A stretch of 43,479 bases of DNA. It comes from a virus. The stretch is from IMG/VR virus record IMGVR_UViG_3300044629_000619, positions 1 through 43,479 of that record, one strand, 5' to 3'. This document shows, piece after piece, positions 1 through 43,479 of this stretch (positions within the stretch are counted from its first letter, which is position 1; every line of letters begins with the position of its first letter). The position numbers and the translations under genes are program-made. Below the pieces are notes generated by a model. The model saw nothing but the letters and a program-made list of their open reading frames with translations, was not told the origin of the DNA and did not search any database.

Positions 1-63
1 CTCGTACACGCCCGCGTGGGCGACGACGGTCAACCGCTCCTCGACCACTCCCGAGGCTGGTAG
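1..63 (+). CDS. C-terminal end of small membrane protein (partial)
   Basis: The window opens inside a gene. The 20 codons before the TAG at 61-63 match, residue for residue, the end of the 86-residue membrane protein at 42373-42633. It is the truncated left copy produced by the terminal redundancy and not a separate gene; see the complete copy for the description. Confidence 0.85.
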   Translation, partial: LVHARVGDDGQPLLDHSRGW

Positions 64-65
64 CC

Positions 66-398
66 ATGTGGCGTTCATTCCTCGCATTCCTCGCCAGCCT
101 CGCGGCCGAGCCCGCCGCGATCGACCAGGAGCAGCCCCGCGCCGCTGCGGCCGTGGCCGTGGCCTACGCCGGGTTTGCGGTCGAGGCCCCCGCCCCTGCC
201 CCGACGCCGGCCCCCGGCAAGTGCTGTAGCGACTGCGGCGGACGCGGCTACATCGTCCACGGCGACGGCCACCGGACGCCCTGCCCGTGCCCGGCGTCGT
301 GCCCGTGCAAGAAGGGGGCCGGGTGCCCCGATGGCAAATGCGTTTCGGGGGCGTCGCCCGCGACTGCTTCACCGGCCAAGCCCACGGGCGGGAGGTGA
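66..398 (+). CDS. Cys-rich small protein with DnaJ-type zinc-finger-like motif
   Basis: 110 residues. Residues 1-20 are fairly hydrophobic (MWRSFLAFLASLAAEP) and could be a weak signal or membrane-association segment. An Ala/Pro-rich linker follows, then a cysteine cluster: CCSDCGGRG, then CPCP, SCPC, GC and KC, nine Cys in all. CxxCGGRG resembles one half of a DnaJ cysteine-rich repeat and would be expected to bind zinc. The rest of the DnaJ domain is absent, so chaperone function cannot be claimed. It starts 3 bp after the upstream membrane protein and lies at the end of the lysis block. A second, slightly different copy is at 42636-42968. Function unknown. Confidence 0.8.
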   Translation: MWRSFLAFLASLAAEPAAIDQEQPRAAAAVAVAYAGFAVEAPAPAPTPAPGKCCSDCGGRGYIVHGDGHRTPCPCPASCPCKKGAGCPDGKCVSGASPATASPAKPTGGR

Positions 399-400
399 CG

Positions 401-796
401 GTGGGCGACGCTCTCGACACGCTGACGCTTGAGGGGCTGCGGGCGACCGTCCGCGAGTTCATCGGGCCGTCGGGGGCCACGCTAGAGCACACTTGCGACG
501 TGATCGTCGATGAGATCTGCCGCCAGTGGCCGGAGCGAACCATGGCCGACTACGCCCGCAAGGTCGACTCCAACGCCATCGGCGGGAAGATCCTCGACGC
601 AATCCCGGTGATCACAGCCAGAGTCCGAGAGCAGATCGAGGCCCGGTGGGGCATCAAGCCTAGCCACACAGCGGCCCTCGACCTCGTGCTCCGCGGGTGC
701 GTGATCGAGTATGCGAACCTCTGGTTTGCGTCCGCCGAGAATCGGATCGCGATGAGGTCGATCATTGCGGTGGTGCGGCACGCGCGGCGAGCCTAG
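401..796 (+). CDS. Conserved hypothetical protein, 131 aa
   Basis: I place the start at GTG 401, five bases after a GGAGG at 391-395. A GTG at 395, overlapping the previous stop as GTGA, is the alternative. The protein (VGDALDTLTLEG...) is mostly helical in appearance with no membrane segment and no motif I recognise. It is certainly coding: in the second copy (42971-43366) about 20 of the differences are synonymous and only two residues change (N/A and I/L in DSNAIGGKILDAI). It closes the rightward late transcript. Its TAG at 794-796 interlocks with the stop of the leftward gene at 793-936 in a shared CTAG. Confidence 0.8.
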   Translation: MGDALDTLTLEGLRATVREFIGPSGATLEHTCDVIVDEICRQWPERTMADYARKVDSNAIGGKILDAIPVITARVREQIEARWGIKPSHTAALDLVLRGCVIEYANLWFASAENRIAMRSIIAVVRHARRA

Positions 797-936
797 CCGA
801 CCAACTGGCCGACGATCTTGATCGCGGCGTCAATGCCGCCGGCGATCGTCTGGGCGAGGTCGCTGTCGCTGCCGAGCTCCTGGCCGACGCGGACCCAGAG
901 CAGAGATTCCAACACCCGATCCCAAAGTTGTCGCAT
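793..936 (-). CDS. Small hypothetical protein, 47 aa
   Basis: Reading leftward, AAGGAGGG sits just before ATG (936-934) and the frame gives MRQLWDRVLESLLWVRVGQE..., ending at TAG (795-793). The strong ribosome-binding site, the conserved partial copy at 43363-43479 and the exact stop-to-stop interlock with the rightward gene (shared CTAG, 793-796) support a real gene. The product is small and probably helical; no family recognised. Confidence 0.7.
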   Translation of the reverse strand: MRQLWDRVLESLLWVRVGQELGSDSDLAQTIAGGIDAAIKIVGQLVG

Positions 937-962
937 GGTGCCCTCCTTGGCTGGTTGAAAAT

Positions 963-998
963 GCCACCCGTTTTGCGGCTGTCGGCTGGCCGGGTGGC
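963..998 (-). terminator. Probable intrinsic terminator (leftward)
   Basis: An 8-bp perfect inverted repeat (GCCACCCG at 963-970, CGGGTGGC at 991-998) with a 20-nt loop that can itself fold. Read leftward it is followed by ATTTTC. It lies directly downstream of the leftward gene at 1015-1278 and would end that transcript before the 47-aa gene. Confidence 0.5.
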
Positions 999-1014
999 CC
1001 CACCTTGTGGTCGG

Positions 1015-1278
1015 TTAGGCGATCCCGCAGGCCGTCTCGATCATGCAGCGGATGGCGTCGGTCTTGTACGCGGCAACAGCCGCCTCGGCCGTGGCGAACC
1101 GCTTGCCCATTCCGCGCCAGGCGCGGTTCATGGCGTTCTGGACGACAACCTGAACGTAGCTCGTCGCACCACGGCAGACGACAACCAGGGCCGAATGCTT
1201 GCCGCACTGCAACTCGACGTAGAGGTATTCGTTGCCGAGGGCAGTTTGGCGGCTGGTGTCGGTGATCATGGCGTTCAT
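1015..1278 (-). CDS. Hypothetical protein, 87 aa, under a sigma70-like promoter
   Basis: The frame is open further upstream, but the start is set at ATG 1278 because an AAGGAGA ribosome site precedes it and the upstream extension (Arg/Ala-rich) overlaps the operator region. Product begins MNAMITDTSRQTALGNEY and ends ...KTDAIRCMIETACGIA; the middle (ALVVVCRGATSYVQVVVQ) looks like two beta strands. No family recognised. It has a near-consensus promoter at 1330-1357 with a putative operator in the spacer, and a terminator-like hairpin after it, so it is an independently regulated leftward gene next to the integrase block, perhaps expressed in lysogeny. Confidence 0.65.
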   Translation of the reverse strand: MNAMITDTSRQTALGNEYLYVELQCGKHSALVVVCRGATSYVQVVVQNAMNRAWRGMGKRFATAEAAVAAYKTDAIRCMIETACGIA

Positions 1279-1329
1279 CGTTTCGTCTCCTTGTGTTTGT
1301 CGCGGCTCACTCGTCCGCGTCATGCCCAC

Positions 1330-1357
1330 AGTATATCCATTCGGCAATACTGTGCAA
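1330..1357 (-). promoter_or_regulatory. Leftward promoter with operator in the spacer
   Basis: On the minus strand: TTGCAC (1357-1352), 16-nt spacer, TATACT (1335-1330), close to sigma70 consensus. A 15-bp sequence CCATTCGGCAATACT (plus 1337-1351) fills 15 of the 16 spacer bases and recurs inverted at 1629-1643 in the next promoter upstream. ACAGTAT (1328-1334) and ATACTGT (1347-1353) form an additional inverted repeat around it. Expected consequence: a protein bound here blocks transcription of the 87-aa gene. Confidence 0.65.
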
Positions 1358-1390
1358 GAGGCATGAAAAGATTTTTTTGGGAGGAGCGTT

Positions 1391-1402
1391 TTTCCGCGGA
1401 AA
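1391..1402. promoter_or_regulatory. 12-bp perfect palindrome
   Basis: TTTCCGCGGAAA at 1391-1402, just past the stop of the HTH gene (1407-1622), with T-rich sequence on the left side. It could be a protein-binding site or part of a weak leftward terminator. No second copy was noticed in nearby promoters. Confidence 0.3.
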
Positions 1403-1406
1403 GCCG

Positions 1407-1622
1407 CTACTTCCGCCGATTCTTCACGGCGGACACCCGGGGCCGCCCGGCCGTGGGATGCCGCTCGAAAGCCTCGGCGGCCGACCGCAGCACAAACCAG
1501 ATGCCGTCGATCTGCACCGCGGGGATGCGGCCGGCGATCGCCTGCGTTCGCATCCAATGCCGCGACACGTCCGCGAGCTCTGCGGCGTGGCCGACGGTGA
1601 CGTAGAGGGCCGGGTTAATCAT
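1407..1622 (-). CDS. Excisionase/MerR-like helix-turn-helix protein
   Basis: 71 residues. YVTVGHAAELADVSRHWMRT followed by AIAGRIPAVQIDGIWFVLRS is the pattern of short winged-helix excisionase-type DNA-binding domains: helix-turn-helix, then a two-strand wing ending in W-F-V-L-R. A basic tail (KNRRK) closes it. It is encoded just downstream of the integrase in the same direction, as expected for a recombination directionality factor, but it could equally be a repressor of the two promoters that share the 15-bp operator. The start ATG (1622-1620) has no Shine-Dalgarno; AATACT lies exactly six bases before it, so the mRNA is probably leaderless. Confidence 0.7.
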   Translation of the reverse strand: MINPALYVTVGHAAELADVSRHWMRTQAIAGRIPAVQIDGIWFVLRSAAEAFERHPTAGRPRVSAVKNRRK

Positions 1623-1656
1623 GGCTCTAGTATTGCCGAATGGCTTCGCTAGTCAA
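1623..1656 (-). promoter_or_regulatory. Leaderless promoter with second operator copy
   Basis: Minus strand: TTGACT (1656-1651), 16-nt spacer, AATACT (1634-1629), six bases (AGAGCC), then ATG of the HTH gene. The 15-bp operator-like sequence CCATTCGGCAATACT (minus, 1643-1629) covers the -10 box and part of the spacer. It is the exact inverted copy of the sequence at 1337-1351. Confidence 0.65.
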
Positions 1657-1690
1657 CTCGCCCTACGCCGTCCGTTTCCCTTTTGTGAAT

Positions 1691-2593
1691 TTAGGGGGGG
1701 GGGGGGCTTGTAGGGGATTGGAGAGGACGGGGCCGCACGCGCGACCGCGACGCCGCCACAAGGGCCGGGTCGATGTAAGAGAGGCGAGCGATTTGCGATC
1801 CCGGCCGGTGGCCGAGTTGCTCGGTGGCCGAGCCCTCCTGTTGAATCTCGCAGTCGGTCGCGGAAGAGCGACGCAGCCATTTCCACGTTCCTGAGCGGAT
1901 CCCGGCGAGGCGCACGAGCCGTTTGAACTGGGCGGTAAACGTCTCATGGCTCGCGGTCCATGGCGTGACGAGGTCGCGAGGATGGCCGACGAGCGACGCG
2001 GCCAGGGCCGTGAGCGTCTCGGGCGATAACTTCGGAACCACCACGCTACCCGTCTTCGACTGGCCGAATGCGACCGTCCCATCGGGCCGCACCTGTTCTA
2101 GTCGCAGCCGGCGGACTTGATCCTCCCAGCGGAGGCCCGCGTCCCACGCCACGCGGATCGCCAGATCCCACCAGGCGGATCGGCGGATGCCGCACGGGTG
2201 CCACCGTTGAAGCCGCTGGCAGGCGACGAGGAGTTGGTCGACCTCCTCTCGCGTCCAGGCGACCGGAGGTTTCCACGGCACGCGGACTGGCCGCACGCGG
2301 CGCGTTGGTAGTTCACAGCGGCCGTCGTCCGCCGCCGACCTCCACATAATGCAGACGTGATTCCGTTTTGACCGCACGGTATTGGGCGCGACGCCACTCG
2401 CGGCATAGTCGCGGATCCATTCCGACACGCTGGCCGCGTCGAGGTCCGTCAACGCAACAGGCCCGCCGGCCCACCGTTCAAACAGGCCGACAGAGATGGC
2501 GTATTGGCGCAGCGTCTCCGGCCGGCAGTCATGGAAGAGGCCGTAGTCGCGAACGTACTCGCCGAGCGTGGTCGGCCCGGAGGCGCGAAACAT
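1691..2593 (-). CDS. int: Tyrosine recombinase (phage integrase)
   Basis: 300 residues. N-terminal SAM-like/core-binding region about 1-105, catalytic domain about 110-275. Catalytic residues by pattern: R155 (AGLRWED), K180 (QSKTGS), R241 in KWLRR, H262 (QLGHR) and nucleophile Y273 (LSYID). The first position of the usual HxxR box is Lys (K238), also seen in the second recombinase of this genome. It faces left from attP (2717-2783), the classic arrangement for site-specific integration. The extreme C-terminus (SPPPP) is encoded by a run of 13 G (1694-1706 on the plus strand) directly before the stop, so the last few residues are sensitive to homopolymer error or slippage. Catalytic residues are unaffected. 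Confidence 0.92.
   Translation of the reverse strand: MFRASGPTTLGEYVRDYGLFHDCRPETLRQYAISVGLFERWAGGPVALTDLDAASVSEWIRDYAASGVAPNTVRSKRNHVCIMWRSAADDGRCELPTRRVRPVRVPWKPPVAWTREEVDQLLVACQRLQRWHPCGIRRSAWWDLAIRVAWDAGLRWEDQVRRLRLEQVRPDGTVAFGQSKTGSVVVPKLSPETLTALAASLVGHPRDLVTPWTASHETFTAQFKRLVRLAGIRSGTWKWLRRSSATDCEIQQEGSATEQLGHRPGSQIARLSYIDPALVAASRSRVRPRPLQSPTSPPPP
1694..1706. repeat. 13-nt G homopolymer at the integrase 3' end
   Basis: Thirteen consecutive G on the plus strand encode the terminal prolines of the integrase. Loss or gain of one base would change the last residues and the stop position only. It is the longest homopolymer I saw, and either a sequencing weak point or a slippage site. Confidence 0.8.
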
Positions 2594-2716
2594 GGTGTGT
2601 GTCGAGGTGGGGCCGACAGCGGGGCCGCCTACCCCACTGCCGACGTACTACCGCGAGAGCATCCTTTGCCCCCGGCGGGTTTCAAGTCCGCCCCTGTAAT
2701 CCTCAAAACCGGCCCG

Positions 2717-2783
2717 CCTTCGGTTCGTGTAGAGCATCGGTCTACGGAACCGAAGGTTGAAGGTTCGAGCCCTTCCGGGTGTA
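2717..2783. other. attP: Probable attP: tRNA-Arg(ACG) 3' part within a dyad
   Basis: Bases 2730-2783 reproduce the 3' part of a tRNA: anticodon stem TCGGT/ACCGA (2737-2741/2749-2753) around loop CTACGGA with anticodon ACG at 2744-2746; variable AGGTT; T stem GAAGG/CCTTC around TTCGAGC (2759-2775); acceptor strand CGGGTGT plus discriminator A (2776-2783); no CCA. The 5' half of a tRNA is missing. Instead, CCTTCGGTTC (2717-2726) is the exact inverted copy of GAACCGAAGG (2747-2756), and the dyad continues inward as GTAGA/TCTAC around the 7-bp centre GCATCGG. Beside an integrase gene this is what a phage attachment core looks like. Further GAACC/GGTTC repeats follow at 2796-2811. Confidence 0.75.
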
Positions 2784-2795
2784 TTCGGCCGGTGT

Positions 2796-2811
2796 GGAAC
2801 CGTATGGTTCC
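2796..2811. promoter_or_regulatory. GGAACC-N4-GGTTCC inverted repeat beside attP
   Basis: GGAACC (2796-2801), GTAT, GGTTCC (2806-2811). GGAACCG also appears in the attP right arm (2746-2752) and CGGTTC in its left arm (2721-2726), so this may be an additional integrase-binding site. It also lies 40 bp before the XRE gene and could instead be a repressor operator. Confidence 0.4.
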
Positions 2812-2852
2812 TCGCAGGCCGTGGGCAAGTGATTCCCATGGAGGGCGAGGAT

Positions 2853-3113
2853 ATGGCGACCGCCGGACGACAGAGACACCCAGGAGGCCGCCCGGCCGTC
2901 TACGAGTTGTCGCAGTTTGGCGAGCGGCTCAAGGCCAGGCTCGACAGCAAGGGCTGGTCTCGGAATACGCTCTCGGAACGGACGGGCATCAACGCCTCCA
3001 CCCTCTGGCGGTGGATGGTCGGCCAGGCGTCGCCGCCTCTCGACAAGGTGGTCGAGATCGCTGGCAAGGTGGGCTGTGAAGCGGCCGACCTCATCCCCAA
3101 AAAAGCCCGATAA
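2853..3113 (+). CDS. XRE-family helix-turn-helix regulator (probable phage repressor/Cro)
   Basis: 86 residues. After a short basic N-terminus the protein reads as one lambda-repressor-like HTH domain: GERLKARLDSKGWSRNTLSE, then RTGINASTLWRWMVGQASPP, PLDKVVEIAGKVGCEAADL. There is no dimerisation or protease domain, so it is Cro/small-repressor sized. Start chosen at ATG 2853 with GGAGGGCGAGG upstream; ATG 2838 in frame lacks a site. It sits between attP and a promoter/operator (3128-3173) and is followed by a terminator overlapping its stop. Repressor versus Cro-like role cannot be decided from sequence. Confidence 0.8.
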   Translation: MATAGRQRHPGGRPAVYELSQFGERLKARLDSKGWSRNTLSERTGINASTLWRWMVGQASPPLDKVVEIAGKVGCEAADLIPKKAR

Positions 3114-3120
3114 ATCGGGC
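3105..3120 (+). terminator. Short terminator-like hairpin overlapping the XRE stop
   Basis: GCCCGAT-AA-ATCGGGC, a 7-bp perfect stem containing the TAA stop codon, preceded by AAAAAA and followed by GTTTCG. The T tract is weak, so termination may be partial. It separates the XRE gene from the early operon promoter. Confidence 0.5.
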
Positions 3121-3127
3121 GTTTCGT

Positions 3128-3173
3128 AAATCAAATATCTGGCGTTGACTGGTTATTTGATTTCTGCAATCCT
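3128..3173 (+). promoter_or_regulatory. Early promoter bracketed by a 10-bp operator-like inverted repeat
   Basis: TTGACT (3145-3150), 17-nt spacer, AATCCT (3168-3173). AAATCAAATA (3128-3137) and TATTTGATTT (3154-3163) are perfect inverted copies; the -35 box lies between them and the right arm lies in the promoter spacer. The site is AT-rich in a GC-rich genome and sits between the XRE gene and the early genes, so it is the best candidate for the repressor-controlled rightward early promoter. From 3121 to 3304 I see no convincing gene; a TTG-started frame at 3145 with one hydrophobic segment lacks a ribosome site. Confidence 0.6.
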
Positions 3174-3304
3174 TTGCCTCGTGACGTTCATCGTCACCGT
3201 CGCGGTTTGCATGGAGCAGCCGCGGCGACGCAACACCAGGCGACGGATTGCCATGGCCGCGAATCGAGGAGCGACGGGCACCGCCGCAAAGCAAGGAGGC
3301 TCTC

Positions 3305-3664
3305 ATGTCCCACATATTTCGGGCGACGGTATCGGATGCACAACTCCGCGGGTGGCGGAGGGCGGGAGTGAAATACGAGTCGATCGCGAGCGCGACGGGG
3401 ATGAGCATCTCAGAAGTATCGCGCCGGCTACACACCGTCTACTGCGTTCCGCGGAGCCCCGACCCCTCGCAGGAAGAAATATTGCAGGCGTGCGCCGAGA
3501 TCCGGCGCGGCTGGTCGGAGGAGGAGCGCGAGCAGCGTTGCGTAACCAAGGCGGGCCGGTGGACTCCCACCGTCGTACCCGCATCCGTTTTGGGTTGTGC
3601 CAACGGCTGGCGGGCTGGCTTCGACGAACTGCCCGAGTCCATGCCCACCTGTGCGCGATCGTAA
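3305..3664 (+). CDS. Small HTH-like early protein, 119 aa
   Basis: AAGGAGG precedes ATG 3305. Residues about 10-50 (VSDAQLRGWRRAGVKYESIA, then GMSISEVSRRLHTVYCVP) look like a homeodomain-like helix-turn-helix of the kind that asks 'when does the cell respond' in many small phage regulators. The C-terminal half is less clear (EEILQACAEIRRGWSEEEREQ, then TPTVVP). First gene after the early promoter, hence possibly an early regulator. A frameshift into the next frame near 3600-3660 cannot be excluded, since coding signal continues there in the -1 frame. Confidence 0.65.
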   Translation: MSHIFRATVSDAQLRGWRRAGVKYESIASATGMSISEVSRRLHTVYCVPRSPDPSQEEILQACAEIRRGWSEEEREQRCVTKAGRWTPTVVPASVLGCANGWRAGFDELPESMPTCARS

Positions 3665-3966
3665 GGCTCTACGGCAGCCCGACTCGGGCGGGTGGGCAAT
3701 CGCTCCAGGGCGACACCTACGCCGCCCGTGCGGCTGCCGGGGATCGGACGTTGCTCCACGAGGCGCTCACGCTCTCGATCGACGAGCTCACGCTCATCCG
3801 CAACGAGTTGGAGGCCGAGATGGCTGCGGCACCGCCCACGGCGGCACCGCCAGGCAGCAAGGCCAAGGTCGACGAGATGGCACGCCGCGTGGAACGCGGC
3901 GACGCCCTGTTCATTGAAGGTGATTCCAAAGGAGCCGGCGACGGATCGCCGGACGTTCAAGGATGA
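3595..3966 (+). CDS. Hypothetical protein, start uncertain
   Basis: High-GC3 coding signal from about 3660 to the TGA at 3964-3966: SLQGDTYAARAAAGDRTLLHEALTLSIDELTLIRNELEAEM, an Ala/Pro linker, then a small motif KVDEMARRVERGDALFIEGD. No ATG exists in this frame; possible starts are TTG 3595 and TTG 3751, or it is the continuation of the previous gene by a frameshift. Predicted helical, no family recognised. Its last codons overlap the first CsrA-type hairpin (3935-3952), so that hairpin lies in coding sequence. Confidence 0.45.
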   Translation: MCQRLAGWLRRTARVHAHLCAIVRLYGSPTRAGGQSLQGDTYAARAAAGDRTLLHEALTLSIDELTLIRNELEAEMAAAPPTAAPPGSKAKVDEMARRVERGDALFIEGDSKGAGDGSPDVQG

Positions 3967-4016
3967 CGTTTGGGCGGTGGCGACGGATCGCCGCTGGCCC
4001 GGTTTTGGAGGTTGGA
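3935..4016 (+). promoter_or_regulatory. CsrA-type binding hairpins in the csrA leader
   Basis: Two hairpins with identical loops. Site 1: CCGGCG-ACGGAT-CGCCGG (3935-3952), six pairs. Site 2: 3975-3996, GGCG-ACGGAT-CGCC extended by four outer pairs (two G-U). Both place GGA in the hexaloop ANGGAN, the arrangement known for high-affinity CsrA/RsmE sites. Other GGA motifs follow: AAGGATG (3959-3965), the Shine-Dalgarno GGAGG (4007-4011) and GGATG overlapping the start (4014-4018). Seven GGA occur in about 85 nt. Occupancy would hide the csrA ribosome site, so autorepression is the natural inference. Confidence 0.7.
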
Positions 4017-4213
4017 TGCTGGTGCTGAGCCGGAAAGAGGGTGAGTCGATCGTGGTGCCCGAGCACCGTATCGAGATCGTCGTACGTCAAATCGACGGCG
4101 ATCGCGTGCGGATCGGAATCAAGGCCCCAGATGACACCGACATCTACCGCTCCGAGCTCTGGCAGGAGCTCTGTTTTGAGGAATTTTCCAAAGGCAAAGG
4201 AGAGAGGCAATGA
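4016..4213 (+). CDS. csrA: CsrA-family RNA-binding translational regulator
   Basis: 65 residues, the full size of CsrA. It aligns with the family end to end: MLVLSRKEGESIVV, then IEIVVRQIDGDRVRIGIKAP, then DTDIYRSELWQELC. The RNA-contact residues L4, R6 and the Arg of IYRSEL (R44 in E. coli numbering) are present, so it should bind GGA-containing RNA hairpins as a dimer. ATG 4016 has GGAGG four bases upstream. Its stop overlaps the ATG of the Sak4-like gene (ATGA), linking it to the replication/recombination operon. The leader carries two ANGGAN hairpins, suggesting autoregulation. It may also retune host mRNAs or other phage mRNAs. Identification is secure; targets are inference. Confidence 0.93.
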   Translation: MLVLSRKEGESIVVPEHRIEIVVRQIDGDRVRIGIKAPDDTDIYRSELWQELCFEEFSKGKGERQ

Positions 4214-5175
4214 GTCTGAACATCACGAGAGGCAAGCAGGCTACCGCGTCGCGCGTCGCCATCTACGGAACCGAGGGGATCGGCAAGTCGACGCTCGGGG
4301 CACAGTTTCCGAAACCGCTGATCCTCGACACTGAGGAGGGGACGCACCACCTCGACGTGGCTCGCGTGTCGTGCCACGACTGGGTGACGCTAGAGGGGGC
4401 GATGCTCGAACTGGGCCGCGACCGCCAAGGATTCGAGACGGTGGTGATCGACTCGGCCGATTGGGCCGAGAGGCATCTCATCGACCACCTGCTCCGCAAG
4501 AGCGGCAAGCGGTCGATTGAGGATTTCGGTTTCGGCAAGGGCTACACCATGCTCGCCGAATCGTTCACCAAACTCCTAGCGGCTGCCGACGCCCTGGTCC
4601 GCACCGGCCTCCATGTGGTGTTCGTCGCCCATTCGCAGGTGAAGCGGACTAGTCCGCCCGATCAAGAGGAGGGCTACGACCGCTACGAGCTCAAGCTCAC
4701 GAAGCAGACCGGGCCGCTCCTTCGCGAGTGGGCCGACGCCCTGCTCTTCTGCAACTACCGCCTCAAAGTCGTCGAGGGTGCCGACGGCCGCATGAAGGCC
4801 CGCGGCGGTAAGGAGCGCCTCGTCTACGCCGAGCGGTCGGCGGCGTGGGACGCCAAAAACCGCTACGGCCTGGCGGCCGAGCTCCCGATGTCGATCGACA
4901 GTCTCGCGCCGCTGTTTGCCGGCACGCCGGCCCCGGCGGCACCGAAGCCGCAAGGCAAGTCGCTGGTCGACACCGTCCGCGACACGATCGCGGCCGCCAC
5001 GACGGTCAAGAAACTCGGCGCAGTGGTGACGCGGCTCGACACGCTGCTCTCCGAGGGCAAGGTCAGCGGCGACGAATGGTCGACGCTCACCGATCTCGCC
5101 AACGCTCGACACGCCGAGATCGACCCGCCGACCGGTGCCCCGTGGGAGAAGGAGACTAGCGATGCCGTGGCATAG
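4210..5175 (+). CDS. Sak4-like RecA-fold ATPase (single-strand annealing/recombination)
   Basis: 321 residues. Walker A GTEGIGKST (20-28) and Walker B FETVVIDSAD (D81) belong to the phage AAA/RecA-like ATPases annotated as Sak4 or 'ATP-binding protein'. The core runs to about 235; the C-terminus is a Pro/Ala linker plus a helical tail. Sak4 proteins act with phage SSB in homologous recombination and replication restart; an SSB-like protein is two genes downstream (5386-5862), which supports the assignment. Translationally coupled to csrA by ATGA. A DNA-helicase-loader role is the alternative. Confidence 0.8.
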   Translation: MSLNITRGKQATASRVAIYGTEGIGKSTLGAQFPKPLILDTEEGTHHLDVARVSCHDWVTLEGAMLELGRDRQGFETVVIDSADWAERHLIDHLLRKSGKRSIEDFGFGKGYTMLAESFTKLLAAADALVRTGLHVVFVAHSQVKRTSPPDQEEGYDRYELKLTKQTGPLLREWADALLFCNYRLKVVEGADGRMKARGGKERLVYAERSAAWDAKNRYGLAAELPMSIDSLAPLFAGTPAPAAPKPQGKSLVDTVRDTIAAATTVKKLGAVVTRLDTLLSEGKVSGDEWSTLTDLANARHAEIDPPTGAPWEKETSDAVA

Positions 5176-5389
5176 CGAAACGCCGTGGGCCGCGAAGCGG
5201 CGCAAGGCTGCCGAGCAAAGGGCCGATATGGTGCGCCGTATCGACGAGATCGAGGCCCTTATCGGCCGCGTCCGCACGGGGCACGTCTCGGAGAAAAAGG
5301 CCCTTAACGAGATCGAGGAGATCGCCCGCGACGGAGCGGACGCGATCGTCAGGGTGGGACGCACGCACACGCCGGAGGTGAGCACATGA
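5162..5389 (+). CDS. Small helical hypothetical protein, 75 aa
   Basis: ATG 5162 lies within the 3' end of the ATPase gene with GGAGAAGGAG upstream. Product: MPWHSETPWAAKRRKAAEQR followed by a charged helix (RADMVRRIDEIEALIGRVRT, then KKALNEIEEIARDGADAIVR), probably a coiled coil. Its TGA overlaps the next ATG. No family recognised; position between Sak4-like and SSB-like genes suggests an accessory in recombination. Confidence 0.65.
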   Translation: MPWHSETPWAAKRRKAAEQRADMVRRIDEIEALIGRVRTGHVSEKKALNEIEEIARDGADAIVRVGRTHTPEVST

Positions 5390-5862
5390 GCGACTGGTTC
5401 GACGACGTGGATTTTCCGCCCCAGGCAACCGAAGCCGCTTTGCCGCCAGGCGAGCGCGAGCAGGTGCCCGAGGGTGAACACGCGCTGGAAATCAAGAAGG
5501 TGCTCGACCACGATGACAAACTCGAAATCCGTCTCGCTCACGCCGAGCGTCGGTATGGGTGGGTTTTTTGTCGGCTGCCGAAATCTGCCGACTGGGCCAA
5601 GCGGATTGCCCACGAGCTCCGCGTCGCCCTGGAGATCCCTAAGGGCGGCCTCGTGGCGGCGATCGAGGCCGGCGACTTGGAGGGCAAGACTGTGATCGCA
5701 CGCATCTACCACCGGGCGACCGACCGCGGGACGTTCGTCAACGTCGGCGGGTTTAAGGGTGCGGTACAGCCGCCGGAGCCCGCCGCCAAGAAACCACGCG
5801 GCGAGGCTGCCAAGTCTCTCGCCGCATTCAAGGAGAACGTCACCGATGACATTCCCTTTTGA
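5386..5862 (+). CDS. Probable single-stranded DNA-binding protein (DUF669-like)
   Basis: 158 residues. The protein ends in DDIPF, the acidic-aromatic tip by which SSB proteins recruit partners, preceded by a disordered Pro/Ala/Lys stretch (about 125-150). The N-terminal two thirds has mixed beta strands (EHALEIKKVLDHDDKLEIRL, then TVIARIYHRATDRGTFVNVG), as in phage DUF669-type ssDNA-binding proteins. ATGA overlap with the previous gene and closeness to the Sak4-like ATPase agree with a recombination cassette. The OB fold is not demonstrable by eye. Confidence 0.7.
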   Translation: MSDWFDDVDFPPQATEAALPPGEREQVPEGEHALEIKKVLDHDDKLEIRLAHAERRYGWVFCRLPKSADWAKRIAHELRVALEIPKGGLVAAIEAGDLEGKTVIARIYHRATDRGTFVNVGGFKGAVQPPEPAAKKPRGEAAKSLAAFKENVTDDIPF

Positions 5863-6040
5863 GGCGACGTTCACGGGCGGGCCGCTCGACGGCACGACCT
5901 ACAAGCGGACAGGCAAGCGGTTCCCAACGCGGCTCCTCATGCCGGTGATGGGGCGGACGCATCTGTATTTGGCGATCTACGACGGCCGGCGCGTGACGTA
6001 CAAGCACGCGCGGGCGATGACGGTGGAGGCGGTGGCGTGA
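5846..6040 (+). CDS. Small hypothetical protein, 64 aa
   Basis: ATG 5846 overlaps the end of the SSB-like gene in another frame, with AAGGAGAA upstream. MTFPFEATFTGGPLDGTTYK then VMGRTHLYLAIYDGRRVTYK looks like a compact beta-rich domain; 'GGPLDG' resembles a common small phage/bacterial protein family of unknown role. GTGA overlap with the next gene. Confidence 0.65.
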   Translation: MTFPFEATFTGGPLDGTTYKRTGKRFPTRLLMPVMGRTHLYLAIYDGRRVTYKHARAMTVEAVA

Positions 6041-6864
6041 AGAAACCAGCGATCATGACGTTTGCTCGCATCGCCAAGGCGTACCTCGCCGAGAGGATCG
6101 TCTCGCGGCACTACGCCGAGAACGTGAACCGCATAGCGGCTAGGTGCGGCGAGGTGAGCGTCGAGCGAGTCAACGCCTACCTCCGCGGCATCGCCGCCGA
6201 GAAGCAGTCGACGACCGTTCGGTCGGAACGCACGATCCTGCTTACGCTGTATTGCTGGGCATTCCAGACGGGCATGATCGACCAGGCCCCGCGTGGCGTG
6301 ATGCGGGTCAAGGCGAGAAAGCGGCCTACTCAGGCGTGGACGATCGCCCAACTCAAGTCGCTCGTCGAGGCCACGAAGAAGCACGACGGCCGCCGGCTGC
6401 GGTCGGGTGCCGACCTCGGCCAGTTTCTCCGGTGCTGGGTGCTGCTCGCCTACGAGTGCGGCGCCCGGTTCGGCGACGTGATGGCATTCACGCGCGACAA
6501 CGTCTCCGGCGACACGCTCGCATGGACGCAATCGAAGACCGGCGATCCGCTCACGCGACCTCTCACGCCGGCCTGCCTCACGGCCATCGACGCCATGCTC
6601 GCGACATCTCCCGACGGCCGGATCCTCGGGTGGGCGTGCGGTCGGCGTATGGCGATGCGGTGGATGCGTGAACTGCTCGACGGCCAGGGCCTCGGCGGCT
6701 CGTCGAAGTGGTTGCGCCGCTCGGGGGCCACACATTGCGAGATGGCGCAGGCGGGAGCGGGGCGGCTCCACCTCGGGCACCGCTCGCCTGCACTTTTCGA
6801 GGCCGCCTATTGCGATTGGGGCCAGTTGCGAACGAAGACGCCGCGGACGCCGGCGTTGGTCTAA
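6037..6864 (+). CDS. Second tyrosine recombinase (XerC/integrase type)
   Basis: 275 residues. Core-binding domain about 5-95, catalytic domain 100-260. Residues by pattern: R144 (CGARFGD), K167 (QSKTGD), R227 in KWLRR, H248 (HLGHR) and Y258 (AAYCDW). Like the first integrase it has Lys at the HxxR box, and the two share KWLRRS(S/G)AT(D/H)CE, so they are from one lineage. It is buried in the early/replication operon (GTGA start overlap at 6037), away from attP, so it is unlikely to be a simple second integrase. Dimer resolution, inversion or excision are options. Start GTG 6037; ATG 6055 is an alternative. Confidence 0.85.
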   Translation: MKKPAIMTFARIAKAYLAERIVSRHYAENVNRIAARCGEVSVERVNAYLRGIAAEKQSTTVRSERTILLTLYCWAFQTGMIDQAPRGVMRVKARKRPTQAWTIAQLKSLVEATKKHDGRRLRSGADLGQFLRCWVLLAYECGARFGDVMAFTRDNVSGDTLAWTQSKTGDPLTRPLTPACLTAIDAMLATSPDGRILGWACGRRMAMRWMRELLDGQGLGGSSKWLRRSGATHCEMAQAGAGRLHLGHRSPALFEAAYCDWGQLRTKTPRTPALV

Positions 6865-6877
6865 CGAGGAGGACGGC

Positions 6878-7243
6878 ATGGCAGCCAGATACCGCAGAGA
6901 CTTCGAGACAGAGGAGGACTACCGCATCCGGTTGGAGGCGGAAGCCCAAGAGCGGGCGACGTTCGAGACCGATCTCGCCCAGGTGCTCGACGATCCCGCG
7001 CAAAGCCCGGCGGCGGATCTCGTGAGCGACACGAGCGAGACCGTCGGCGACCGCATCGTCCGCGTTCGCGTTTACGCCAACGGCACACGCATCACGTCGA
7101 ACTACCCGGCCGAAGAGGTCGAGACGCCGATCGGCGGCCACTGGATCAAGCCCGGCAGCCGGGCAGCGGCGGCAGCGTTCAAGGCGGGCCGCGAAGACGA
7201 ATACATCGACCGGATGCGGAACCGCTATGGAGGCGAATGGTGA
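6878..7243 (+). CDS. Hypothetical early protein, 121 aa
   Basis: AGGAGGA precedes ATG 6878. N-terminal half is charged and helical (MAARYRRDFETEEDYRIRLE, then EAQERATFETDLAQVL); the C-terminal half has a beta pattern (RIVRVRVYANGTRITSNYPA, then EVETPIGGHWIKPGSRAAAA). No family recognised. It lies between the recombinase and the replication genes. Confidence 0.65.
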   Translation: MAARYRRDFETEEDYRIRLEAEAQERATFETDLAQVLDDPAQSPAADLVSDTSETVGDRIVRVRVYANGTRITSNYPAEEVETPIGGHWIKPGSRAAAAAFKAGREDEYIDRMRNRYGGEW

Positions 7244-7406
7244 CACAGCCGCCCCACCCTGGGCACAGCCGGCCGCCTTCACCGGCCGCATGGGTCGCTC
7301 CGCGGGAGTAACGCACAGACCACCGCAGCGGCCGCCCGTTACCTCCACAACGGGTGAGGCCGCCGGCTGCCGCACGAGACGCGGCCAAAACATGGAAAGG
7401 ATTCCT

Positions 7407-7793
7407 ATGAGCGACTATTACTCAGAAACGCTGGATGCACTGCCGCTGTTCGCGGCGGCCCGCACCTCGGGGCAAGCAGCCGCTACGGCCTGCTTGGACA
7501 AGGCCGAGCGTACGACAGGCTTTGATGCCTCCGCGGCCCGTGACGCCATCTTGACGATTTTGGTCAAGGCGTGCCGGCCTATGTCTGGCGAGGAGCTTGT
7601 TGACGCTTGCCAAGCCATGGGCCTAGTCCCACACGACGCGAGGGCTTTTGGGCCAGTGTTCGCGGTGCTGAAAAGGCGGAGGCTGATCGAGGCGGTCGGG
7701 TTCGCGGCCCGGCATAAGGGGCACGGGACTGCGGGCGCGAGGTTATGGGCGGTCCCAAAGTCAGAGCAAGGAGGGCCAACCCGTGGCAGGTGA
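7407..7793 (+). CDS. Winged-helix DNA-binding protein, 128 aa
   Basis: Start set at ATG 7407, six bases after AAAGGA; the frame is open upstream to 7227 but that extension is Pro/Thr-rich and crosses two G+C hairpins (near 7273-7295 and 7338-7357). Residues about 40-120 fit a winged helix: AILTILVKACRPMSGEELVD, CQAMGLVPHDARAFGPVFAV, LKRRRLIEAVGFA..., ARLWAV. Similar small proteins sit before replication initiators in many phages. Its end overlaps the initiator by 11 bp. DNA binding is inferred from fold pattern only. Confidence 0.65.
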   Translation: MSDYYSETLDALPLFAAARTSGQAAATACLDKAERTTGFDASAARDAILTILVKACRPMSGEELVDACQAMGLVPHDARAFGPVFAVLKRRRLIEAVGFAARHKGHGTAGARLWAVPKSEQGGPTRGR

Positions 7794-8622
7794 ATGGCTA
7801 CCAGTCGACATCGCACTCGGCACGAAACCCGAGGTTCAAGAGCTCGTGGACTTATCCGGCCAGGGCGTGGAGGTGGTCGTGTACCGCCTCCTTCAACTCT
7901 GGGGATGGGTAAGCCTTAACTCCGCCGACGGGACCGTACGGGCCACGCCAGAGCGTCTGGCGAGGATCTGCGGGGGCGATGCCGCCTTCTGGCGTCACGT
8001 TGAGGCCGTGGGCTGGGTGGCCTTCGACGCCGACGCTGGCACCGCTGTCATTCCCGGCTGGGGAAGGCGGTTTTCCATGGCCGCCAAGGCCCGGCAATGC
8101 GGGAATGACCGGGTGAAACGGTGGCGTAACGGTGATGTAACGGTTGACCGTTACACAAGCGTTACCACAGGAGAGGACAGGACAGAGTCCTCCTCCTCCG
8201 CGAGAGATGCTTCGCAACCGAAGCCGGCAGCCGGCACGGCGGACGGCTGGGAGGCACTCGTGGCGGCGTGGAACGAAAAGCACCCCCCCGGCAACGATCA
8301 GCGTTGGAGGTCGCCAAAACCCCCCAAGGGGGCCGAGGAGAGGCTTGCCGAGGCCGGATGGGTGGATCGGGCACGCGAGGCCATCGGGCGATTGCCCAGG
8401 CTGCGGTATTTTGCGACGCCCGTCACGTTGCAGCAGTTGTGCCATGAGGGGTTCGTGGATCGCGTGATCGGCGGACTCTACGACAACCCCAAGCCCACCA
8501 AGGCGACACGTTTCCAAGAGGACAAACCGCCCGCCGCGGGCTTCCAAGGCGACGACGCCGCACGGTTTGAGGCGACGCGCCGCCGTGAGCTCGCCAAACT
8601 CAAAGCCGCAGAGGTCGCGTAA
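7783..8622 (+). CDS. Replication initiation protein (DnaD/phage-O-like)
   Basis: 279 residues, GTG 7783 with AAGGAGG upstream. The N-terminal domain (about 1-110) resembles phage replisome organisers: EWLPVDIALGTKPEVQELVD, VVVYRLLQLWGWVSLNSADG, ERLARICGGDAAFWRHVEAV. A low-complexity linker (about 115-145, Ser-rich) is encoded by the iteron-like repeats. A C-terminal domain follows (WEALVAAWNEKHPPG to LQQLCHEGFVDRVIGG), with the layout of proteins that load the replicative helicase. No helicase gene is present, so the phage probably uses the host's. Overlaps the nuclease gene as TAATG. Confidence 0.7.
   Translation: MAGEWLPVDIALGTKPEVQELVDLSGQGVEVVVYRLLQLWGWVSLNSADGTVRATPERLARICGGDAAFWRHVEAVGWVAFDADAGTAVIPGWGRRFSMAAKARQCGNDRVKRWRNGDVTVDRYTSVTTGEDRTESSSSARDASQPKPAAGTADGWEALVAAWNEKHPPGNDQRWRSPKPPKGAEERLAEAGWVDRAREAIGRLPRLRYFATPVTLQQLCHEGFVDRVIGGLYDNPKPTKATRFQEDKPPAAGFQGDDAARFEATRRRELAKLKAAEVA
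8115..8166 (+). other. ori: Candidate replication origin: iteron-like repeats inside the initiator gene
   Basis: Three direct repeats at exact 11-bp spacing: GAAACGGT (8115), GTAACGGT (8126), GTAACGGT (8137). Then an inverted copy ACCGTTAC (8147-8154) and a partial inverted GTTACC (8161-8166). They lie in the part of the gene that encodes the interdomain linker, the same placement as the lambda origin inside gene O. The regular helical-turn spacing suggests cooperative initiator binding. Confidence 0.55.
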
Positions 8623-8990
8623 TGGGCCGTATGAGCCGCCAGAAGGGCAAACGAGGCGAAAGGGAGGCAGCGGCCGAGCTCGGCGTTGTCTTCGGCTGCG
8701 AGGCTCGTAGGGGCGTGCAGTACCAAGGCGGTCCAGACTCGCCAGACGTGGTGCTCGAAGGCGTGAACGTCCACGTCGAGGCCAAACGCACCGAAAGGCT
8801 GTCGCTATGGGCAGCCATCGAGCAGGCGTGTAGCGACGCACCAGAAGGCAAGGTGCCGATGGTGTGGACCAAGTGCAACAGGCGCGAAAGCGTCGTGATC
8901 GTGCGTACGAGCGACCTTGGCAGGTTCATTGACGAAGGCGCACGAAAACGCCTAGAAAACAAGGGCGAAACGCACGTCGAGAGCGAATGA
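8622..8990 (+). CDS. PD-(D/E)XK nuclease, Holliday-junction-resolvase-like
   Basis: 122 residues. The pattern is that of Hjc-type resolvases and related phage nucleases: an N-terminal basic helix with conserved Glu (KGKRGEREAAAELG), then SPDVVLEG, then VNVHVEAKRTE, giving D...ExK at about residues 41 and 53-55. A helical segment and positive C-terminus follow. It would cut branched DNA before packaging or during recombination. Coupled to the initiator by TAATG. A restriction-like or VRR-NUC role is possible, but small size and context favour a resolvase. Confidence 0.75.
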   Translation: MGRMSRQKGKRGEREAAAELGVVFGCEARRGVQYQGGPDSPDVVLEGVNVHVEAKRTERLSLWAAIEQACSDAPEGKVPMVWTKCNRRESVVIVRTSDLGRFIDEGARKRLENKGETHVESE

Positions 8991-9396
8991 TCCTAAGAAA
9001 ATAGGCCAAAACGCAAACGCAACAACAACGCACGCAACGAAGCGCACGAAACGCCTGTGTTTATGGGCTTTTATGCACTACAGAACGCAAAAAGCCTATA
9101 AAACTAGGCAAATATGAACGCAACGAAAAACATGCGTATTTCCCGAGAAAAACGCATAAAAATACCGAAAACATGCGAAAAACACGGGAAAAACAGCGTT
9201 TTTTTGAGGTGTTGCAAAATGCTACACCTATCCGAAAGGGGGGTAGGTTCTCCCGGCCGGAATCGAGGGAAGCCTCACCGGCGAGCCACCTTGTTTTCAC
9301 ACTGTTTTTGACCACGGGCGGCCGGCTGGCGGTTGAGTTTCCCTAGAAAACAAGCCCTTTCCGCTCGCAGCGTTACGAATCACGGCGTTTTTCCGC
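8991..9396. other. AT-rich non-coding island before the packaging genes
   Basis: About 400 bp without a convincing gene and much richer in A/T than its surroundings. It holds many A-tracts and ACGCAA/AAAACATGCG-type repeats, GCCTA...TAGGC (near 9089-9105), GGCTTTT...AAAAAGCC (near 9066-9096) and ATGCGT...ACGCAT (near 9131-9157). A 65-codon frame at 9114-9311 has no ribosome site and unusual composition. CCTAGAAAACAAG occurs at both edges (8951-8963 and 9342-9354). Possible roles are late-gene promoter region, transcription stop for the early operon, packaging site or origin; none can be proven here. Confidence 0.6.
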
Positions 9397-11496
9397 ATGG
9401 CACGCACTTCCGACCGGACGCTCCGCGAAAACCAGGCTCGCGACCGCTACGACCGCCAGAAGGCGGACGCCGGCAAGCGTTCGCGGTCGATCACGACGAC
9501 GGCCCGCGACATCGGCGAGCTTCCCGGCGTGGTCGACCCGAAACGCCGCGACGCCTGCCTCAGAAACTTCCGGCAATTCTGCGAGACGTACGGGCAGGAA
9601 TCGTTTCCGCTCGCATGGTCGCCCGACCACCTGACGGCGATTTCCAAGATCGAGGCGTCCGTCTTGCGTGGCGAGCTCTTTGCGTTCGCGATGCCGCGCG
9701 GCTCCGGCAAGTCGACGCTCTGTATCTGGGCCTGCCTCTGGTCGGTGCTCTGCGGCCATCGGCCGTTCGTGATGCTCGTCGGTGCCGACCAGGCGATCGC
9801 CTGCCAGATGCTCGACGTGATCAAGGTGCATCTCGAAACGAACGACCTCCTCCTCGAAGACTTCCCGGCCGCGTGCTACCCGATCCGCGCCTTGGAGCGA
9901 ATCAGCCAACGAGCCAAGGGGCAGACCTACAACGGGCAGCCAACACAACTCGAATGGACCGCCGACCAGATCACCTTGGCCTGGATCCCCGGCGCCCCGT
10001 CGGCCGGCGCCGCCGTGCGGGTGGCCGGGATCACCGGCCGCATCCGAGGAGCCCAGCACATTCGGGCGGACGGCAAGACGGTGCGTCCGTCGCTCGTCTT
10101 GATCGACGACCCGCAGACCGACGAGTCGGCCGGCTCGCCGTCGCAGTGCGCAACCCGCGAGCGAATCCTCTCCGGTGCAATCCTCGGCCTCGCCGGGCCG
10201 GGCGCGAAGATCAGCGGCCTCGCCACGATCACCGTCATACGCCCCGACGACCTGGCCGACCGCCTGCTCGACCGGGCCAAGCATCCGGCGTGGCAGGGCG
10301 AGCGTACGCGGCTCGTCTACGACTGGCCGACGGCCGAGGATCTTTGGAGCCAATACGCCGAGCTCCGCCGCGAGGGCCAGCGCAACGGCACGGGCACCGC
10401 GGCAGCCCATGAGCACTACCGGGCGAATCAAGCCGCCATGGACGCCGGGTCGCGCGTGGCGTGGCCCGAGCGTCGCAACGAAGACGAGCTCTCCGCGATC
10501 CAACACGCATGGAATCTCCGCATCGACCGCGGCGAGTCGGCGTTTTTGGCGGAGTATCAAAACCAGCCGATCGCAGACGACATCGCGTCGGACAAACTCG
10601 ACAAGCGGTCGCTCGCCCTACGGGCCACGACCTTGGAGCGTGGGAAAATCCCACTCGACCACCAGACGCTTACGGCGTTCGTCGACGTGCAAGAGAAACT
10701 CCTCTTCTGGCTGGTGGCTTCGTGGAACCAGAGTTTCGGCGGGCACGTCGTGGCATACGGGTGCTACCCCGACCAGGCGTCCACCTTCTTTGAGGCCAAG
10801 CACGCCAAGCGGACGCTCGCCCAGGCGGTCAAGGGTGCCGGGTTCGAGGCGGCGCTGAGTGCCGGCTTGGAGCAGGTGGCAAAACTGCTCCTCGGCCGCG
10901 ACTGGACGCGCGAGGACGGGGCGGCGATGCGGATCTCCCAACTCTTGATCGACGCCAACTGGGGCCAGAGCACCGGGACCGTCCGCACCTTTTGCCGCCG
11001 CACACCGTTTGCCGGTGCCATCCTCCCGAGCCACGGCAAGGGCATCGGGGCGAGCTCGCAACCCATCGGCGAGAAGAAGGGCCGCGGCGACCGGATCGGC
11101 CTCAACTGGAAGGTCGGCCAGATCAGCGAGGGCCAACGGTCGGTTCTCTACGACACGAATTTCTACAAGACGTTCGTGGCGGCGCGGCTGCGGCTGGCAA
11201 TGGGCGACCCTGAGTCGATTGCGTTTCACGCCGGTGAGCACGACCTCCTCTTCGAGCACTTGACGAGCGAATACCCTGTCCGCACCGAGGCCCGCGGCCG
11301 GGTCGTGGACGAATGGAAAATGGCGGGTCGCGACAACCACTGGCTCGACTGCCTGGTCGGCTCGGCCGTCGCCGCGAGCATCGCCGGCGTTCATCCGATC
11401 GCCACTGAGGCCGGCGGCCGCCAGCGGCGAAAGGTCTCCATCCCCGCCGGCCCAGACGGGAAACGTGTTATCACGGTTACGAGGCTCAAGACGTGA
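9397..11496 (+). CDS. terL: Terminase large subunit (GpA-like)
   Basis: 699 residues. ATPase: Walker A MPRGSGKST (99-107), Walker B LVLIDDPQ (D237, D238). Nuclease: acidic strands AFVDVQEKLLFWLVA, LLIDANWGQ and the terminal GRDNHWLDCLVGSAVAAS, which resembles GpA-type large terminases. It cuts concatemers and drives DNA into the procapsid. The start ATG 9397 has no Shine-Dalgarno. No small terminase was recognised beside it; the HTH proteins at 36816-37064 or 7407-7793 are distant candidates. GTGA overlap couples it to the GNAT gene. Confidence 0.9.
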   Translation: MARTSDRTLRENQARDRYDRQKADAGKRSRSITTTARDIGELPGVVDPKRRDACLRNFRQFCETYGQESFPLAWSPDHLTAISKIEASVLRGELFAFAMPRGSGKSTLCIWACLWSVLCGHRPFVMLVGADQAIACQMLDVIKVHLETNDLLLEDFPAACYPIRALERISQRAKGQTYNGQPTQLEWTADQITLAWIPGAPSAGAAVRVAGITGRIRGAQHIRADGKTVRPSLVLIDDPQTDESAGSPSQCATRERILSGAILGLAGPGAKISGLATITVIRPDDLADRLLDRAKHPAWQGERTRLVYDWPTAEDLWSQYAELRREGQRNGTGTAAAHEHYRANQAAMDAGSRVAWPERRNEDELSAIQHAWNLRIDRGESAFLAEYQNQPIADDIASDKLDKRSLALRATTLERGKIPLDHQTLTAFVDVQEKLLFWLVASWNQSFGGHVVAYGCYPDQASTFFEAKHAKRTLAQAVKGAGFEAALSAGLEQVAKLLLGRDWTREDGAAMRISQLLIDANWGQSTGTVRTFCRRTPFAGAILPSHGKGIGASSQPIGEKKGRGDRIGLNWKVGQISEGQRSVLYDTNFYKTFVAARLRLAMGDPESIAFHAGEHDLLFEHLTSEYPVRTEARGRVVDEWKMAGRDNHWLDCLVGSAVAASIAGVHPIATEAGGRQRRKVSIPAGPDGKRVITVTRLKT

Positions 11497-11909
11497 ACCA
11501 AATCACAATCGCAACCGTGGATGGGCTCGACCCCTCGGACTGTGTCGCCATTGCGCGCCGCCTCTGCCGGCAGGGCTCAGACTTTCAACGCGAGATAATC
11601 GCCGTGATGAACGGGGAGGCGTCGAGTTGCGCACCGGTCGCCCTCTGGCACGCCGACGGCGCCCTCGTGGGCTGGGCCGCATCGCACATCTGGCAGGGAT
11701 CGCAGACGCTAGAGATGTTCACCGACGAGCGGCACCGCGGTCGGGGAATAGCATCGGCGCTATCGGCGGCCCTCGTGGCTGCCGGCATTGTCGACCGCGG
11801 GCGGACGCTCGCCGTGTTCTCTGAGTCGACCGAGATGATCGCGCTCCGGCTGGCGTTCGCCGACGTGCGGCGTTACCGGCGCGACGGTAGCGACTGGGTG
11901 GCCGCATAA
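11493..11909 (+). CDS. GNAT-family N-acetyltransferase
   Basis: 138 residues. Motif A of the GNAT fold is clear: TLEMFTDERHRGRGIASALS, with R82-G-R-G-I-A for acetyl-CoA pyrophosphate binding. Motif B-like helix and a final strand (RTLAVFSESTEMIALRLAFA) follow. It is inserted between terminase and gpW-like genes by a GTGA overlap, so it is made with packaging proteins. Substrate unknown: virion protein, host protein or a defence-related target are all possible. Confidence 0.85.
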   Translation: MNQITIATVDGLDPSDCVAIARRLCRQGSDFQREIIAVMNGEASSCAPVALWHADGALVGWAASHIWQGSQTLEMFTDERHRGRGIASALSAALVAAGIVDRGRTLAVFSESTEMIALRLAFADVRRYRRDGSDWVAA

Positions 11910-11961
11910 GCGGCGACACCCCCTACGGTCTCAAGGGGCTTTTGCCCTAACGTCGCCCGTA
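11910..11961 (+). promoter_or_regulatory. Putative leaderless promoter for head genes
   Basis: TAACGT followed by eight bases and then ATG 11962, with no Shine-Dalgarno. Upstream, CGACACCCCCTACGGTC (17 bp) recurs exactly in the gap at 27562-27635. An AAGGGGCTTTTGCCCT hairpin lies between. Confidence 0.45.
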
Positions 11962-12165
11962 ATGAGCGACGAAGTCTCCAACAAGCTCGCCGAGGCGGCC
12001 GTCGGCCCGAAGCGCGTCCGCACCGACGCCGGCGAGGTCGAGGCTCACGACCTCGTCGACATCATCGAGGCCGACAAGTACCTCGCGGCGAAGGCTGCGG
12101 CGGCCGGCACCAACAAGCACCGCGGCCTCCGGTTTAATCGCATCATCCCGCCGGGAACGATCTAG
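11962..12165 (+). CDS. gpW-like head-tail connector
   Basis: 67 residues, the size of lambda gpW, and located exactly where gpW lies: between terminase and portal. The pattern fits: N-terminal helix, a small hairpin (RVRTDAGEVEAHDLVDIIEA), second helix (DKYLAAKAAAAG) and basic tail ending in FNRIIPPG. gpW joins the portal ring after packaging. Similarity is by layout and length; sequence identity is low. Start ATG is probably leaderless. Confidence 0.6.
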   Translation: MSDEVSNKLAEAAVGPKRVRTDAGEVEAHDLVDIIEADKYLAAKAAAAGTNKHRGLRFNRIIPPGTI

Positions 12166-13590
12166 GTGGCATTCCGCGACCTTTTCCGAAGCCGGCAGAC
12201 GCCCCGCCCCGCGGCGGTTCCGGTCGTGCGCGCAAAGTACGACGCCGCCGAGAAGGGCGACGATTATCGACATTGGGCAAACGCCGACGCATTCGCGGCC
12301 GACGCGGCCCTCTCGCCGAGCGTCCGCCGCACGTTACGCAACCGGGCACGCTACGAGCGGGCAAACAACTCGTACCTCGCCGGCATCTCGGGCACGCTCG
12401 CCAACGATCTCATCGGCACCGGCCCCCGGCTGCAACTCGACATTGGCGACGACGATGCCGCCCGCCAGGTGGAGCGGCTGTTCTTCGACTGGGGCTGGCT
12501 TGTCGATCTGCCGGCCAAACTTCGCACGATGCGCGAGGCTCTCGTCGTGGACGGCGAAGCATTCGCCCTGATGGTCAACAACCCGCGTCTCGCGGGCGTG
12601 CAACTCGACCTCCGGTTGATTGAGGCCGAGATGGTTGCCACGCCGACGGAGTTGATGCGGCAGACGATCACGCCCGAGGGCAACACGGTCGACGGCTTGG
12701 AGTTTGACGAGGTGGGCAACGTCATTGCCTACCAAGTCTTGAATTTCCATCCCGGCAGCAACTTCCGCATCAACAACCTCCAGTTTCAGCGGGTGCCGGC
12801 GGGCCAGATGGTGCATTGGTTCAAGCCATCGCGGCCGGGCCAAAATCGCGGCGTACCCGAGGTGGCTCCGGCGCTGAAGCTCTTCGGTCAACTCCGCCGC
12901 TACACCGAGGCGGTGATCGCCGCGGCAGAGACGGCGGCCGACCTCGCGGCGTTCATCCACTCAAACAGCCCGGCGGCCGAGGTCGACGAGGTCGACGCCT
13001 TTGCGGCCCTTGAGATCAGCAAGAGGACGCTGACGACGCTGCCCGAGGGCTGGGACATCTCCCAACTCAAGGCCGAGCAACCGACGACGCAATACCCGGC
13101 GTTCGTGCGGGCGATCCTCAACGAAATCGCAAGGTGCCTGCAACTGCCCTACAACGTCGCCGCCCTCGACTCCTCGTCTTACAACTACGCCTCGGGCCGC
13201 ATGGACCATCAAGTTCATGCGATGAACCAGCGCGTCGAGCGTGACCAACTCGAACGCACGATGCTCGACCGCGTGCTCGCCGCGTGGGTCAACGAGGCCA
13301 GCCTCGCCGGCGTGCTGCCCGACGGCCTGCCGCCCTTCTCTGAGTGGAATTGGGGCTGGGTCTGGGACGGCAAAGAGCACGTCGACCCGTCGAAGGAAGC
13401 CAACGCCGCCGAGACCCGCCTCCGCACGCACACGACCACACTCGCCGCTGAATACTCCCGGCAGGGCAAGCGGTGGGACGTGGAGTTGCGGCAGCGCGCC
13501 GCCGAGATCGCGCTCATGAAGGAATTAAACCTCTTCATCGACCCGACGCCGGAAGTGAACTACGGCGGCGAAGGAGATCCCAACGAATGA
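12166..13590 (+). CDS. Portal protein, lambda family
   Basis: 474 residues, GTG start directly after the previous stop. Features of lambda gpB-type portals: N-terminal basic region, RRTLRNRARYERANNSYLAG then LANDLIGTGPRLQL, VDGEAFALMVNN, a domain with VPAGQMVHWFKPSRPGQNRG and PEVAPALKLFGQLRRYTEAV, and ILNEIARCLQLPYNVAALDS with SYNYASGRMD. It forms the dodecameric DNA entry pore. TGA overlaps the ATG of the 19-residue ORF. Confidence 0.92.
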   Translation: MAFRDLFRSRQTPRPAAVPVVRAKYDAAEKGDDYRHWANADAFAADAALSPSVRRTLRNRARYERANNSYLAGISGTLANDLIGTGPRLQLDIGDDDAARQVERLFFDWGWLVDLPAKLRTMREALVVDGEAFALMVNNPRLAGVQLDLRLIEAEMVATPTELMRQTITPEGNTVDGLEFDEVGNVIAYQVLNFHPGSNFRINNLQFQRVPAGQMVHWFKPSRPGQNRGVPEVAPALKLFGQLRRYTEAVIAAAETAADLAAFIHSNSPAAEVDEVDAFAALEISKRTLTTLPEGWDISQLKAEQPTTQYPAFVRAILNEIARCLQLPYNVAALDSSSYNYASGRMDHQVHAMNQRVERDQLERTMLDRVLAAWVNEASLAGVLPDGLPPFSEWNWGWVWDGKEHVDPSKEANAAETRLRTHTTTLAAEYSRQGKRWDVELRQRAAEIALMKELNLFIDPTPEVNYGGEGDPNE

Positions 13591-13646
13591 TCGACGAAGA
13601 CTTTGAAGGCTTCGACGACATCACCGACCTCGTGGAGTGGCTATGA
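13587..13646 (+). CDS. Coupled 19-residue acidic micro-ORF
   Basis: ATG 13587 has AAGGAG ten bases upstream and overlaps the portal stop (ATGA); its own TGA overlaps the next ATG at 13643 (ATGA again). Product MIDEDFEGFDDITDLVEWL has eight acidic and no basic residues. The strong ribosome site and double coupling argue for translation. It may be functional, or act mainly to pass ribosomes from portal to the protease-capsid gene. Confidence 0.55.
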   Translation: MIDEDFEGFDDITDLVEWL

Positions 13647-15472
13647 GCGACAATCTCAAACTCGCATCGAACGTGACGTTTCTCCAGGCCGCCGACGGCG
13701 AAGCCGCGGCCGGGCCGAAGAAATTCAGGATCGTCGCCTACACCGGCGCGCCCATCCGCCAGGGCTGGAGCCGCGAGCCCGTCGTGATCGACCTCGCTGG
13801 GATGACGCTCCCGGCGACGGTGCCGATCGTCATGGGCCACGACTACGGGCTCGACAGCATCCTTGGGCAAGGCGTGCCCACTGTGCAGGGAAACGAGCTC
13901 ATCGTCGAAGGCGAGATCCTCGCCGACAGTGAGACCGCCCGCAAAGTGCTGGCCCTCGCCGCTGGTGGCTACCAGTGGCAGGCGAGCGTAGGGGCCGACG
14001 TGGGTCGGCATCTCCGGTTTTCGGAAGACCAGTCAACCACCGCAAACGGGCAGGCTCACGTTGGGCCTGTTCGCATCGTTCGTGCGTCGACCCTCCGCGA
14101 AACGTCATTCGTGACGCTCGGGGCGGATCGAAGTACGGCAGTCTCAATAGCGGCCGAATCGGCCGAGGAGTTCACCATGGCGGACAACGCCAGCGAAACG
14201 CCCATCGAGGAGCCCGTCGTGGCTGCCGCGGTGGAAGCCCCGGCGGTCGTCGCCGTGGAAGCCCCTGTCCAGGGCGTGAGCGACGAGCTCAAGGCCCAGA
14301 TCGAAACCCTCACCAAGAAGGTCGAAGACATGCAGAAGCTCAACGCCACGCGCGACGAGCGGCCCGCCGCCCCGGCGGTCCACGTCGTGGCAAACTCCGC
14401 CCCATCGGCGGAAGTCATCAAGGCCAGCCTCGCCCTCCAGGGCGGTCTGCCGCAGATCGAAAAGCACTTCGACGCTCAGACGCTCGAAGCCGCTCACAAG
14501 GTCAGCCGCACGACCAGCCTCGGTGAGGTGCTCGTGGCGGCTGCCGAGGCCAACGGTTACGACGGCCCCCGCCGCCTGACCGCTGCCACGCTGCGGCCGA
14601 TCCTGGCTGCCGCTTGGGCCACGCACGCGATCTCCGGAATCCTGTCGGCGACCGTGAACAAGTTCCTCCTCGCCGGTTTCACCAGCGTCGAGGATTCGTG
14701 GCGGCAGATCGCGTCGACCCGCTCCGTCTCGGACCTGAAGACCTACACGAGCTACCGGCTCAACGGGTCGTTCAAGTTCCAGAAGGTGGCGAACGGCGGC
14801 GAGCTCAAGAACGCCGCAGCCTCTGAGGAAAGCCGGACGATCAGCGCCGACACCTACGGGATCATGACCTCGGTCACCCGTGCGGACTTGATCAACGACG
14901 ACCTCGGTGCCCTGACTGCCGTTCCCCAGAGGATCGGCCGTGGCGGTGCCCTGGCTCTCAATGATCTCTTTTGGGACGCCTTCAAGAACGACTCTGCGTT
15001 CTTCACGACGGCCCGCGGCAACAAGAAGACCTCGGCAACGGCCCTCGGCCTTGCCGGTCTGAAGGAAGCCAACACGCTGTTCCGTAAGCTCAAGGATGCG
15101 GACGGCAACCCCGTGGCGGTCCAGCCGCGCGTGTTGCTCGTGCCAGTCGATCTCGAAGTGACTGCCGCCGAGCTGATGAACTCGGTGCAGATTTCGAGCG
15201 GTGCCACTGGCGGCCAGCCCTCGACGAACGTGTTCGCGGGCCGCTACCAAGTGGTGTCGAGCTCCTACCTGACCGATGCGTCGGATTACTACCTCCTCGC
15301 CTCGCCCGCAGACTTGGCGACGATGGAAGTGGCTTTCCTCAACGGTCAGCAGAGCCCGATCGTCGAGACGGCCGACGCGGATTTCAATACGCTCGGCGTC
15401 CAGATGCGCGGCTTCTGGGACGTGGGCGTCGGCCAGGCCGAGTACCTCGGCGGCGTGAAGATGGACGTGTAG
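13643..15472 (+). CDS. Prohead protease-scaffold-major capsid fusion
   Basis: 609 residues. Residues about 20-150 resemble HK97-type prohead serine proteases: FRIVAYTGAPIRQGWSREPV, His in IVMGHD and Ser in YQWQASVGA. Residues about 180-270 are acidic Ala/Pro/Val-rich plus a coiled coil (SDELKAQIETLTKKVEDMQK), as in scaffolding delta domains. Residues about 300-609 are the capsid subunit (SRTTSLGEVLVAAAEANGYD, VTRADLINDDLGALTAVPQR, RIGRGGALALNDLFWDAFKN). GGAG lies five bases before ATG 13643. One polyprotein thus holds protease, scaffold and shell; most copies should come from the internal start at 14177. Confidence 0.85.
   Translation: MSDNLKLASNVTFLQAADGEAAAGPKKFRIVAYTGAPIRQGWSREPVVIDLAGMTLPATVPIVMGHDYGLDSILGQGVPTVQGNELIVEGEILADSETARKVLALAAGGYQWQASVGADVGRHLRFSEDQSTTANGQAHVGPVRIVRASTLRETSFVTLGADRSTAVSIAAESAEEFTMADNASETPIEEPVVAAAVEAPAVVAVEAPVQGVSDELKAQIETLTKKVEDMQKLNATRDERPAAPAVHVVANSAPSAEVIKASLALQGGLPQIEKHFDAQTLEAAHKVSRTTSLGEVLVAAAEANGYDGPRRLTAATLRPILAAAWATHAISGILSATVNKFLLAGFTSVEDSWRQIASTRSVSDLKTYTSYRLNGSFKFQKVANGGELKNAAASEESRTISADTYGIMTSVTRADLINDDLGALTAVPQRIGRGGALALNDLFWDAFKNDSAFFTTARGNKKTSATALGLAGLKEANTLFRKLKDADGNPVAVQPRVLLVPVDLEVTAAELMNSVQISSGATGGQPSTNVFAGRYQVVSSSYLTDASDYYLLASPADLATMEVAFLNGQQSPIVETADADFNTLGVQMRGFWDVGVGQAEYLGGVKMDV
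14177..15472 (+). CDS. Nested scaffold-capsid product from an internal start
   Basis: Within the fusion gene, GAGGAG (14165-14170) lies six bases before ATG 14177, in frame, exactly where the protease region ends and the acidic scaffold region begins (MADNASETPIEEPVV). Initiation here would give a 431-residue scaffold plus capsid protein without protease, providing the excess of shell subunit an icosahedral head needs. The logic parallels lambda C/Nu3. The signal is seen; use of it is inferred. Confidence 0.6.
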   Translation: MADNASETPIEEPVVAAAVEAPAVVAVEAPVQGVSDELKAQIETLTKKVEDMQKLNATRDERPAAPAVHVVANSAPSAEVIKASLALQGGLPQIEKHFDAQTLEAAHKVSRTTSLGEVLVAAAEANGYDGPRRLTAATLRPILAAAWATHAISGILSATVNKFLLAGFTSVEDSWRQIASTRSVSDLKTYTSYRLNGSFKFQKVANGGELKNAAASEESRTISADTYGIMTSVTRADLINDDLGALTAVPQRIGRGGALALNDLFWDAFKNDSAFFTTARGNKKTSATALGLAGLKEANTLFRKLKDADGNPVAVQPRVLLVPVDLEVTAAELMNSVQISSGATGGQPSTNVFAGRYQVVSSSYLTDASDYYLLASPADLATMEVAFLNGQQSPIVETADADFNTLGVQMRGFWDVGVGQAEYLGGVKMDV

Positions 15473-15492
15473 TCCACAAGATCAACCGGAGT

Positions 15493-15543
15493 CGCCGGGC
15501 GGAGGCCAATCTCCGCCCGGCGGCCTGACTCAAAACCCTTTTT
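15493..15543 (+). terminator. Intrinsic terminator after the capsid gene
   Basis: Perfect 12-bp stem CGCCGGGCGGAG / CTCCGCCCGGCG (15493-15504 and 15511-15522), loop GCCAAT, and a T run (15538-15543) some 15 nt after the stem. Because the T run is displaced, termination may be partial, or the hairpin may protect the 3' end of the capsid mRNA. Confidence 0.7.
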
Positions 15544-15561
15544 TCAACACGAGGTGATTCG

Positions 15562-15879
15562 ATGGCTTCTTATGTTCAGGACGGTGACCTCCTCGACTAC
15601 ACGCCCGGCTCGGCCGTGGCGGCTGGCGACGTGGTCGTGATCGGTTCGCTCGTCGGCGTTGCTCCACGCGCTATCGCCGCCAACGCTGTCGGCTCGCTCG
15701 CGATCGACGGCGTCTGGGAAATGCCCTGCGCCACCGGCGCGACTGGCGCTCAGGGCTCGGCGATTTCGTGGTATGCGGTCTCTGGCGTGGCTCATGCCAC
15801 GACCGGCACCGCGGCTGGCAAGCTCGCCAAGGCGCGACTCGTCGGCGACACGTCGGTCCAGGTGGTGATCAACCGCTAG
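15562..15879 (+). CDS. DUF2190-type capsid decoration/cement protein
   Basis: 105 residues after GAGG and ATG 15562. MASYVQDGDLLDYTPGSAVA, AGDVVVIGSLVGVAP, GSLAIDGVWEMPCATGATGA and GKLAKARLVGDTSVQVVINR are typical of the DUF2190 small beta proteins that stabilise phage heads. It directly follows the capsid gene and is flanked by strong hairpins on both sides, giving it an independently measured mRNA level. Confidence 0.85.
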   Translation: MASYVQDGDLLDYTPGSAVAAGDVVVIGSLVGVAPRAIAANAVGSLAIDGVWEMPCATGATGAQGSAISWYAVSGVAHATTGTAAGKLAKARLVGDTSVQVVINR

Positions 15880-15945
15880 TCCACACCGCAACCCCCGGCA
15901 GGTGCGCCGCCTCGCGGTAGGCGCGCCGCCGGGGCGTTGTGGACT
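15878..15945 (+). terminator. Long hairpin after the decoration gene
   Basis: AGTCCACA (15878-15885) pairs with TGTGGACT (15938-15945); inside, CAAC/GTTG, CCCGGC/GCCGGG and GCGC/GCGC continue the stem with small bulges, about 68 nt in all. No T run follows, so it may act as an mRNA stabiliser or a processing site more than a terminator. It ends just before the next Shine-Dalgarno (15947-15951). Confidence 0.6.
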
Positions 15946-15955
15946 TGGAGGATGA

Positions 15956-16387
15956 ATGGCCGACTTGTTGGCGCAGGGTGCATCGTGGCTGACGGGGCAG
16001 TTAAAGGCTGCCGCCGGCTCCACGGTCACCTACACACGCGGCAACGAGTCGGCCGAGATCGTCGCGACGATTGGCCGTTCGAATTTTGAGGCGGCCAACC
16101 AGAGCGGCGTGATTGAGCAGTGGGAGTCCCGCGATTACCTGATCTCCACGGCGGACCTGCCCTTCGGGCTGCCCGAGCGTGGCGATGAGATCGTCGAGGG
16201 ACAAAACGGCGACCTCGTGACGTACGAGGTGACGAGCCCCCGTGGCGTGCCCGAGTGGCACTACGGCGACGCCTTCCGGTCGATTGTCCGCGTCCACACG
16301 ATCGCCACCGACCAAGGCGTGATCTATCTCGCAACAGAGAACAACGAACAACTCACAACCGAGGCCGGCGAGTTGCTGGTTATCTGA
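15956..16387 (+). CDS. Probable head-tail joining/stopper protein
   Basis: 143 residues, GGAGG before ATG 15956. Mostly beta: STVTYTRGNESAEIVATIGR, ESRDYLISTADLPFGLPERG, LVTYEVTSPRGVPEWHYGDA, FRSIVRVHTIATD. The pattern of a small beta-barrel with a 'RVHT' strand and its place right after capsid and decoration genes suggest a head-completion protein of the gpFII/stopper type. Family not certain. Stop overlaps the next start (TGATG). Confidence 0.55.
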   Translation: MADLLAQGASWLTGQLKAAAGSTVTYTRGNESAEIVATIGRSNFEAANQSGVIEQWESRDYLISTADLPFGLPERGDEIVEGQNGDLVTYEVTSPRGVPEWHYGDAFRSIVRVHTIATDQGVIYLATENNEQLTTEAGELLVI

Positions 16388-16743
16388 TGGCTACCAAAAA
16401 GATTTCCCAACTCACGCTCGCGACCGGCGTCACGGGTGCCGACCTCGTGCCGATCGTCCAGGGTGGCGTGACAAAACGCGCCCTCATATCGAGCCTTGGC
16501 GGGATCGGTGCCACGGGACCGACGGGCGCCGCGGGCGTGGCAGGCAGCGCCGGAGCCACGGGCGCCGCCGGCCAGAGCATCACGGGACCGACAGGCCCGG
16601 CTGGCGCTGGCGAGATCTATCAATCGGACATCGCCCCCGCGGTTGCTGCGGCTGGCGCGACGTGGCTCGACACGGCCACCGGAAAATACTTCGTTCGATA
16701 CGCCGCCCTCTGGGTCGAGGTCGGCGGCAAGCATTACCCGTGA
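16387..16743 (+). CDS. Collagen-like fibre protein, short
   Basis: 118 residues. N-terminal docking-like region MATKKISQLTLATGVTGADL, then VPIVQGGVTKRALIS, Gly-X-Y repeats (GATGPTGAAGVAGSAGATG...) over about 40-75, and a C-terminal module with WLDTATGKYFVRYAALWVEV. The same module recurs in the long collagen-like protein that follows. Such proteins form trimeric fibres on heads or tails. Starts in the stop of the joining protein. Confidence 0.8.
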   Translation: MATKKISQLTLATGVTGADLVPIVQGGVTKRALISSLGGIGATGPTGAAGVAGSAGATGAAGQSITGPTGPAGAGEIYQSDIAPAVAAAGATWLDTATGKYFVRYAALWVEVGGKHYP

Positions 16744-16752
16744 GGCTAGACG

Positions 16753-17921
<1,169 letters not shown>

Positions 17922-17925
<4 letters not shown>

Positions 17926-18605
17926 CGCGCGGCAAGGCGGGCCATTACTGGCGAAGAAAATCCACCGACCCTTTTGAGCCGTTTGCGGTTGTTCTAACTG
18001 CAAGCGGAACGTACGGATTGCCTTCCGGCGCTACGACGATGAAGGCATGGGCGATTGGTGGAGGATCGTCCGGCGCGGGTGGATGCGCTTACAAGTCGTG
18101 GTCGATTCTTGAATCTGACGAGGCGCCAACATTTACCGTGGGTGCGGGGGCGTATGGGCAAAATGTATCAGCCGGTTCGACATCCCTGACTTTTCGCGGA
18201 ACAACGATTACCGGAAACGGCGGCAATGGTTATGCAACGTTTGCTGGCGGATCGTTTAGCGGAGGAGACGGAGGCGCAAACGGCGGGTCTGGTTCAAGCG
18301 GCGAATACGGAAGTTTTCCTTGGCAACGCAGAAACGGCGGCGCTGTTGGAGGAAACGGAACGTGGACCCTTTCGGTTTTGCGAATGCCTGCAACTGACGT
18401 GAATGGCTTGTTTGCTGCCGTGAGCTTGGCTGGACTCAAAACAGTTGAAGATGGTGGCGCGGAGCCGGCGTTTGGAAGCGGTGGCGGCACGGCACAAACA
18501 GACGGAGACAAGGGGCCTGGAATTGGGGGTGGCGATTCTTTTTCCCCATTTGGCGGACGTACATCTATGGGCGGTAGCGGCGCGGTAGTCCTCTACTTCA
18601 CATAA
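17922..18605 (+). CDS. Glycine-rich virion/fibre protein
   Basis: 227 residues from ATG 17922 (ATGA overlap). After [13 protein letters not shown] the protein has [20 protein letters not shown], then long Gly-rich turns ([29 protein letters not shown]). This is the Gly-rich sheet type seen in phage tail adhesins. Base composition is lower in GC than the capsid genes, consistent with recent exchange. Probably surface-exposed fibre or adhesin. Confidence 0.65.
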
Positions 18606-18649
18606 GCCCCTCACGGCAAAACACAACACAACCTACGCTGGAGAACATC

Positions 18650-19204
18650 ATGCCCCTTACCTTCCCATCGTCGCCAACGCTCAACCAAGAAACCACGACC
18701 GGCGGCCGCACCTACAAATGGAACGGCCAGGCGTGGGAGCTCGTGGGTAGCGGCATCGCCGGCCCGACGGGCAGCGTCGGAGCAACAGGACCGACGGGCA
18801 CGGCGGGTAGCGCCGGAACGGCCGGCAGTACGGGCGCCACGGGGCCGAGCGTCACGGGACCGACGGGCGCGTCTTACACCAACGTCGTCGTCACGCCGAC
18901 GGCCCTGGCGGCAAACACGACCGTCACCGGCTACAACCCCGGCTCGGGTGACATTTACCGCCTGGCGGTCACGGGCTCGACGGGCGTCGTGATTCGAGAC
19001 TTGGGCATCACCGGCATCGACGGCGACGCCAAGCTCCTCGTCAACGTCGGGGCCACGGCCCCGATCACGCTTCAACACGCAACCGGGCCGAATGCCAACG
19101 CCCGGTTCGCGGTGCCGTGGGCTGGGAACTACGTCCTCGACGCCAACGGAGGCGCGGCCTTGATTGTCTACGACTCGACCTCGGCTGTCTGGCGCGTCGT
19201 CTAG
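18650..19204 (+). CDS. Collagen-like fibre protein with beta tip
   Basis: 184 residues, GGAG before ATG 18650. N-terminal MPLTFPSSPTLNQETTTGGR and TYKWNGQAWELVG is a known fibre N-terminus that docks on virions. A short collagen block (about 38-75) and a beta domain (TVTGYNPGSGDIYRLAVTGS, then NYVLDANGGAALIVYDS) follow. Third collagen-bearing gene in this stretch. Confidence 0.75.
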   Translation: MPLTFPSSPTLNQETTTGGRTYKWNGQAWELVGSGIAGPTGSVGATGPTGTAGSAGTAGSTGATGPSVTGPTGASYTNVVVTPTALAANTTVTGYNPGSGDIYRLAVTGSTGVVIRDLGITGIDGDAKLLVNVGATAPITLQHATGPNANARFAVPWAGNYVLDANGGAALIVYDSTSAVWRVV

Positions 19205-19232
19205 TTTCCGTCTCTCACCACAAGAGCGCACT

Positions 19233-19976
19233 ATGAGCCCGATGAGCCCCAGGCTGTTACGCCCCAGAGCAACGGGATTTAACCCTCGTAGCCTGTCTGG
19301 GCTGCTAGCGTGGTATGACCCATCCGACGCTTCTAGTGTCACACTAAACGGCAGCAATATCTCGCAACTCGCAGACAAAAGCGGGAACGGTCGCAATGCC
19401 ACGCAATCAACGGCAGCAGTGCAACCGGCTCGCGTGTCGGCAGTGCAAAATGGCCTATCGGTATGCCGGTTCAACGGAACAACCAGAAACGATGAGCTGG
19501 TCGTCAGCATTCCGATGAGTTCGGCAGTTACGCTGTTTTGGCTAGGAACACCAACCACCGGAAAAGATGACACATACCTAGTCTCTGGGTCAGGTTCCGG
19601 CGGGCGTCCGGCAATTATTTCGCGGTATACGCTAATTGTAGGCGGACTGGGCCTTCGTAGAGACTATGCGTATTTCGGCGGTGGCGGTGATTCTGCCGTG
19701 ATTGCTACATCGGCCTCTGGGTTCAGCGTTGTTGCGTACACACTTACTGACGGCGTTTCAGTGATTGGGTATTTAAACGGCACGCAAACAGTTAGCGCTA
19801 CACCTGCCAATACAATTAGCGGACTGAACATTATCCGGCTCGGTTCGGCGAGTGCGGTTGCTTTTGCAAACGCTGATTTAGGCGAGTTTTTGGTTTGGAA
19901 CAGGGTGCTTTCGGCGTCCGAACGTCAGCGCGTAGAACGCTATCTAGGTCGCAAGTGGGGTATTACGGTCGCATGA
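19233..19976 (+). CDS. LamG/concanavalin-like lectin-domain virion protein
   Basis: 247 residues from ATG 19233 (ATG 19242 possible). SGLLAWYDPSDASSVTLNGS, LADKSGNGRNATQSTAAVQP, FNGTTRN, and GEFLVWNRVLSASERQRVER with YLGRKWGI are hallmarks of laminin-G-like jelly-roll domains in phage and bacterial surface proteins. It likely binds a cell-surface sugar. Codon use is noticeably less GC-rich than in the head genes. ATGA overlap with the next gene. Confidence 0.8.
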   Translation: MSPMSPRLLRPRATGFNPRSLSGLLAWYDPSDASSVTLNGSNISQLADKSGNGRNATQSTAAVQPARVSAVQNGLSVCRFNGTTRNDELVVSIPMSSAVTLFWLGTPTTGKDDTYLVSGSGSGGRPAIISRYTLIVGGLGLRRDYAYFGGGGDSAVIATSASGFSVVAYTLTDGVSVIGYLNGTQTVSATPANTISGLNIIRLGSASAVAFANADLGEFLVWNRVLSASERQRVERYLGRKWGITVA

Positions 19977-20248
19977 GATACTTCCGCTCCACGCCCGCCG
20001 TCTACGAGTCGATCTGTGCCCAGTTGGACGCAGCGTACGGGTATCCCAACACCGAGACGAAGACCGAGCGGTCGCTTCCGCTTGTGGCCGATCTTCCAAC
20101 GGACGGCCAGGGGCGCGTCTATCTAGCGATCTCGTCGGAATATTGCGAGTTCATCCTGCCGTCCGAGATGTTGCCGCAACTCATTGCCAGCGGGGCGGTG
20201 GAAGAAGTCACGGCGGCTGTCTACGAGGCGTTGCTGCCTGCCGTCTGA
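19973..20248 (+). CDS. Hypothetical protein, 91 aa
   Basis: MRYFRSTPAVYESICAQLDA then GYPNTETKTERSLPLVADLP and VYLAISSEYCEFILPSEMLP. Small alpha/beta protein, coupled by ATGA to the lectin-like gene. Occurs as the last gene before the cargo array; possibly a fibre chaperone or structural accessory. Family not recognised. Confidence 0.65.
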   Translation: MRYFRSTPAVYESICAQLDAAYGYPNTETKTERSLPLVADLPTDGQGRVYLAISSEYCEFILPSEMLPQLIASGAVEEVTAAVYEALLPAV

Positions 20249-20319
20249 GTGACGCTCTTCACCTTAGAGACGGTCGTGAGGGGCATTTCGTTAGTGGACG
20301 CCGCGCGTAGGATGCGGGC
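20249..20319 (+). promoter_or_regulatory. Intergenic cassette A: promoter for the Dam-like gene
   Basis: After the stop: GACGCTCTTCACCTTAGAG (CTCT...AGAG hairpin) then GGGCATTTC (20281-20289), 18 nt, TAGGAT (20308-20313), six nt, ATG 20320. The same elements at the same spacing occur in cassettes C (21753-21822) and D (22994-23064). No Shine-Dalgarno, so the transcript is probably leaderless. Confidence 0.65.
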
Positions 20320-20787
20320 ATGGAACGGAAGCCACAGCGAGTGCCAGTATCGGAAAATAAGTTTCACGCCGGAAACGGCGGTGACGGCAAGCACTACTGG
20401 CTCACGCCTCCGGATCTGCTGGCCGAGCTAGATGGCCGTTACGGCTTCACGTTCGACGCTTGCCCGTTCCCCGTCCCAGACGGGTTTGACGGCCTCACTT
20501 GTGAGTGGGGCGAATCGACATACGTCAACCCGCCCTTCGGATCCATCATCCACGAAGGCAAGAAAAAGGGGCCGACCGCCTGGGCCAGGAAGGCCATTGA
20601 GGAAGCCAAGAAGGGCAAGCGTGTCTGCCTCGTCTACCCGATCGACAAGTGGGTGCTGATGCTTCTGGAAGCTGGCGCGACCGTTCGGAACCTGGGCGAC
20701 GTTCGATGGCTTGCGACTGAGGACGGCAGCCAAGGTAAGGGGACGGGGCGACATATCGCCGAGTTCGTCTTGAATCCGCCAGAGTGA
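20320..20787 (+). CDS. Phage Dam-like DNA N6-adenine methyltransferase
   Basis: 155 residues. The family pattern is clear: HYWLTPPDLLAELDGRYGFT, FDACPFP, YVNPPFGS (catalytic N70-P-P-F73) and AWARKAIEEAKKGKRVCLVY. These phage enzymes methylate adenine (often GATC) and guard DNA from restriction. It is the first member of the cargo array with its own leaderless promoter. Full-length for the family, so probably active. Confidence 0.85.
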   Translation: MERKPQRVPVSENKFHAGNGGDGKHYWLTPPDLLAELDGRYGFTFDACPFPVPDGFDGLTCEWGESTYVNPPFGSIIHEGKKKGPTAWARKAIEEAKKGKRVCLVYPIDKWVLMLLEAGATVRNLGDVRWLATEDGSQGKGTGRHIAEFVLNPPE

Positions 20788-20855
20788 GTTGCGCTCTTGC
20801 ACCAGAGTACGGTACGGTATTTCGGCCCGGCTGGCTGACAGCCAATAATCCAGAA
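20788..20855 (+). promoter_or_regulatory. Intergenic cassette B: variant promoter
   Basis: GCGCTCTTGCACCAGAG (20791-20807) matches the hairpin of the other cassettes, then ACGG and CGGTATTTC (20815-20823). AATAAT (20844-20849) lies six bases before ATG 20856. The spacing is 20 nt instead of 18, and TGGCTGACAGCCA forms a palindrome in the spacer (20832-20844). Confidence 0.45.
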
Positions 20856-21044
20856 ATGGGATGCCGGCCAAACAACCGGCCAAGATCAGCCGACCGCGTA
20901 CCGTTTTTGGTACGAAAAACTGGTGCGAAATTCTTTCCGAATAGCGGCCACGAAACCGGCCGAGATGGCATTGCGCGGCGTGACAGCTGCGGTAGAATGT
21001 TCTTCGGTTTGCAGCGTGCAAATACACCGCCGGTATATCCGTGA
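20856..21044 (+). CDS. Possible small basic protein, 62 aa (leaderless)
   Basis: The start was found from the promoter rule (AATAAT-N6-ATG). The frame reads MGCRPNNRPRSADRVPFLVR, KTGAKFFPNSGHETGRDGIA, RRDSCGRMFFGLQRANTPPV and ends in a GTGA overlap with the next gene, typical of this genome. It is very basic with no known family. The stretch also has hairpins (GCCGG...CCGGC, GTACC-N6-GGTAC), so a structured RNA is the alternative. Confidence 0.4.
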   Translation: MGCRPNNRPRSADRVPFLVRKTGAKFFPNSGHETGRDGIARRDSCGRMFFGLQRANTPPVYP

Positions 21045-21256
21045 TCGCCATCCTAAAGTTCAACCTTTCCGACCCGGATGACGAGCGAGCCCACCGCTAC
21101 GCTCTGGCTGGCCGCGATGCGCTGATCGCCCTGGAGCAGATCGACGAGCACTGTCGCGGGCGGCTGAAACACGGCACGCCGTCTGTCGACGCCACCCACG
21201 ACCTGGAGTTCGTGCGTGCGATGATCCCCCACGAACTCGTCAACATCCTGCACTGA
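21041..21256 (+). CDS. Conserved small phage protein, 71 aa
   Basis: GTG 21041, GTGA-coupled. MIAILKFNLSDPDDERAHRY, ALAGRDALIALEQIDEHCRG, RLKHG matches the pattern of a small protein common in many tailed phages (A-x-L-x-FNL ... ALxG ... LxxxDxxLRxxxK). Function unknown in all cases I know of. Confidence 0.65.
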   Translation: MIAILKFNLSDPDDERAHRYALAGRDALIALEQIDEHCRGRLKHGTPSVDATHDLEFVRAMIPHELVNILH

Positions 21257-21260
21257 ACAC

Positions 21261-21283
21261 AAACTGTCGAAAAGTGACAGTTT
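21261..21283 (+). terminator. Perfect 8-bp inverted repeat, possible terminator
   Basis: AAACTGTC (21261-21268), seven-nt loop, GACAGTTT (21276-21283), immediately after the stop of the 71-aa gene and ending in TTT. Works as a weak terminator or a protein-binding palindrome in front of the next gene. Confidence 0.45.
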
Positions 21284-21306
21284 CCGTACACGCCGCAGAG
21301 AGAGCC

Positions 21307-21498
21307 ATGAGCGACGATGTGAAATGTCCGTATGTCGTGGGAAAGACCACGCTCTACTGCTCGCTCACGCCGCTTACGCTCACCGACGCGGAGCGGGAAG
21401 CCATCATCGTGGCGTCCATCGAACTAAACGCCCTCGCCATGTTTGAGACGAATCACGCGGCGGCCTTGCGGGGATTGCTGGAACGAACGACGCTGTAG
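21307..21498 (+). CDS. Hypothetical protein, 63 aa
   Basis: ATG 21307 after AGAGAG. MSDDVKCPYVVGKTTLYCSL then LTLTDAEREAIIVASIELNA. The two cysteines and Val/Tyr-rich N-terminus suggest a small beta-helix fold. No family recognised. Belongs to the small-gene part of the cargo array. Confidence 0.55.
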   Translation: MSDDVKCPYVVGKTTLYCSLTPLTLTDAEREAIIVASIELNALAMFETNHAAALRGLLERTTL

Positions 21499-21515
21499 AA
21501 ATCAGAGAGGGACAC

Positions 21516-21752
21516 ATGGTTCAAACCCACATATTGTGCTTGGTATCCGTTTTGGTTTTCTGTTTTTGCGCTCCAGCACGGTGGTGGCATAACGGCGAAA
21601 CCGTCAGGGGCGTGTATGTCAAATCCAAAGACTGGCGAGGTGGCGGCTACCTGACATGGACTAGAAAAGACACCGATGGCCGTAAATTCGTTGACGTTAT
21701 TCCGGTGGCTTTGGCGTCTGATTTGAGAATTTATGGCTCGCTCGCCCGGTGA
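21516..21752 (+). CDS. Small exported or membrane-anchored protein, 78 aa
   Basis: N-terminal hydrophobic segment ILCLVSVLVFCFCAPA (about 6-21) reads as a signal peptide or anchor; a compact positively charged domain follows (WWHNGETVRGVYVKSKDWRG, GYLTWTRKDTDGRKFVDVIP). Superinfection exclusion proteins often have this size and layout, but no family is recognised. AGAGAGG precedes ATG 21516. Cassette C follows its stop. Confidence 0.6.
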   Translation: MVQTHILCLVSVLVFCFCAPARWWHNGETVRGVYVKSKDWRGGGYLTWTRKDTDGRKFVDVIPVALASDLRIYGSLAR

Positions 21753-21822
21753 ATTGTTTTCTTGCACCAGAGACGGCATTCGGGGGCATTTCAGGATTGG
21801 ACGCCTCGCGTAGCCTTGGGGG
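21753..21822 (+). promoter_or_regulatory. Intergenic cassette C: promoter for the 108-aa gene
   Basis: TCTTGCACCAGAGACGG, then GGGCATTTC (21784-21792), 18 nt, TAGCCT (21811-21816), six nt (TGGGGG), ATG 21823. GGCATTTC and GCGTAG plus spacing are identical to cassettes A and D. Confidence 0.65.
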
Positions 21823-22149
21823 ATGGACCCAAAGCACGAGCCGACGCGGGTGGTCGAAGTGTTCATGGCGGGCGACATCGGCCACGCCAAGCAGGTGATC
21901 CGGCGTTTCTGTCGCGACGTTCCATGCTGCGTCACCGTGACGCAGACCACCTACATCTATGAAGGCGGCGAGCAGGAAGGCTTCGTCGTTGGGCTCCGCA
22001 ACTACCCACGGTTCCCGACCGACGCCTACACGCTGCGGAACACGGCCCACGATCTCGCCGAGCGGCTCCGCAGCGAACTGGGCCAGGACTCTTACATGAC
22101 CGTGGAGGCTGGCGGAATCACCACTTGGAGCACCACGCGCGATGCCTGA
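21823..22149 (+). CDS. Conserved hypothetical phage protein, 108 aa
   Basis: MDPKHEPTRVVEVFMAGDIG, HAKQVIRRFCRDVPCCVTVT, QTTYIYEGGEQEGFVVGLRN, YPRFPTD. This looks like a compact alpha/beta protein found in tailed phages of several bacterial groups; function not known to me. Leaderless start from cassette C; overlaps the next gene by 8 bp. Confidence 0.7.
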   Translation: MDPKHEPTRVVEVFMAGDIGHAKQVIRRFCRDVPCCVTVTQTTYIYEGGEQEGFVVGLRNYPRFPTDAYTLRNTAHDLAERLRSELGQDSYMTVEAGGITTWSTTRDA

Positions 22150-22993
22150 GCACCACTTTTTGAACCTTGGGGCTGGCGTGCAGTCCACGGCCCTGTATCT
22201 GATGGCAATCGACGGCGAGGTTCCGGCTATCGACGCCGCGATCTTTGCCGACACCCAGGAAGAGCCGGACGATGTCTATTCGCACCTGTCTTGGCTGGAG
22301 TCGCTGGGCGGGCCGCCGATTTTGCGAATCACGGCAGGCAGGCTAGGAGACGCCTTGGAAGCGGGTGCGGATGCCAAGGGCAACCGCCGGACGGACGGCG
22401 GCCACTACATCCAAATACCCGTCTACACGAAGATGCCCGACGGCACGACCAGCCTGACACGCCGCCAATGCACAGCGGACTACAAGGTAAAGCCAATTGA
22501 GTCGATGATCCGCGAGCGGGTCGGCGGGCAGCCTGGGCGGGCAATCCCCAAGGATGTGACCGTCACGCAATACATGGGCCTGTCATTTGACGAGCCCAAG
22601 AGGGTGATCCGAGTTAAGCAGCGGTTCATGGAAAAGCCAGCAAGCTGGAAGGTAGAGTTTCCGTTGTGGGACTTGGAAATGACGCGGGCCGATTGCGTCG
22701 CCTACCTGAAGGGCCGCGTGCCGCATCCTGTGCCACGATCCGCCTGCACCTTCTGCCCATTCAAACGGAACGACGAATGGCGGCACCTGCGAGACACCGA
22801 CGCCAAGGGCTGGGAGCGGGCGGTATACATCGACACGTTGTGCCGCACCGGAACCGGGCTTGATGCCGCCCGCTACGTTCACCGAGATTGCGTGCCGCTG
22901 GATCAAGTCGATCTACGCGAGGCAGACCAGAAGAGCGGGCAGATGCACTTGCGAGGGTTCGTGGACGAGTGCGAAGGGTATTGCGGGAACTGA
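22142..22993 (+). CDS. PAPS-reductase/PP-loop-like protein
   Basis: 283 residues. NLGAGVQSTALYL (8-20) is a PP-loop variant that binds ATP alpha-hydrolase substrates. RRQCTADYKVKP (C110) and SACTFCPFKRNDEW (C202, C205) are the conserved cysteine blocks of phage 'phosphoadenosine phosphosulfate reductase family' proteins, which are distant from true sulfate assimilation enzymes and closer to DndC/QueC-like nucleotide chemistry. Set between two DNA methyltransferases, so a role in DNA or tRNA base modification, or sulfur transfer, is an inference worth testing. Not a classical CysH: no sulfur pathway is near. Confidence 0.75.
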   Translation: MPEHHFLNLGAGVQSTALYLMAIDGEVPAIDAAIFADTQEEPDDVYSHLSWLESLGGPPILRITAGRLGDALEAGADAKGNRRTDGGHYIQIPVYTKMPDGTTSLTRRQCTADYKVKPIESMIRERVGGQPGRAIPKDVTVTQYMGLSFDEPKRVIRVKQRFMEKPASWKVEFPLWDLEMTRADCVAYLKGRVPHPVPRSACTFCPFKRNDEWRHLRDTDAKGWERAVYIDTLCRTGTGLDAARYVHRDCVPLDQVDLREADQKSGQMHLRGFVDECEGYCGN

Positions 22994-23064
22994 ACGACGC
23001 TCTTGAGCGAATGTCGCGTCGCGACGGGCATTTCAGAACTGGCGGTCGCGCGTAGGCTGTTGGC
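22994..23064 (+). promoter_or_regulatory. Intergenic cassette D: promoter for the second methyltransferase
   Basis: GACGCTCTTGAGCGA, then GGGCATTTC (23026-23034), 18 nt, TAGGCT (23053-23058), six nt (GTTGGC), ATG 23065. The 18 and six spacings equal those of A and C. Confidence 0.65.
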
Positions 23065-23568
23065 ATGAGAGTCGCATACGCCGATCCGCCGTATATCGGG
23101 CAAGCAAAAAAGCACTACGCGCACGATCCTCGATGTGCCGAAGTTGATCACGCCGAGCTGATAGCCAAGCTCGATGGCTACGACGCCTGGGCGCTGTCGC
23201 TCTCGTCTCCTACGTTGCGGATCATCCTGCCAATGTGCCCCGAAGACGTTCGCGTCATGGCCTGGGTGAAGCCCTTCGCGTCGTTCAAGCCCAACGTGAA
23301 CCCGGCCTATGCTTGGGAGCCTGTGATCGTTCGCGGTGGCCGGAAGCGTGGCCGTGACGAGCCGACCGCCCGCGATTGGGTGAGCTGCAACATCACGCTG
23401 AAGAAGGGGCTGTCGGGGGCGAAGCCAGAGGCGTTCTGCTTCTGGCTATTTGACGTTCTCGGGATGCTGGCCGGCGACGAGTTCCACGACATCTTCCCTG
23501 GCACGGGAGGCGTGGGCCGGGCGTGGGCTGCTTACCAATCACAACTCCCTTGCATGGGCGTGGCCTGA
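23065..23568 (+). CDS. Beta-class-order DNA methyltransferase (DPPY)
   Basis: 167 residues. Begins MRVAYADPPYIG, catalytic DPPY at 7-10. The SAM-binding region comes at the C-terminus: KPEAFCFWLFDVLGMLAGDE, then DIFPGTGGVGRAW (about 140-152). This permuted order with a small or absent target-recognition domain matches orphan phage adenine methyltransferases. Second methyltransferase in the cargo array with a leaderless promoter. Methylation of adenine is likely; specificity unknown. Confidence 0.8.
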   Translation: MRVAYADPPYIGQAKKHYAHDPRCAEVDHAELIAKLDGYDAWALSLSSPTLRIILPMCPEDVRVMAWVKPFASFKPNVNPAYAWEPVIVRGGRKRGRDEPTARDWVSCNITLKKGLSGAKPEAFCFWLFDVLGMLAGDEFHDIFPGTGGVGRAWAAYQSQLPCMGVA

Positions 23569-23642
23569 AGTGCGCTCTTGCGGCGAGAGACGCCTCCCCA
23601 CCCCCTCTAGCCTGAGCTCGGCTCCCGGCACAATCGCCGGCC
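23569..23642 (+). promoter_or_regulatory. Intergenic cassette E: partial copy before the GH130-like gene
   Basis: GTGCGCTCTTGCGGCGAGAGACG repeats the hairpin part of the cassettes (positions 23571-23591), but GGGCATTTC is missing. TAGCCT (23608-23613) lies too far from the ATG to be leaderless; CACAAT (23630-23635), eight bases upstream, is an alternative -10. Confidence 0.4.
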
Positions 23643-24725
23643 ATGATCGAGCACCTCCAGGCCCTCGCCATCCACGCCTACTACGCCGGCGAATTTGACG
23701 CCGGCCGGCGGGCCTGCGATCGCCTGCTCTCGATCCCCCTGCCGCCGGAGGTCGAGATGCAAACGCGATCTAATCGCCTTTGGTATCAGCCGCCGCTCGA
23801 CGAGCTCGTCGACTGCCGCTTCGTGCGGATTGACGTGGAGCCCGCCCACGATGGCTGGTCGCTCTTTAACCCGTCCATCCTCGCCCACGGCGACGAGCTC
23901 CTCGTCTGGGTGCGATCCTCGAACTACCGCATCGTAGAGGGCCGCTACGAGATGCCGCCGGCGGACGGCGGCATCATCCGCACCGATGGGCTCCTCGCCC
24001 GCTACACGCCCGACCTCACGCTCCGCGACTGCCGTGGAGTCCGCCGGCCCGACTACCCGACCACCGGCTACCCGGTCGACGGCCTCGAAGACTGCCGCCT
24101 CCGCCATGCCGCAAACGGTATCGGCGTGTCGGCCACGATCCGCAACGCCGCCCCGTACGACGGCCGCTGCCGCATCGCGACGGCAACGCTTGACGTATGT
24201 CAAGCAAGCCTCGACGGCCTGGTCGTGCTCGACTCGCTCTCCACCCAAGAGCACGAAAAAAACTGGATGCCGATCATCGGCGGACAGCACGCCGGAGGCT
24301 GGCTCTACGCCGCCAGCCACCGCGGGCACGTCGTGACGGTCGACAGCGACCCAAGCCTCGCCGGGGCCTACCTCATGCACCAGCGCGGCCCGGCTCCGCT
24401 CATCGCCAAAGAGTTTCGCGGCGGCGGCCAGGCGATCGCATTCCGCGATGGCTACCTCGCCGTGATCCACGAGGTGGCCGCCATCGGCGACAGGAGGGCC
24501 TACGAGCACCGGCTCCTCTGGCTCGACAATTCGTTGACGCTGCGGCGTATGTCGCAGCCGTTCGCGTTCCGCGAGCCGCGGGCGATCGAGTTTGCGGCCG
24601 GGCTCGCCGCCATCGGCGACCGGATCGTCGTGAGCTTTGGCGTGCGTGACGCCGAGGCGTGGCTTGTAGAGATCGCAGCCGACCAAGTGGAGGAGATGCT
24701 CAATGTCATCCCCGTTTCGGACTAA
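23643..24725 (+). CDS. GH130-like beta-propeller (glycoside phosphorylase/hydrolase-like)
   Basis: 360 residues. A short TPR-like start (LQALAIHAYYAGEFDAGRRA) precedes a propeller with motifs of the GH130-like group: SLFNPSIL, DGLEDCRLRH, STQEHEKNWMPIIGG and FREPRAIEFAAGLA. The family acts on beta-mannosides; related propellers occur beside glycosyltransferases in surface-polysaccharide loci. It heads an overlapping block with a methyltransferase and a GT2 enzyme. Activity on host surface sugar or assembly of virion glycans are alternatives. Catalytic Asp of EDxR is present. Confidence 0.7.
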   Translation: MIEHLQALAIHAYYAGEFDAGRRACDRLLSIPLPPEVEMQTRSNRLWYQPPLDELVDCRFVRIDVEPAHDGWSLFNPSILAHGDELLVWVRSSNYRIVEGRYEMPPADGGIIRTDGLLARYTPDLTLRDCRGVRRPDYPTTGYPVDGLEDCRLRHAANGIGVSATIRNAAPYDGRCRIATATLDVCQASLDGLVVLDSLSTQEHEKNWMPIIGGQHAGGWLYAASHRGHVVTVDSDPSLAGAYLMHQRGPAPLIAKEFRGGGQAIAFRDGYLAVIHEVAAIGDRRAYEHRLLWLDNSLTLRRMSQPFAFREPRAIEFAAGLAAIGDRIVVSFGVRDAEAWLVEIAADQVEEMLNVIPVSD

Positions 24726-25251
24726 GGTCTCCAAGGCCCTGGCCGACGCCTGGCGGCCTCATGACTGGTTCGAGCTCAACCAGGCCGTCGAGAATCACTA
24801 CGTCCACAAGGCCTCCGTTTGCGCCGACGTGCGGCCGAAACGGGTGATCGAGATCGGTACGCGGTGCGGCTACTCGCTCGTGGCCTTTGCGATCGCGGCC
24901 CCCGAGGCCCGCTACCTGTGCCTCGACGGGGCGACCGACTCCGACTCGTTTGACTGCCTCGCCCATTGGGCGAGCGTGGTCGAGCGGTGGGTGATCGACG
25001 CGAGCCTCGTCGTCGTCGACACCAAGCACGTCCGCAGCCTGCCGCCGGCAGACTTCGCCCATGTTGACGGCGACCACAGTTTCGACGGTGCCCTCCGCGA
25101 TCTGCGGCTCGTCTCCCACTGTAAGACGATCCTCGCCGACGATTGCTGCAACCCCGAGGTCAAACGGGCGGTCGTGCAGTTTGCGGCCGAGCGTCACCGC
25201 CGCGTCGATTGGCATCACGACGGGCTCAGGGAGTCGGCCGTCCTCACATGA
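24703..25251 (+). CDS. Class I SAM-dependent methyltransferase (family-24-like)
   Basis: 182 residues; GGAGGAG before ATG 24703, overlapping the previous gene by 23 bp. VIEIGTRCGYSLVAFAIAAP (motif I), YLCLDGATDSDSF, FAHVDGDHSFDGALRDL and TILADDCCNPEVKRAV match the Methyltransf_24/CmcI-like group often found in polysaccharide and glycopeptide loci. Between two carbohydrate enzymes it probably methylates a sugar. ATGA overlap with the glycosyltransferase. Confidence 0.75.
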   Translation: MSSPFRTKVSKALADAWRPHDWFELNQAVENHYVHKASVCADVRPKRVIEIGTRCGYSLVAFAIAAPEARYLCLDGATDSDSFDCLAHWASVVERWVIDASLVVVDTKHVRSLPPADFAHVDGDHSFDGALRDLRLVSHCKTILADDCCNPEVKRAVVQFAAERHRRVDWHHDGLRESAVLT

Positions 25252-26300
25252 AAATCGGCGTCTACGCTCTCGCGAAAAACGAGCTCAAGCACGCGGCCGC
25301 CTGGGCCGAATCGTGCCGAGACGCCGACGTTCGCGTCGTCACCGACACCGGCTCCACCGACGGCACCGTCGAGGCCCTGGAGGCCGCCGGCGTGACGGTG
25401 GCCCGTGGTTACGTCTGCCCCTGGCGTTGGGACGACGCCCACAACCTTTCGCTCAACCACCTGCCGCCCGCCGTCGACATCGCGATCCGGCTCGACCTTG
25501 ACGAGCGCATCCAGCCCGGCTGGCGGGAGGCCGTCGAGCGGGCGTGGGCGGACGGCGTCAACAACCTCCGCTACCACTACGTCTGGTCGTGGGCACCTGA
25601 CGGCTCGGAGGGGCTGACGTTTCATTGCGACCGCGTCCACGCCCGCCGGGGCTTTCGCTGGGCACAGGCGACCCACGAGGGCCTTATTTGCTGGAACGGC
25701 GACAAGGTGCAAGCGTTCGCCGCGGGGCTTCAGATTCACCACCACCGCGACGCCGGCAAGAAGCACGTCACCGACTTGACGCTCCTAGAGGTGGCGGTCC
25801 GCGAGGCCCCGCACGACGCGCGGGCTCAGTGGTATCTCGCCCGCGAGCTCGACTACGCCGGGCGGGCCGAGGCCGCCGACGCCTTCCGGCAATACCTCAC
25901 GATGCCGGGCGGCACGGCCACCGAGCGGAGTTACGCCGAGCGGTCGCTCTACCGGCTGACGGGCGACGAGCAACACCTCCACAACGCCGCCAAGGAGGCC
26001 CCCGGCGAGCCCGACGGGTGGGAGCGGCTCGCGTTCGTGAACTACCAACGCCGCGAGTGGCGAAACGTGGCGGGCTTCGCGCGGCAAGCCACGGCGGCCG
26101 ACTGGCCGAGCACGCATTGCACCGACCCGCACGCCCCAACGAAGGCCCTTGATCTACTCGCGGTCGCCCTGTGGGAGCTCGGGAACCGGACAGACGCCCT
26201 ACAGCATGCGCGGCAGGCTGCGGCAAGATGGCCGGGAGACGAGCGGCTCGCGAACAACGTGGCCGCCATGGAACGGATTCTCCAAGGGGCCGCCGCGTGA
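25248..26300 (+). CDS. Family-2 glycosyltransferase with TPR tail
   Basis: 350 residues from ATG 25248. GT-A start MKIGVYALAKNELKHAAAWA, TDTGSTDGTVEALEAAGV, and DIAIRLDLDERIQPGW (D-x-D-E metal site) give the catalytic domain to about 175; then TPR-like helices (ARAQWYLARELDYAGRAEAA, WERLAFVNYQRREWRNVAGF, ALDLLAVALWELGNRTDALQ). This architecture is common in cytoplasmic GTs that modify proteins or capsular sugars. TPRs suggest a protein acceptor, with collagen-like fibres as candidates. Confidence 0.8.
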   Translation: MKIGVYALAKNELKHAAAWAESCRDADVRVVTDTGSTDGTVEALEAAGVTVARGYVCPWRWDDAHNLSLNHLPPAVDIAIRLDLDERIQPGWREAVERAWADGVNNLRYHYVWSWAPDGSEGLTFHCDRVHARRGFRWAQATHEGLICWNGDKVQAFAAGLQIHHHRDAGKKHVTDLTLLEVAVREAPHDARAQWYLARELDYAGRAEAADAFRQYLTMPGGTATERSYAERSLYRLTGDEQHLHNAAKEAPGEPDGWERLAFVNYQRREWRNVAGFARQATAADWPSTHCTDPHAPTKALDLLAVALWELGNRTDALQHARQAAARWPGDERLANNVAAMERILQGAAA

Positions 26301-26740
26301 GCTCGACACTCAAAGACATCGCCGACGCCCTGGCCGCCAGCCTCGACGCCGAAACCTTCTCGGCCGTCACCGCACAACCCACCGTTGAGCGAAAGAACTG
26401 GCCGACCTACGAGGTCGAGGATCTGGTCGACCCGGTGATCGCCATCACGCCGGCCGGCATCGAGACCGTGAGGGTGAGCCGCGACTCGTGGCAATACGAC
26501 TACCAAATGAACGTCTTCGTCGGCCGGCACACGCCCACCGAGGCGGCAGCCGACGAGATGGTCGACCTGTGCGAAGAGATCGCCGACGTGATCCGCGAGC
26601 ATTCATGGGGCGAGCTTGAATGGCCCGCCGGCGTCACGAGCCCGATGACGGTCGAGGTGGCCCTCAACCCCGACGACGCCCTGACCGAGCGAAACGTCTG
26701 GCGGGCGGTGATCACAGCAACCTATAGGGTGCATCGCTAA
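26297..26740 (+). CDS. Probable tail terminator/neck protein
   Basis: 147 residues from GTG 26297 (GTGA overlap). STLKDIADALAASLDAETFS, LVDPVIAITPAGIETVRVSR, YQMNVFVGRHTPTEAAADEM, WRAVITATYRVHR. Small alpha/beta protein that opens with a helix and ends in a strand with RV, like tail-completion (gpU-type) proteins, and it lies directly before an HK97 gp10-like gene. Assignment from position and shape. Confidence 0.6.
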   Translation: MSSTLKDIADALAASLDAETFSAVTAQPTVERKNWPTYEVEDLVDPVIAITPAGIETVRVSRDSWQYDYQMNVFVGRHTPTEAAADEMVDLCEEIADVIREHSWGELEWPAGVTSPMTVEVALNPDDALTERNVWRAVITATYRVHR

Positions 26741-27561
26741 TGGCAGCACTTGGCCGCGTGAGCCGGGCATTTATTCGGCCGGGCGAGATTGGCGGCAACC
26801 GCCAAGTCCGCTCGGAATCGTTCCAAGCTCGGCTCCGCCTCCAGGCCAAGGTGAAGGGGGCGTTTTTCGACCGGGCCAAGGTGCGGCGGATGATGGACGA
26901 TATGTCTCGCCGCAGCCTCTCGGCTGCCGGTCGCGACGTGCAACAGGCCGCCAGGAAGGGCATCGGCAATTCGCCGCCCCGGAACACCAAGGCAGGCCGG
27001 CGAGCGGTCAAGGCGGGCGAGGTCGTTGAGTTTGTGGGCGGGCTCTACAAAGATTTGACGATGCTGTCGAGCGGCAAGCCGCGGCCGCCAGGCAAGCCCG
27101 TTAAGTCGTGGGCACCCAAGCGATTCCTCTACCGCGACATCTACTGGTACATGAGCCGCGGCGCGCTCGGGCCGACGGCCGTGATTGGCCCGGCCAAGGC
27201 GGCCTGGCTCAACCGGCTGCACGAGTTCGGCGGCACGCTGCAACTCACGGCCTGGCGGATCGGCGTGGGGGCGGCACGCAATGCGTACCTCCGGCGGTCT
27301 GCCGGCAAGAGCGTCGGCCGAGACTCTCGCGGCCGTTTCTTGAAGGGCGTGAGTCTCGGGCCGCAGAAAAACCAATTCGACTACGGGTCGATTTTGTGGG
27401 CCAACAAGCGGCCGCGATTCTCCCGGAATTGGGAGCGGACGACGATGACCAAAAACGCCCGCTACCCGGCTCGCCCCTTCATGCAGGGTGCGGCGGGCGT
27501 CCAGAAGGCGGCGGCACGGGCAAACGAGAAATACCGCAACGCCTTGCGTCGCGCCGCGTGA
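26740..27561 (+). CDS. HK97 gp10-like neck/tail morphogenesis protein
   Basis: 273 residues, TAATG-coupled. Basic N-terminus; AARKGIGNSPPRN, then WLNRLHEFGGT and a C-terminal YPARPFMQGAAG. 'HEFGG...ARPFM' is the recurring signature of gp10-like/virion morphogenesis proteins that help tail joining. Larger than usual owing to an insertion (about 85-150). Role in neck assembly is likely. Confidence 0.7.
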   Translation: MAALGRVSRAFIRPGEIGGNRQVRSESFQARLRLQAKVKGAFFDRAKVRRMMDDMSRRSLSAAGRDVQQAARKGIGNSPPRNTKAGRRAVKAGEVVEFVGGLYKDLTMLSSGKPRPPGKPVKSWAPKRFLYRDIYWYMSRGALGPTAVIGPAKAAWLNRLHEFGGTLQLTAWRIGVGAARNAYLRRSAGKSVGRDSRGRFLKGVSLGPQKNQFDYGSILWANKRPRFSRNWERTTMTKNARYPARPFMQGAAGVQKAAARANEKYRNALRRAA

Positions 27562-27635
27562 CGACACCCCCTACGGTCGCGCCTCTGTGGGCCGTAGTTT
27601 TGACGCTACCACCCCCCGCACACCAGGAGGCCAGC
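27562..27635 (+). promoter_or_regulatory. Intergenic region with 17-bp element shared with 11910-11961
   Basis: CGACACCCCCTACGGTC (starting 27563) is identical to the element before the gpW-like gene. TAGTTT lies 18 nt after CTACGG. Unlike that site, AGGAGG precedes GTG 27636, so translation is canonical. Possible second late promoter, for the tail genes. Confidence 0.4.
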
Positions 27636-27959
27636 GTGGCTATCACACTTGGGAAAGACGTAGCGATCACCGGCTTGACCGGCGCACGATCCGTCTCCGT
27701 CACTAACTCTGCCGCCGAAGTCGACGTGACGAAGTTCGGCGACTCCGCTCGCAAGTTTCGCAAGGCAATGATCGAGCAGACCGTCGAGGTCGAGTGTGTG
27801 GACGATCCCGGCGTCGATGCCGGCGACACGTTCACGCTCGGCGGCGTCGCCACCGGCAACTCTGTGGAATACATCGTAACGAGCGTGGCCCGCTCCGAGC
27901 CGATCGACGGGATCGCGACCTTCACCGTGAGCGCCTCGCGCGCCGCCACCCAAACCTGA
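27636..27959 (+). CDS. Tail tube-like paralogue 1
   Basis: 107 residues, AGGAGG before GTG 27636. MAITLGKDVAITGLTGARSV, EVDVTKFGDSARKFRKAMIE, QTVEVECVDDPGVDAGDTFT, SEPIDGIATFTVSAS. Small all-beta protein beginning with MAITLGKD, as do the next two genes. The phrase 'VDVTxFGD' and its place before chaperone and tape-measure genes suggest a major tail (tube) protein. Confidence 0.65.
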   Translation: MAITLGKDVAITGLTGARSVSVTNSAAEVDVTKFGDSARKFRKAMIEQTVEVECVDDPGVDAGDTFTLGGVATGNSVEYIVTSVARSEPIDGIATFTVSASRAATQT

Positions 27960-27978
27960 CCTCAAGGAATAACAAACC

Positions 27979-28299
27979 ATGGCGATTACGCTCGGCAAAG
28001 ACGGCTCCGCCCCTCCGTTCGGCACCGACATCATTTCGGCGACCTATACCGAGGAATGCGAAGTCATCGACGTGACCAACCGCACCAACAAGGGCGGCAG
28101 TTCGGGCAACCCTGGCTTTCGCGCCAACGCTGCCGGCTTCAAGACCAAGACTTGGGAAATTGAGTGCCACGACGCCACCGGGTTGATCACGGCCCTCCAG
28201 AGCAACACGGCGACCAGCGGTTTTATTGTCATGAGCGTCGCGGAAAACATTTCGATCGACGGGGCGGTGACGTTCACCGTGACCGCACGGGAGACCTGA
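27979..28299 (+). CDS. Tail tube-like paralogue 2
   Basis: 106 residues, AAGGA before ATG 27979. MAITLGKDGSAPPFGTDIIS, CEVIDVTNRTNKGGSSGNPG, KTWEIECHDATGLITALQSN, NISIDGAVTFTVTARET. Shares the N-terminal octapeptide and the C-terminal IDGxxTF pattern with its neighbours. Could be a second tube subunit or a decoration of the tube. Confidence 0.65.
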   Translation: MAITLGKDGSAPPFGTDIISATYTEECEVIDVTNRTNKGGSSGNPGFRANAAGFKTKTWEIECHDATGLITALQSNTATSGFIVMSVAENISIDGAVTFTVTARET

Positions 28300-28303
28300 A
28301 CTC

Positions 28304-28663
28304 GTGGCGATCACGCTTGGGAAAGACTGCTCGATTTCGATTGGTGGCAACATCGCCAGCGCTCGGAACGTCAGCCTTTCCTATAGCGTTCGCACGATCG
28401 ACGTGGAGGAATACGGCAGCCGAGAGGCTGCCGTCTATCCCGTTGGCGTCGAGGCCATCGTATCCGTTGAGTTCAACGACTCCGCCGACCTCACCGGCGC
28501 CTACTCGCTCGTGACGGCCGGCACGCCGATTACCGTCTCGGGCGGCGCCGGGGCGTGGTCGTTCTTGGCGGTCATCACAAGCATCTCTGAATCTGATCCG
28601 ATCGACGGCGTCGCGACGTACCAAGTCGAAGCCCGTCTCACCCGTGCTGGACTGAGGGCTTAA
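28304..28663 (+). CDS. Tail tube-like paralogue 3
   Basis: 119 residues, GTG 28304. MAITLGKDCSISIGGNIASA, VRTIDVEEYGSREAAVYPVG, SVEFNDSADLTGAYSLVTAG, DPIDGVATYQVEAR. Third member of the tandem family. Its stop overlaps the ATG of the tail chaperone gene, so it is the copy most closely tied to tail assembly. Confidence 0.65.
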   Translation: MAITLGKDCSISIGGNIASARNVSLSYSVRTIDVEEYGSREAAVYPVGVEAIVSVEFNDSADLTGAYSLVTAGTPITVSGGAGAWSFLAVITSISESDPIDGVATYQVEARLTRAGLRA

Positions 28664-29241
28664 TGAAAGAGTTTCGCGATGACCAGGGGCGGCCCTGGAT
28701 GGTGGCAATCACGGTGGCTGCCGCCGAGCGCGTTCGCGGCCTGGTCACGGTCGACGTGACAGAGGACGTGGAGCAATCCGACGGCAGCGTTTCCCGCCAG
28801 ATTCGCAAGGCACCGCTCGACATTATTGACACGTCGAGCATCGCGAACACGCTCCAGATTCTCCGCAGCCAGTACGGCACCGTCGGCGAGGTGCTATACG
28901 CGATCTGCCGCAAGCAATGCGAAGACAAGAAGATCAGCCGCGAAGACTTCCTCGACGGCCTTCGCGGCGACGCGATCGAGGCTGGAGTAAAGGCGATCGA
29001 GGAGGAGCTTGTAGATTTTTTCCCCCCGCGCCTCCGCAAGATGGTCGGACTCCTCGCGACAAAGATGGACCAAGTCGCCGCGGAGATGCTCGACCAGGCG
29101 GAGGCGCGAATGCAAGCGGCGACGGCGGCGAGCCTGCTCGAGCAATCTGGCACGCAATTTACGAAGCCGCAGGCATCCTCGGCGTCCACCCCGGACGGTG
29201 GACGTTCCGAAACCTCCTCATCGCTCGCGACGCCCGCCTAG
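28663..29241 (+). CDS. Tail assembly chaperone, zero-frame product (gpG-like)
   Basis: 192 residues. KEFRDDQGRPWMVAITVAAA, IIDTSSIANTLQILRSQYGT, ISREDFLDGLRGDAIEAGVK, EELVDFFPPRLRKMVGLLAT. Lies between tail-tube and tape-measure genes, as gpG does. Its last 25 residues (Ser/Thr/Pro-rich) overlap a real coding signal in the -1 frame, so the C-terminus is probably replaced in a frameshifted product. Two -1 slippery heptamers lie in phase at 29016-29028. Confidence 0.75.
   Translation: MKEFRDDQGRPWMVAITVAAAERVRGLVTVDVTEDVEQSDGSVSRQIRKAPLDIIDTSSIANTLQILRSQYGTVGEVLYAICRKQCEDKKISREDFLDGLRGDAIEAGVKAIEEELVDFFPPRLRKMVGLLATKMDQVAAEMLDQAEARMQAATAASLLEQSGTQFTKPQASSASTPDGGRSETSSSLATPA
29016..29028 (+). 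other. Candidate -1 ribosomal frameshift site
   Basis: In the zero frame the codons are GAT TTT TTC CCC CCG. They contain two overlapping X XXY YYZ heptamers, T TTT TTC (29016-29022) and C CCC CCG (29022-29028), both correctly phased. The -1 frame is open from 28917 through 29426. Frameshifted gpG-gpT fusions are standard in long-tailed phages. Confidence 0.6.
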
Positions 29242-29426
29242 AAATGGATTGGTGGCACACCGCGAATTTGTTAGCGCAACAATCCAACTTAAACAAAGCA
29301 AAGCACGCCCCAAGCACAGACCCGGCGAAGCTCAACCCGTTCGCGAAAAAGGCCAAGCCAAGGCAGGCGACGCCGGAAGAAATTAAGAAACTCCTCGGAC
29401 CTAACTGGCACGACGTGACCACATGA
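29022..29426 (+). CDS. -1 frame extension of tail chaperone (gpT-like)
   Basis: No start codon with a ribosome site is seen before the recognisable part: IWHAIYEAAGILGVHPGRWT, FRNLLIARDARLEMDWWHTA, NLLAQQSNLNK, ending ATPEEIKKLLGPNWHDVTT. The pattern YxxAGILGVxP...WxHTAxLLA is typical of gpT-like domains. If shifting occurs at 29016-29028, a Pro/Gly-rich linker of about 45 residues joins the two parts. A later shift near 29140-29165 would fit the coding signal better, but I see no good slippery motif there. Confidence 0.65.
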   Translation, partial: PPAPPQDGRTPRDKDGPSRRGDARPGGGANASGDGGEPARAIWHAIYEAAGILGVHPGRWTFRNLLIARDARLEMDWWHTANLLAQQSNLNKAKHAPSTDPAKLNPFAKKAKPRQATPEEIKKLLGPNWHDVTT

Positions 29427-32329
29427 GCGCTTCAAAGGTCAAAGCCGGTCAGGTATTCGTCGAGATCGGGGCGGATCCGCGGCAGTTCTTTTCAGCCCTC
29501 AACAAGATCAACCGCCAGATCGGCAACCTCGGCCGCTCGATGAGCGGGGCTGGCACCAAGATCGCCGGAATGGGGGCGGCCGCCTTGCTGCCATTCGGGG
29601 CGGCGATTAGCCAAGGCGCGGCCTATCAGTCGACGCTCTTGAACATTCAAGCGAGCACCGGCGCCACCGCTGCCGAGCTCGACAGGATCCGCGCCGCCGG
29701 GATGCAAGTATCCCAAGCTCTCGGCGTCGGCCCGACTGAGGCGACGCAAGGGTTCCTAGAGCTCCTCAAAGCCGGCATGAGCCTGGAGCAAGTGCTTGGC
29801 GGTGCAGGGCAGACGGCGCTAGAGTTTGCCAAGGTCGGAAACATGGACGTGGCCGCCGCCTCGGTGGTCATGGCCGACGCGATGAAAGTGTTTGGCGTTA
29901 CGGCCGACGTTGCGGCAAACACGATGTCCTCTGCGGCCGACGCCTCCTCGACGAGTATCGAGGAAATGACGATGGCGTTTAGCCAGTCCGCCGCCGTGGC
30001 GGCGTTGGCTAATCAGTCCATGGGCGACCTGTCGGCGGCACTGGCCGTGCTCGCCAACAACGGCGTCAAGGGCAGCGACGCCGGCACCAGCGTAAAGACA
30101 ATGCTGATGCGGCTCATGGCTCCGGCCGACGATGCGGCGGAAGCGTTGCAACAAGTTGGGCTGTCTGTCGCGGCGTTCCGCAACGCGGACGGCAGAATGA
30201 AACCGCTTGTCGAAATCATCGGCACGCTCAACGGCGCCCTAGCCGGCATGGATCAAGCGGCGAAAGACGACATATTCCGCCGCATCTTTGGGCAGGATGC
30301 TATCCGAGCCGCCGCCATCTTGACGGCAACCGGCGTCGATGGTTTCAACGCCATGACCGATGCGATGGGGAACGCCCTGCCGGTCAGCGAGAAATACCGC
30401 ACGCTCCAGAGTGGACTAGCCGGGCAAATGGCAAGCGTCGATGCGGCCATGAGGCGGGCGTCTATTGCGATTAGCGAAGCTGTTGCGCCTTCCTTTATGC
30501 AGATGTCTACGTCGCTGATTGGTGCGATTGACGCCGTAGCGTTGTTCGTGCGCGACAACCCTGCCCTTGTCCTGAGCATTGCGAAAACAGCGGCGGCCGC
30601 TGTTGCTACAGGCGGTGCGCTTGTCGGGCTTGGTACTGCCTTGCGTATCGTGAGCTTTGCTCTCGGGGGATTTATTGGCCTCGGCAAGGCCGTTATCGCT
30701 CCGATCGTCATGATGTCGGACGCCGTTACGTTCCTGAGCCGCAGCTTTCTGTCAGCCTCGACAAGCGTGATCGGTTTTGCATCCAAGGGAATTGCAGCGG
30801 TTGCCCAATTTGCCGCAGAGATGACGGCACAGGTGGCGGTGGCTTCCGCAAAATCCGGCGCGCTTGCTGCCAACTATTTCGCCGGGACTATCTCGATCGT
30901 CTCCGCCACGGTCGCTAGGGCGGCCGAGGGCAATATGCGAGCGGCGGCCATTGGCGTGCAGGCTCTTGGAAAGATCGGAGCATCCGGCGCGAGGAGCGCA
31001 ATGATCGCCGGATCCTCGCTTGCCAGGCTGACCAGCACGGGCGGCACGCAACTAGCAAGGCTTGGCGTGCAAGGCTCAACGGCTCTGGCGACTGTTGGGG
31101 CGTCAGCCGCAACGGCGGGCACTACGACGATTGCGTCGTTTGCCCGTTCAGCAATGGCTCTCACGGCGTACACCGCCACGAGCATCGCCTCGGCCGGCGC
31201 AACCGCCGCGGCCTGGGCCGCAGCCAACACGCCATTCCTCGCACTTGTGGGAGTCGCCGGCGGAGCCATTCTTGTCGTGTCGCAGTTGGGCTCACTGATC
31301 AGCCAGATCGGCGGATCGGTCAAGGAGTCTTTCAACGCTGCGGTCGCGCAATCAGTGGCGGTGTTTTCCGATCTGCACCGCATAGCCTCGGCAACATTTG
31401 GAGCAATCTCCGACGCTCTGGCGGCAGGCGATCTAGAGCTTGCGATGGAGGCCGCAATGGCTGGCTTGCTCGCCGGCTTTACTCGCGGCGCGAATGCGTT
31501 GATGTCAAAGGTCGAAGAACTGTCGGCCAACATTATCAACACCTTTGACGCCTTCAAGTCGATTGCGGCCCAGCCGCTCATGATGTTTGAGTCGAACAAG
31601 GATCCGTTCGTCGAGGCAGACCGCAAGGCGTTGCGCGAACGTCAAGACGCCCGCCTCGCTGCCGTTACTGGCAACGATGCCGCACGGGCAGCACAGGCAA
31701 GGGCCACAGAGAAGCGGGTGCAGGATTTGGCCGCCGTCGCCGCGGGCAAGCGGGCAGATGTCAACGAATCGCGAGTCGCCGGCGATCGCTTGTCCGACGC
31801 GCGCACGATGCAAGATGTCGATCTGGCTCGCCAGATAATTTCAGAATTACTTGACGCCGGAAACCTGACGGCCGAAGCCGAGCAAAGGCTCGTTGAGGAC
31901 TACCGCTCAAAGTTTGCGGAGATGCTGCAACCAACTGGCGCCGTAGCCGCTGGCGCTCAGGAGGCAGTAGGCGGCGGTCTAAACGGATACTCGACAGCGT
32001 CTGGCGAATTGTTTGCAGGCATCGCCTCCGCAACAGACATGAATAAGCTCGGTCGCGTAGGCGAGAAACTCGACGAGCTCATTGCGGGAGACAAACTCAG
32101 CGTCCAAGAAGAGGACTATTTGCTTTCGGCGTACCGGGATCAGCAAAACCGACTAGCCGATATGCAAGGCGTGCCAATGCAGTCGCAAGCCGAGGTAGCC
32201 GGGACGTTCTCCTCGACGAACCTCGGCGGCATGGGTTTTGGGTCGTCGCTCGGCGAGCGGCAACTTAAAGCCCTCGAAACGATCGCGAGCAACACAGCCA
32301 ACATGGAGCCGGCCGCGGTCGCCGAATAA
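29423..32329 (+). CDS. Tape measure protein (TP901 core)
   Basis: 968 residues, ATGA-coupled. TP901-type core at about 55-330: YQSTLLNIQASTGATAAELD, VGPTEATQGFLELLKAGMSL, MADAMKVFGVTADVAANTMS, MGDLSAALAVLANNGVKGSD, DIFRRIFGQDAIRAAAIL. Hydrophobic segments (about 380-430 and 590-625) and a charged C-terminal helix follow. Sets tail length; by the usual 0.15 nm per residue a tail of roughly 145 nm is implied. Establishes a siphovirus morphology, since no contractile sheath is present. Confidence 0.9.
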   Translation: MSASKVKAGQVFVEIGADPRQFFSALNKINRQIGNLGRSMSGAGTKIAGMGAAALLPFGAAISQGAAYQSTLLNIQASTGATAAELDRIRAAGMQVSQALGVGPTEATQGFLELLKAGMSLEQVLGGAGQTALEFAKVGNMDVAAASVVMADAMKVFGVTADVAANTMSSAADASSTSIEEMTMAFSQSAAVAALANQSMGDLSAALAVLANNGVKGSDAGTSVKTMLMRLMAPADDAAEALQQVGLSVAAFRNADGRMKPLVEIIGTLNGALAGMDQAAKDDIFRRIFGQDAIRAAAILTATGVDGFNAMTDAMGNALPVSEKYRTLQSGLAGQMASVDAAMRRASIAISEAVAPSFMQMSTSLIGAIDAVALFVRDNPALVLSIAKTAAAAVATGGALVGLGTALRIVSFALGGFIGLGKAVIAPIVMMSDAVTFLSRSFLSASTSVIGFASKGIAAVAQFAAEMTAQVAVASAKSGALAANYFAGTISIVSATVARAAEGNMRAAAIGVQALGKIGASGARSAMIAGSSLARLTSTGGTQLARLGVQGSTALATVGASAATAGTTTIASFARSAMALTAYTATSIASAGATAAAWAAANTPFLALVGVAGGAILVVSQLGSLISQIGGSVKESFNAAVAQSVAVFSDLHRIASATFGAISDALAAGDLELAMEAAMAGLLAGFTRGANALMSKVEELSANIINTFDAFKSIAAQPLMMFESNKDPFVEADRKALRERQDARLAAVTGNDAARAAQARATEKRVQDLAAVAAGKRADVNESRVAGDRLSDARTMQDVDLARQIISELLDAGNLTAEAEQRLVEDYRSKFAEMLQPTGAVAAGAQEAVGGGLNGYSTASGELFAGIASATDMNKLGRVGEKLDELIAGDKLSVQEEDYLLSAYRDQQNRLADMQGVPMQSQAEVAGTFSSTNLGGMGFGSSLGERQLKALETIASNTANMEPAAVAE

Positions 32330-32332
32330 CGA

Positions 32333-33235
32333 ATGCCCCTCGCCTGGATCGAAGACAACTCAAGCCGCTCCGCCACGATCGTCCGCCTCGGGCGGAAGGC
32401 GGTGTCGTCGTACTCAAAGAGCTACAAGGTATTCGGCACGACGGACGACACGATTCTCCACGCCGAGGCCAACGGCAAGATCACGAGCGAGCTCGCCTAC
32501 TGGTCGTACCCAGGCCAACCCAACGTACAACTGCGAGCCGAGTCCTACAGCGTCTCGTACCTCGGCGACGACGCCTGGCAAGTGTCGATCGCCTACGAGA
32601 AGCAGGGGGCCGAAGACGACGACCAGCGGGATCCGCTCAAGCGGTCGCGGTCGTTCGACACGAGCGGCGGGTCGCAGCACATCACGCAAGCGGCTGGCGG
32701 CACGGTCACGACCAGCGGCGGGACGACCGTAACGCAAGGCAGCGAGCGGAGGTATCCGCCGGGCACCGCGCCAAGCATGAACAATGCGATTGGTGTCGAC
32801 GGCAGTTCGGTCAACGGCGTCGACATCGTGGCCCCCGCGCTCACTTGGACGGAAACGTATGACGTTCCGCATCAGTACGTCACGGCCAATTACATCAAGA
32901 GCATCGCCGCTTTGACCGGCACCGTGAACAACGGCGCGTTTCGCACCTTCGCCGCCGGCGAGGTGCTGTTCATGGGTTGCAGCGGCTCGCAGGAATGGGA
33001 CGACCAGCGTGGCAACGGGCCGTGGACGCTCTCGTATAAGTTCGTGGCGAGCCCAAACGTGACCGAGCAGACCATCGGCGACATCACGGGGATCGAGAAG
33101 AAGGGCCACGAGTATTTGTGGGTGAGATACGAAGACGCCGTTTCGAGTAACGAGCTCGTGAAGAAACCGAAATACGTCTACGTCAACAAGGTCTACCGCG
33201 ACGGCAATTTCGCCGGCCTAGGGATCGGGACGTAA
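32333..33235 (+). CDS. Distal tail/baseplate protein, 300 aa
   Basis: Follows the tape measure directly, where the distal tail protein lies in siphoviruses. Beta-rich: AWIEDNSSRSATIVRLGRKA, SYSKSYKVFGTTDDTILHAE, TITWTETYDVP-like segment near 175-190, and FRTFAAGEVLFMGCSGSQEW. A Gly/Thr-rich insert (about 112-145) divides it. Overlaps the next start (TAATG). Role from position; sequence family not recognised. Confidence 0.6.
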   Translation: MPLAWIEDNSSRSATIVRLGRKAVSSYSKSYKVFGTTDDTILHAEANGKITSELAYWSYPGQPNVQLRAESYSVSYLGDDAWQVSIAYEKQGAEDDDQRDPLKRSRSFDTSGGSQHITQAAGGTVTTSGGTTVTQGSERRYPPGTAPSMNNAIGVDGSSVNGVDIVAPALTWTETYDVPHQYVTANYIKSIAALTGTVNNGAFRTFAAGEVLFMGCSGSQEWDDQRGNGPWTLSYKFVASPNVTEQTIGDITGIEKKGHEYLWVRYEDAVSSNELVKKPKYVYVNKVYRDGNFAGLGIGT

Positions 33236-33852
33236 TGGCACGCCCAGACGGACGCATCGAGAAGGGTCAGCGGCTCTCGTCGGCGATCTCCGCCAGGGCG
33301 TGGAACCGGGCGCAAGAGGCGGCGGATCGGGTGCTCGGGGTGACGCCGGGGCTGGAGGCTGTCACTGCCCAATCGCGGCAACGACAGTTCACTTTTCCGG
33401 TCAGAATCTCGGAGGGAACTAGCTTTACTTTTGCAGTCGTAGGAACCAACATTTCCGTAGCCGTCACGGGCTTATCGGCGACGGCTCAGTCTTCGCCATA
33501 CAGCGCGTCGCCAGTCGCTACCGACCAATCGTTTCCTAGTTGGGCCTGGGCGTGGATGCACACTGACGGTGTGCGCGCGCAGGGTGCGTGGGGCATCTGC
33601 GAATCGCTAGTACCTTCTGGCGGAGTTGCGGATTGCGTGTTCTCTGGCCTGACGTACGCACGAGTCAAAATGAGAAACACCGGCCACCGATTCGCAGTCC
33701 CATCGCAACGGCGCGAAAACACTCCAGTAACGGACGGCTGCCTTGAGAGCTCGGAGTGCCAGTGCGATGGCGCTGCCGCAATTCTTGGATATGGTCGATC
33801 GTCTGGGGAACTGGTAGTTGGAAACATTTACTGGGCGCTGATTCTTCTATGA
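33235..33852 (+). CDS. Hypothetical tail-region protein, 205 aa
   Basis: N-terminal basic helix (ARPDGRIEKGQRLSSAISAR, AWNRAQEAADRVLG) then a beta domain (RQRQFTFPVRISEGTSFTFA, VVGTNISVAVTGLSATAQSS) with several Cys (CESLV, ADCVFSG, CLESSECQCDG). GC content falls within this gene, from the head-gene level at its start to markedly lower at its end, as if the distal part were recombined. Probably baseplate or fibre. Confidence 0.65.
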   Translation: MARPDGRIEKGQRLSSAISARAWNRAQEAADRVLGVTPGLEAVTAQSRQRQFTFPVRISEGTSFTFAVVGTNISVAVTGLSATAQSSPYSASPVATDQSFPSWAWAWMHTDGVRAQGAWGICESLVPSGGVADCVFSGLTYARVKMRNTGHRFAVPSQRRENTPVTDGCLESSECQCDGAAAILGYGRSSGELVVGNIYWALILL

Positions 33853-35540
33853 AGGCCAAAAGCGCAAAGTATTTTTTTCACCCAACCGACAACGGCTACT
33901 CAATGGTGGTCGGCTCGTCGGGCGGGCCTGGGTTTTTTCTTGGAACCGGCACTCGTGCTATTGGGCCTGGTGATAACTGCAAGGTCTGCGATGTAAACGC
34001 GGCGTTTGTTTATATGCCGCAGACAGCAGACATAGGCCCGCACGGCATTGTGGAGCTCAAGTGCTTCACTGGCGACGCCCTTCCGACAGATGCGGCACAC
34101 AGCATTTTTGTGGAATCGGAATACTTTGAAAGCCCTGAGTTTGAGTTTGCCGAGCAGTTTGATGCAGATACGAACCTCAACATTCCGCACCCGTGGGAAA
34201 ACTTAGACTCAGATTTTTCGGTCGTTGACGAGTTCGTGTTGCATTCTCGTCGGATTTACGGCGGGGCTGGGTTTGCGCGATTGCCGTTTTTTGCCCAGAC
34301 CGTCAGGGCGTCTTTTTCAGACGATGAGTTTGTCGCCACGACGTGGATTCCCGGCGTGTTTCTGTGCTACGCAGGCGCCGAGTTTGTGCTTGGCGGAATT
34401 AGCGGCGTGGAAAGCGAGGCCGTGCGTGACACTACTTTGTTTCGCACGCATGAAATTGCCGAGTCGCCGGAGTATGTGGACGCAAAGCCACTGCGGAGCC
34501 CGCTTTTTGTGTTTACGTCAAGCTCGTTTCCGGCGGCGGTTTACAGCCACCCTAACGCAATGACGATTACCACGACTCAAGCCGGGTCTAATGGAGTAAT
34601 TGCGGCACGAGTTGGCGCCATTGACCTAGTCCAGTCACCGCTAAGCGCAGGCACTGCGACAACTCGGCAGCTTGATAATTGCGACGTAAACGACCGCACG
34701 CTTAAACAATATCGAGTAGCGGAGCCGATTTTTCGAGACAGCCAGTTTTTTTCGTACGGCGCAAACGTACGACTAGAGCTCCTCGCAGAGCAGCCGTTCG
34801 GCCAATTTGCTCTTGGGAACGATCTGACTTCGTTTCAAGCGTTTGGAGAGCAAAACAACCAATTCTTTCAGATGGGGGGCAGCCGGTTTGCGCGGTCGCA
34901 AAACTTGGTAGCAGTGACGCCGCGTGTATCTCCAGGGGCTTTTGATTGCTCTGGAATTGTCTTACGGCACGAATTGCATGACGGCCGGAAAACTTTGCCA
35001 GACGAATGGCATTACGCCGGAAATTGGCCTGGCACGACAGATACGAAATTCGCGGCTGTGATGCCACGTTTAGCGGCAGTTCGCTACACGAACACGATAA
35101 ACTTTGGCACTACGTCGGGCGGCATTTTTTCCGCCCAGCAACACATAAACGGACTCAACGCCCTAAGCCTGTCCGATTTGTATGCCGTAGACGCCGACTA
35201 TGAACGTAGGCCGCGGAAAATTCAGATGCGGCTGGCGTTTGCAAGGCAGGGAAGCGGAGGCGGTATGTTGGCCGTACTCCACTACCGCATGGTGTGGGAG
35301 ACGGTTGTGCGTATTTACAGAATGCCATTTCGATTGTTTTCGGCTGTTGCCAATAACGGAATTGCCACTTGGGAGTTTGGCCTTGAAGGTTCGCCCGAGC
35401 TTGCCGCGACACGCTCGTACGTCGGGCACAGTTACGGGAACGAAAACCATTTTTTTTCGGATCAGAAATGGCGGTCAATGACTGTTTCGGGCAATCGTGA
35501 AGTCTCGTTTGGCGGTCGATGTGCGCTGCAATTTCAGTAG
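33849..35540 (+). CDS. Large tail fibre/adhesin-like protein, 563 aa
   Basis: Start at ATG 33849 (ATGA overlap). Begins MKAKSAKYFFHPTDNGYSMV; many aromatic and Gly-rich strands through to REVSFGGRCALQFQ. No known domain recognised. Codon use is clearly less GC-rich and less biased than in head and early genes, typical of host-range determinants exchanged between phages. Last gene of the tail operon, the usual place for a receptor-binding protein. Confidence 0.65.
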   Translation: MKAKSAKYFFHPTDNGYSMVVGSSGGPGFFLGTGTRAIGPGDNCKVCDVNAAFVYMPQTADIGPHGIVELKCFTGDALPTDAAHSIFVESEYFESPEFEFAEQFDADTNLNIPHPWENLDSDFSVVDEFVLHSRRIYGGAGFARLPFFAQTVRASFSDDEFVATTWIPGVFLCYAGAEFVLGGISGVESEAVRDTTLFRTHEIAESPEYVDAKPLRSPLFVFTSSSFPAAVYSHPNAMTITTTQAGSNGVIAARVGAIDLVQSPLSAGTATTRQLDNCDVNDRTLKQYRVAEPIFRDSQFFSYGANVRLELLAEQPFGQFALGNDLTSFQAFGEQNNQFFQMGGSRFARSQNLVAVTPRVSPGAFDCSGIVLRHELHDGRKTLPDEWHYAGNWPGTTDTKFAAVMPRLAAVRYTNTINFGTTSGGIFSAQQHINGLNALSLSDLYAVDADYERRPRKIQMRLAFARQGSGGGMLAVLHYRMVWETVVRIYRMPFRLFSAVANNGIATWEFGLEGSPELAATRSYVGHSYGNENHFFSDQKWRSMTVSGNREVSFGGRCALQFQ

Positions 35541-35582
35541 TTGGCCCCGACCCCCTCCGGCCCCACCGCCTAACCCGCCCTA
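35541..35582 (+). promoter_or_regulatory. Putative leaderless promoter for the glycosyltransferase
   Basis: GACCCCCTCCGG followed by TAACCC (35571-35576), six bases, ATG 35583; no Shine-Dalgarno. Same TAnnnn-N6-ATG geometry as the cargo promoters. C-rich upstream block resembles that at 11910-11961. Confidence 0.45.
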
Positions 35583-36545
35583 ATGGGGCGCATGTCTGCC
35601 CCATTCCGCGCCGCCCTCGCTGACGCCCTCGATTCGCCGCCGTGGATCCTGCCCGCCGTCCGCGAGCTCCGCGGGATCGTGATCCCGGCAGGCGGCGAGC
35701 TCTACGGCCGCCTTGCGTGGAATCTCGTGACCACGCTCCGCGGCCTCGGTTGCACGCTGCCCGTTGAGATTTGGCACTTGGCCGACGAGATGCCAGAGGA
35801 TATGGCCGCCGTGTTCACCGACGCCGGCTGCCGCCTGGTCGACGCCGACGCCACGCTCGCCCGCCTCGGCGTCCGCCCCCGTGCCGTCGAGACGGAGAGC
35901 GGCCGCGGCCGCGGCTGGTGGCTTAAGTCAATCGCCGTCCGTTACACGGGCTTCGCCGAGGTGCTGCTCCTCGACGCCGACAACGTGCCGGCCCGCGATC
36001 CGACCTACCTATTCAACGACCGGGCCTTCACGCGGCCCGGTGCCCTTTTCTGGCCCGACCTCCCGCCGGCCGCCAACCGCTCCGAGTGGGTGCCCGAGGT
36101 TGCGTGGCGCAACGTGGGGCTCGACCCCGTCTACGGGGCTCGCCCCTTGGAGAGCGGTCAACTCATGGTCGACCGCCGCCGCCACCTTCACGCGCTTGAC
36201 CTCTGTGTTCTCCTCAACGAATGGCGCGACTACGTCTACCAATTCGTTTACGGCGACAAGGATTGCTGGTTGCTTGCCTGGCACCTTTCAGGAAACGAGT
36301 ACGGCATTCCGAAACGCAACCCGGCGTATCGGCATCCGGCGATCTGCCAGCACGACCCAGCGGGCGAGCTCGTGTTCCAGCATTGCTGCAACGGCAAGGA
36401 CGATCTCGCCGCCGGGAAGGTGATCGCCGGCATCGTCTCGCGGCGGTTCGCGCCGGATGCCGCGGCGAGTTTCGCCGAAAAGCGGCGCCGCGTGCGGGAG
36501 AAACAGGCTTTTGTGATTCCGCCGCCGTCGGGCATCGTGAAGTAA
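35583..36545 (+). CDS. Glycosyltransferase, alpha-mannosyltransferase-like (GT71-type)
   Basis: 320 residues. GRLAWNLVTTLRGLGCTLPV, EIWHLADEMP, FAEVLLLDADNVPARDPTYL (DxD), ALFWPDLPP, ESGQLMVDRRRHLHALDL and YGDKDCWLLAWHLSGNEYGI follow the motif order of GT71/MNN-type transferases: substrate strand, DxD, then 'sGqlliD' and 'GDKdtF'. It would transfer a hexose, possibly mannose, to protein or glycan. Alone in its transcript start (leaderless). With the 23643-26300 block this makes four carbohydrate-related genes. Confidence 0.75.
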   Translation: MGRMSAPFRAALADALDSPPWILPAVRELRGIVIPAGGELYGRLAWNLVTTLRGLGCTLPVEIWHLADEMPEDMAAVFTDAGCRLVDADATLARLGVRPRAVETESGRGRGWWLKSIAVRYTGFAEVLLLDADNVPARDPTYLFNDRAFTRPGALFWPDLPPAANRSEWVPEVAWRNVGLDPVYGARPLESGQLMVDRRRHLHALDLCVLLNEWRDYVYQFVYGDKDCWLLAWHLSGNEYGIPKRNPAYRHPAICQHDPAGELVFQHCCNGKDDLAAGKVIAGIVSRRFAPDAAASFAEKRRRVREKQAFVIPPPSGIVK

Positions 36546-36814
36546 TGCGACGACGACGGACCGTCTACATCGCAGGGCAGCGTTGGAAAGTGGCCTGGGA
36601 CTGCCGCCTCCGCGGCGCCTACGGAATCTGCGACTACGAGACGAAGACGATCAAGCTCGCCGCCGGAATGGATACGGCCGACCTTGTGGACACGATCCTC
36701 CATGAACTCCTCCACGCACGCTGGCCCGACCTCGACGAAACGGCGGTCTGCGACATGGCCGAAACCTGCTCGCGGTTCCTCGACGCCGCCGGCCTCCTCC
36801 GACACGAGGATTGA
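36545..36814 (+). CDS. Small HExxH metallopeptidase-like protein
   Basis: 89 residues, TAATG-coupled. RRRTVYIAGQRWKVAWDCRL, YGICDYETKTIKLAAGMDTA, DTILHELLHARWPDLDETAV: a SprT-like zincin pattern in miniature, H-E-x-x-H at about 55-59 followed by a C-terminal helix. In phages these small proteins occur near structural and lysis genes; substrate unknown. Confidence 0.7.
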   Translation: MRRRRTVYIAGQRWKVAWDCRLRGAYGICDYETKTIKLAAGMDTADLVDTILHELLHARWPDLDETAVCDMAETCSRFLDAAGLLRHED

Positions 36815-36815
36815 C

Positions 36816-37064
36816 GTGAGCAAAAAGATCGACGCTATCGCGGCAATCAAGGCAGCGATTCCGAAGCCGCAGTCGATGCGGTGGCATGATCGCGTAGACC
36901 CCGCGCACCTCGAAACGCTACGCCAGATCGAGGCGGCGTTCTTGGCCGGCGAGTTTGGCACCAAGAAGCGGCCGGCGTTCGTCGCTATCGCGTCCTACCT
37001 CAACCAACACGGCATCACCAGCGTCGGCCATCAAGGGGTGCGCGAATGGCTCGAAAAGCGATAG
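36816..37064 (+). CDS. Small HTH-like protein, 82 aa
   Basis: GTG 36816 two bases after the previous stop, GAGG upstream. AIAAIKAAIPKPQSMRWHDR, HLETLRQIEAAFLAGEFGTK, SYLNQHGITSVGHQGVREWL. The second half has a helix-turn-helix pattern ending in 'GVREWLEKR'. Candidate small terminase or DNA-binding accessory for the downstream phosphoesterase, which it overlaps by 19 bp. Assignment uncertain. Confidence 0.6.
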   Translation: MSKKIDAIAAIKAAIPKPQSMRWHDRVDPAHLETLRQIEAAFLAGEFGTKKRPAFVAIASYLNQHGITSVGHQGVREWLEKR

Positions 37065-38245
37065 CCGCGATAGCCGCCAAGATCAACGGCGACAAAGGGC
37101 TAACGATCGAGGAGGTCACCCAGAAGGAGACCGCCGACGGCCTAGAGGCGAAAAGCGTCTCGGCCCGCATCCGTACGGTCGACGATCTGCTCCGGCACAT
37201 CGACGCCGACTTAGAACGGTTTGAAGTGGCGCAATCTGAAGCCACGAAATGGGAAGGGCTGACGGCCGACAAGGAAACCGGCGAGCCTGTCGTTACCGAG
37301 TTACACCGCGTGCATGTGAAGCTCCGGCCCAAGGCCGGGCCGGGCATCCGCGAGGCCGTCGAGGCGATGATCGCGGGGGCCGCAGCCTCGGGCCGCATTG
37401 GCAGACCAAAGGCGAAGGCTCAAAAGGGAAAACGCGACGGCGTCTGGCAAGTGCTCGTCATCGCCGACCCGCACTTCGGAAAATACGCCTGGAGCAAGAC
37501 GACCGGCGGCGACGACTACGACCTCGACCATGCCGACCGCCTGGTCAGAGACGCCGGGCTGCGGCTCATTGAAGCCGGCGACCGCCAAGAGCCGGCACGG
37601 CGGACGATTGCGTTCCTCGGAGACGTGTACCACTACGACACGCCCGACGCGAAGACCACGCGCGGGACGCAACTAGAGCGAGACGGCCGCCTCGAAAAAA
37701 TGATTGAGACCGGGACGGCCGCGGCGGCATATCTCGTCGAGCGATCTGCCGAGACGTGCCCGACCGACGTGGTCTGTGTGCCGGGGAATCACGACGAGAC
37801 CATGACGGCATGGTTTCGCCTGTTGCTCGCGACTCATTTCCAGGCCGACAAACGGGTCACGATCCACCAGGCGTTTACGCATCGCCAATACCTAGAGCAC
37901 GGCGGCAACCTCATCGGGTTCGCTCACGGCGACAAGGCACGGGCCAAACTGCCTGCGCTCATGGCGTTGGAGGTGCCCGCCGCTTGGAGCCGCTGCCGCT
38001 ACCGGGAGATCCACACCGGGCACCTTCACAAGCAAGCCGCCCGCATGCGTCGCGTGGTGGATACCGACGGCATCGACACGGTCGACGGCGTCGTCGTGAG
38101 GATCGCCCCCGCCATCTGCCCTCCCGACGACTGGCATTCGCAGGAAGGCTACATCGGCTCACGGCAGGCCATGGAGACATGGTTCTACGACGCCGCCGGA
38201 GGGCTGGCCGGGATGCTCGTAGCGAGTGCTGCCAATGCTCGATGA
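37046..38245 (+). CDS. Calcineurin-like metallophosphoesterase with N-terminal extension
   Basis: 399 residues. N-terminal 125 residues are helical and charged, likely DNA-binding or oligomerising. The catalytic domain carries all metal-binding blocks: VLVIADPHFG (D141, H143), AFLGDVYHYD (D193), VPGNHDE (N248, H249, D250), FAHGDKA and HTGHLHK. Phage enzymes of this kind may act on nucleotides, RNA 2',3'-cyclic ends or DNA. The pairing with a small HTH protein recurs in related phages, as far as I recall. Substrate not predictable. Confidence 0.8.
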   Translation: MARKAIAAIAAKINGDKGLTIEEVTQKETADGLEAKSVSARIRTVDDLLRHIDADLERFEVAQSEATKWEGLTADKETGEPVVTELHRVHVKLRPKAGPGIREAVEAMIAGAAASGRIGRPKAKAQKGKRDGVWQVLVIADPHFGKYAWSKTTGGDDYDLDHADRLVRDAGLRLIEAGDRQEPARRTIAFLGDVYHYDTPDAKTTRGTQLERDGRLEKMIETGTAAAAYLVERSAETCPTDVVCVPGNHDETMTAWFRLLLATHFQADKRVTIHQAFTHRQYLEHGGNLIGFAHGDKARAKLPALMALEVPAAWSRCRYREIHTGHLHKQAARMRRVVDTDGIDTVDGVVVRIAPAICPPDDWHSQEGYIGSRQAMETWFYDAAGGLAGMLVASAANAR

Positions 38246-38891
38246 AACCTACCTCCGCGAGGCCGAATACCGAGCCCGCCGTTTCTCTGGCGCCTACACC
38301 GGCACATCGGGCACCCTCGCCGCTGACGTTATCCGCCTTCTCAATCTGATCCGCCACCAACGAAAGGAAATCGACCGCATGAGTACGACGCTCGAAGAGG
38401 CCAACGACGAACTGCGGGCCGCCGTGGAGGCCCGGCTCGCCCAAGGGTGCGCCGCGGACGCCGCGTGTTGCGAAAGCCCTGAGCCGGAGGAAACGTTTGA
38501 GCCAGCCGCCACGATCCCGGTCGACTGGATCCTCCGCGGCGAGCGTGAGCTCCACGACGAGGAGCCGCCGCGGTTCACGGGCGACGGCATCCTCGCCGCC
38601 CAGGCCGACGACGACGCCAGCCCAGCCGAGGGCTTGCTCCACGAAACCATCGCGGCCGTCCGCGACCGCCGCCCAAAGTACGGCGGCCCCAAGGCCCATT
38701 TCGGCCGCACGGTCGGCATGATCAACGCGGCCTTCGCCGACGTGCTCAAGCGGCCGCTCACCCCGAGCGACTGGGCCTTGATCATGACGCTCGACAAGGT
38801 TTCGCGGTTTTTAGGGCCGACGAAAACACACGACCAGATCGTCGACCTCGCCGGCTACGCCGCCTGCCTCGCCGAATGCGAGCAGGCATAG
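38235..38891 (+). CDS. DUF6378-type protein, 218 aa
   Basis: ATG 38235 inside the phosphoesterase end (GTG 38226 possible). Coiled-coil N-terminus (IRHQRKEIDRMSTTLEEAND), acidic middle (about 75-135), and a C-terminal domain TIAAVRDRRPKYGGPKAHFG, RTVGMINAAFADVLKRPLTP, ALIMTLDKVSRFLGPTKTHD, QIVDLAGYAACLAECEQ that matches DUF6378, a small all-helical phage/bacterial domain related by appearance to MazG-like folds. May be a nucleotide-pool or regulatory protein. Confidence 0.7.
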   Translation: MLDETYLREAEYRARRFSGAYTGTSGTLAADVIRLLNLIRHQRKEIDRMSTTLEEANDELRAAVEARLAQGCAADAACCESPEPEETFEPAATIPVDWILRGERELHDEEPPRFTGDGILAAQADDDASPAEGLLHETIAAVRDRRPKYGGPKAHFGRTVGMINAAFADVLKRPLTPSDWALIMTLDKVSRFLGPTKTHDQIVDLAGYAACLAECEQA

Positions 38892-38931
38892 CCCCTGCGC
38901 CTCCCGGCTCGCTGCCTCTACCCTCAACGGC
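38892..38931 (+). promoter_or_regulatory. Putative leaderless promoter
   Basis: TACCCT (38919-38924), seven bases, GTG 38932; no Shine-Dalgarno. Preceded by CCTGCGCCTCCCGGCTCGCT. Same geometry as the other leaderless starts. Confidence 0.4.
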
Positions 38932-39165
38932 GTGATCGCGTACGCGCATTTTCGCCGTGGCGGTGCCGAGGGGCGCGAGCCGATCGCCGCCCCCGACGAC
39001 ATTGCGTCGATCGCCAAAAACTACACAGCCTCGCAGCAATTCTGGGGGAAGGTGACGAGCAAGCGGCCGCAACCGACGAACACCGCCGACATCGAGCTCG
39101 TGGCTTTCCAACTGGGCTGCTCCGTAGAGGCCGCCCGCCGTGCCATCAAATTCGGGTTGATCTGA
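38932..39165 (+). CDS. Hypothetical protein, 77 aa
   Basis: GTG 38932. MIAYAHFRRGGAEGREPIAA, DDIASIAKNYTASQQFWGKV, NTADIELVAFQLGCSVEAAR, RAIKFGLI. C-terminal half looks helix-turn-helix-like but without a strong score by eye. Possible late regulator or virion accessory. Unknown. Confidence 0.55.
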   Translation: MIAYAHFRRGGAEGREPIAAPDDIASIAKNYTASQQFWGKVTSKRPQPTNTADIELVAFQLGCSVEAARRAIKFGLI

Positions 39166-39166
39166 T

Positions 39167-39700
39167 ATGGCCGACACCGTCACCGACGCACTGACAGGCT
39201 CGCTGCGGACCACGCTCCAGTGGAACCGCACCGACACGCAAGAGGTCGGGACGGTGGTCAACCGCCGCACGGCGAGCGGCACCTACACGATCACCGACGG
39301 CGACGGCCCCGGCGAGGCGGACCTTGTGTTTGCCGATCAGCGGACGATCCCGGCCAACTCAATCGAGACGTTCGACCTCCTGAACCTCTCGCAACAGGCG
39401 CTCGGCGTTACGGTGCCGTTTGTGTTTCGCCAACTGCGGGTAGTCCGCCTCGTCAACGAATCCACCACGCCCGGCCGCCGGCTCTTGGTGGGCGTCGATC
39501 CCGGCCGCCCAACTGCCGTATACGCCGCCGAGGTCGGGCCGGGCTCCGAATGGTGTGCCGTAAATCAGACCGACGCATGGGTCGTGACGGCCGCCAACTC
39601 GACGATCCGCATCTCGAATCCCAACGCGGCGGCGGTGACGTACTCGCTGTTTCTGATCGGCACCTCTACGGCAGCGCCAGGGAGCGGCAGTGGCAGCTAG
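39167..39700 (+). CDS. Virion-like beta protein, paralogue A
   Basis: 177 residues. LTGSLRTTLQWNRTDTQEVG, GTYTITDGDGPGEADLVFAD, QRTIPANSIETFDLLNLSQQ, VRLVNESTTPGRRLLVGVD, NSTIRISNPNAAAVTYSLFL. All-beta, no signal peptide. The next gene has the same order of motifs, so the two are paralogues. Location between DUF6378 and lysis genes suggests a late structural or secreted protein. Confidence 0.6.
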   Translation: MADTVTDALTGSLRTTLQWNRTDTQEVGTVVNRRTASGTYTITDGDGPGEADLVFADQRTIPANSIETFDLLNLSQQALGVTVPFVFRQLRVVRLVNESTTPGRRLLVGVDPGRPTAVYAAEVGPGSEWCAVNQTDAWVVTAANSTIRISNPNAAAVTYSLFLIGTSTAAPGSGSGS

Positions 39701-40187
39701 TTTTTCGCTCGCCGGAACGCTGCGGGTCGTGCCGTCGTGGGTCGACGAGCTCTCGACGACCGCCCTCACCGATTCGGTGACGGCCTTGATCCCGTTCACG
39801 CTCACCGACGGCACGGCCGCCGGCCAGGCAAACGGCTACTACAAGGACGTGATCACGATCGCGGCCGGCGCCACGGCCAACGTCGACCTCCGAGCCCTGC
39901 CGCTCGTGTTCATGGGCGGCACGGGCACGCTCTCGCTCGCGAGCGTCAAGGTGCTGCTCATCCGCAACCGCTCGACGACCGCCAGCCTCTCGGCCGGCGT
40001 GAGCGTTACCAACCGATGGACCGCCCTCTCCGCGGACTCGATCGCCATCGGCCCCGAGGGCGTGCTCTACACGACGCACCTCGGCACGGGCCTCGCGACG
40101 ACCACCACCAACAAGGTGATCGCCATCACCAACAACGGGGCCGCCGCGGCCGATCTCGAACTCTACATCGTCGGGGTGAAAACATGA
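39690..40187 (+). CDS. Virion-like beta protein, paralogue B
   Basis: 165 residues, GTG 39690 with GGGAG upstream, overlapping paralogue A by 11 bp. SLAGTLRVVPSWVDELSTTA, IPFTLTDGTAAGQANGYYKD, ITIAAGATANVDLRALPLVF, VKVLLIRNRSTTASLSAGVS, ITNNGAAAADLELYIVGVKT. Each block lines up with one in paralogue A. ATGA-coupled to the membrane-protein block. Confidence 0.6.
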   Translation: MAASFSLAGTLRVVPSWVDELSTTALTDSVTALIPFTLTDGTAAGQANGYYKDVITIAAGATANVDLRALPLVFMGGTGTLSLASVKVLLIRNRSTTASLSAGVSVTNRWTALSADSIAIGPEGVLYTTHLGTGLATTTTNKVIAITNNGAAAADLELYIVGVKT

Positions 40188-40558
40188 TCTCATCCGCACC
40201 GATCGCCGCTACGACTGATCTCCTCTCGCTCGCCGACAAGGTGCGAGCGTTCGTGGCGACCGCCAAGAGCGCCGCCTCTGGTGGCCTTACGGTCTCGGAG
40301 TTTGCCGAGCTCACCGTCTCGCTCCTCAAGATCGCTATGGCCGCAGCCGACGCCATCCCGGTCGACGGGGCCGACCGCAAGGTCTTCGTCTTGAACGCCG
40401 TCGGGCTCCTCTTCGACAGCGTGGCCGACAAGGCGATCCCGATCGCGGCGTGGCCCGTCTGGCTGATCGTCAAGCCCGCCGCCCGCCAACTGCTCCTCCT
40501 CGTCGCCTCGGGTGCGATTGAATCTCTGTTGCCGCTGGTCAGAAAGGCCGCCGCATGA
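40184..40558 (+). CDS. Small protein with C-terminal hydrophobic segment, possible holin
   Basis: 124 residues. N-terminal two thirds soluble helical (TTDLLSLADKVRAFVATAKS, GLTVSEFAELTVSLLKIAMA); residues about 88-118 hydrophobic (IPIAAWPVWLIVKPAARQLL, LLVASGAIESLLPLV). First gene of a block of membrane proteins preceding the papain-like protein, so it may be a holin or anchoring factor. ATGA overlaps both ways. Confidence 0.55.
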   Translation: MISSAPIAATTDLLSLADKVRAFVATAKSAASGGLTVSEFAELTVSLLKIAMAAADAIPVDGADRKVFVLNAVGLLFDSVADKAIPIAAWPVWLIVKPAARQLLLLVASGAIESLLPLVRKAAA

Positions 40559-40809
40559 TCTACGTCGTTCTCCTCGGGGCCGCCGCCGCCCTGCTCTTCG
40601 GTCCGTCCGCGTGGAAGGCCCGGCCCGTGATCCTCGGGCCGTCGGAGGCGGCGACGAAGCCGCCGCACCTCGCCCCGACCTATCAGACGGCAATCGCCGA
40701 CCTCGCCCACGTCCGCCTCCGCCTGGTGCAGACGAAGGCCCTCGACGAGACGGCCAAGAAGGCGATCGACACGCTCACGCTGGCCCTCGTGGCCGGGAGC
40801 GACGCATGA
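40555..40809 (+). CDS. Small membrane protein, 84 aa
   Basis: N-terminal transmembrane helix MIYVVLLGAAAALLFGPSAW, then a soluble helical tail (TAIADLAHVRLRLVQTKALD, KKAIDTLTLALVAG). One membrane span with a coiled tail resembles inner-membrane spanins or holin accessories. ATGA-coupled on both sides in the lysis block. Confidence 0.6.
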   Translation: MIYVVLLGAAAALLFGPSAWKARPVILGPSEAATKPPHLAPTYQTAIADLAHVRLRLVQTKALDETAKKAIDTLTLALVAGSDA

Positions 40810-41267
40810 GCGACCGTGCCCGCTATACGCTCGCGGCCTGCCTCGTAGCCGGGTGTTTCTTGGCGTGGGCACTGGAGGGCCGCAGCGGCCCCACGCCGGC
40901 CCCGCAGCCCGACGGCGGGCTCTCGATGCGTGGGTTGTTCATCGGCCCAGAGGCGGCCGCTGACGCGGCCAAACTCGCGGCCCTCTGCGACGAGCTCGCC
41001 GAGTGCATCCAGGCGGACGGCGATCGCGAGGGCGGGCCGCGTCTGAAATCCGGCGTGGCGTTTGACGACCTCCGGGTCGCCGCCCGCGAGGCCCGGCTCC
41101 GCGGCGACTCCATTGGCGCCCGCCAACCGCACGTCAAGAAAGCGATCAACGACTACCTCGACAAGGCCGTCGGCACCTCGGGCGGCCCGGTCGGGCCGGA
41201 GGAGCGGTCGAAGTGGGTGGCAGCGTATCGCGAGCTCGGGAGGGCGTGCTCAGATGCGGCACGATGA
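40806..41267 (+). CDS. Membrane-anchored protein, 153 aa
   Basis: N-terminal anchor YTLAACLVAGCFLAWALEGR (a CFLAW cysteine could mark a lipobox-like variant), Pro-rich linker, then a helical soluble part (AAADAAKLAALCDELAECIQ, RVAAREARLRGDSIGARQPH, KKAINDYLDKAVG). Likely periplasmic; candidate spanin component or lysis regulator. Overlaps the papain-like gene by 14 bp. Confidence 0.6.
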   Translation: MSDRARYTLAACLVAGCFLAWALEGRSGPTPAPQPDGGLSMRGLFIGPEAAADAAKLAALCDELAECIQADGDREGGPRLKSGVAFDDLRVAAREARLRGDSIGARQPHVKKAINDYLDKAVGTSGGPVGPEERSKWVAAYRELGRACSDAAR

Positions 41268-42372
41268 CGCCTACCGATCCTGGCGGATCTTCGCCGCTAC
41301 GGTGCTCCTGTCCGTGGCGGCGGTGATCGCGGCCCGGTCGTGGGTGACGCTGGAGAACAGCGTCGGCGGGCGGTTTGGGTACACGCCGGATCCCGAGGGG
41401 GCGCGTGCCTTCCTGGCCGAGCTTGGCAACGAGCGTTTCTTTTCGCAGGCCGCCCCCGAGGCGATGCAAAAGGCTGCCGGCCGCGACACGTTTCTATACC
41501 GGGCCATGCAGCGTGCCCACCAGGCCCGCTACGGCAAGCCCTTTGTATGCGGCAAGCAACTCAACGGCTCATGCGTCGCGTGGGGTGCCATGCACGCGGT
41601 CTGGATCGCTGAGGCGATCGACTGGGAGTTGGGCAAGGCGAGCGAGCCGCCCCTCGCCCCGAGCACCGAAGCGATCTACGGCGGGAGTCGCTGCGAAGCC
41701 AGGGGCAAGACGTTTGCAGGCTGGTCGGACGGGTCCACGGGATTCGCCGCCGCGAAATGGTTGCGAGAGTGGGGCGTCGTGTACCGCAAGACATACCCAA
41801 GCGTCGACCTCACCACCTACGACGCCAAACTCGAAAAGGATTGGGGAGCCTATGGCTGCGGAGGCCAGGCGGACGGCGGCAAGATGGACGCCGAGGCCAA
41901 GCGGCACCCATGCCGGCACGTCGTGGCCGTCCGAAACTGGGCCGAGCTCACGGCCGCGATCGAGGCGGGCTTTCCGGTGACGCTGGCAAGCTCCCAAGGC
42001 TTTTCCTCAACGCTTGGTCCGAGCGGCATCGCCGAGGCTCAAGGCACATGGATGCACCAGATGGTAGCGGTCGGCGTCCGCTACAAGGCCAACGGTGCCC
42101 CCGACGATCTGATCGCGATCCTCAACTCTTGGGGGCCGAATTGGATCGGCCCGCAGACTAATCGCTACCCCGACGACCTGCCGGCCGGCGCCTTCTGGGC
42201 ACGCCGCCGCGTCGTTGAGGGAATGCTCGGCGACGCCTGGGCTATCGGCTCCGTCGAGACCGGGTTTAAGTGGCGCGACATTCACCACGGCGACTGGCTC
42301 GCGCCGGCCGTTGACACGCTCACGCGGCTCCCGATCCGCAATCCGTTCCTCGATTTCTCGTTGGGGCTCTAA
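41254..42372 (+). CDS. Membrane-anchored papain-like cysteine peptidase (candidate endolysin)
   Basis: 372 residues. GGGAGGG precedes ATG 41254. Hydrophobic helix at about 12-28 (IFAATVLLSVAAVIAAR) acts as signal-anchor. Catalytic pattern of C1-type peptidases: C107 in LNGSCVAWGAMHAVW, H268 in GTWMHQMVAVGVRY, N291 in AILNSWGPNW (papain N-S-W-G), with GAFWARR after it. Position at the end of the membrane block and the lack of any other lysin make it the best candidate for cell-wall or envelope hydrolysis, perhaps as a SAR-type protein. The substrate, peptide crosslink or surface protein, is unknown. Confidence 0.75.
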   Translation: MRHDDAYRSWRIFAATVLLSVAAVIAARSWVTLENSVGGRFGYTPDPEGARAFLAELGNERFFSQAAPEAMQKAAGRDTFLYRAMQRAHQARYGKPFVCGKQLNGSCVAWGAMHAVWIAEAIDWELGKASEPPLAPSTEAIYGGSRCEARGKTFAGWSDGSTGFAAAKWLREWGVVYRKTYPSVDLTTYDAKLEKDWGAYGCGGQADGGKMDAEAKRHPCRHVVAVRNWAELTAAIEAGFPVTLASSQGFSSTLGPSGIAEAQGTWMHQMVAVGVRYKANGAPDDLIAILNSWGPNWIGPQTNRYPDDLPAGAFWARRRVVEGMLGDAWAIGSVETGFKWRDIHHGDWLAPAVDTLTRLPIRNPFLDFSLGL

Positions 42373-42633
42373 ATGACGCTGACCAATCGCCAACTCGTGA
42401 TTCTCTGCATTGCTTGCATGGCCGCCGGGTGGTGGCTGTCGAGCTCGCCGGCCTCGCCGGTCAACCCGAGGCCGCAGCCCGACCGCCCTGTTCTTCGGTG
42501 GATCGCCCGCGCCGCCAAGAGCTTCCTATGGATCGCCCTCGTGGCCGAAAAGCCGCCTGAGGAATCGCACCTCGTACACGCCCGCGTGGGCGACGACGGT
42601 CAACCGCTCCTCGACCACTCCCGAGGCTGGTAG
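42373..42633 (+). CDS. Small membrane protein, 86 aa
   Basis: Starts directly after the peptidase stop. Membrane helix LVILCIACMAAGWWLSSSPA (about 8-27), Pro-rich stretch, second amphipathic part (LRWIARAAKSFLWIALVAEK), and an acidic end (HARVGDDGQPLLDHSRGW). One or two spans; candidate holin for the peptidase. Its last 21 codons (with the stop) are repeated at bases 1-63. Confidence 0.65.
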   Translation: MTLTNRQLVILCIACMAAGWWLSSSPASPVNPRPQPDRPVLRWIARAAKSFLWIALVAEKPPEESHLVHARVGDDGQPLLDHSRGW

Positions 42634-42635
42634 CC

Positions 42636-42968
42636 ATGTGGCGTTCATTCCTCGCATTCCTCGCCAGCCTCGCGGCCGAGCCCGCCGCGATCGACCAAGA
42701 GCAGCCCCGCGCCGCTGCGGCCGTGGCCGTGGCCTACGCCGGCTTTGCGGTCGAGGCCCCCGCCCCTGCCCCGACGCCGGCCCCCGGCAAGTGCTGTAGC
42801 GACTGCGGCGGACGCGGCTATGTCGTCCACGGCGACGGCCACCGGACGCCGTGCCCGTGCCCGCCGTCGTGCCCGTGCAAGAAGGGGACCGGGTGCCCCG
42901 ATGGCAAATGCGTTTCGGGGGCGTCGCCCGCGACTGCTTCACCGGCCAAGCCCACGGGCGGGAGGTGA
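42636..42968 (+). CDS. Cys-rich small protein, second copy
   Basis: Same 110-residue protein as 66-398 with three changes: I to V in GYIVHG, A to P in CPAS, A to T in KKGAGC. All nine cysteines are kept, supporting a structural, metal-binding role. This copy sits in its complete context after the membrane protein, with 2 bp between stop and start. Confidence 0.8.
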   Translation: MWRSFLAFLASLAAEPAAIDQEQPRAAAAVAVAYAGFAVEAPAPAPTPAPGKCCSDCGGRGYVVHGDGHRTPCPCPPSCPCKKGTGCPDGKCVSGASPATASPAKPTGGR

Positions 42969-42970
42969 CG

Positions 42971-43366
42971 GTGGGCGACGCTCTCGACACGCTGACGCTG
43001 GAGGGGCTGCGGGCGACCGTCCGCGAGTTCATCGGGCCGTCGGGTGCCACCCTGGAGCACACCTGCGACGTGATCGTCGATGAGATTTGCCGGCAGTGGC
43101 CGGAGCGGACGATGGCCGACTACGCTCGCAAGGTCGACTCCGCCGCTATCGGCGGGAAGATCCTCGACGCGCTGCCGGTGATCACGGCCAGGGTCCGCGA
43201 GCAGATCGAGGCCCGGTGGGGGATCAAGCCTAGCCACACAGCGGCCCTCGACCTCGTGCTCCGCGGGTGCGTGATCGAGTATGCGAACCTCTGGTTTGCG
43301 TCCGCCGAGAATCGGATCGCGATGAGGTCGATCATCGCGGTGGTGCGGCACGCTCGGCGAGCCTAG
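42971..43366 (+). CDS. Conserved hypothetical protein, second copy
   Basis: Copy of the 131-residue protein at 401-796, start GTG with GGAGG five bases before. It differs at two residues (N to A, I to L) despite some 20 nucleotide changes, most of them synonymous: clear purifying selection on an unknown protein. Confidence 0.8.
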   Translation: MGDALDTLTLEGLRATVREFIGPSGATLEHTCDVIVDEICRQWPERTMADYARKVDSAAIGGKILDALPVITARVREQIEARWGIKPSHTAALDLVLRGCVIEYANLWFASAENRIAMRSIIAVVRHARRA

Positions 43367-43479
43367 CCGACCAACTGGCCGACGATCTTGATCGCGGCGT
43401 CGATGCCGCCGGCGATCGTCTGGGCGAGGTCGCTGTCGCTGCCGAGCTCCTGGCCGACGCGGACCCAGAGCAAAGATTC
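43363..43479 (-). CDS. Small hypothetical protein, second copy (partial)
   Basis: C-terminal 38 codons plus stop of the leftward 47-residue protein seen complete at 793-936; the window ends before its start codon. The CTAG stop interlock (43363-43366) with the rightward gene is preserved. Confidence 0.65.
   Translation of the reverse strand, partial: ESLLWVRVGQELGSDSDLAQTIAGGIDAAIKIVGQLVG

What the first reader, a model, noticed from the sequence alone, without database searches (positions are those of the whole stretch)
3935..4213. Phage CsrA with two ANGGAN hexaloop hairpins in its own leader
The gene at 4016-4213 is a full-length CsrA with L4, R6 and the R44 equivalent. Just upstream, two hairpins (3935-3952 and 3975-3996) present the identical loop ACGGAT, matching the ANGGAN loop of known high-affinity CsrA sites. 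Further GGA motifs overlap the Shine-Dalgarno and start codon. This looks like a self-contained autoregulated RNA switch. It may control the coupled recombination operon, compete with host CsrA, or reprogramme host mRNAs. Site 1 lies inside the preceding gene.
Basis: partly seen in the sequence, partly recalled or inferred. Interest (0 to 1): 0.82.

Follow-up and report, generated by a model that had tools for sequence, protein, structure and literature searches.

The report
Phage CsrA with self-binding RNA leader
A virus of an unidentified bacterium carries its own copy of the RNA-binding regulator CsrA, and the messenger RNA in front of that gene holds four evolutionarily preserved CsrA docking sites, so the protein very probably switches off its own production and that of the DNA-recombination gene translated right after it.

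Summary
csrA (4016-4213) has the residues needed for RNA binding. Two hairpins with loop ACGGAU sit at 3935-3952 and 3975-3996. They are the only ANGGAN hairpins with stems of 5 bp or more on either strand of the 43.5-kb window.

In all 24 distinct leaders from related phages with the same gene order (upstream gene - csrA - sak4), hairpin 2 and the GGA sites are kept; hairpin 1 is intact in 21. Loop bases A, G, G, A are invariant, both Ns vary, stems show some compensatory changes, and GGA is always on the mRNA strand. A third A-N-GGA site lies between the hairpins and a fourth GGA is in the Shine-Dalgarno. Spacing is fixed inside two pairs (15-16 and 19-24 nt) and looser between them, as expected if two CsrA dimers each bridge one pair.

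Relatives joining the same upstream gene directly to sak4 lack the hairpins. Another branch without adjacent csrA keeps such a hairpin before sak4.

Best reading: translational autorepression of csrA, coupled to Sak4. No binding was tested; the host is unknown. It resembles the four-site csrA leader of E. coli: a new variant of a known kind.

The parts
4016..4213 (+). csrA, 65 aa; L4, R6 and R45 (= E. coli R44) present
   Evidence: PF02599 6.3e-20; invariant L4, R6, R45 in A1; PDB profile hits incl. RsmE-RNA 2jpp, E 1.7e-11
3935..3952 (+). Hairpin 1, loop ACGGAU 3941-3946, inside the 3' end of the upstream gene
3959..3964 (+). Middle A-N-GGA-N site AAGGAU, aligned in all 24 leaders; unpaired or in a weak hairpin
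3975..3996 (+). Hairpin 2, loop ACGGAU 3983-3988, in the noncoding gap before csrA
4007..4011 (+). Shine-Dalgarno GGAGG, the fourth GGA site, 19 nt after the GGA of hairpin 2
4014..4016 (+). GGA overlapping the csrA start codon (also in L004; not conserved in the other relatives)
3883..3901 (+). Possible extra site: 8-bp hairpin with a GGA triloop in the upstream gene; GGA kept in L003/L004 (with a compensated closing pair in L004), lost in L005/L006
3145..3966 (+). Open frame whose 3' part is the upstream gene (homologous in relatives, no Pfam match); true start not fixed; its C-terminal tail carries hairpin 1 only where csrA follows
4210..5175 (+). sak4-like single-strand annealing/recombination ATPase; ATGA overlap with the csrA stop
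   Evidence: phrog_124 2.5e-45; PF13479; overlap

Best explanation
The csrA leader is a multi-site CsrA target that gives feedback control. A phage CsrA dimer docks on the loop of hairpin 2 and swings its second RNA-binding face onto the GGA of the Shine-Dalgarno 19 nt downstream, blocking ribosome entry. A second dimer bridges hairpin 1 and the middle A-N-GGA site. When free CsrA is high, csrA translation is shut off, and sak4, whose start overlaps the csrA stop, is shut down with it through translational coupling. When CsrA is low or drawn off by other RNAs, csrA and sak4 are made. Shown here: the protein family, the sites, their strand, spacing and conservation, and the gene overlap. Inferred: binding, repression and coupling. 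Host CsrA may use the same sites.
For: Only two ANGGAN hairpins with stems of 5 bp or more exist in the window, both in this leader. In 17 leaders of this gene order, hairpins with stems of 6 bp or more occur at 12.7 per kb in the leader against 0.009 per kb elsewhere, 27 sense against 0 antisense. In 24 distinct leaders the loop bases A, G, G, A are invariant at all three upstream sites while both N positions vary: C/T/G/A at the second, T/C/G at the sixth, matching the ANGGAN recognised by RsmE/CsrA (PMC7652899). GGA gaps are 15-16 nt (hairpin 1 to middle) and 19-24 nt (hairpin 2 to SD), against 20-27 between the pairs, in 18 of 18. CsrA bridges sites 10-63 nt apart, best above 18, and glgC uses the same hairpin-plus-SD layout. 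Hairpin 1 covaries: 12 cells changed on both sides, 0 of 500 shuffles; hairpin 2 more weakly, 5 cells, 1 of 500. Relatives with the upstream gene joined directly to sak4 have no hairpin. The csrA stop overlaps the sak4 start in the closest genomes.
Against: No binding or expression data. SELEX ligands mostly had stems of 4 bp or fewer, so 8-14 bp stems may not be ideal. Hairpin 1 competes with long-range pairing in the window's own sequence and lies in coding sequence, so part of its conservation may be protein-driven. Hairpin 1 has a mismatch in L005/L006 and in L041. Covariation of hairpin 2 is modest and the sequences are related. A relative branch has a similar hairpin before sak4 with no csrA on the record, so autoregulation is not the only possible use.
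Confidence: 0.72

Rival explanations
1. The hairpins are primarily targets of the host's CsrA: the phage recombination operon reads the host's metabolic state, and phage csrA is an add-on that reinforces or replaces host control.
For: Relatives without adjacent csrA (L044-L054, L069, L094; L046; L051) keep an ANGGAN hairpin about 69-86 nt before sak4; the 30-kb records behind L053 and L069 have no csrA. Host genera of csrA-bearing phages usually have their own CsrA (PMC8450108).
Against: With the same upstream gene, hairpins are present only where csrA follows. Those csrA-less records may be incomplete. The host is unknown, so whether it has CsrA is unknown.
Confidence: 0.15
2. The leader works as a decoy (CsrB/RsmZ-like sponge) that titrates host or phage CsrA, rather than as an operator for its own translation.
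For: Several GGA loops close together: 5 in the 200 nt before window csrA against 0.43 expected (0/400 shuffles), 2-4 in related sak4 leaders. GGA-loop hairpins upstream of sak4 run at 4.75 per kb sense against 0.60 antisense.
Against: Only 4-5 sites, fewer than the roughly 18 of CsrB. The last site is the Shine-Dalgarno at a fixed 19-24 nt from hairpin 2, which a decoy does not need. No Rfam match to Csr/Rsm RNAs.
Confidence: 0.1
3. The palindromes are DNA operator or terminator elements, or by-products of coding constraint, with no CsrA role.
For: Palindromic GC-rich stems; hairpin 1 lies in coding sequence (DGS codons); hairpin 2 is followed by TTTT in the window.
Against: GGA is always on the mRNA strand (27 to 0). 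Stem sequence changes while pairing and the A-N-GGA loop stay. The T run is not kept in relatives. Hairpin 2 is noncoding. Spacing to the Shine-Dalgarno is fixed.
Confidence: 0.03

Closest known systems
E. coli csrA autoregulatory leader (four CsrA sites, one overlapping the SD; reviewed in PMC7652899)
   Same: Four GGA sites upstream of csrA with one in the Shine-Dalgarno; predicted translational autorepression.
   Different: Phage-borne; sites form two fixed-spacing pairs with two strong hexaloop hairpins; hairpin 1 lies in the preceding gene; coupled to a recombination gene.
E. coli glgC leader (hairpin site tethering CsrA to the SD; PMC7652899)
   Same: High-affinity hairpin just upstream plus an SD site, within bridging distance.
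   Different: The target gene here encodes the regulator itself; two hairpins.
Phage-encoded CsrA/RsmA (PMC7366521, PMC8450108; e.g. Pseudomonas phage RsmM)
   Same: Complete CsrA carried by a tailed phage.
   Different: About 48% identical or less to those in named phage records; those papers report presence of the gene; no autoregulatory leader was found in the passages read and searches made here. Other phage csrA genes examined here lack ANGGAN hairpins with stems of 5 bp or more.
CsrB / RsmZ decoy RNAs
   Same: ANGGAN/GGA loops in series.
   Different: Few sites, in an mRNA leader ending at a ribosome-binding site; no Rfam match.

Membership tests
CsrA/RsmA protein family | PF02599 domain above the curated cut-off | tested here: met
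   71.3 bits, cut-off 27
CsrA/RsmA protein family | RNA-contact residues L4, R6, R44 | tested here: met
   L4, R6, R45 invariant in 10 homologues
CsrA/RsmA protein family | Intertwined homodimer fold | tested here: inconclusive
   Monomer model pLDDT 71.8; the best Foldseek hits are CsrA/RsmE chains, TM about 0.5; dimer not modelled
CsrA/RsmA protein family | Binds GGA-loop RNA | not testable with these tools
   needs gel shift or ITC
CsrA-autorepressed leader | ANGGAN hexaloop hairpin(s) upstream of the gene | tested here: met
   two in the window; hairpin 2 in 24/24 leaders
CsrA-autorepressed leader | GGA site overlapping the Shine-Dalgarno within bridging distance | tested here: met
   GGAGG 19 nt from the hairpin-2 GGA; 19-24 nt in 18/18
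CsrA-autorepressed leader | CsrA lowers translation of its own mRNA | not testable with these tools
   reporter assay needed
CsrB/RsmZ decoy RNA | Independent noncoding RNA with many GGA hairpins | tested here: not met
   4-5 sites in an mRNA leader, partly coding; no Rfam match

The most novel reading that the evidence does not exclude
A lineage of phages places its recombination operon under Csr control through GGA-hairpin arrays. Some members carry their own csrA between array and sak4 as a closed feedback loop; others keep the array without csrA and depend on, or titrate, host CsrA. The phage thus swaps host for self control of the same RNA target.
Probability: 0.3. Interest if true: 0.72.

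Novelty: new variant of a known kind. Interest (0 to 1): 0.55.

Why it matters
Phage csrA genes have been catalogued, but why phages keep them is open; proposals include repression of host CRISPR-Cas (PMC8450108) and fitness of mobile elements (PMC7366521). Here the phage's own genome names its best candidate target: the csrA leader itself, coupled to a Sak4 recombinase. The site set is compact, conserved and testable in E. coli with two plasmids. The fixed-spacing pairs also offer a natural series for testing how CsrA dimers bridge sites.

Tried and rejected
Rarity as evidence: an 18-mer scan of IMG/VR for the hairpin-1 class gave 66 loci against 64 for a GCA-loop control, so the motif by itself is not informative; 4 of the 66 and 0 of the 64 lie beside csrA or sak4. 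Terminator reading: the T run after hairpin 2 is not conserved. DNA-operator reading: strand-specific GGA and varying stems argue against it. Rfam: no Csr/Rsm RNA. Host search: genome contigs with the Sak4 profile gave mostly distant Firmicutes hits and one myxococcal MAG, 47% identity or less; the genome search refuses relatives of a virus record; terminase and Sak4 in known phages are distant; no host could be assigned. The AlphaFold monomer model is mediocre and adds little beyond sequence.

Full report
WHAT IS THERE. The window is a tailed-phage record from IMG/VR. Its last 909 nt repeat its first 909 nt with 31 mismatches, so it is probably close to a complete genome of about 42.6 kb. csrA at 4016-4213 encodes 65 aa (PF02599, 71.3 bits). 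L4, R6 and R45 (the R44 equivalent, shifted by one inserted residue) are invariant in ten relatives. sak4, a phrog_124 recombination ATPase, starts at 4210 inside the csrA stop (ATGA).

THE HAIRPINS. In the whole window, both strands, they are the only ANGGAN hairpins with a perfect stem of 5 bp or more. None of 20,000 dinucleotide-preserving shuffles of the 125-nt leader holds two with 6 bp or more. Hairpin 2 folds in every segment tested. Hairpin 1 folds in the leader alone (0.99) but loses to long-range pairing when 40-60 nt of csrA are added (0.00-0.18), although it folds in many relatives. A third A-N-GGA site (3959-3964) and the GGA of the Shine-Dalgarno (4007-4009) complete a set of four.

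CONSERVATION. Scans of viral contigs with CsrA and Sak4 gave 24 distinct leaders with the order upstream gene - csrA - sak4. CsrA identity to the window goes down to 34%. All 24 keep hairpin 2, the middle site and a GGA at the Shine-Dalgarno. Hairpin 1 is kept in all, with one stem mismatch in L005, L006 and L041. At the three upstream sites the bases A, G, G, A never change, while the second and sixth loop positions do. That is the specificity described for RsmE/CsrA (PMC7652899). GGA is always on the mRNA strand: 27 sense against 0 antisense hairpins in 17 leaders, 12.7 per kb against 0.009 per kb in the rest of the same loci. Pair counting supports the stems: hairpin 1 has 12 cells changed on both sides (0 of 500 shuffles), hairpin 2 has 5 (1 of 500). 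These counts come from related sequences and hairpin 1 is in coding sequence, so the covariation is supportive, not decisive.

SPACING. Between the GGA triplets the gap is 15-16 nt (hairpin 1 to middle site) and 19-24 nt (hairpin 2 to Shine-Dalgarno, mostly 19) in 18 of 18 leaders, whereas the gap joining the two pairs varies from 20 to 27. The first gap stays constant even though the upstream stop codon has moved across the middle site between sub-groups. This looks like two dimers, each bridging one pair; CsrA bridges 10-63 nt with an optimum above 18.

NATURAL EXPERIMENTS. Where the same upstream gene abuts sak4 with no csrA between (L070, L072-L079, L084, L085, L091-L093, L095, L099), the hairpins are absent and the upstream protein lacks the tail that carries hairpin 1. 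A second csrA arrangement (csrA about 390 nt before sak4: L080, L089, L098, L100, L107, L110) has a hairpin with the same loop at about -90 to -98 and compensatory stem changes, often followed by a GGA-triloop hairpin. A third (L047, L060, L068, L096) puts the Shine-Dalgarno itself in a short ANGGAG loop. In a fourth branch with no adjacent csrA (L044-L054, L069, L094, L046, L051), an ANGGAN hairpin stands about 69-86 nt before sak4, and no csrA was found on the records tested, two of them 30 kb long. Unrelated phage csrA genes (L007-L035) have no such hairpins with stems of 5 bp or more.

MECHANISM. Shown: sites, strand, spacing, conservation, gene overlap. Inferred: docking on hairpin 2 and bridging to the Shine-Dalgarno represses csrA, and sak4 falls with it by coupling. 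The logic matches E. coli csrA (four leader sites, one at the SD), glgC and the coupled idlP-iraD pair. Coupling is best supported in the five closest genomes and the L061/L208 groups, where stop and start overlap or lie within a few nt; in the L041/L088 group csrA runs 16 nt past the aligned sak4 start.

WHAT IS KNOWN. Phage csrA genes are described (PMC7366521; PMC8450108). The searches of the held library found no account of an autoregulatory leader of a phage csrA. Most subscription journals and all bioRxiv-only preprints are outside that library.

LIMITS. No binding data, no host, no transcript map. Whether phage or host CsrA is the main ligand cannot be told from sequence.

Noticed in passing
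window 3239-3252: A weaker third ANGGAN hairpin (GGCG-ACGGAT-TGCC, 4 bp) about 50 nt upstream of the small gene at 3305; kept in L003-L006, with loop ACGGAC in L005/L006. Possible second CsrA target.
   Followed up: partly
window 1-909 and 42571-43479: The two ends repeat each other over 909 nt with 31 mismatches, suggesting a near-complete circular or permuted genome assembled with strain variation.
   Followed up: partly
window 2723-2783: Borderline tRNA-like match (RF00005, 29 bits, Arg ACG-type anticodon by eye, not found by ARAGORN) near the reverse-strand integrase 1691-2593; a likely attP and a handle for finding the host.
   Followed up: no
window 1691-2593 (-) and 6037-6864 (+): Two different integrase-like tyrosine recombinases in one phage (phrog_1 hits).
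   Followed up: no
L044, L046, L051, L055, L057, L067: the 200 nt before sak4: GGA-rich stretch (10-13 GGA against 0-3 TCC) with 2-4 GGA in hairpin loops inside the 3' end of a small membrane-protein gene without adjacent csrA; resembles a small CsrA decoy.
   Followed up: partly
L088, L201, L206 at about +14 of csrA: An extra ACGGAA hexaloop hairpin inside the first codons of csrA.
   Followed up: no
L072 4400-4480 and L073-L075, L091: GGA-triloop hairpin with an 11-bp perfect stem (ccgccggcggt-GGA-accgccggcgg) about 540 nt before sak4, in phages whose divergent csrA lies about 1 kb upstream of sak4.
   Followed up: no
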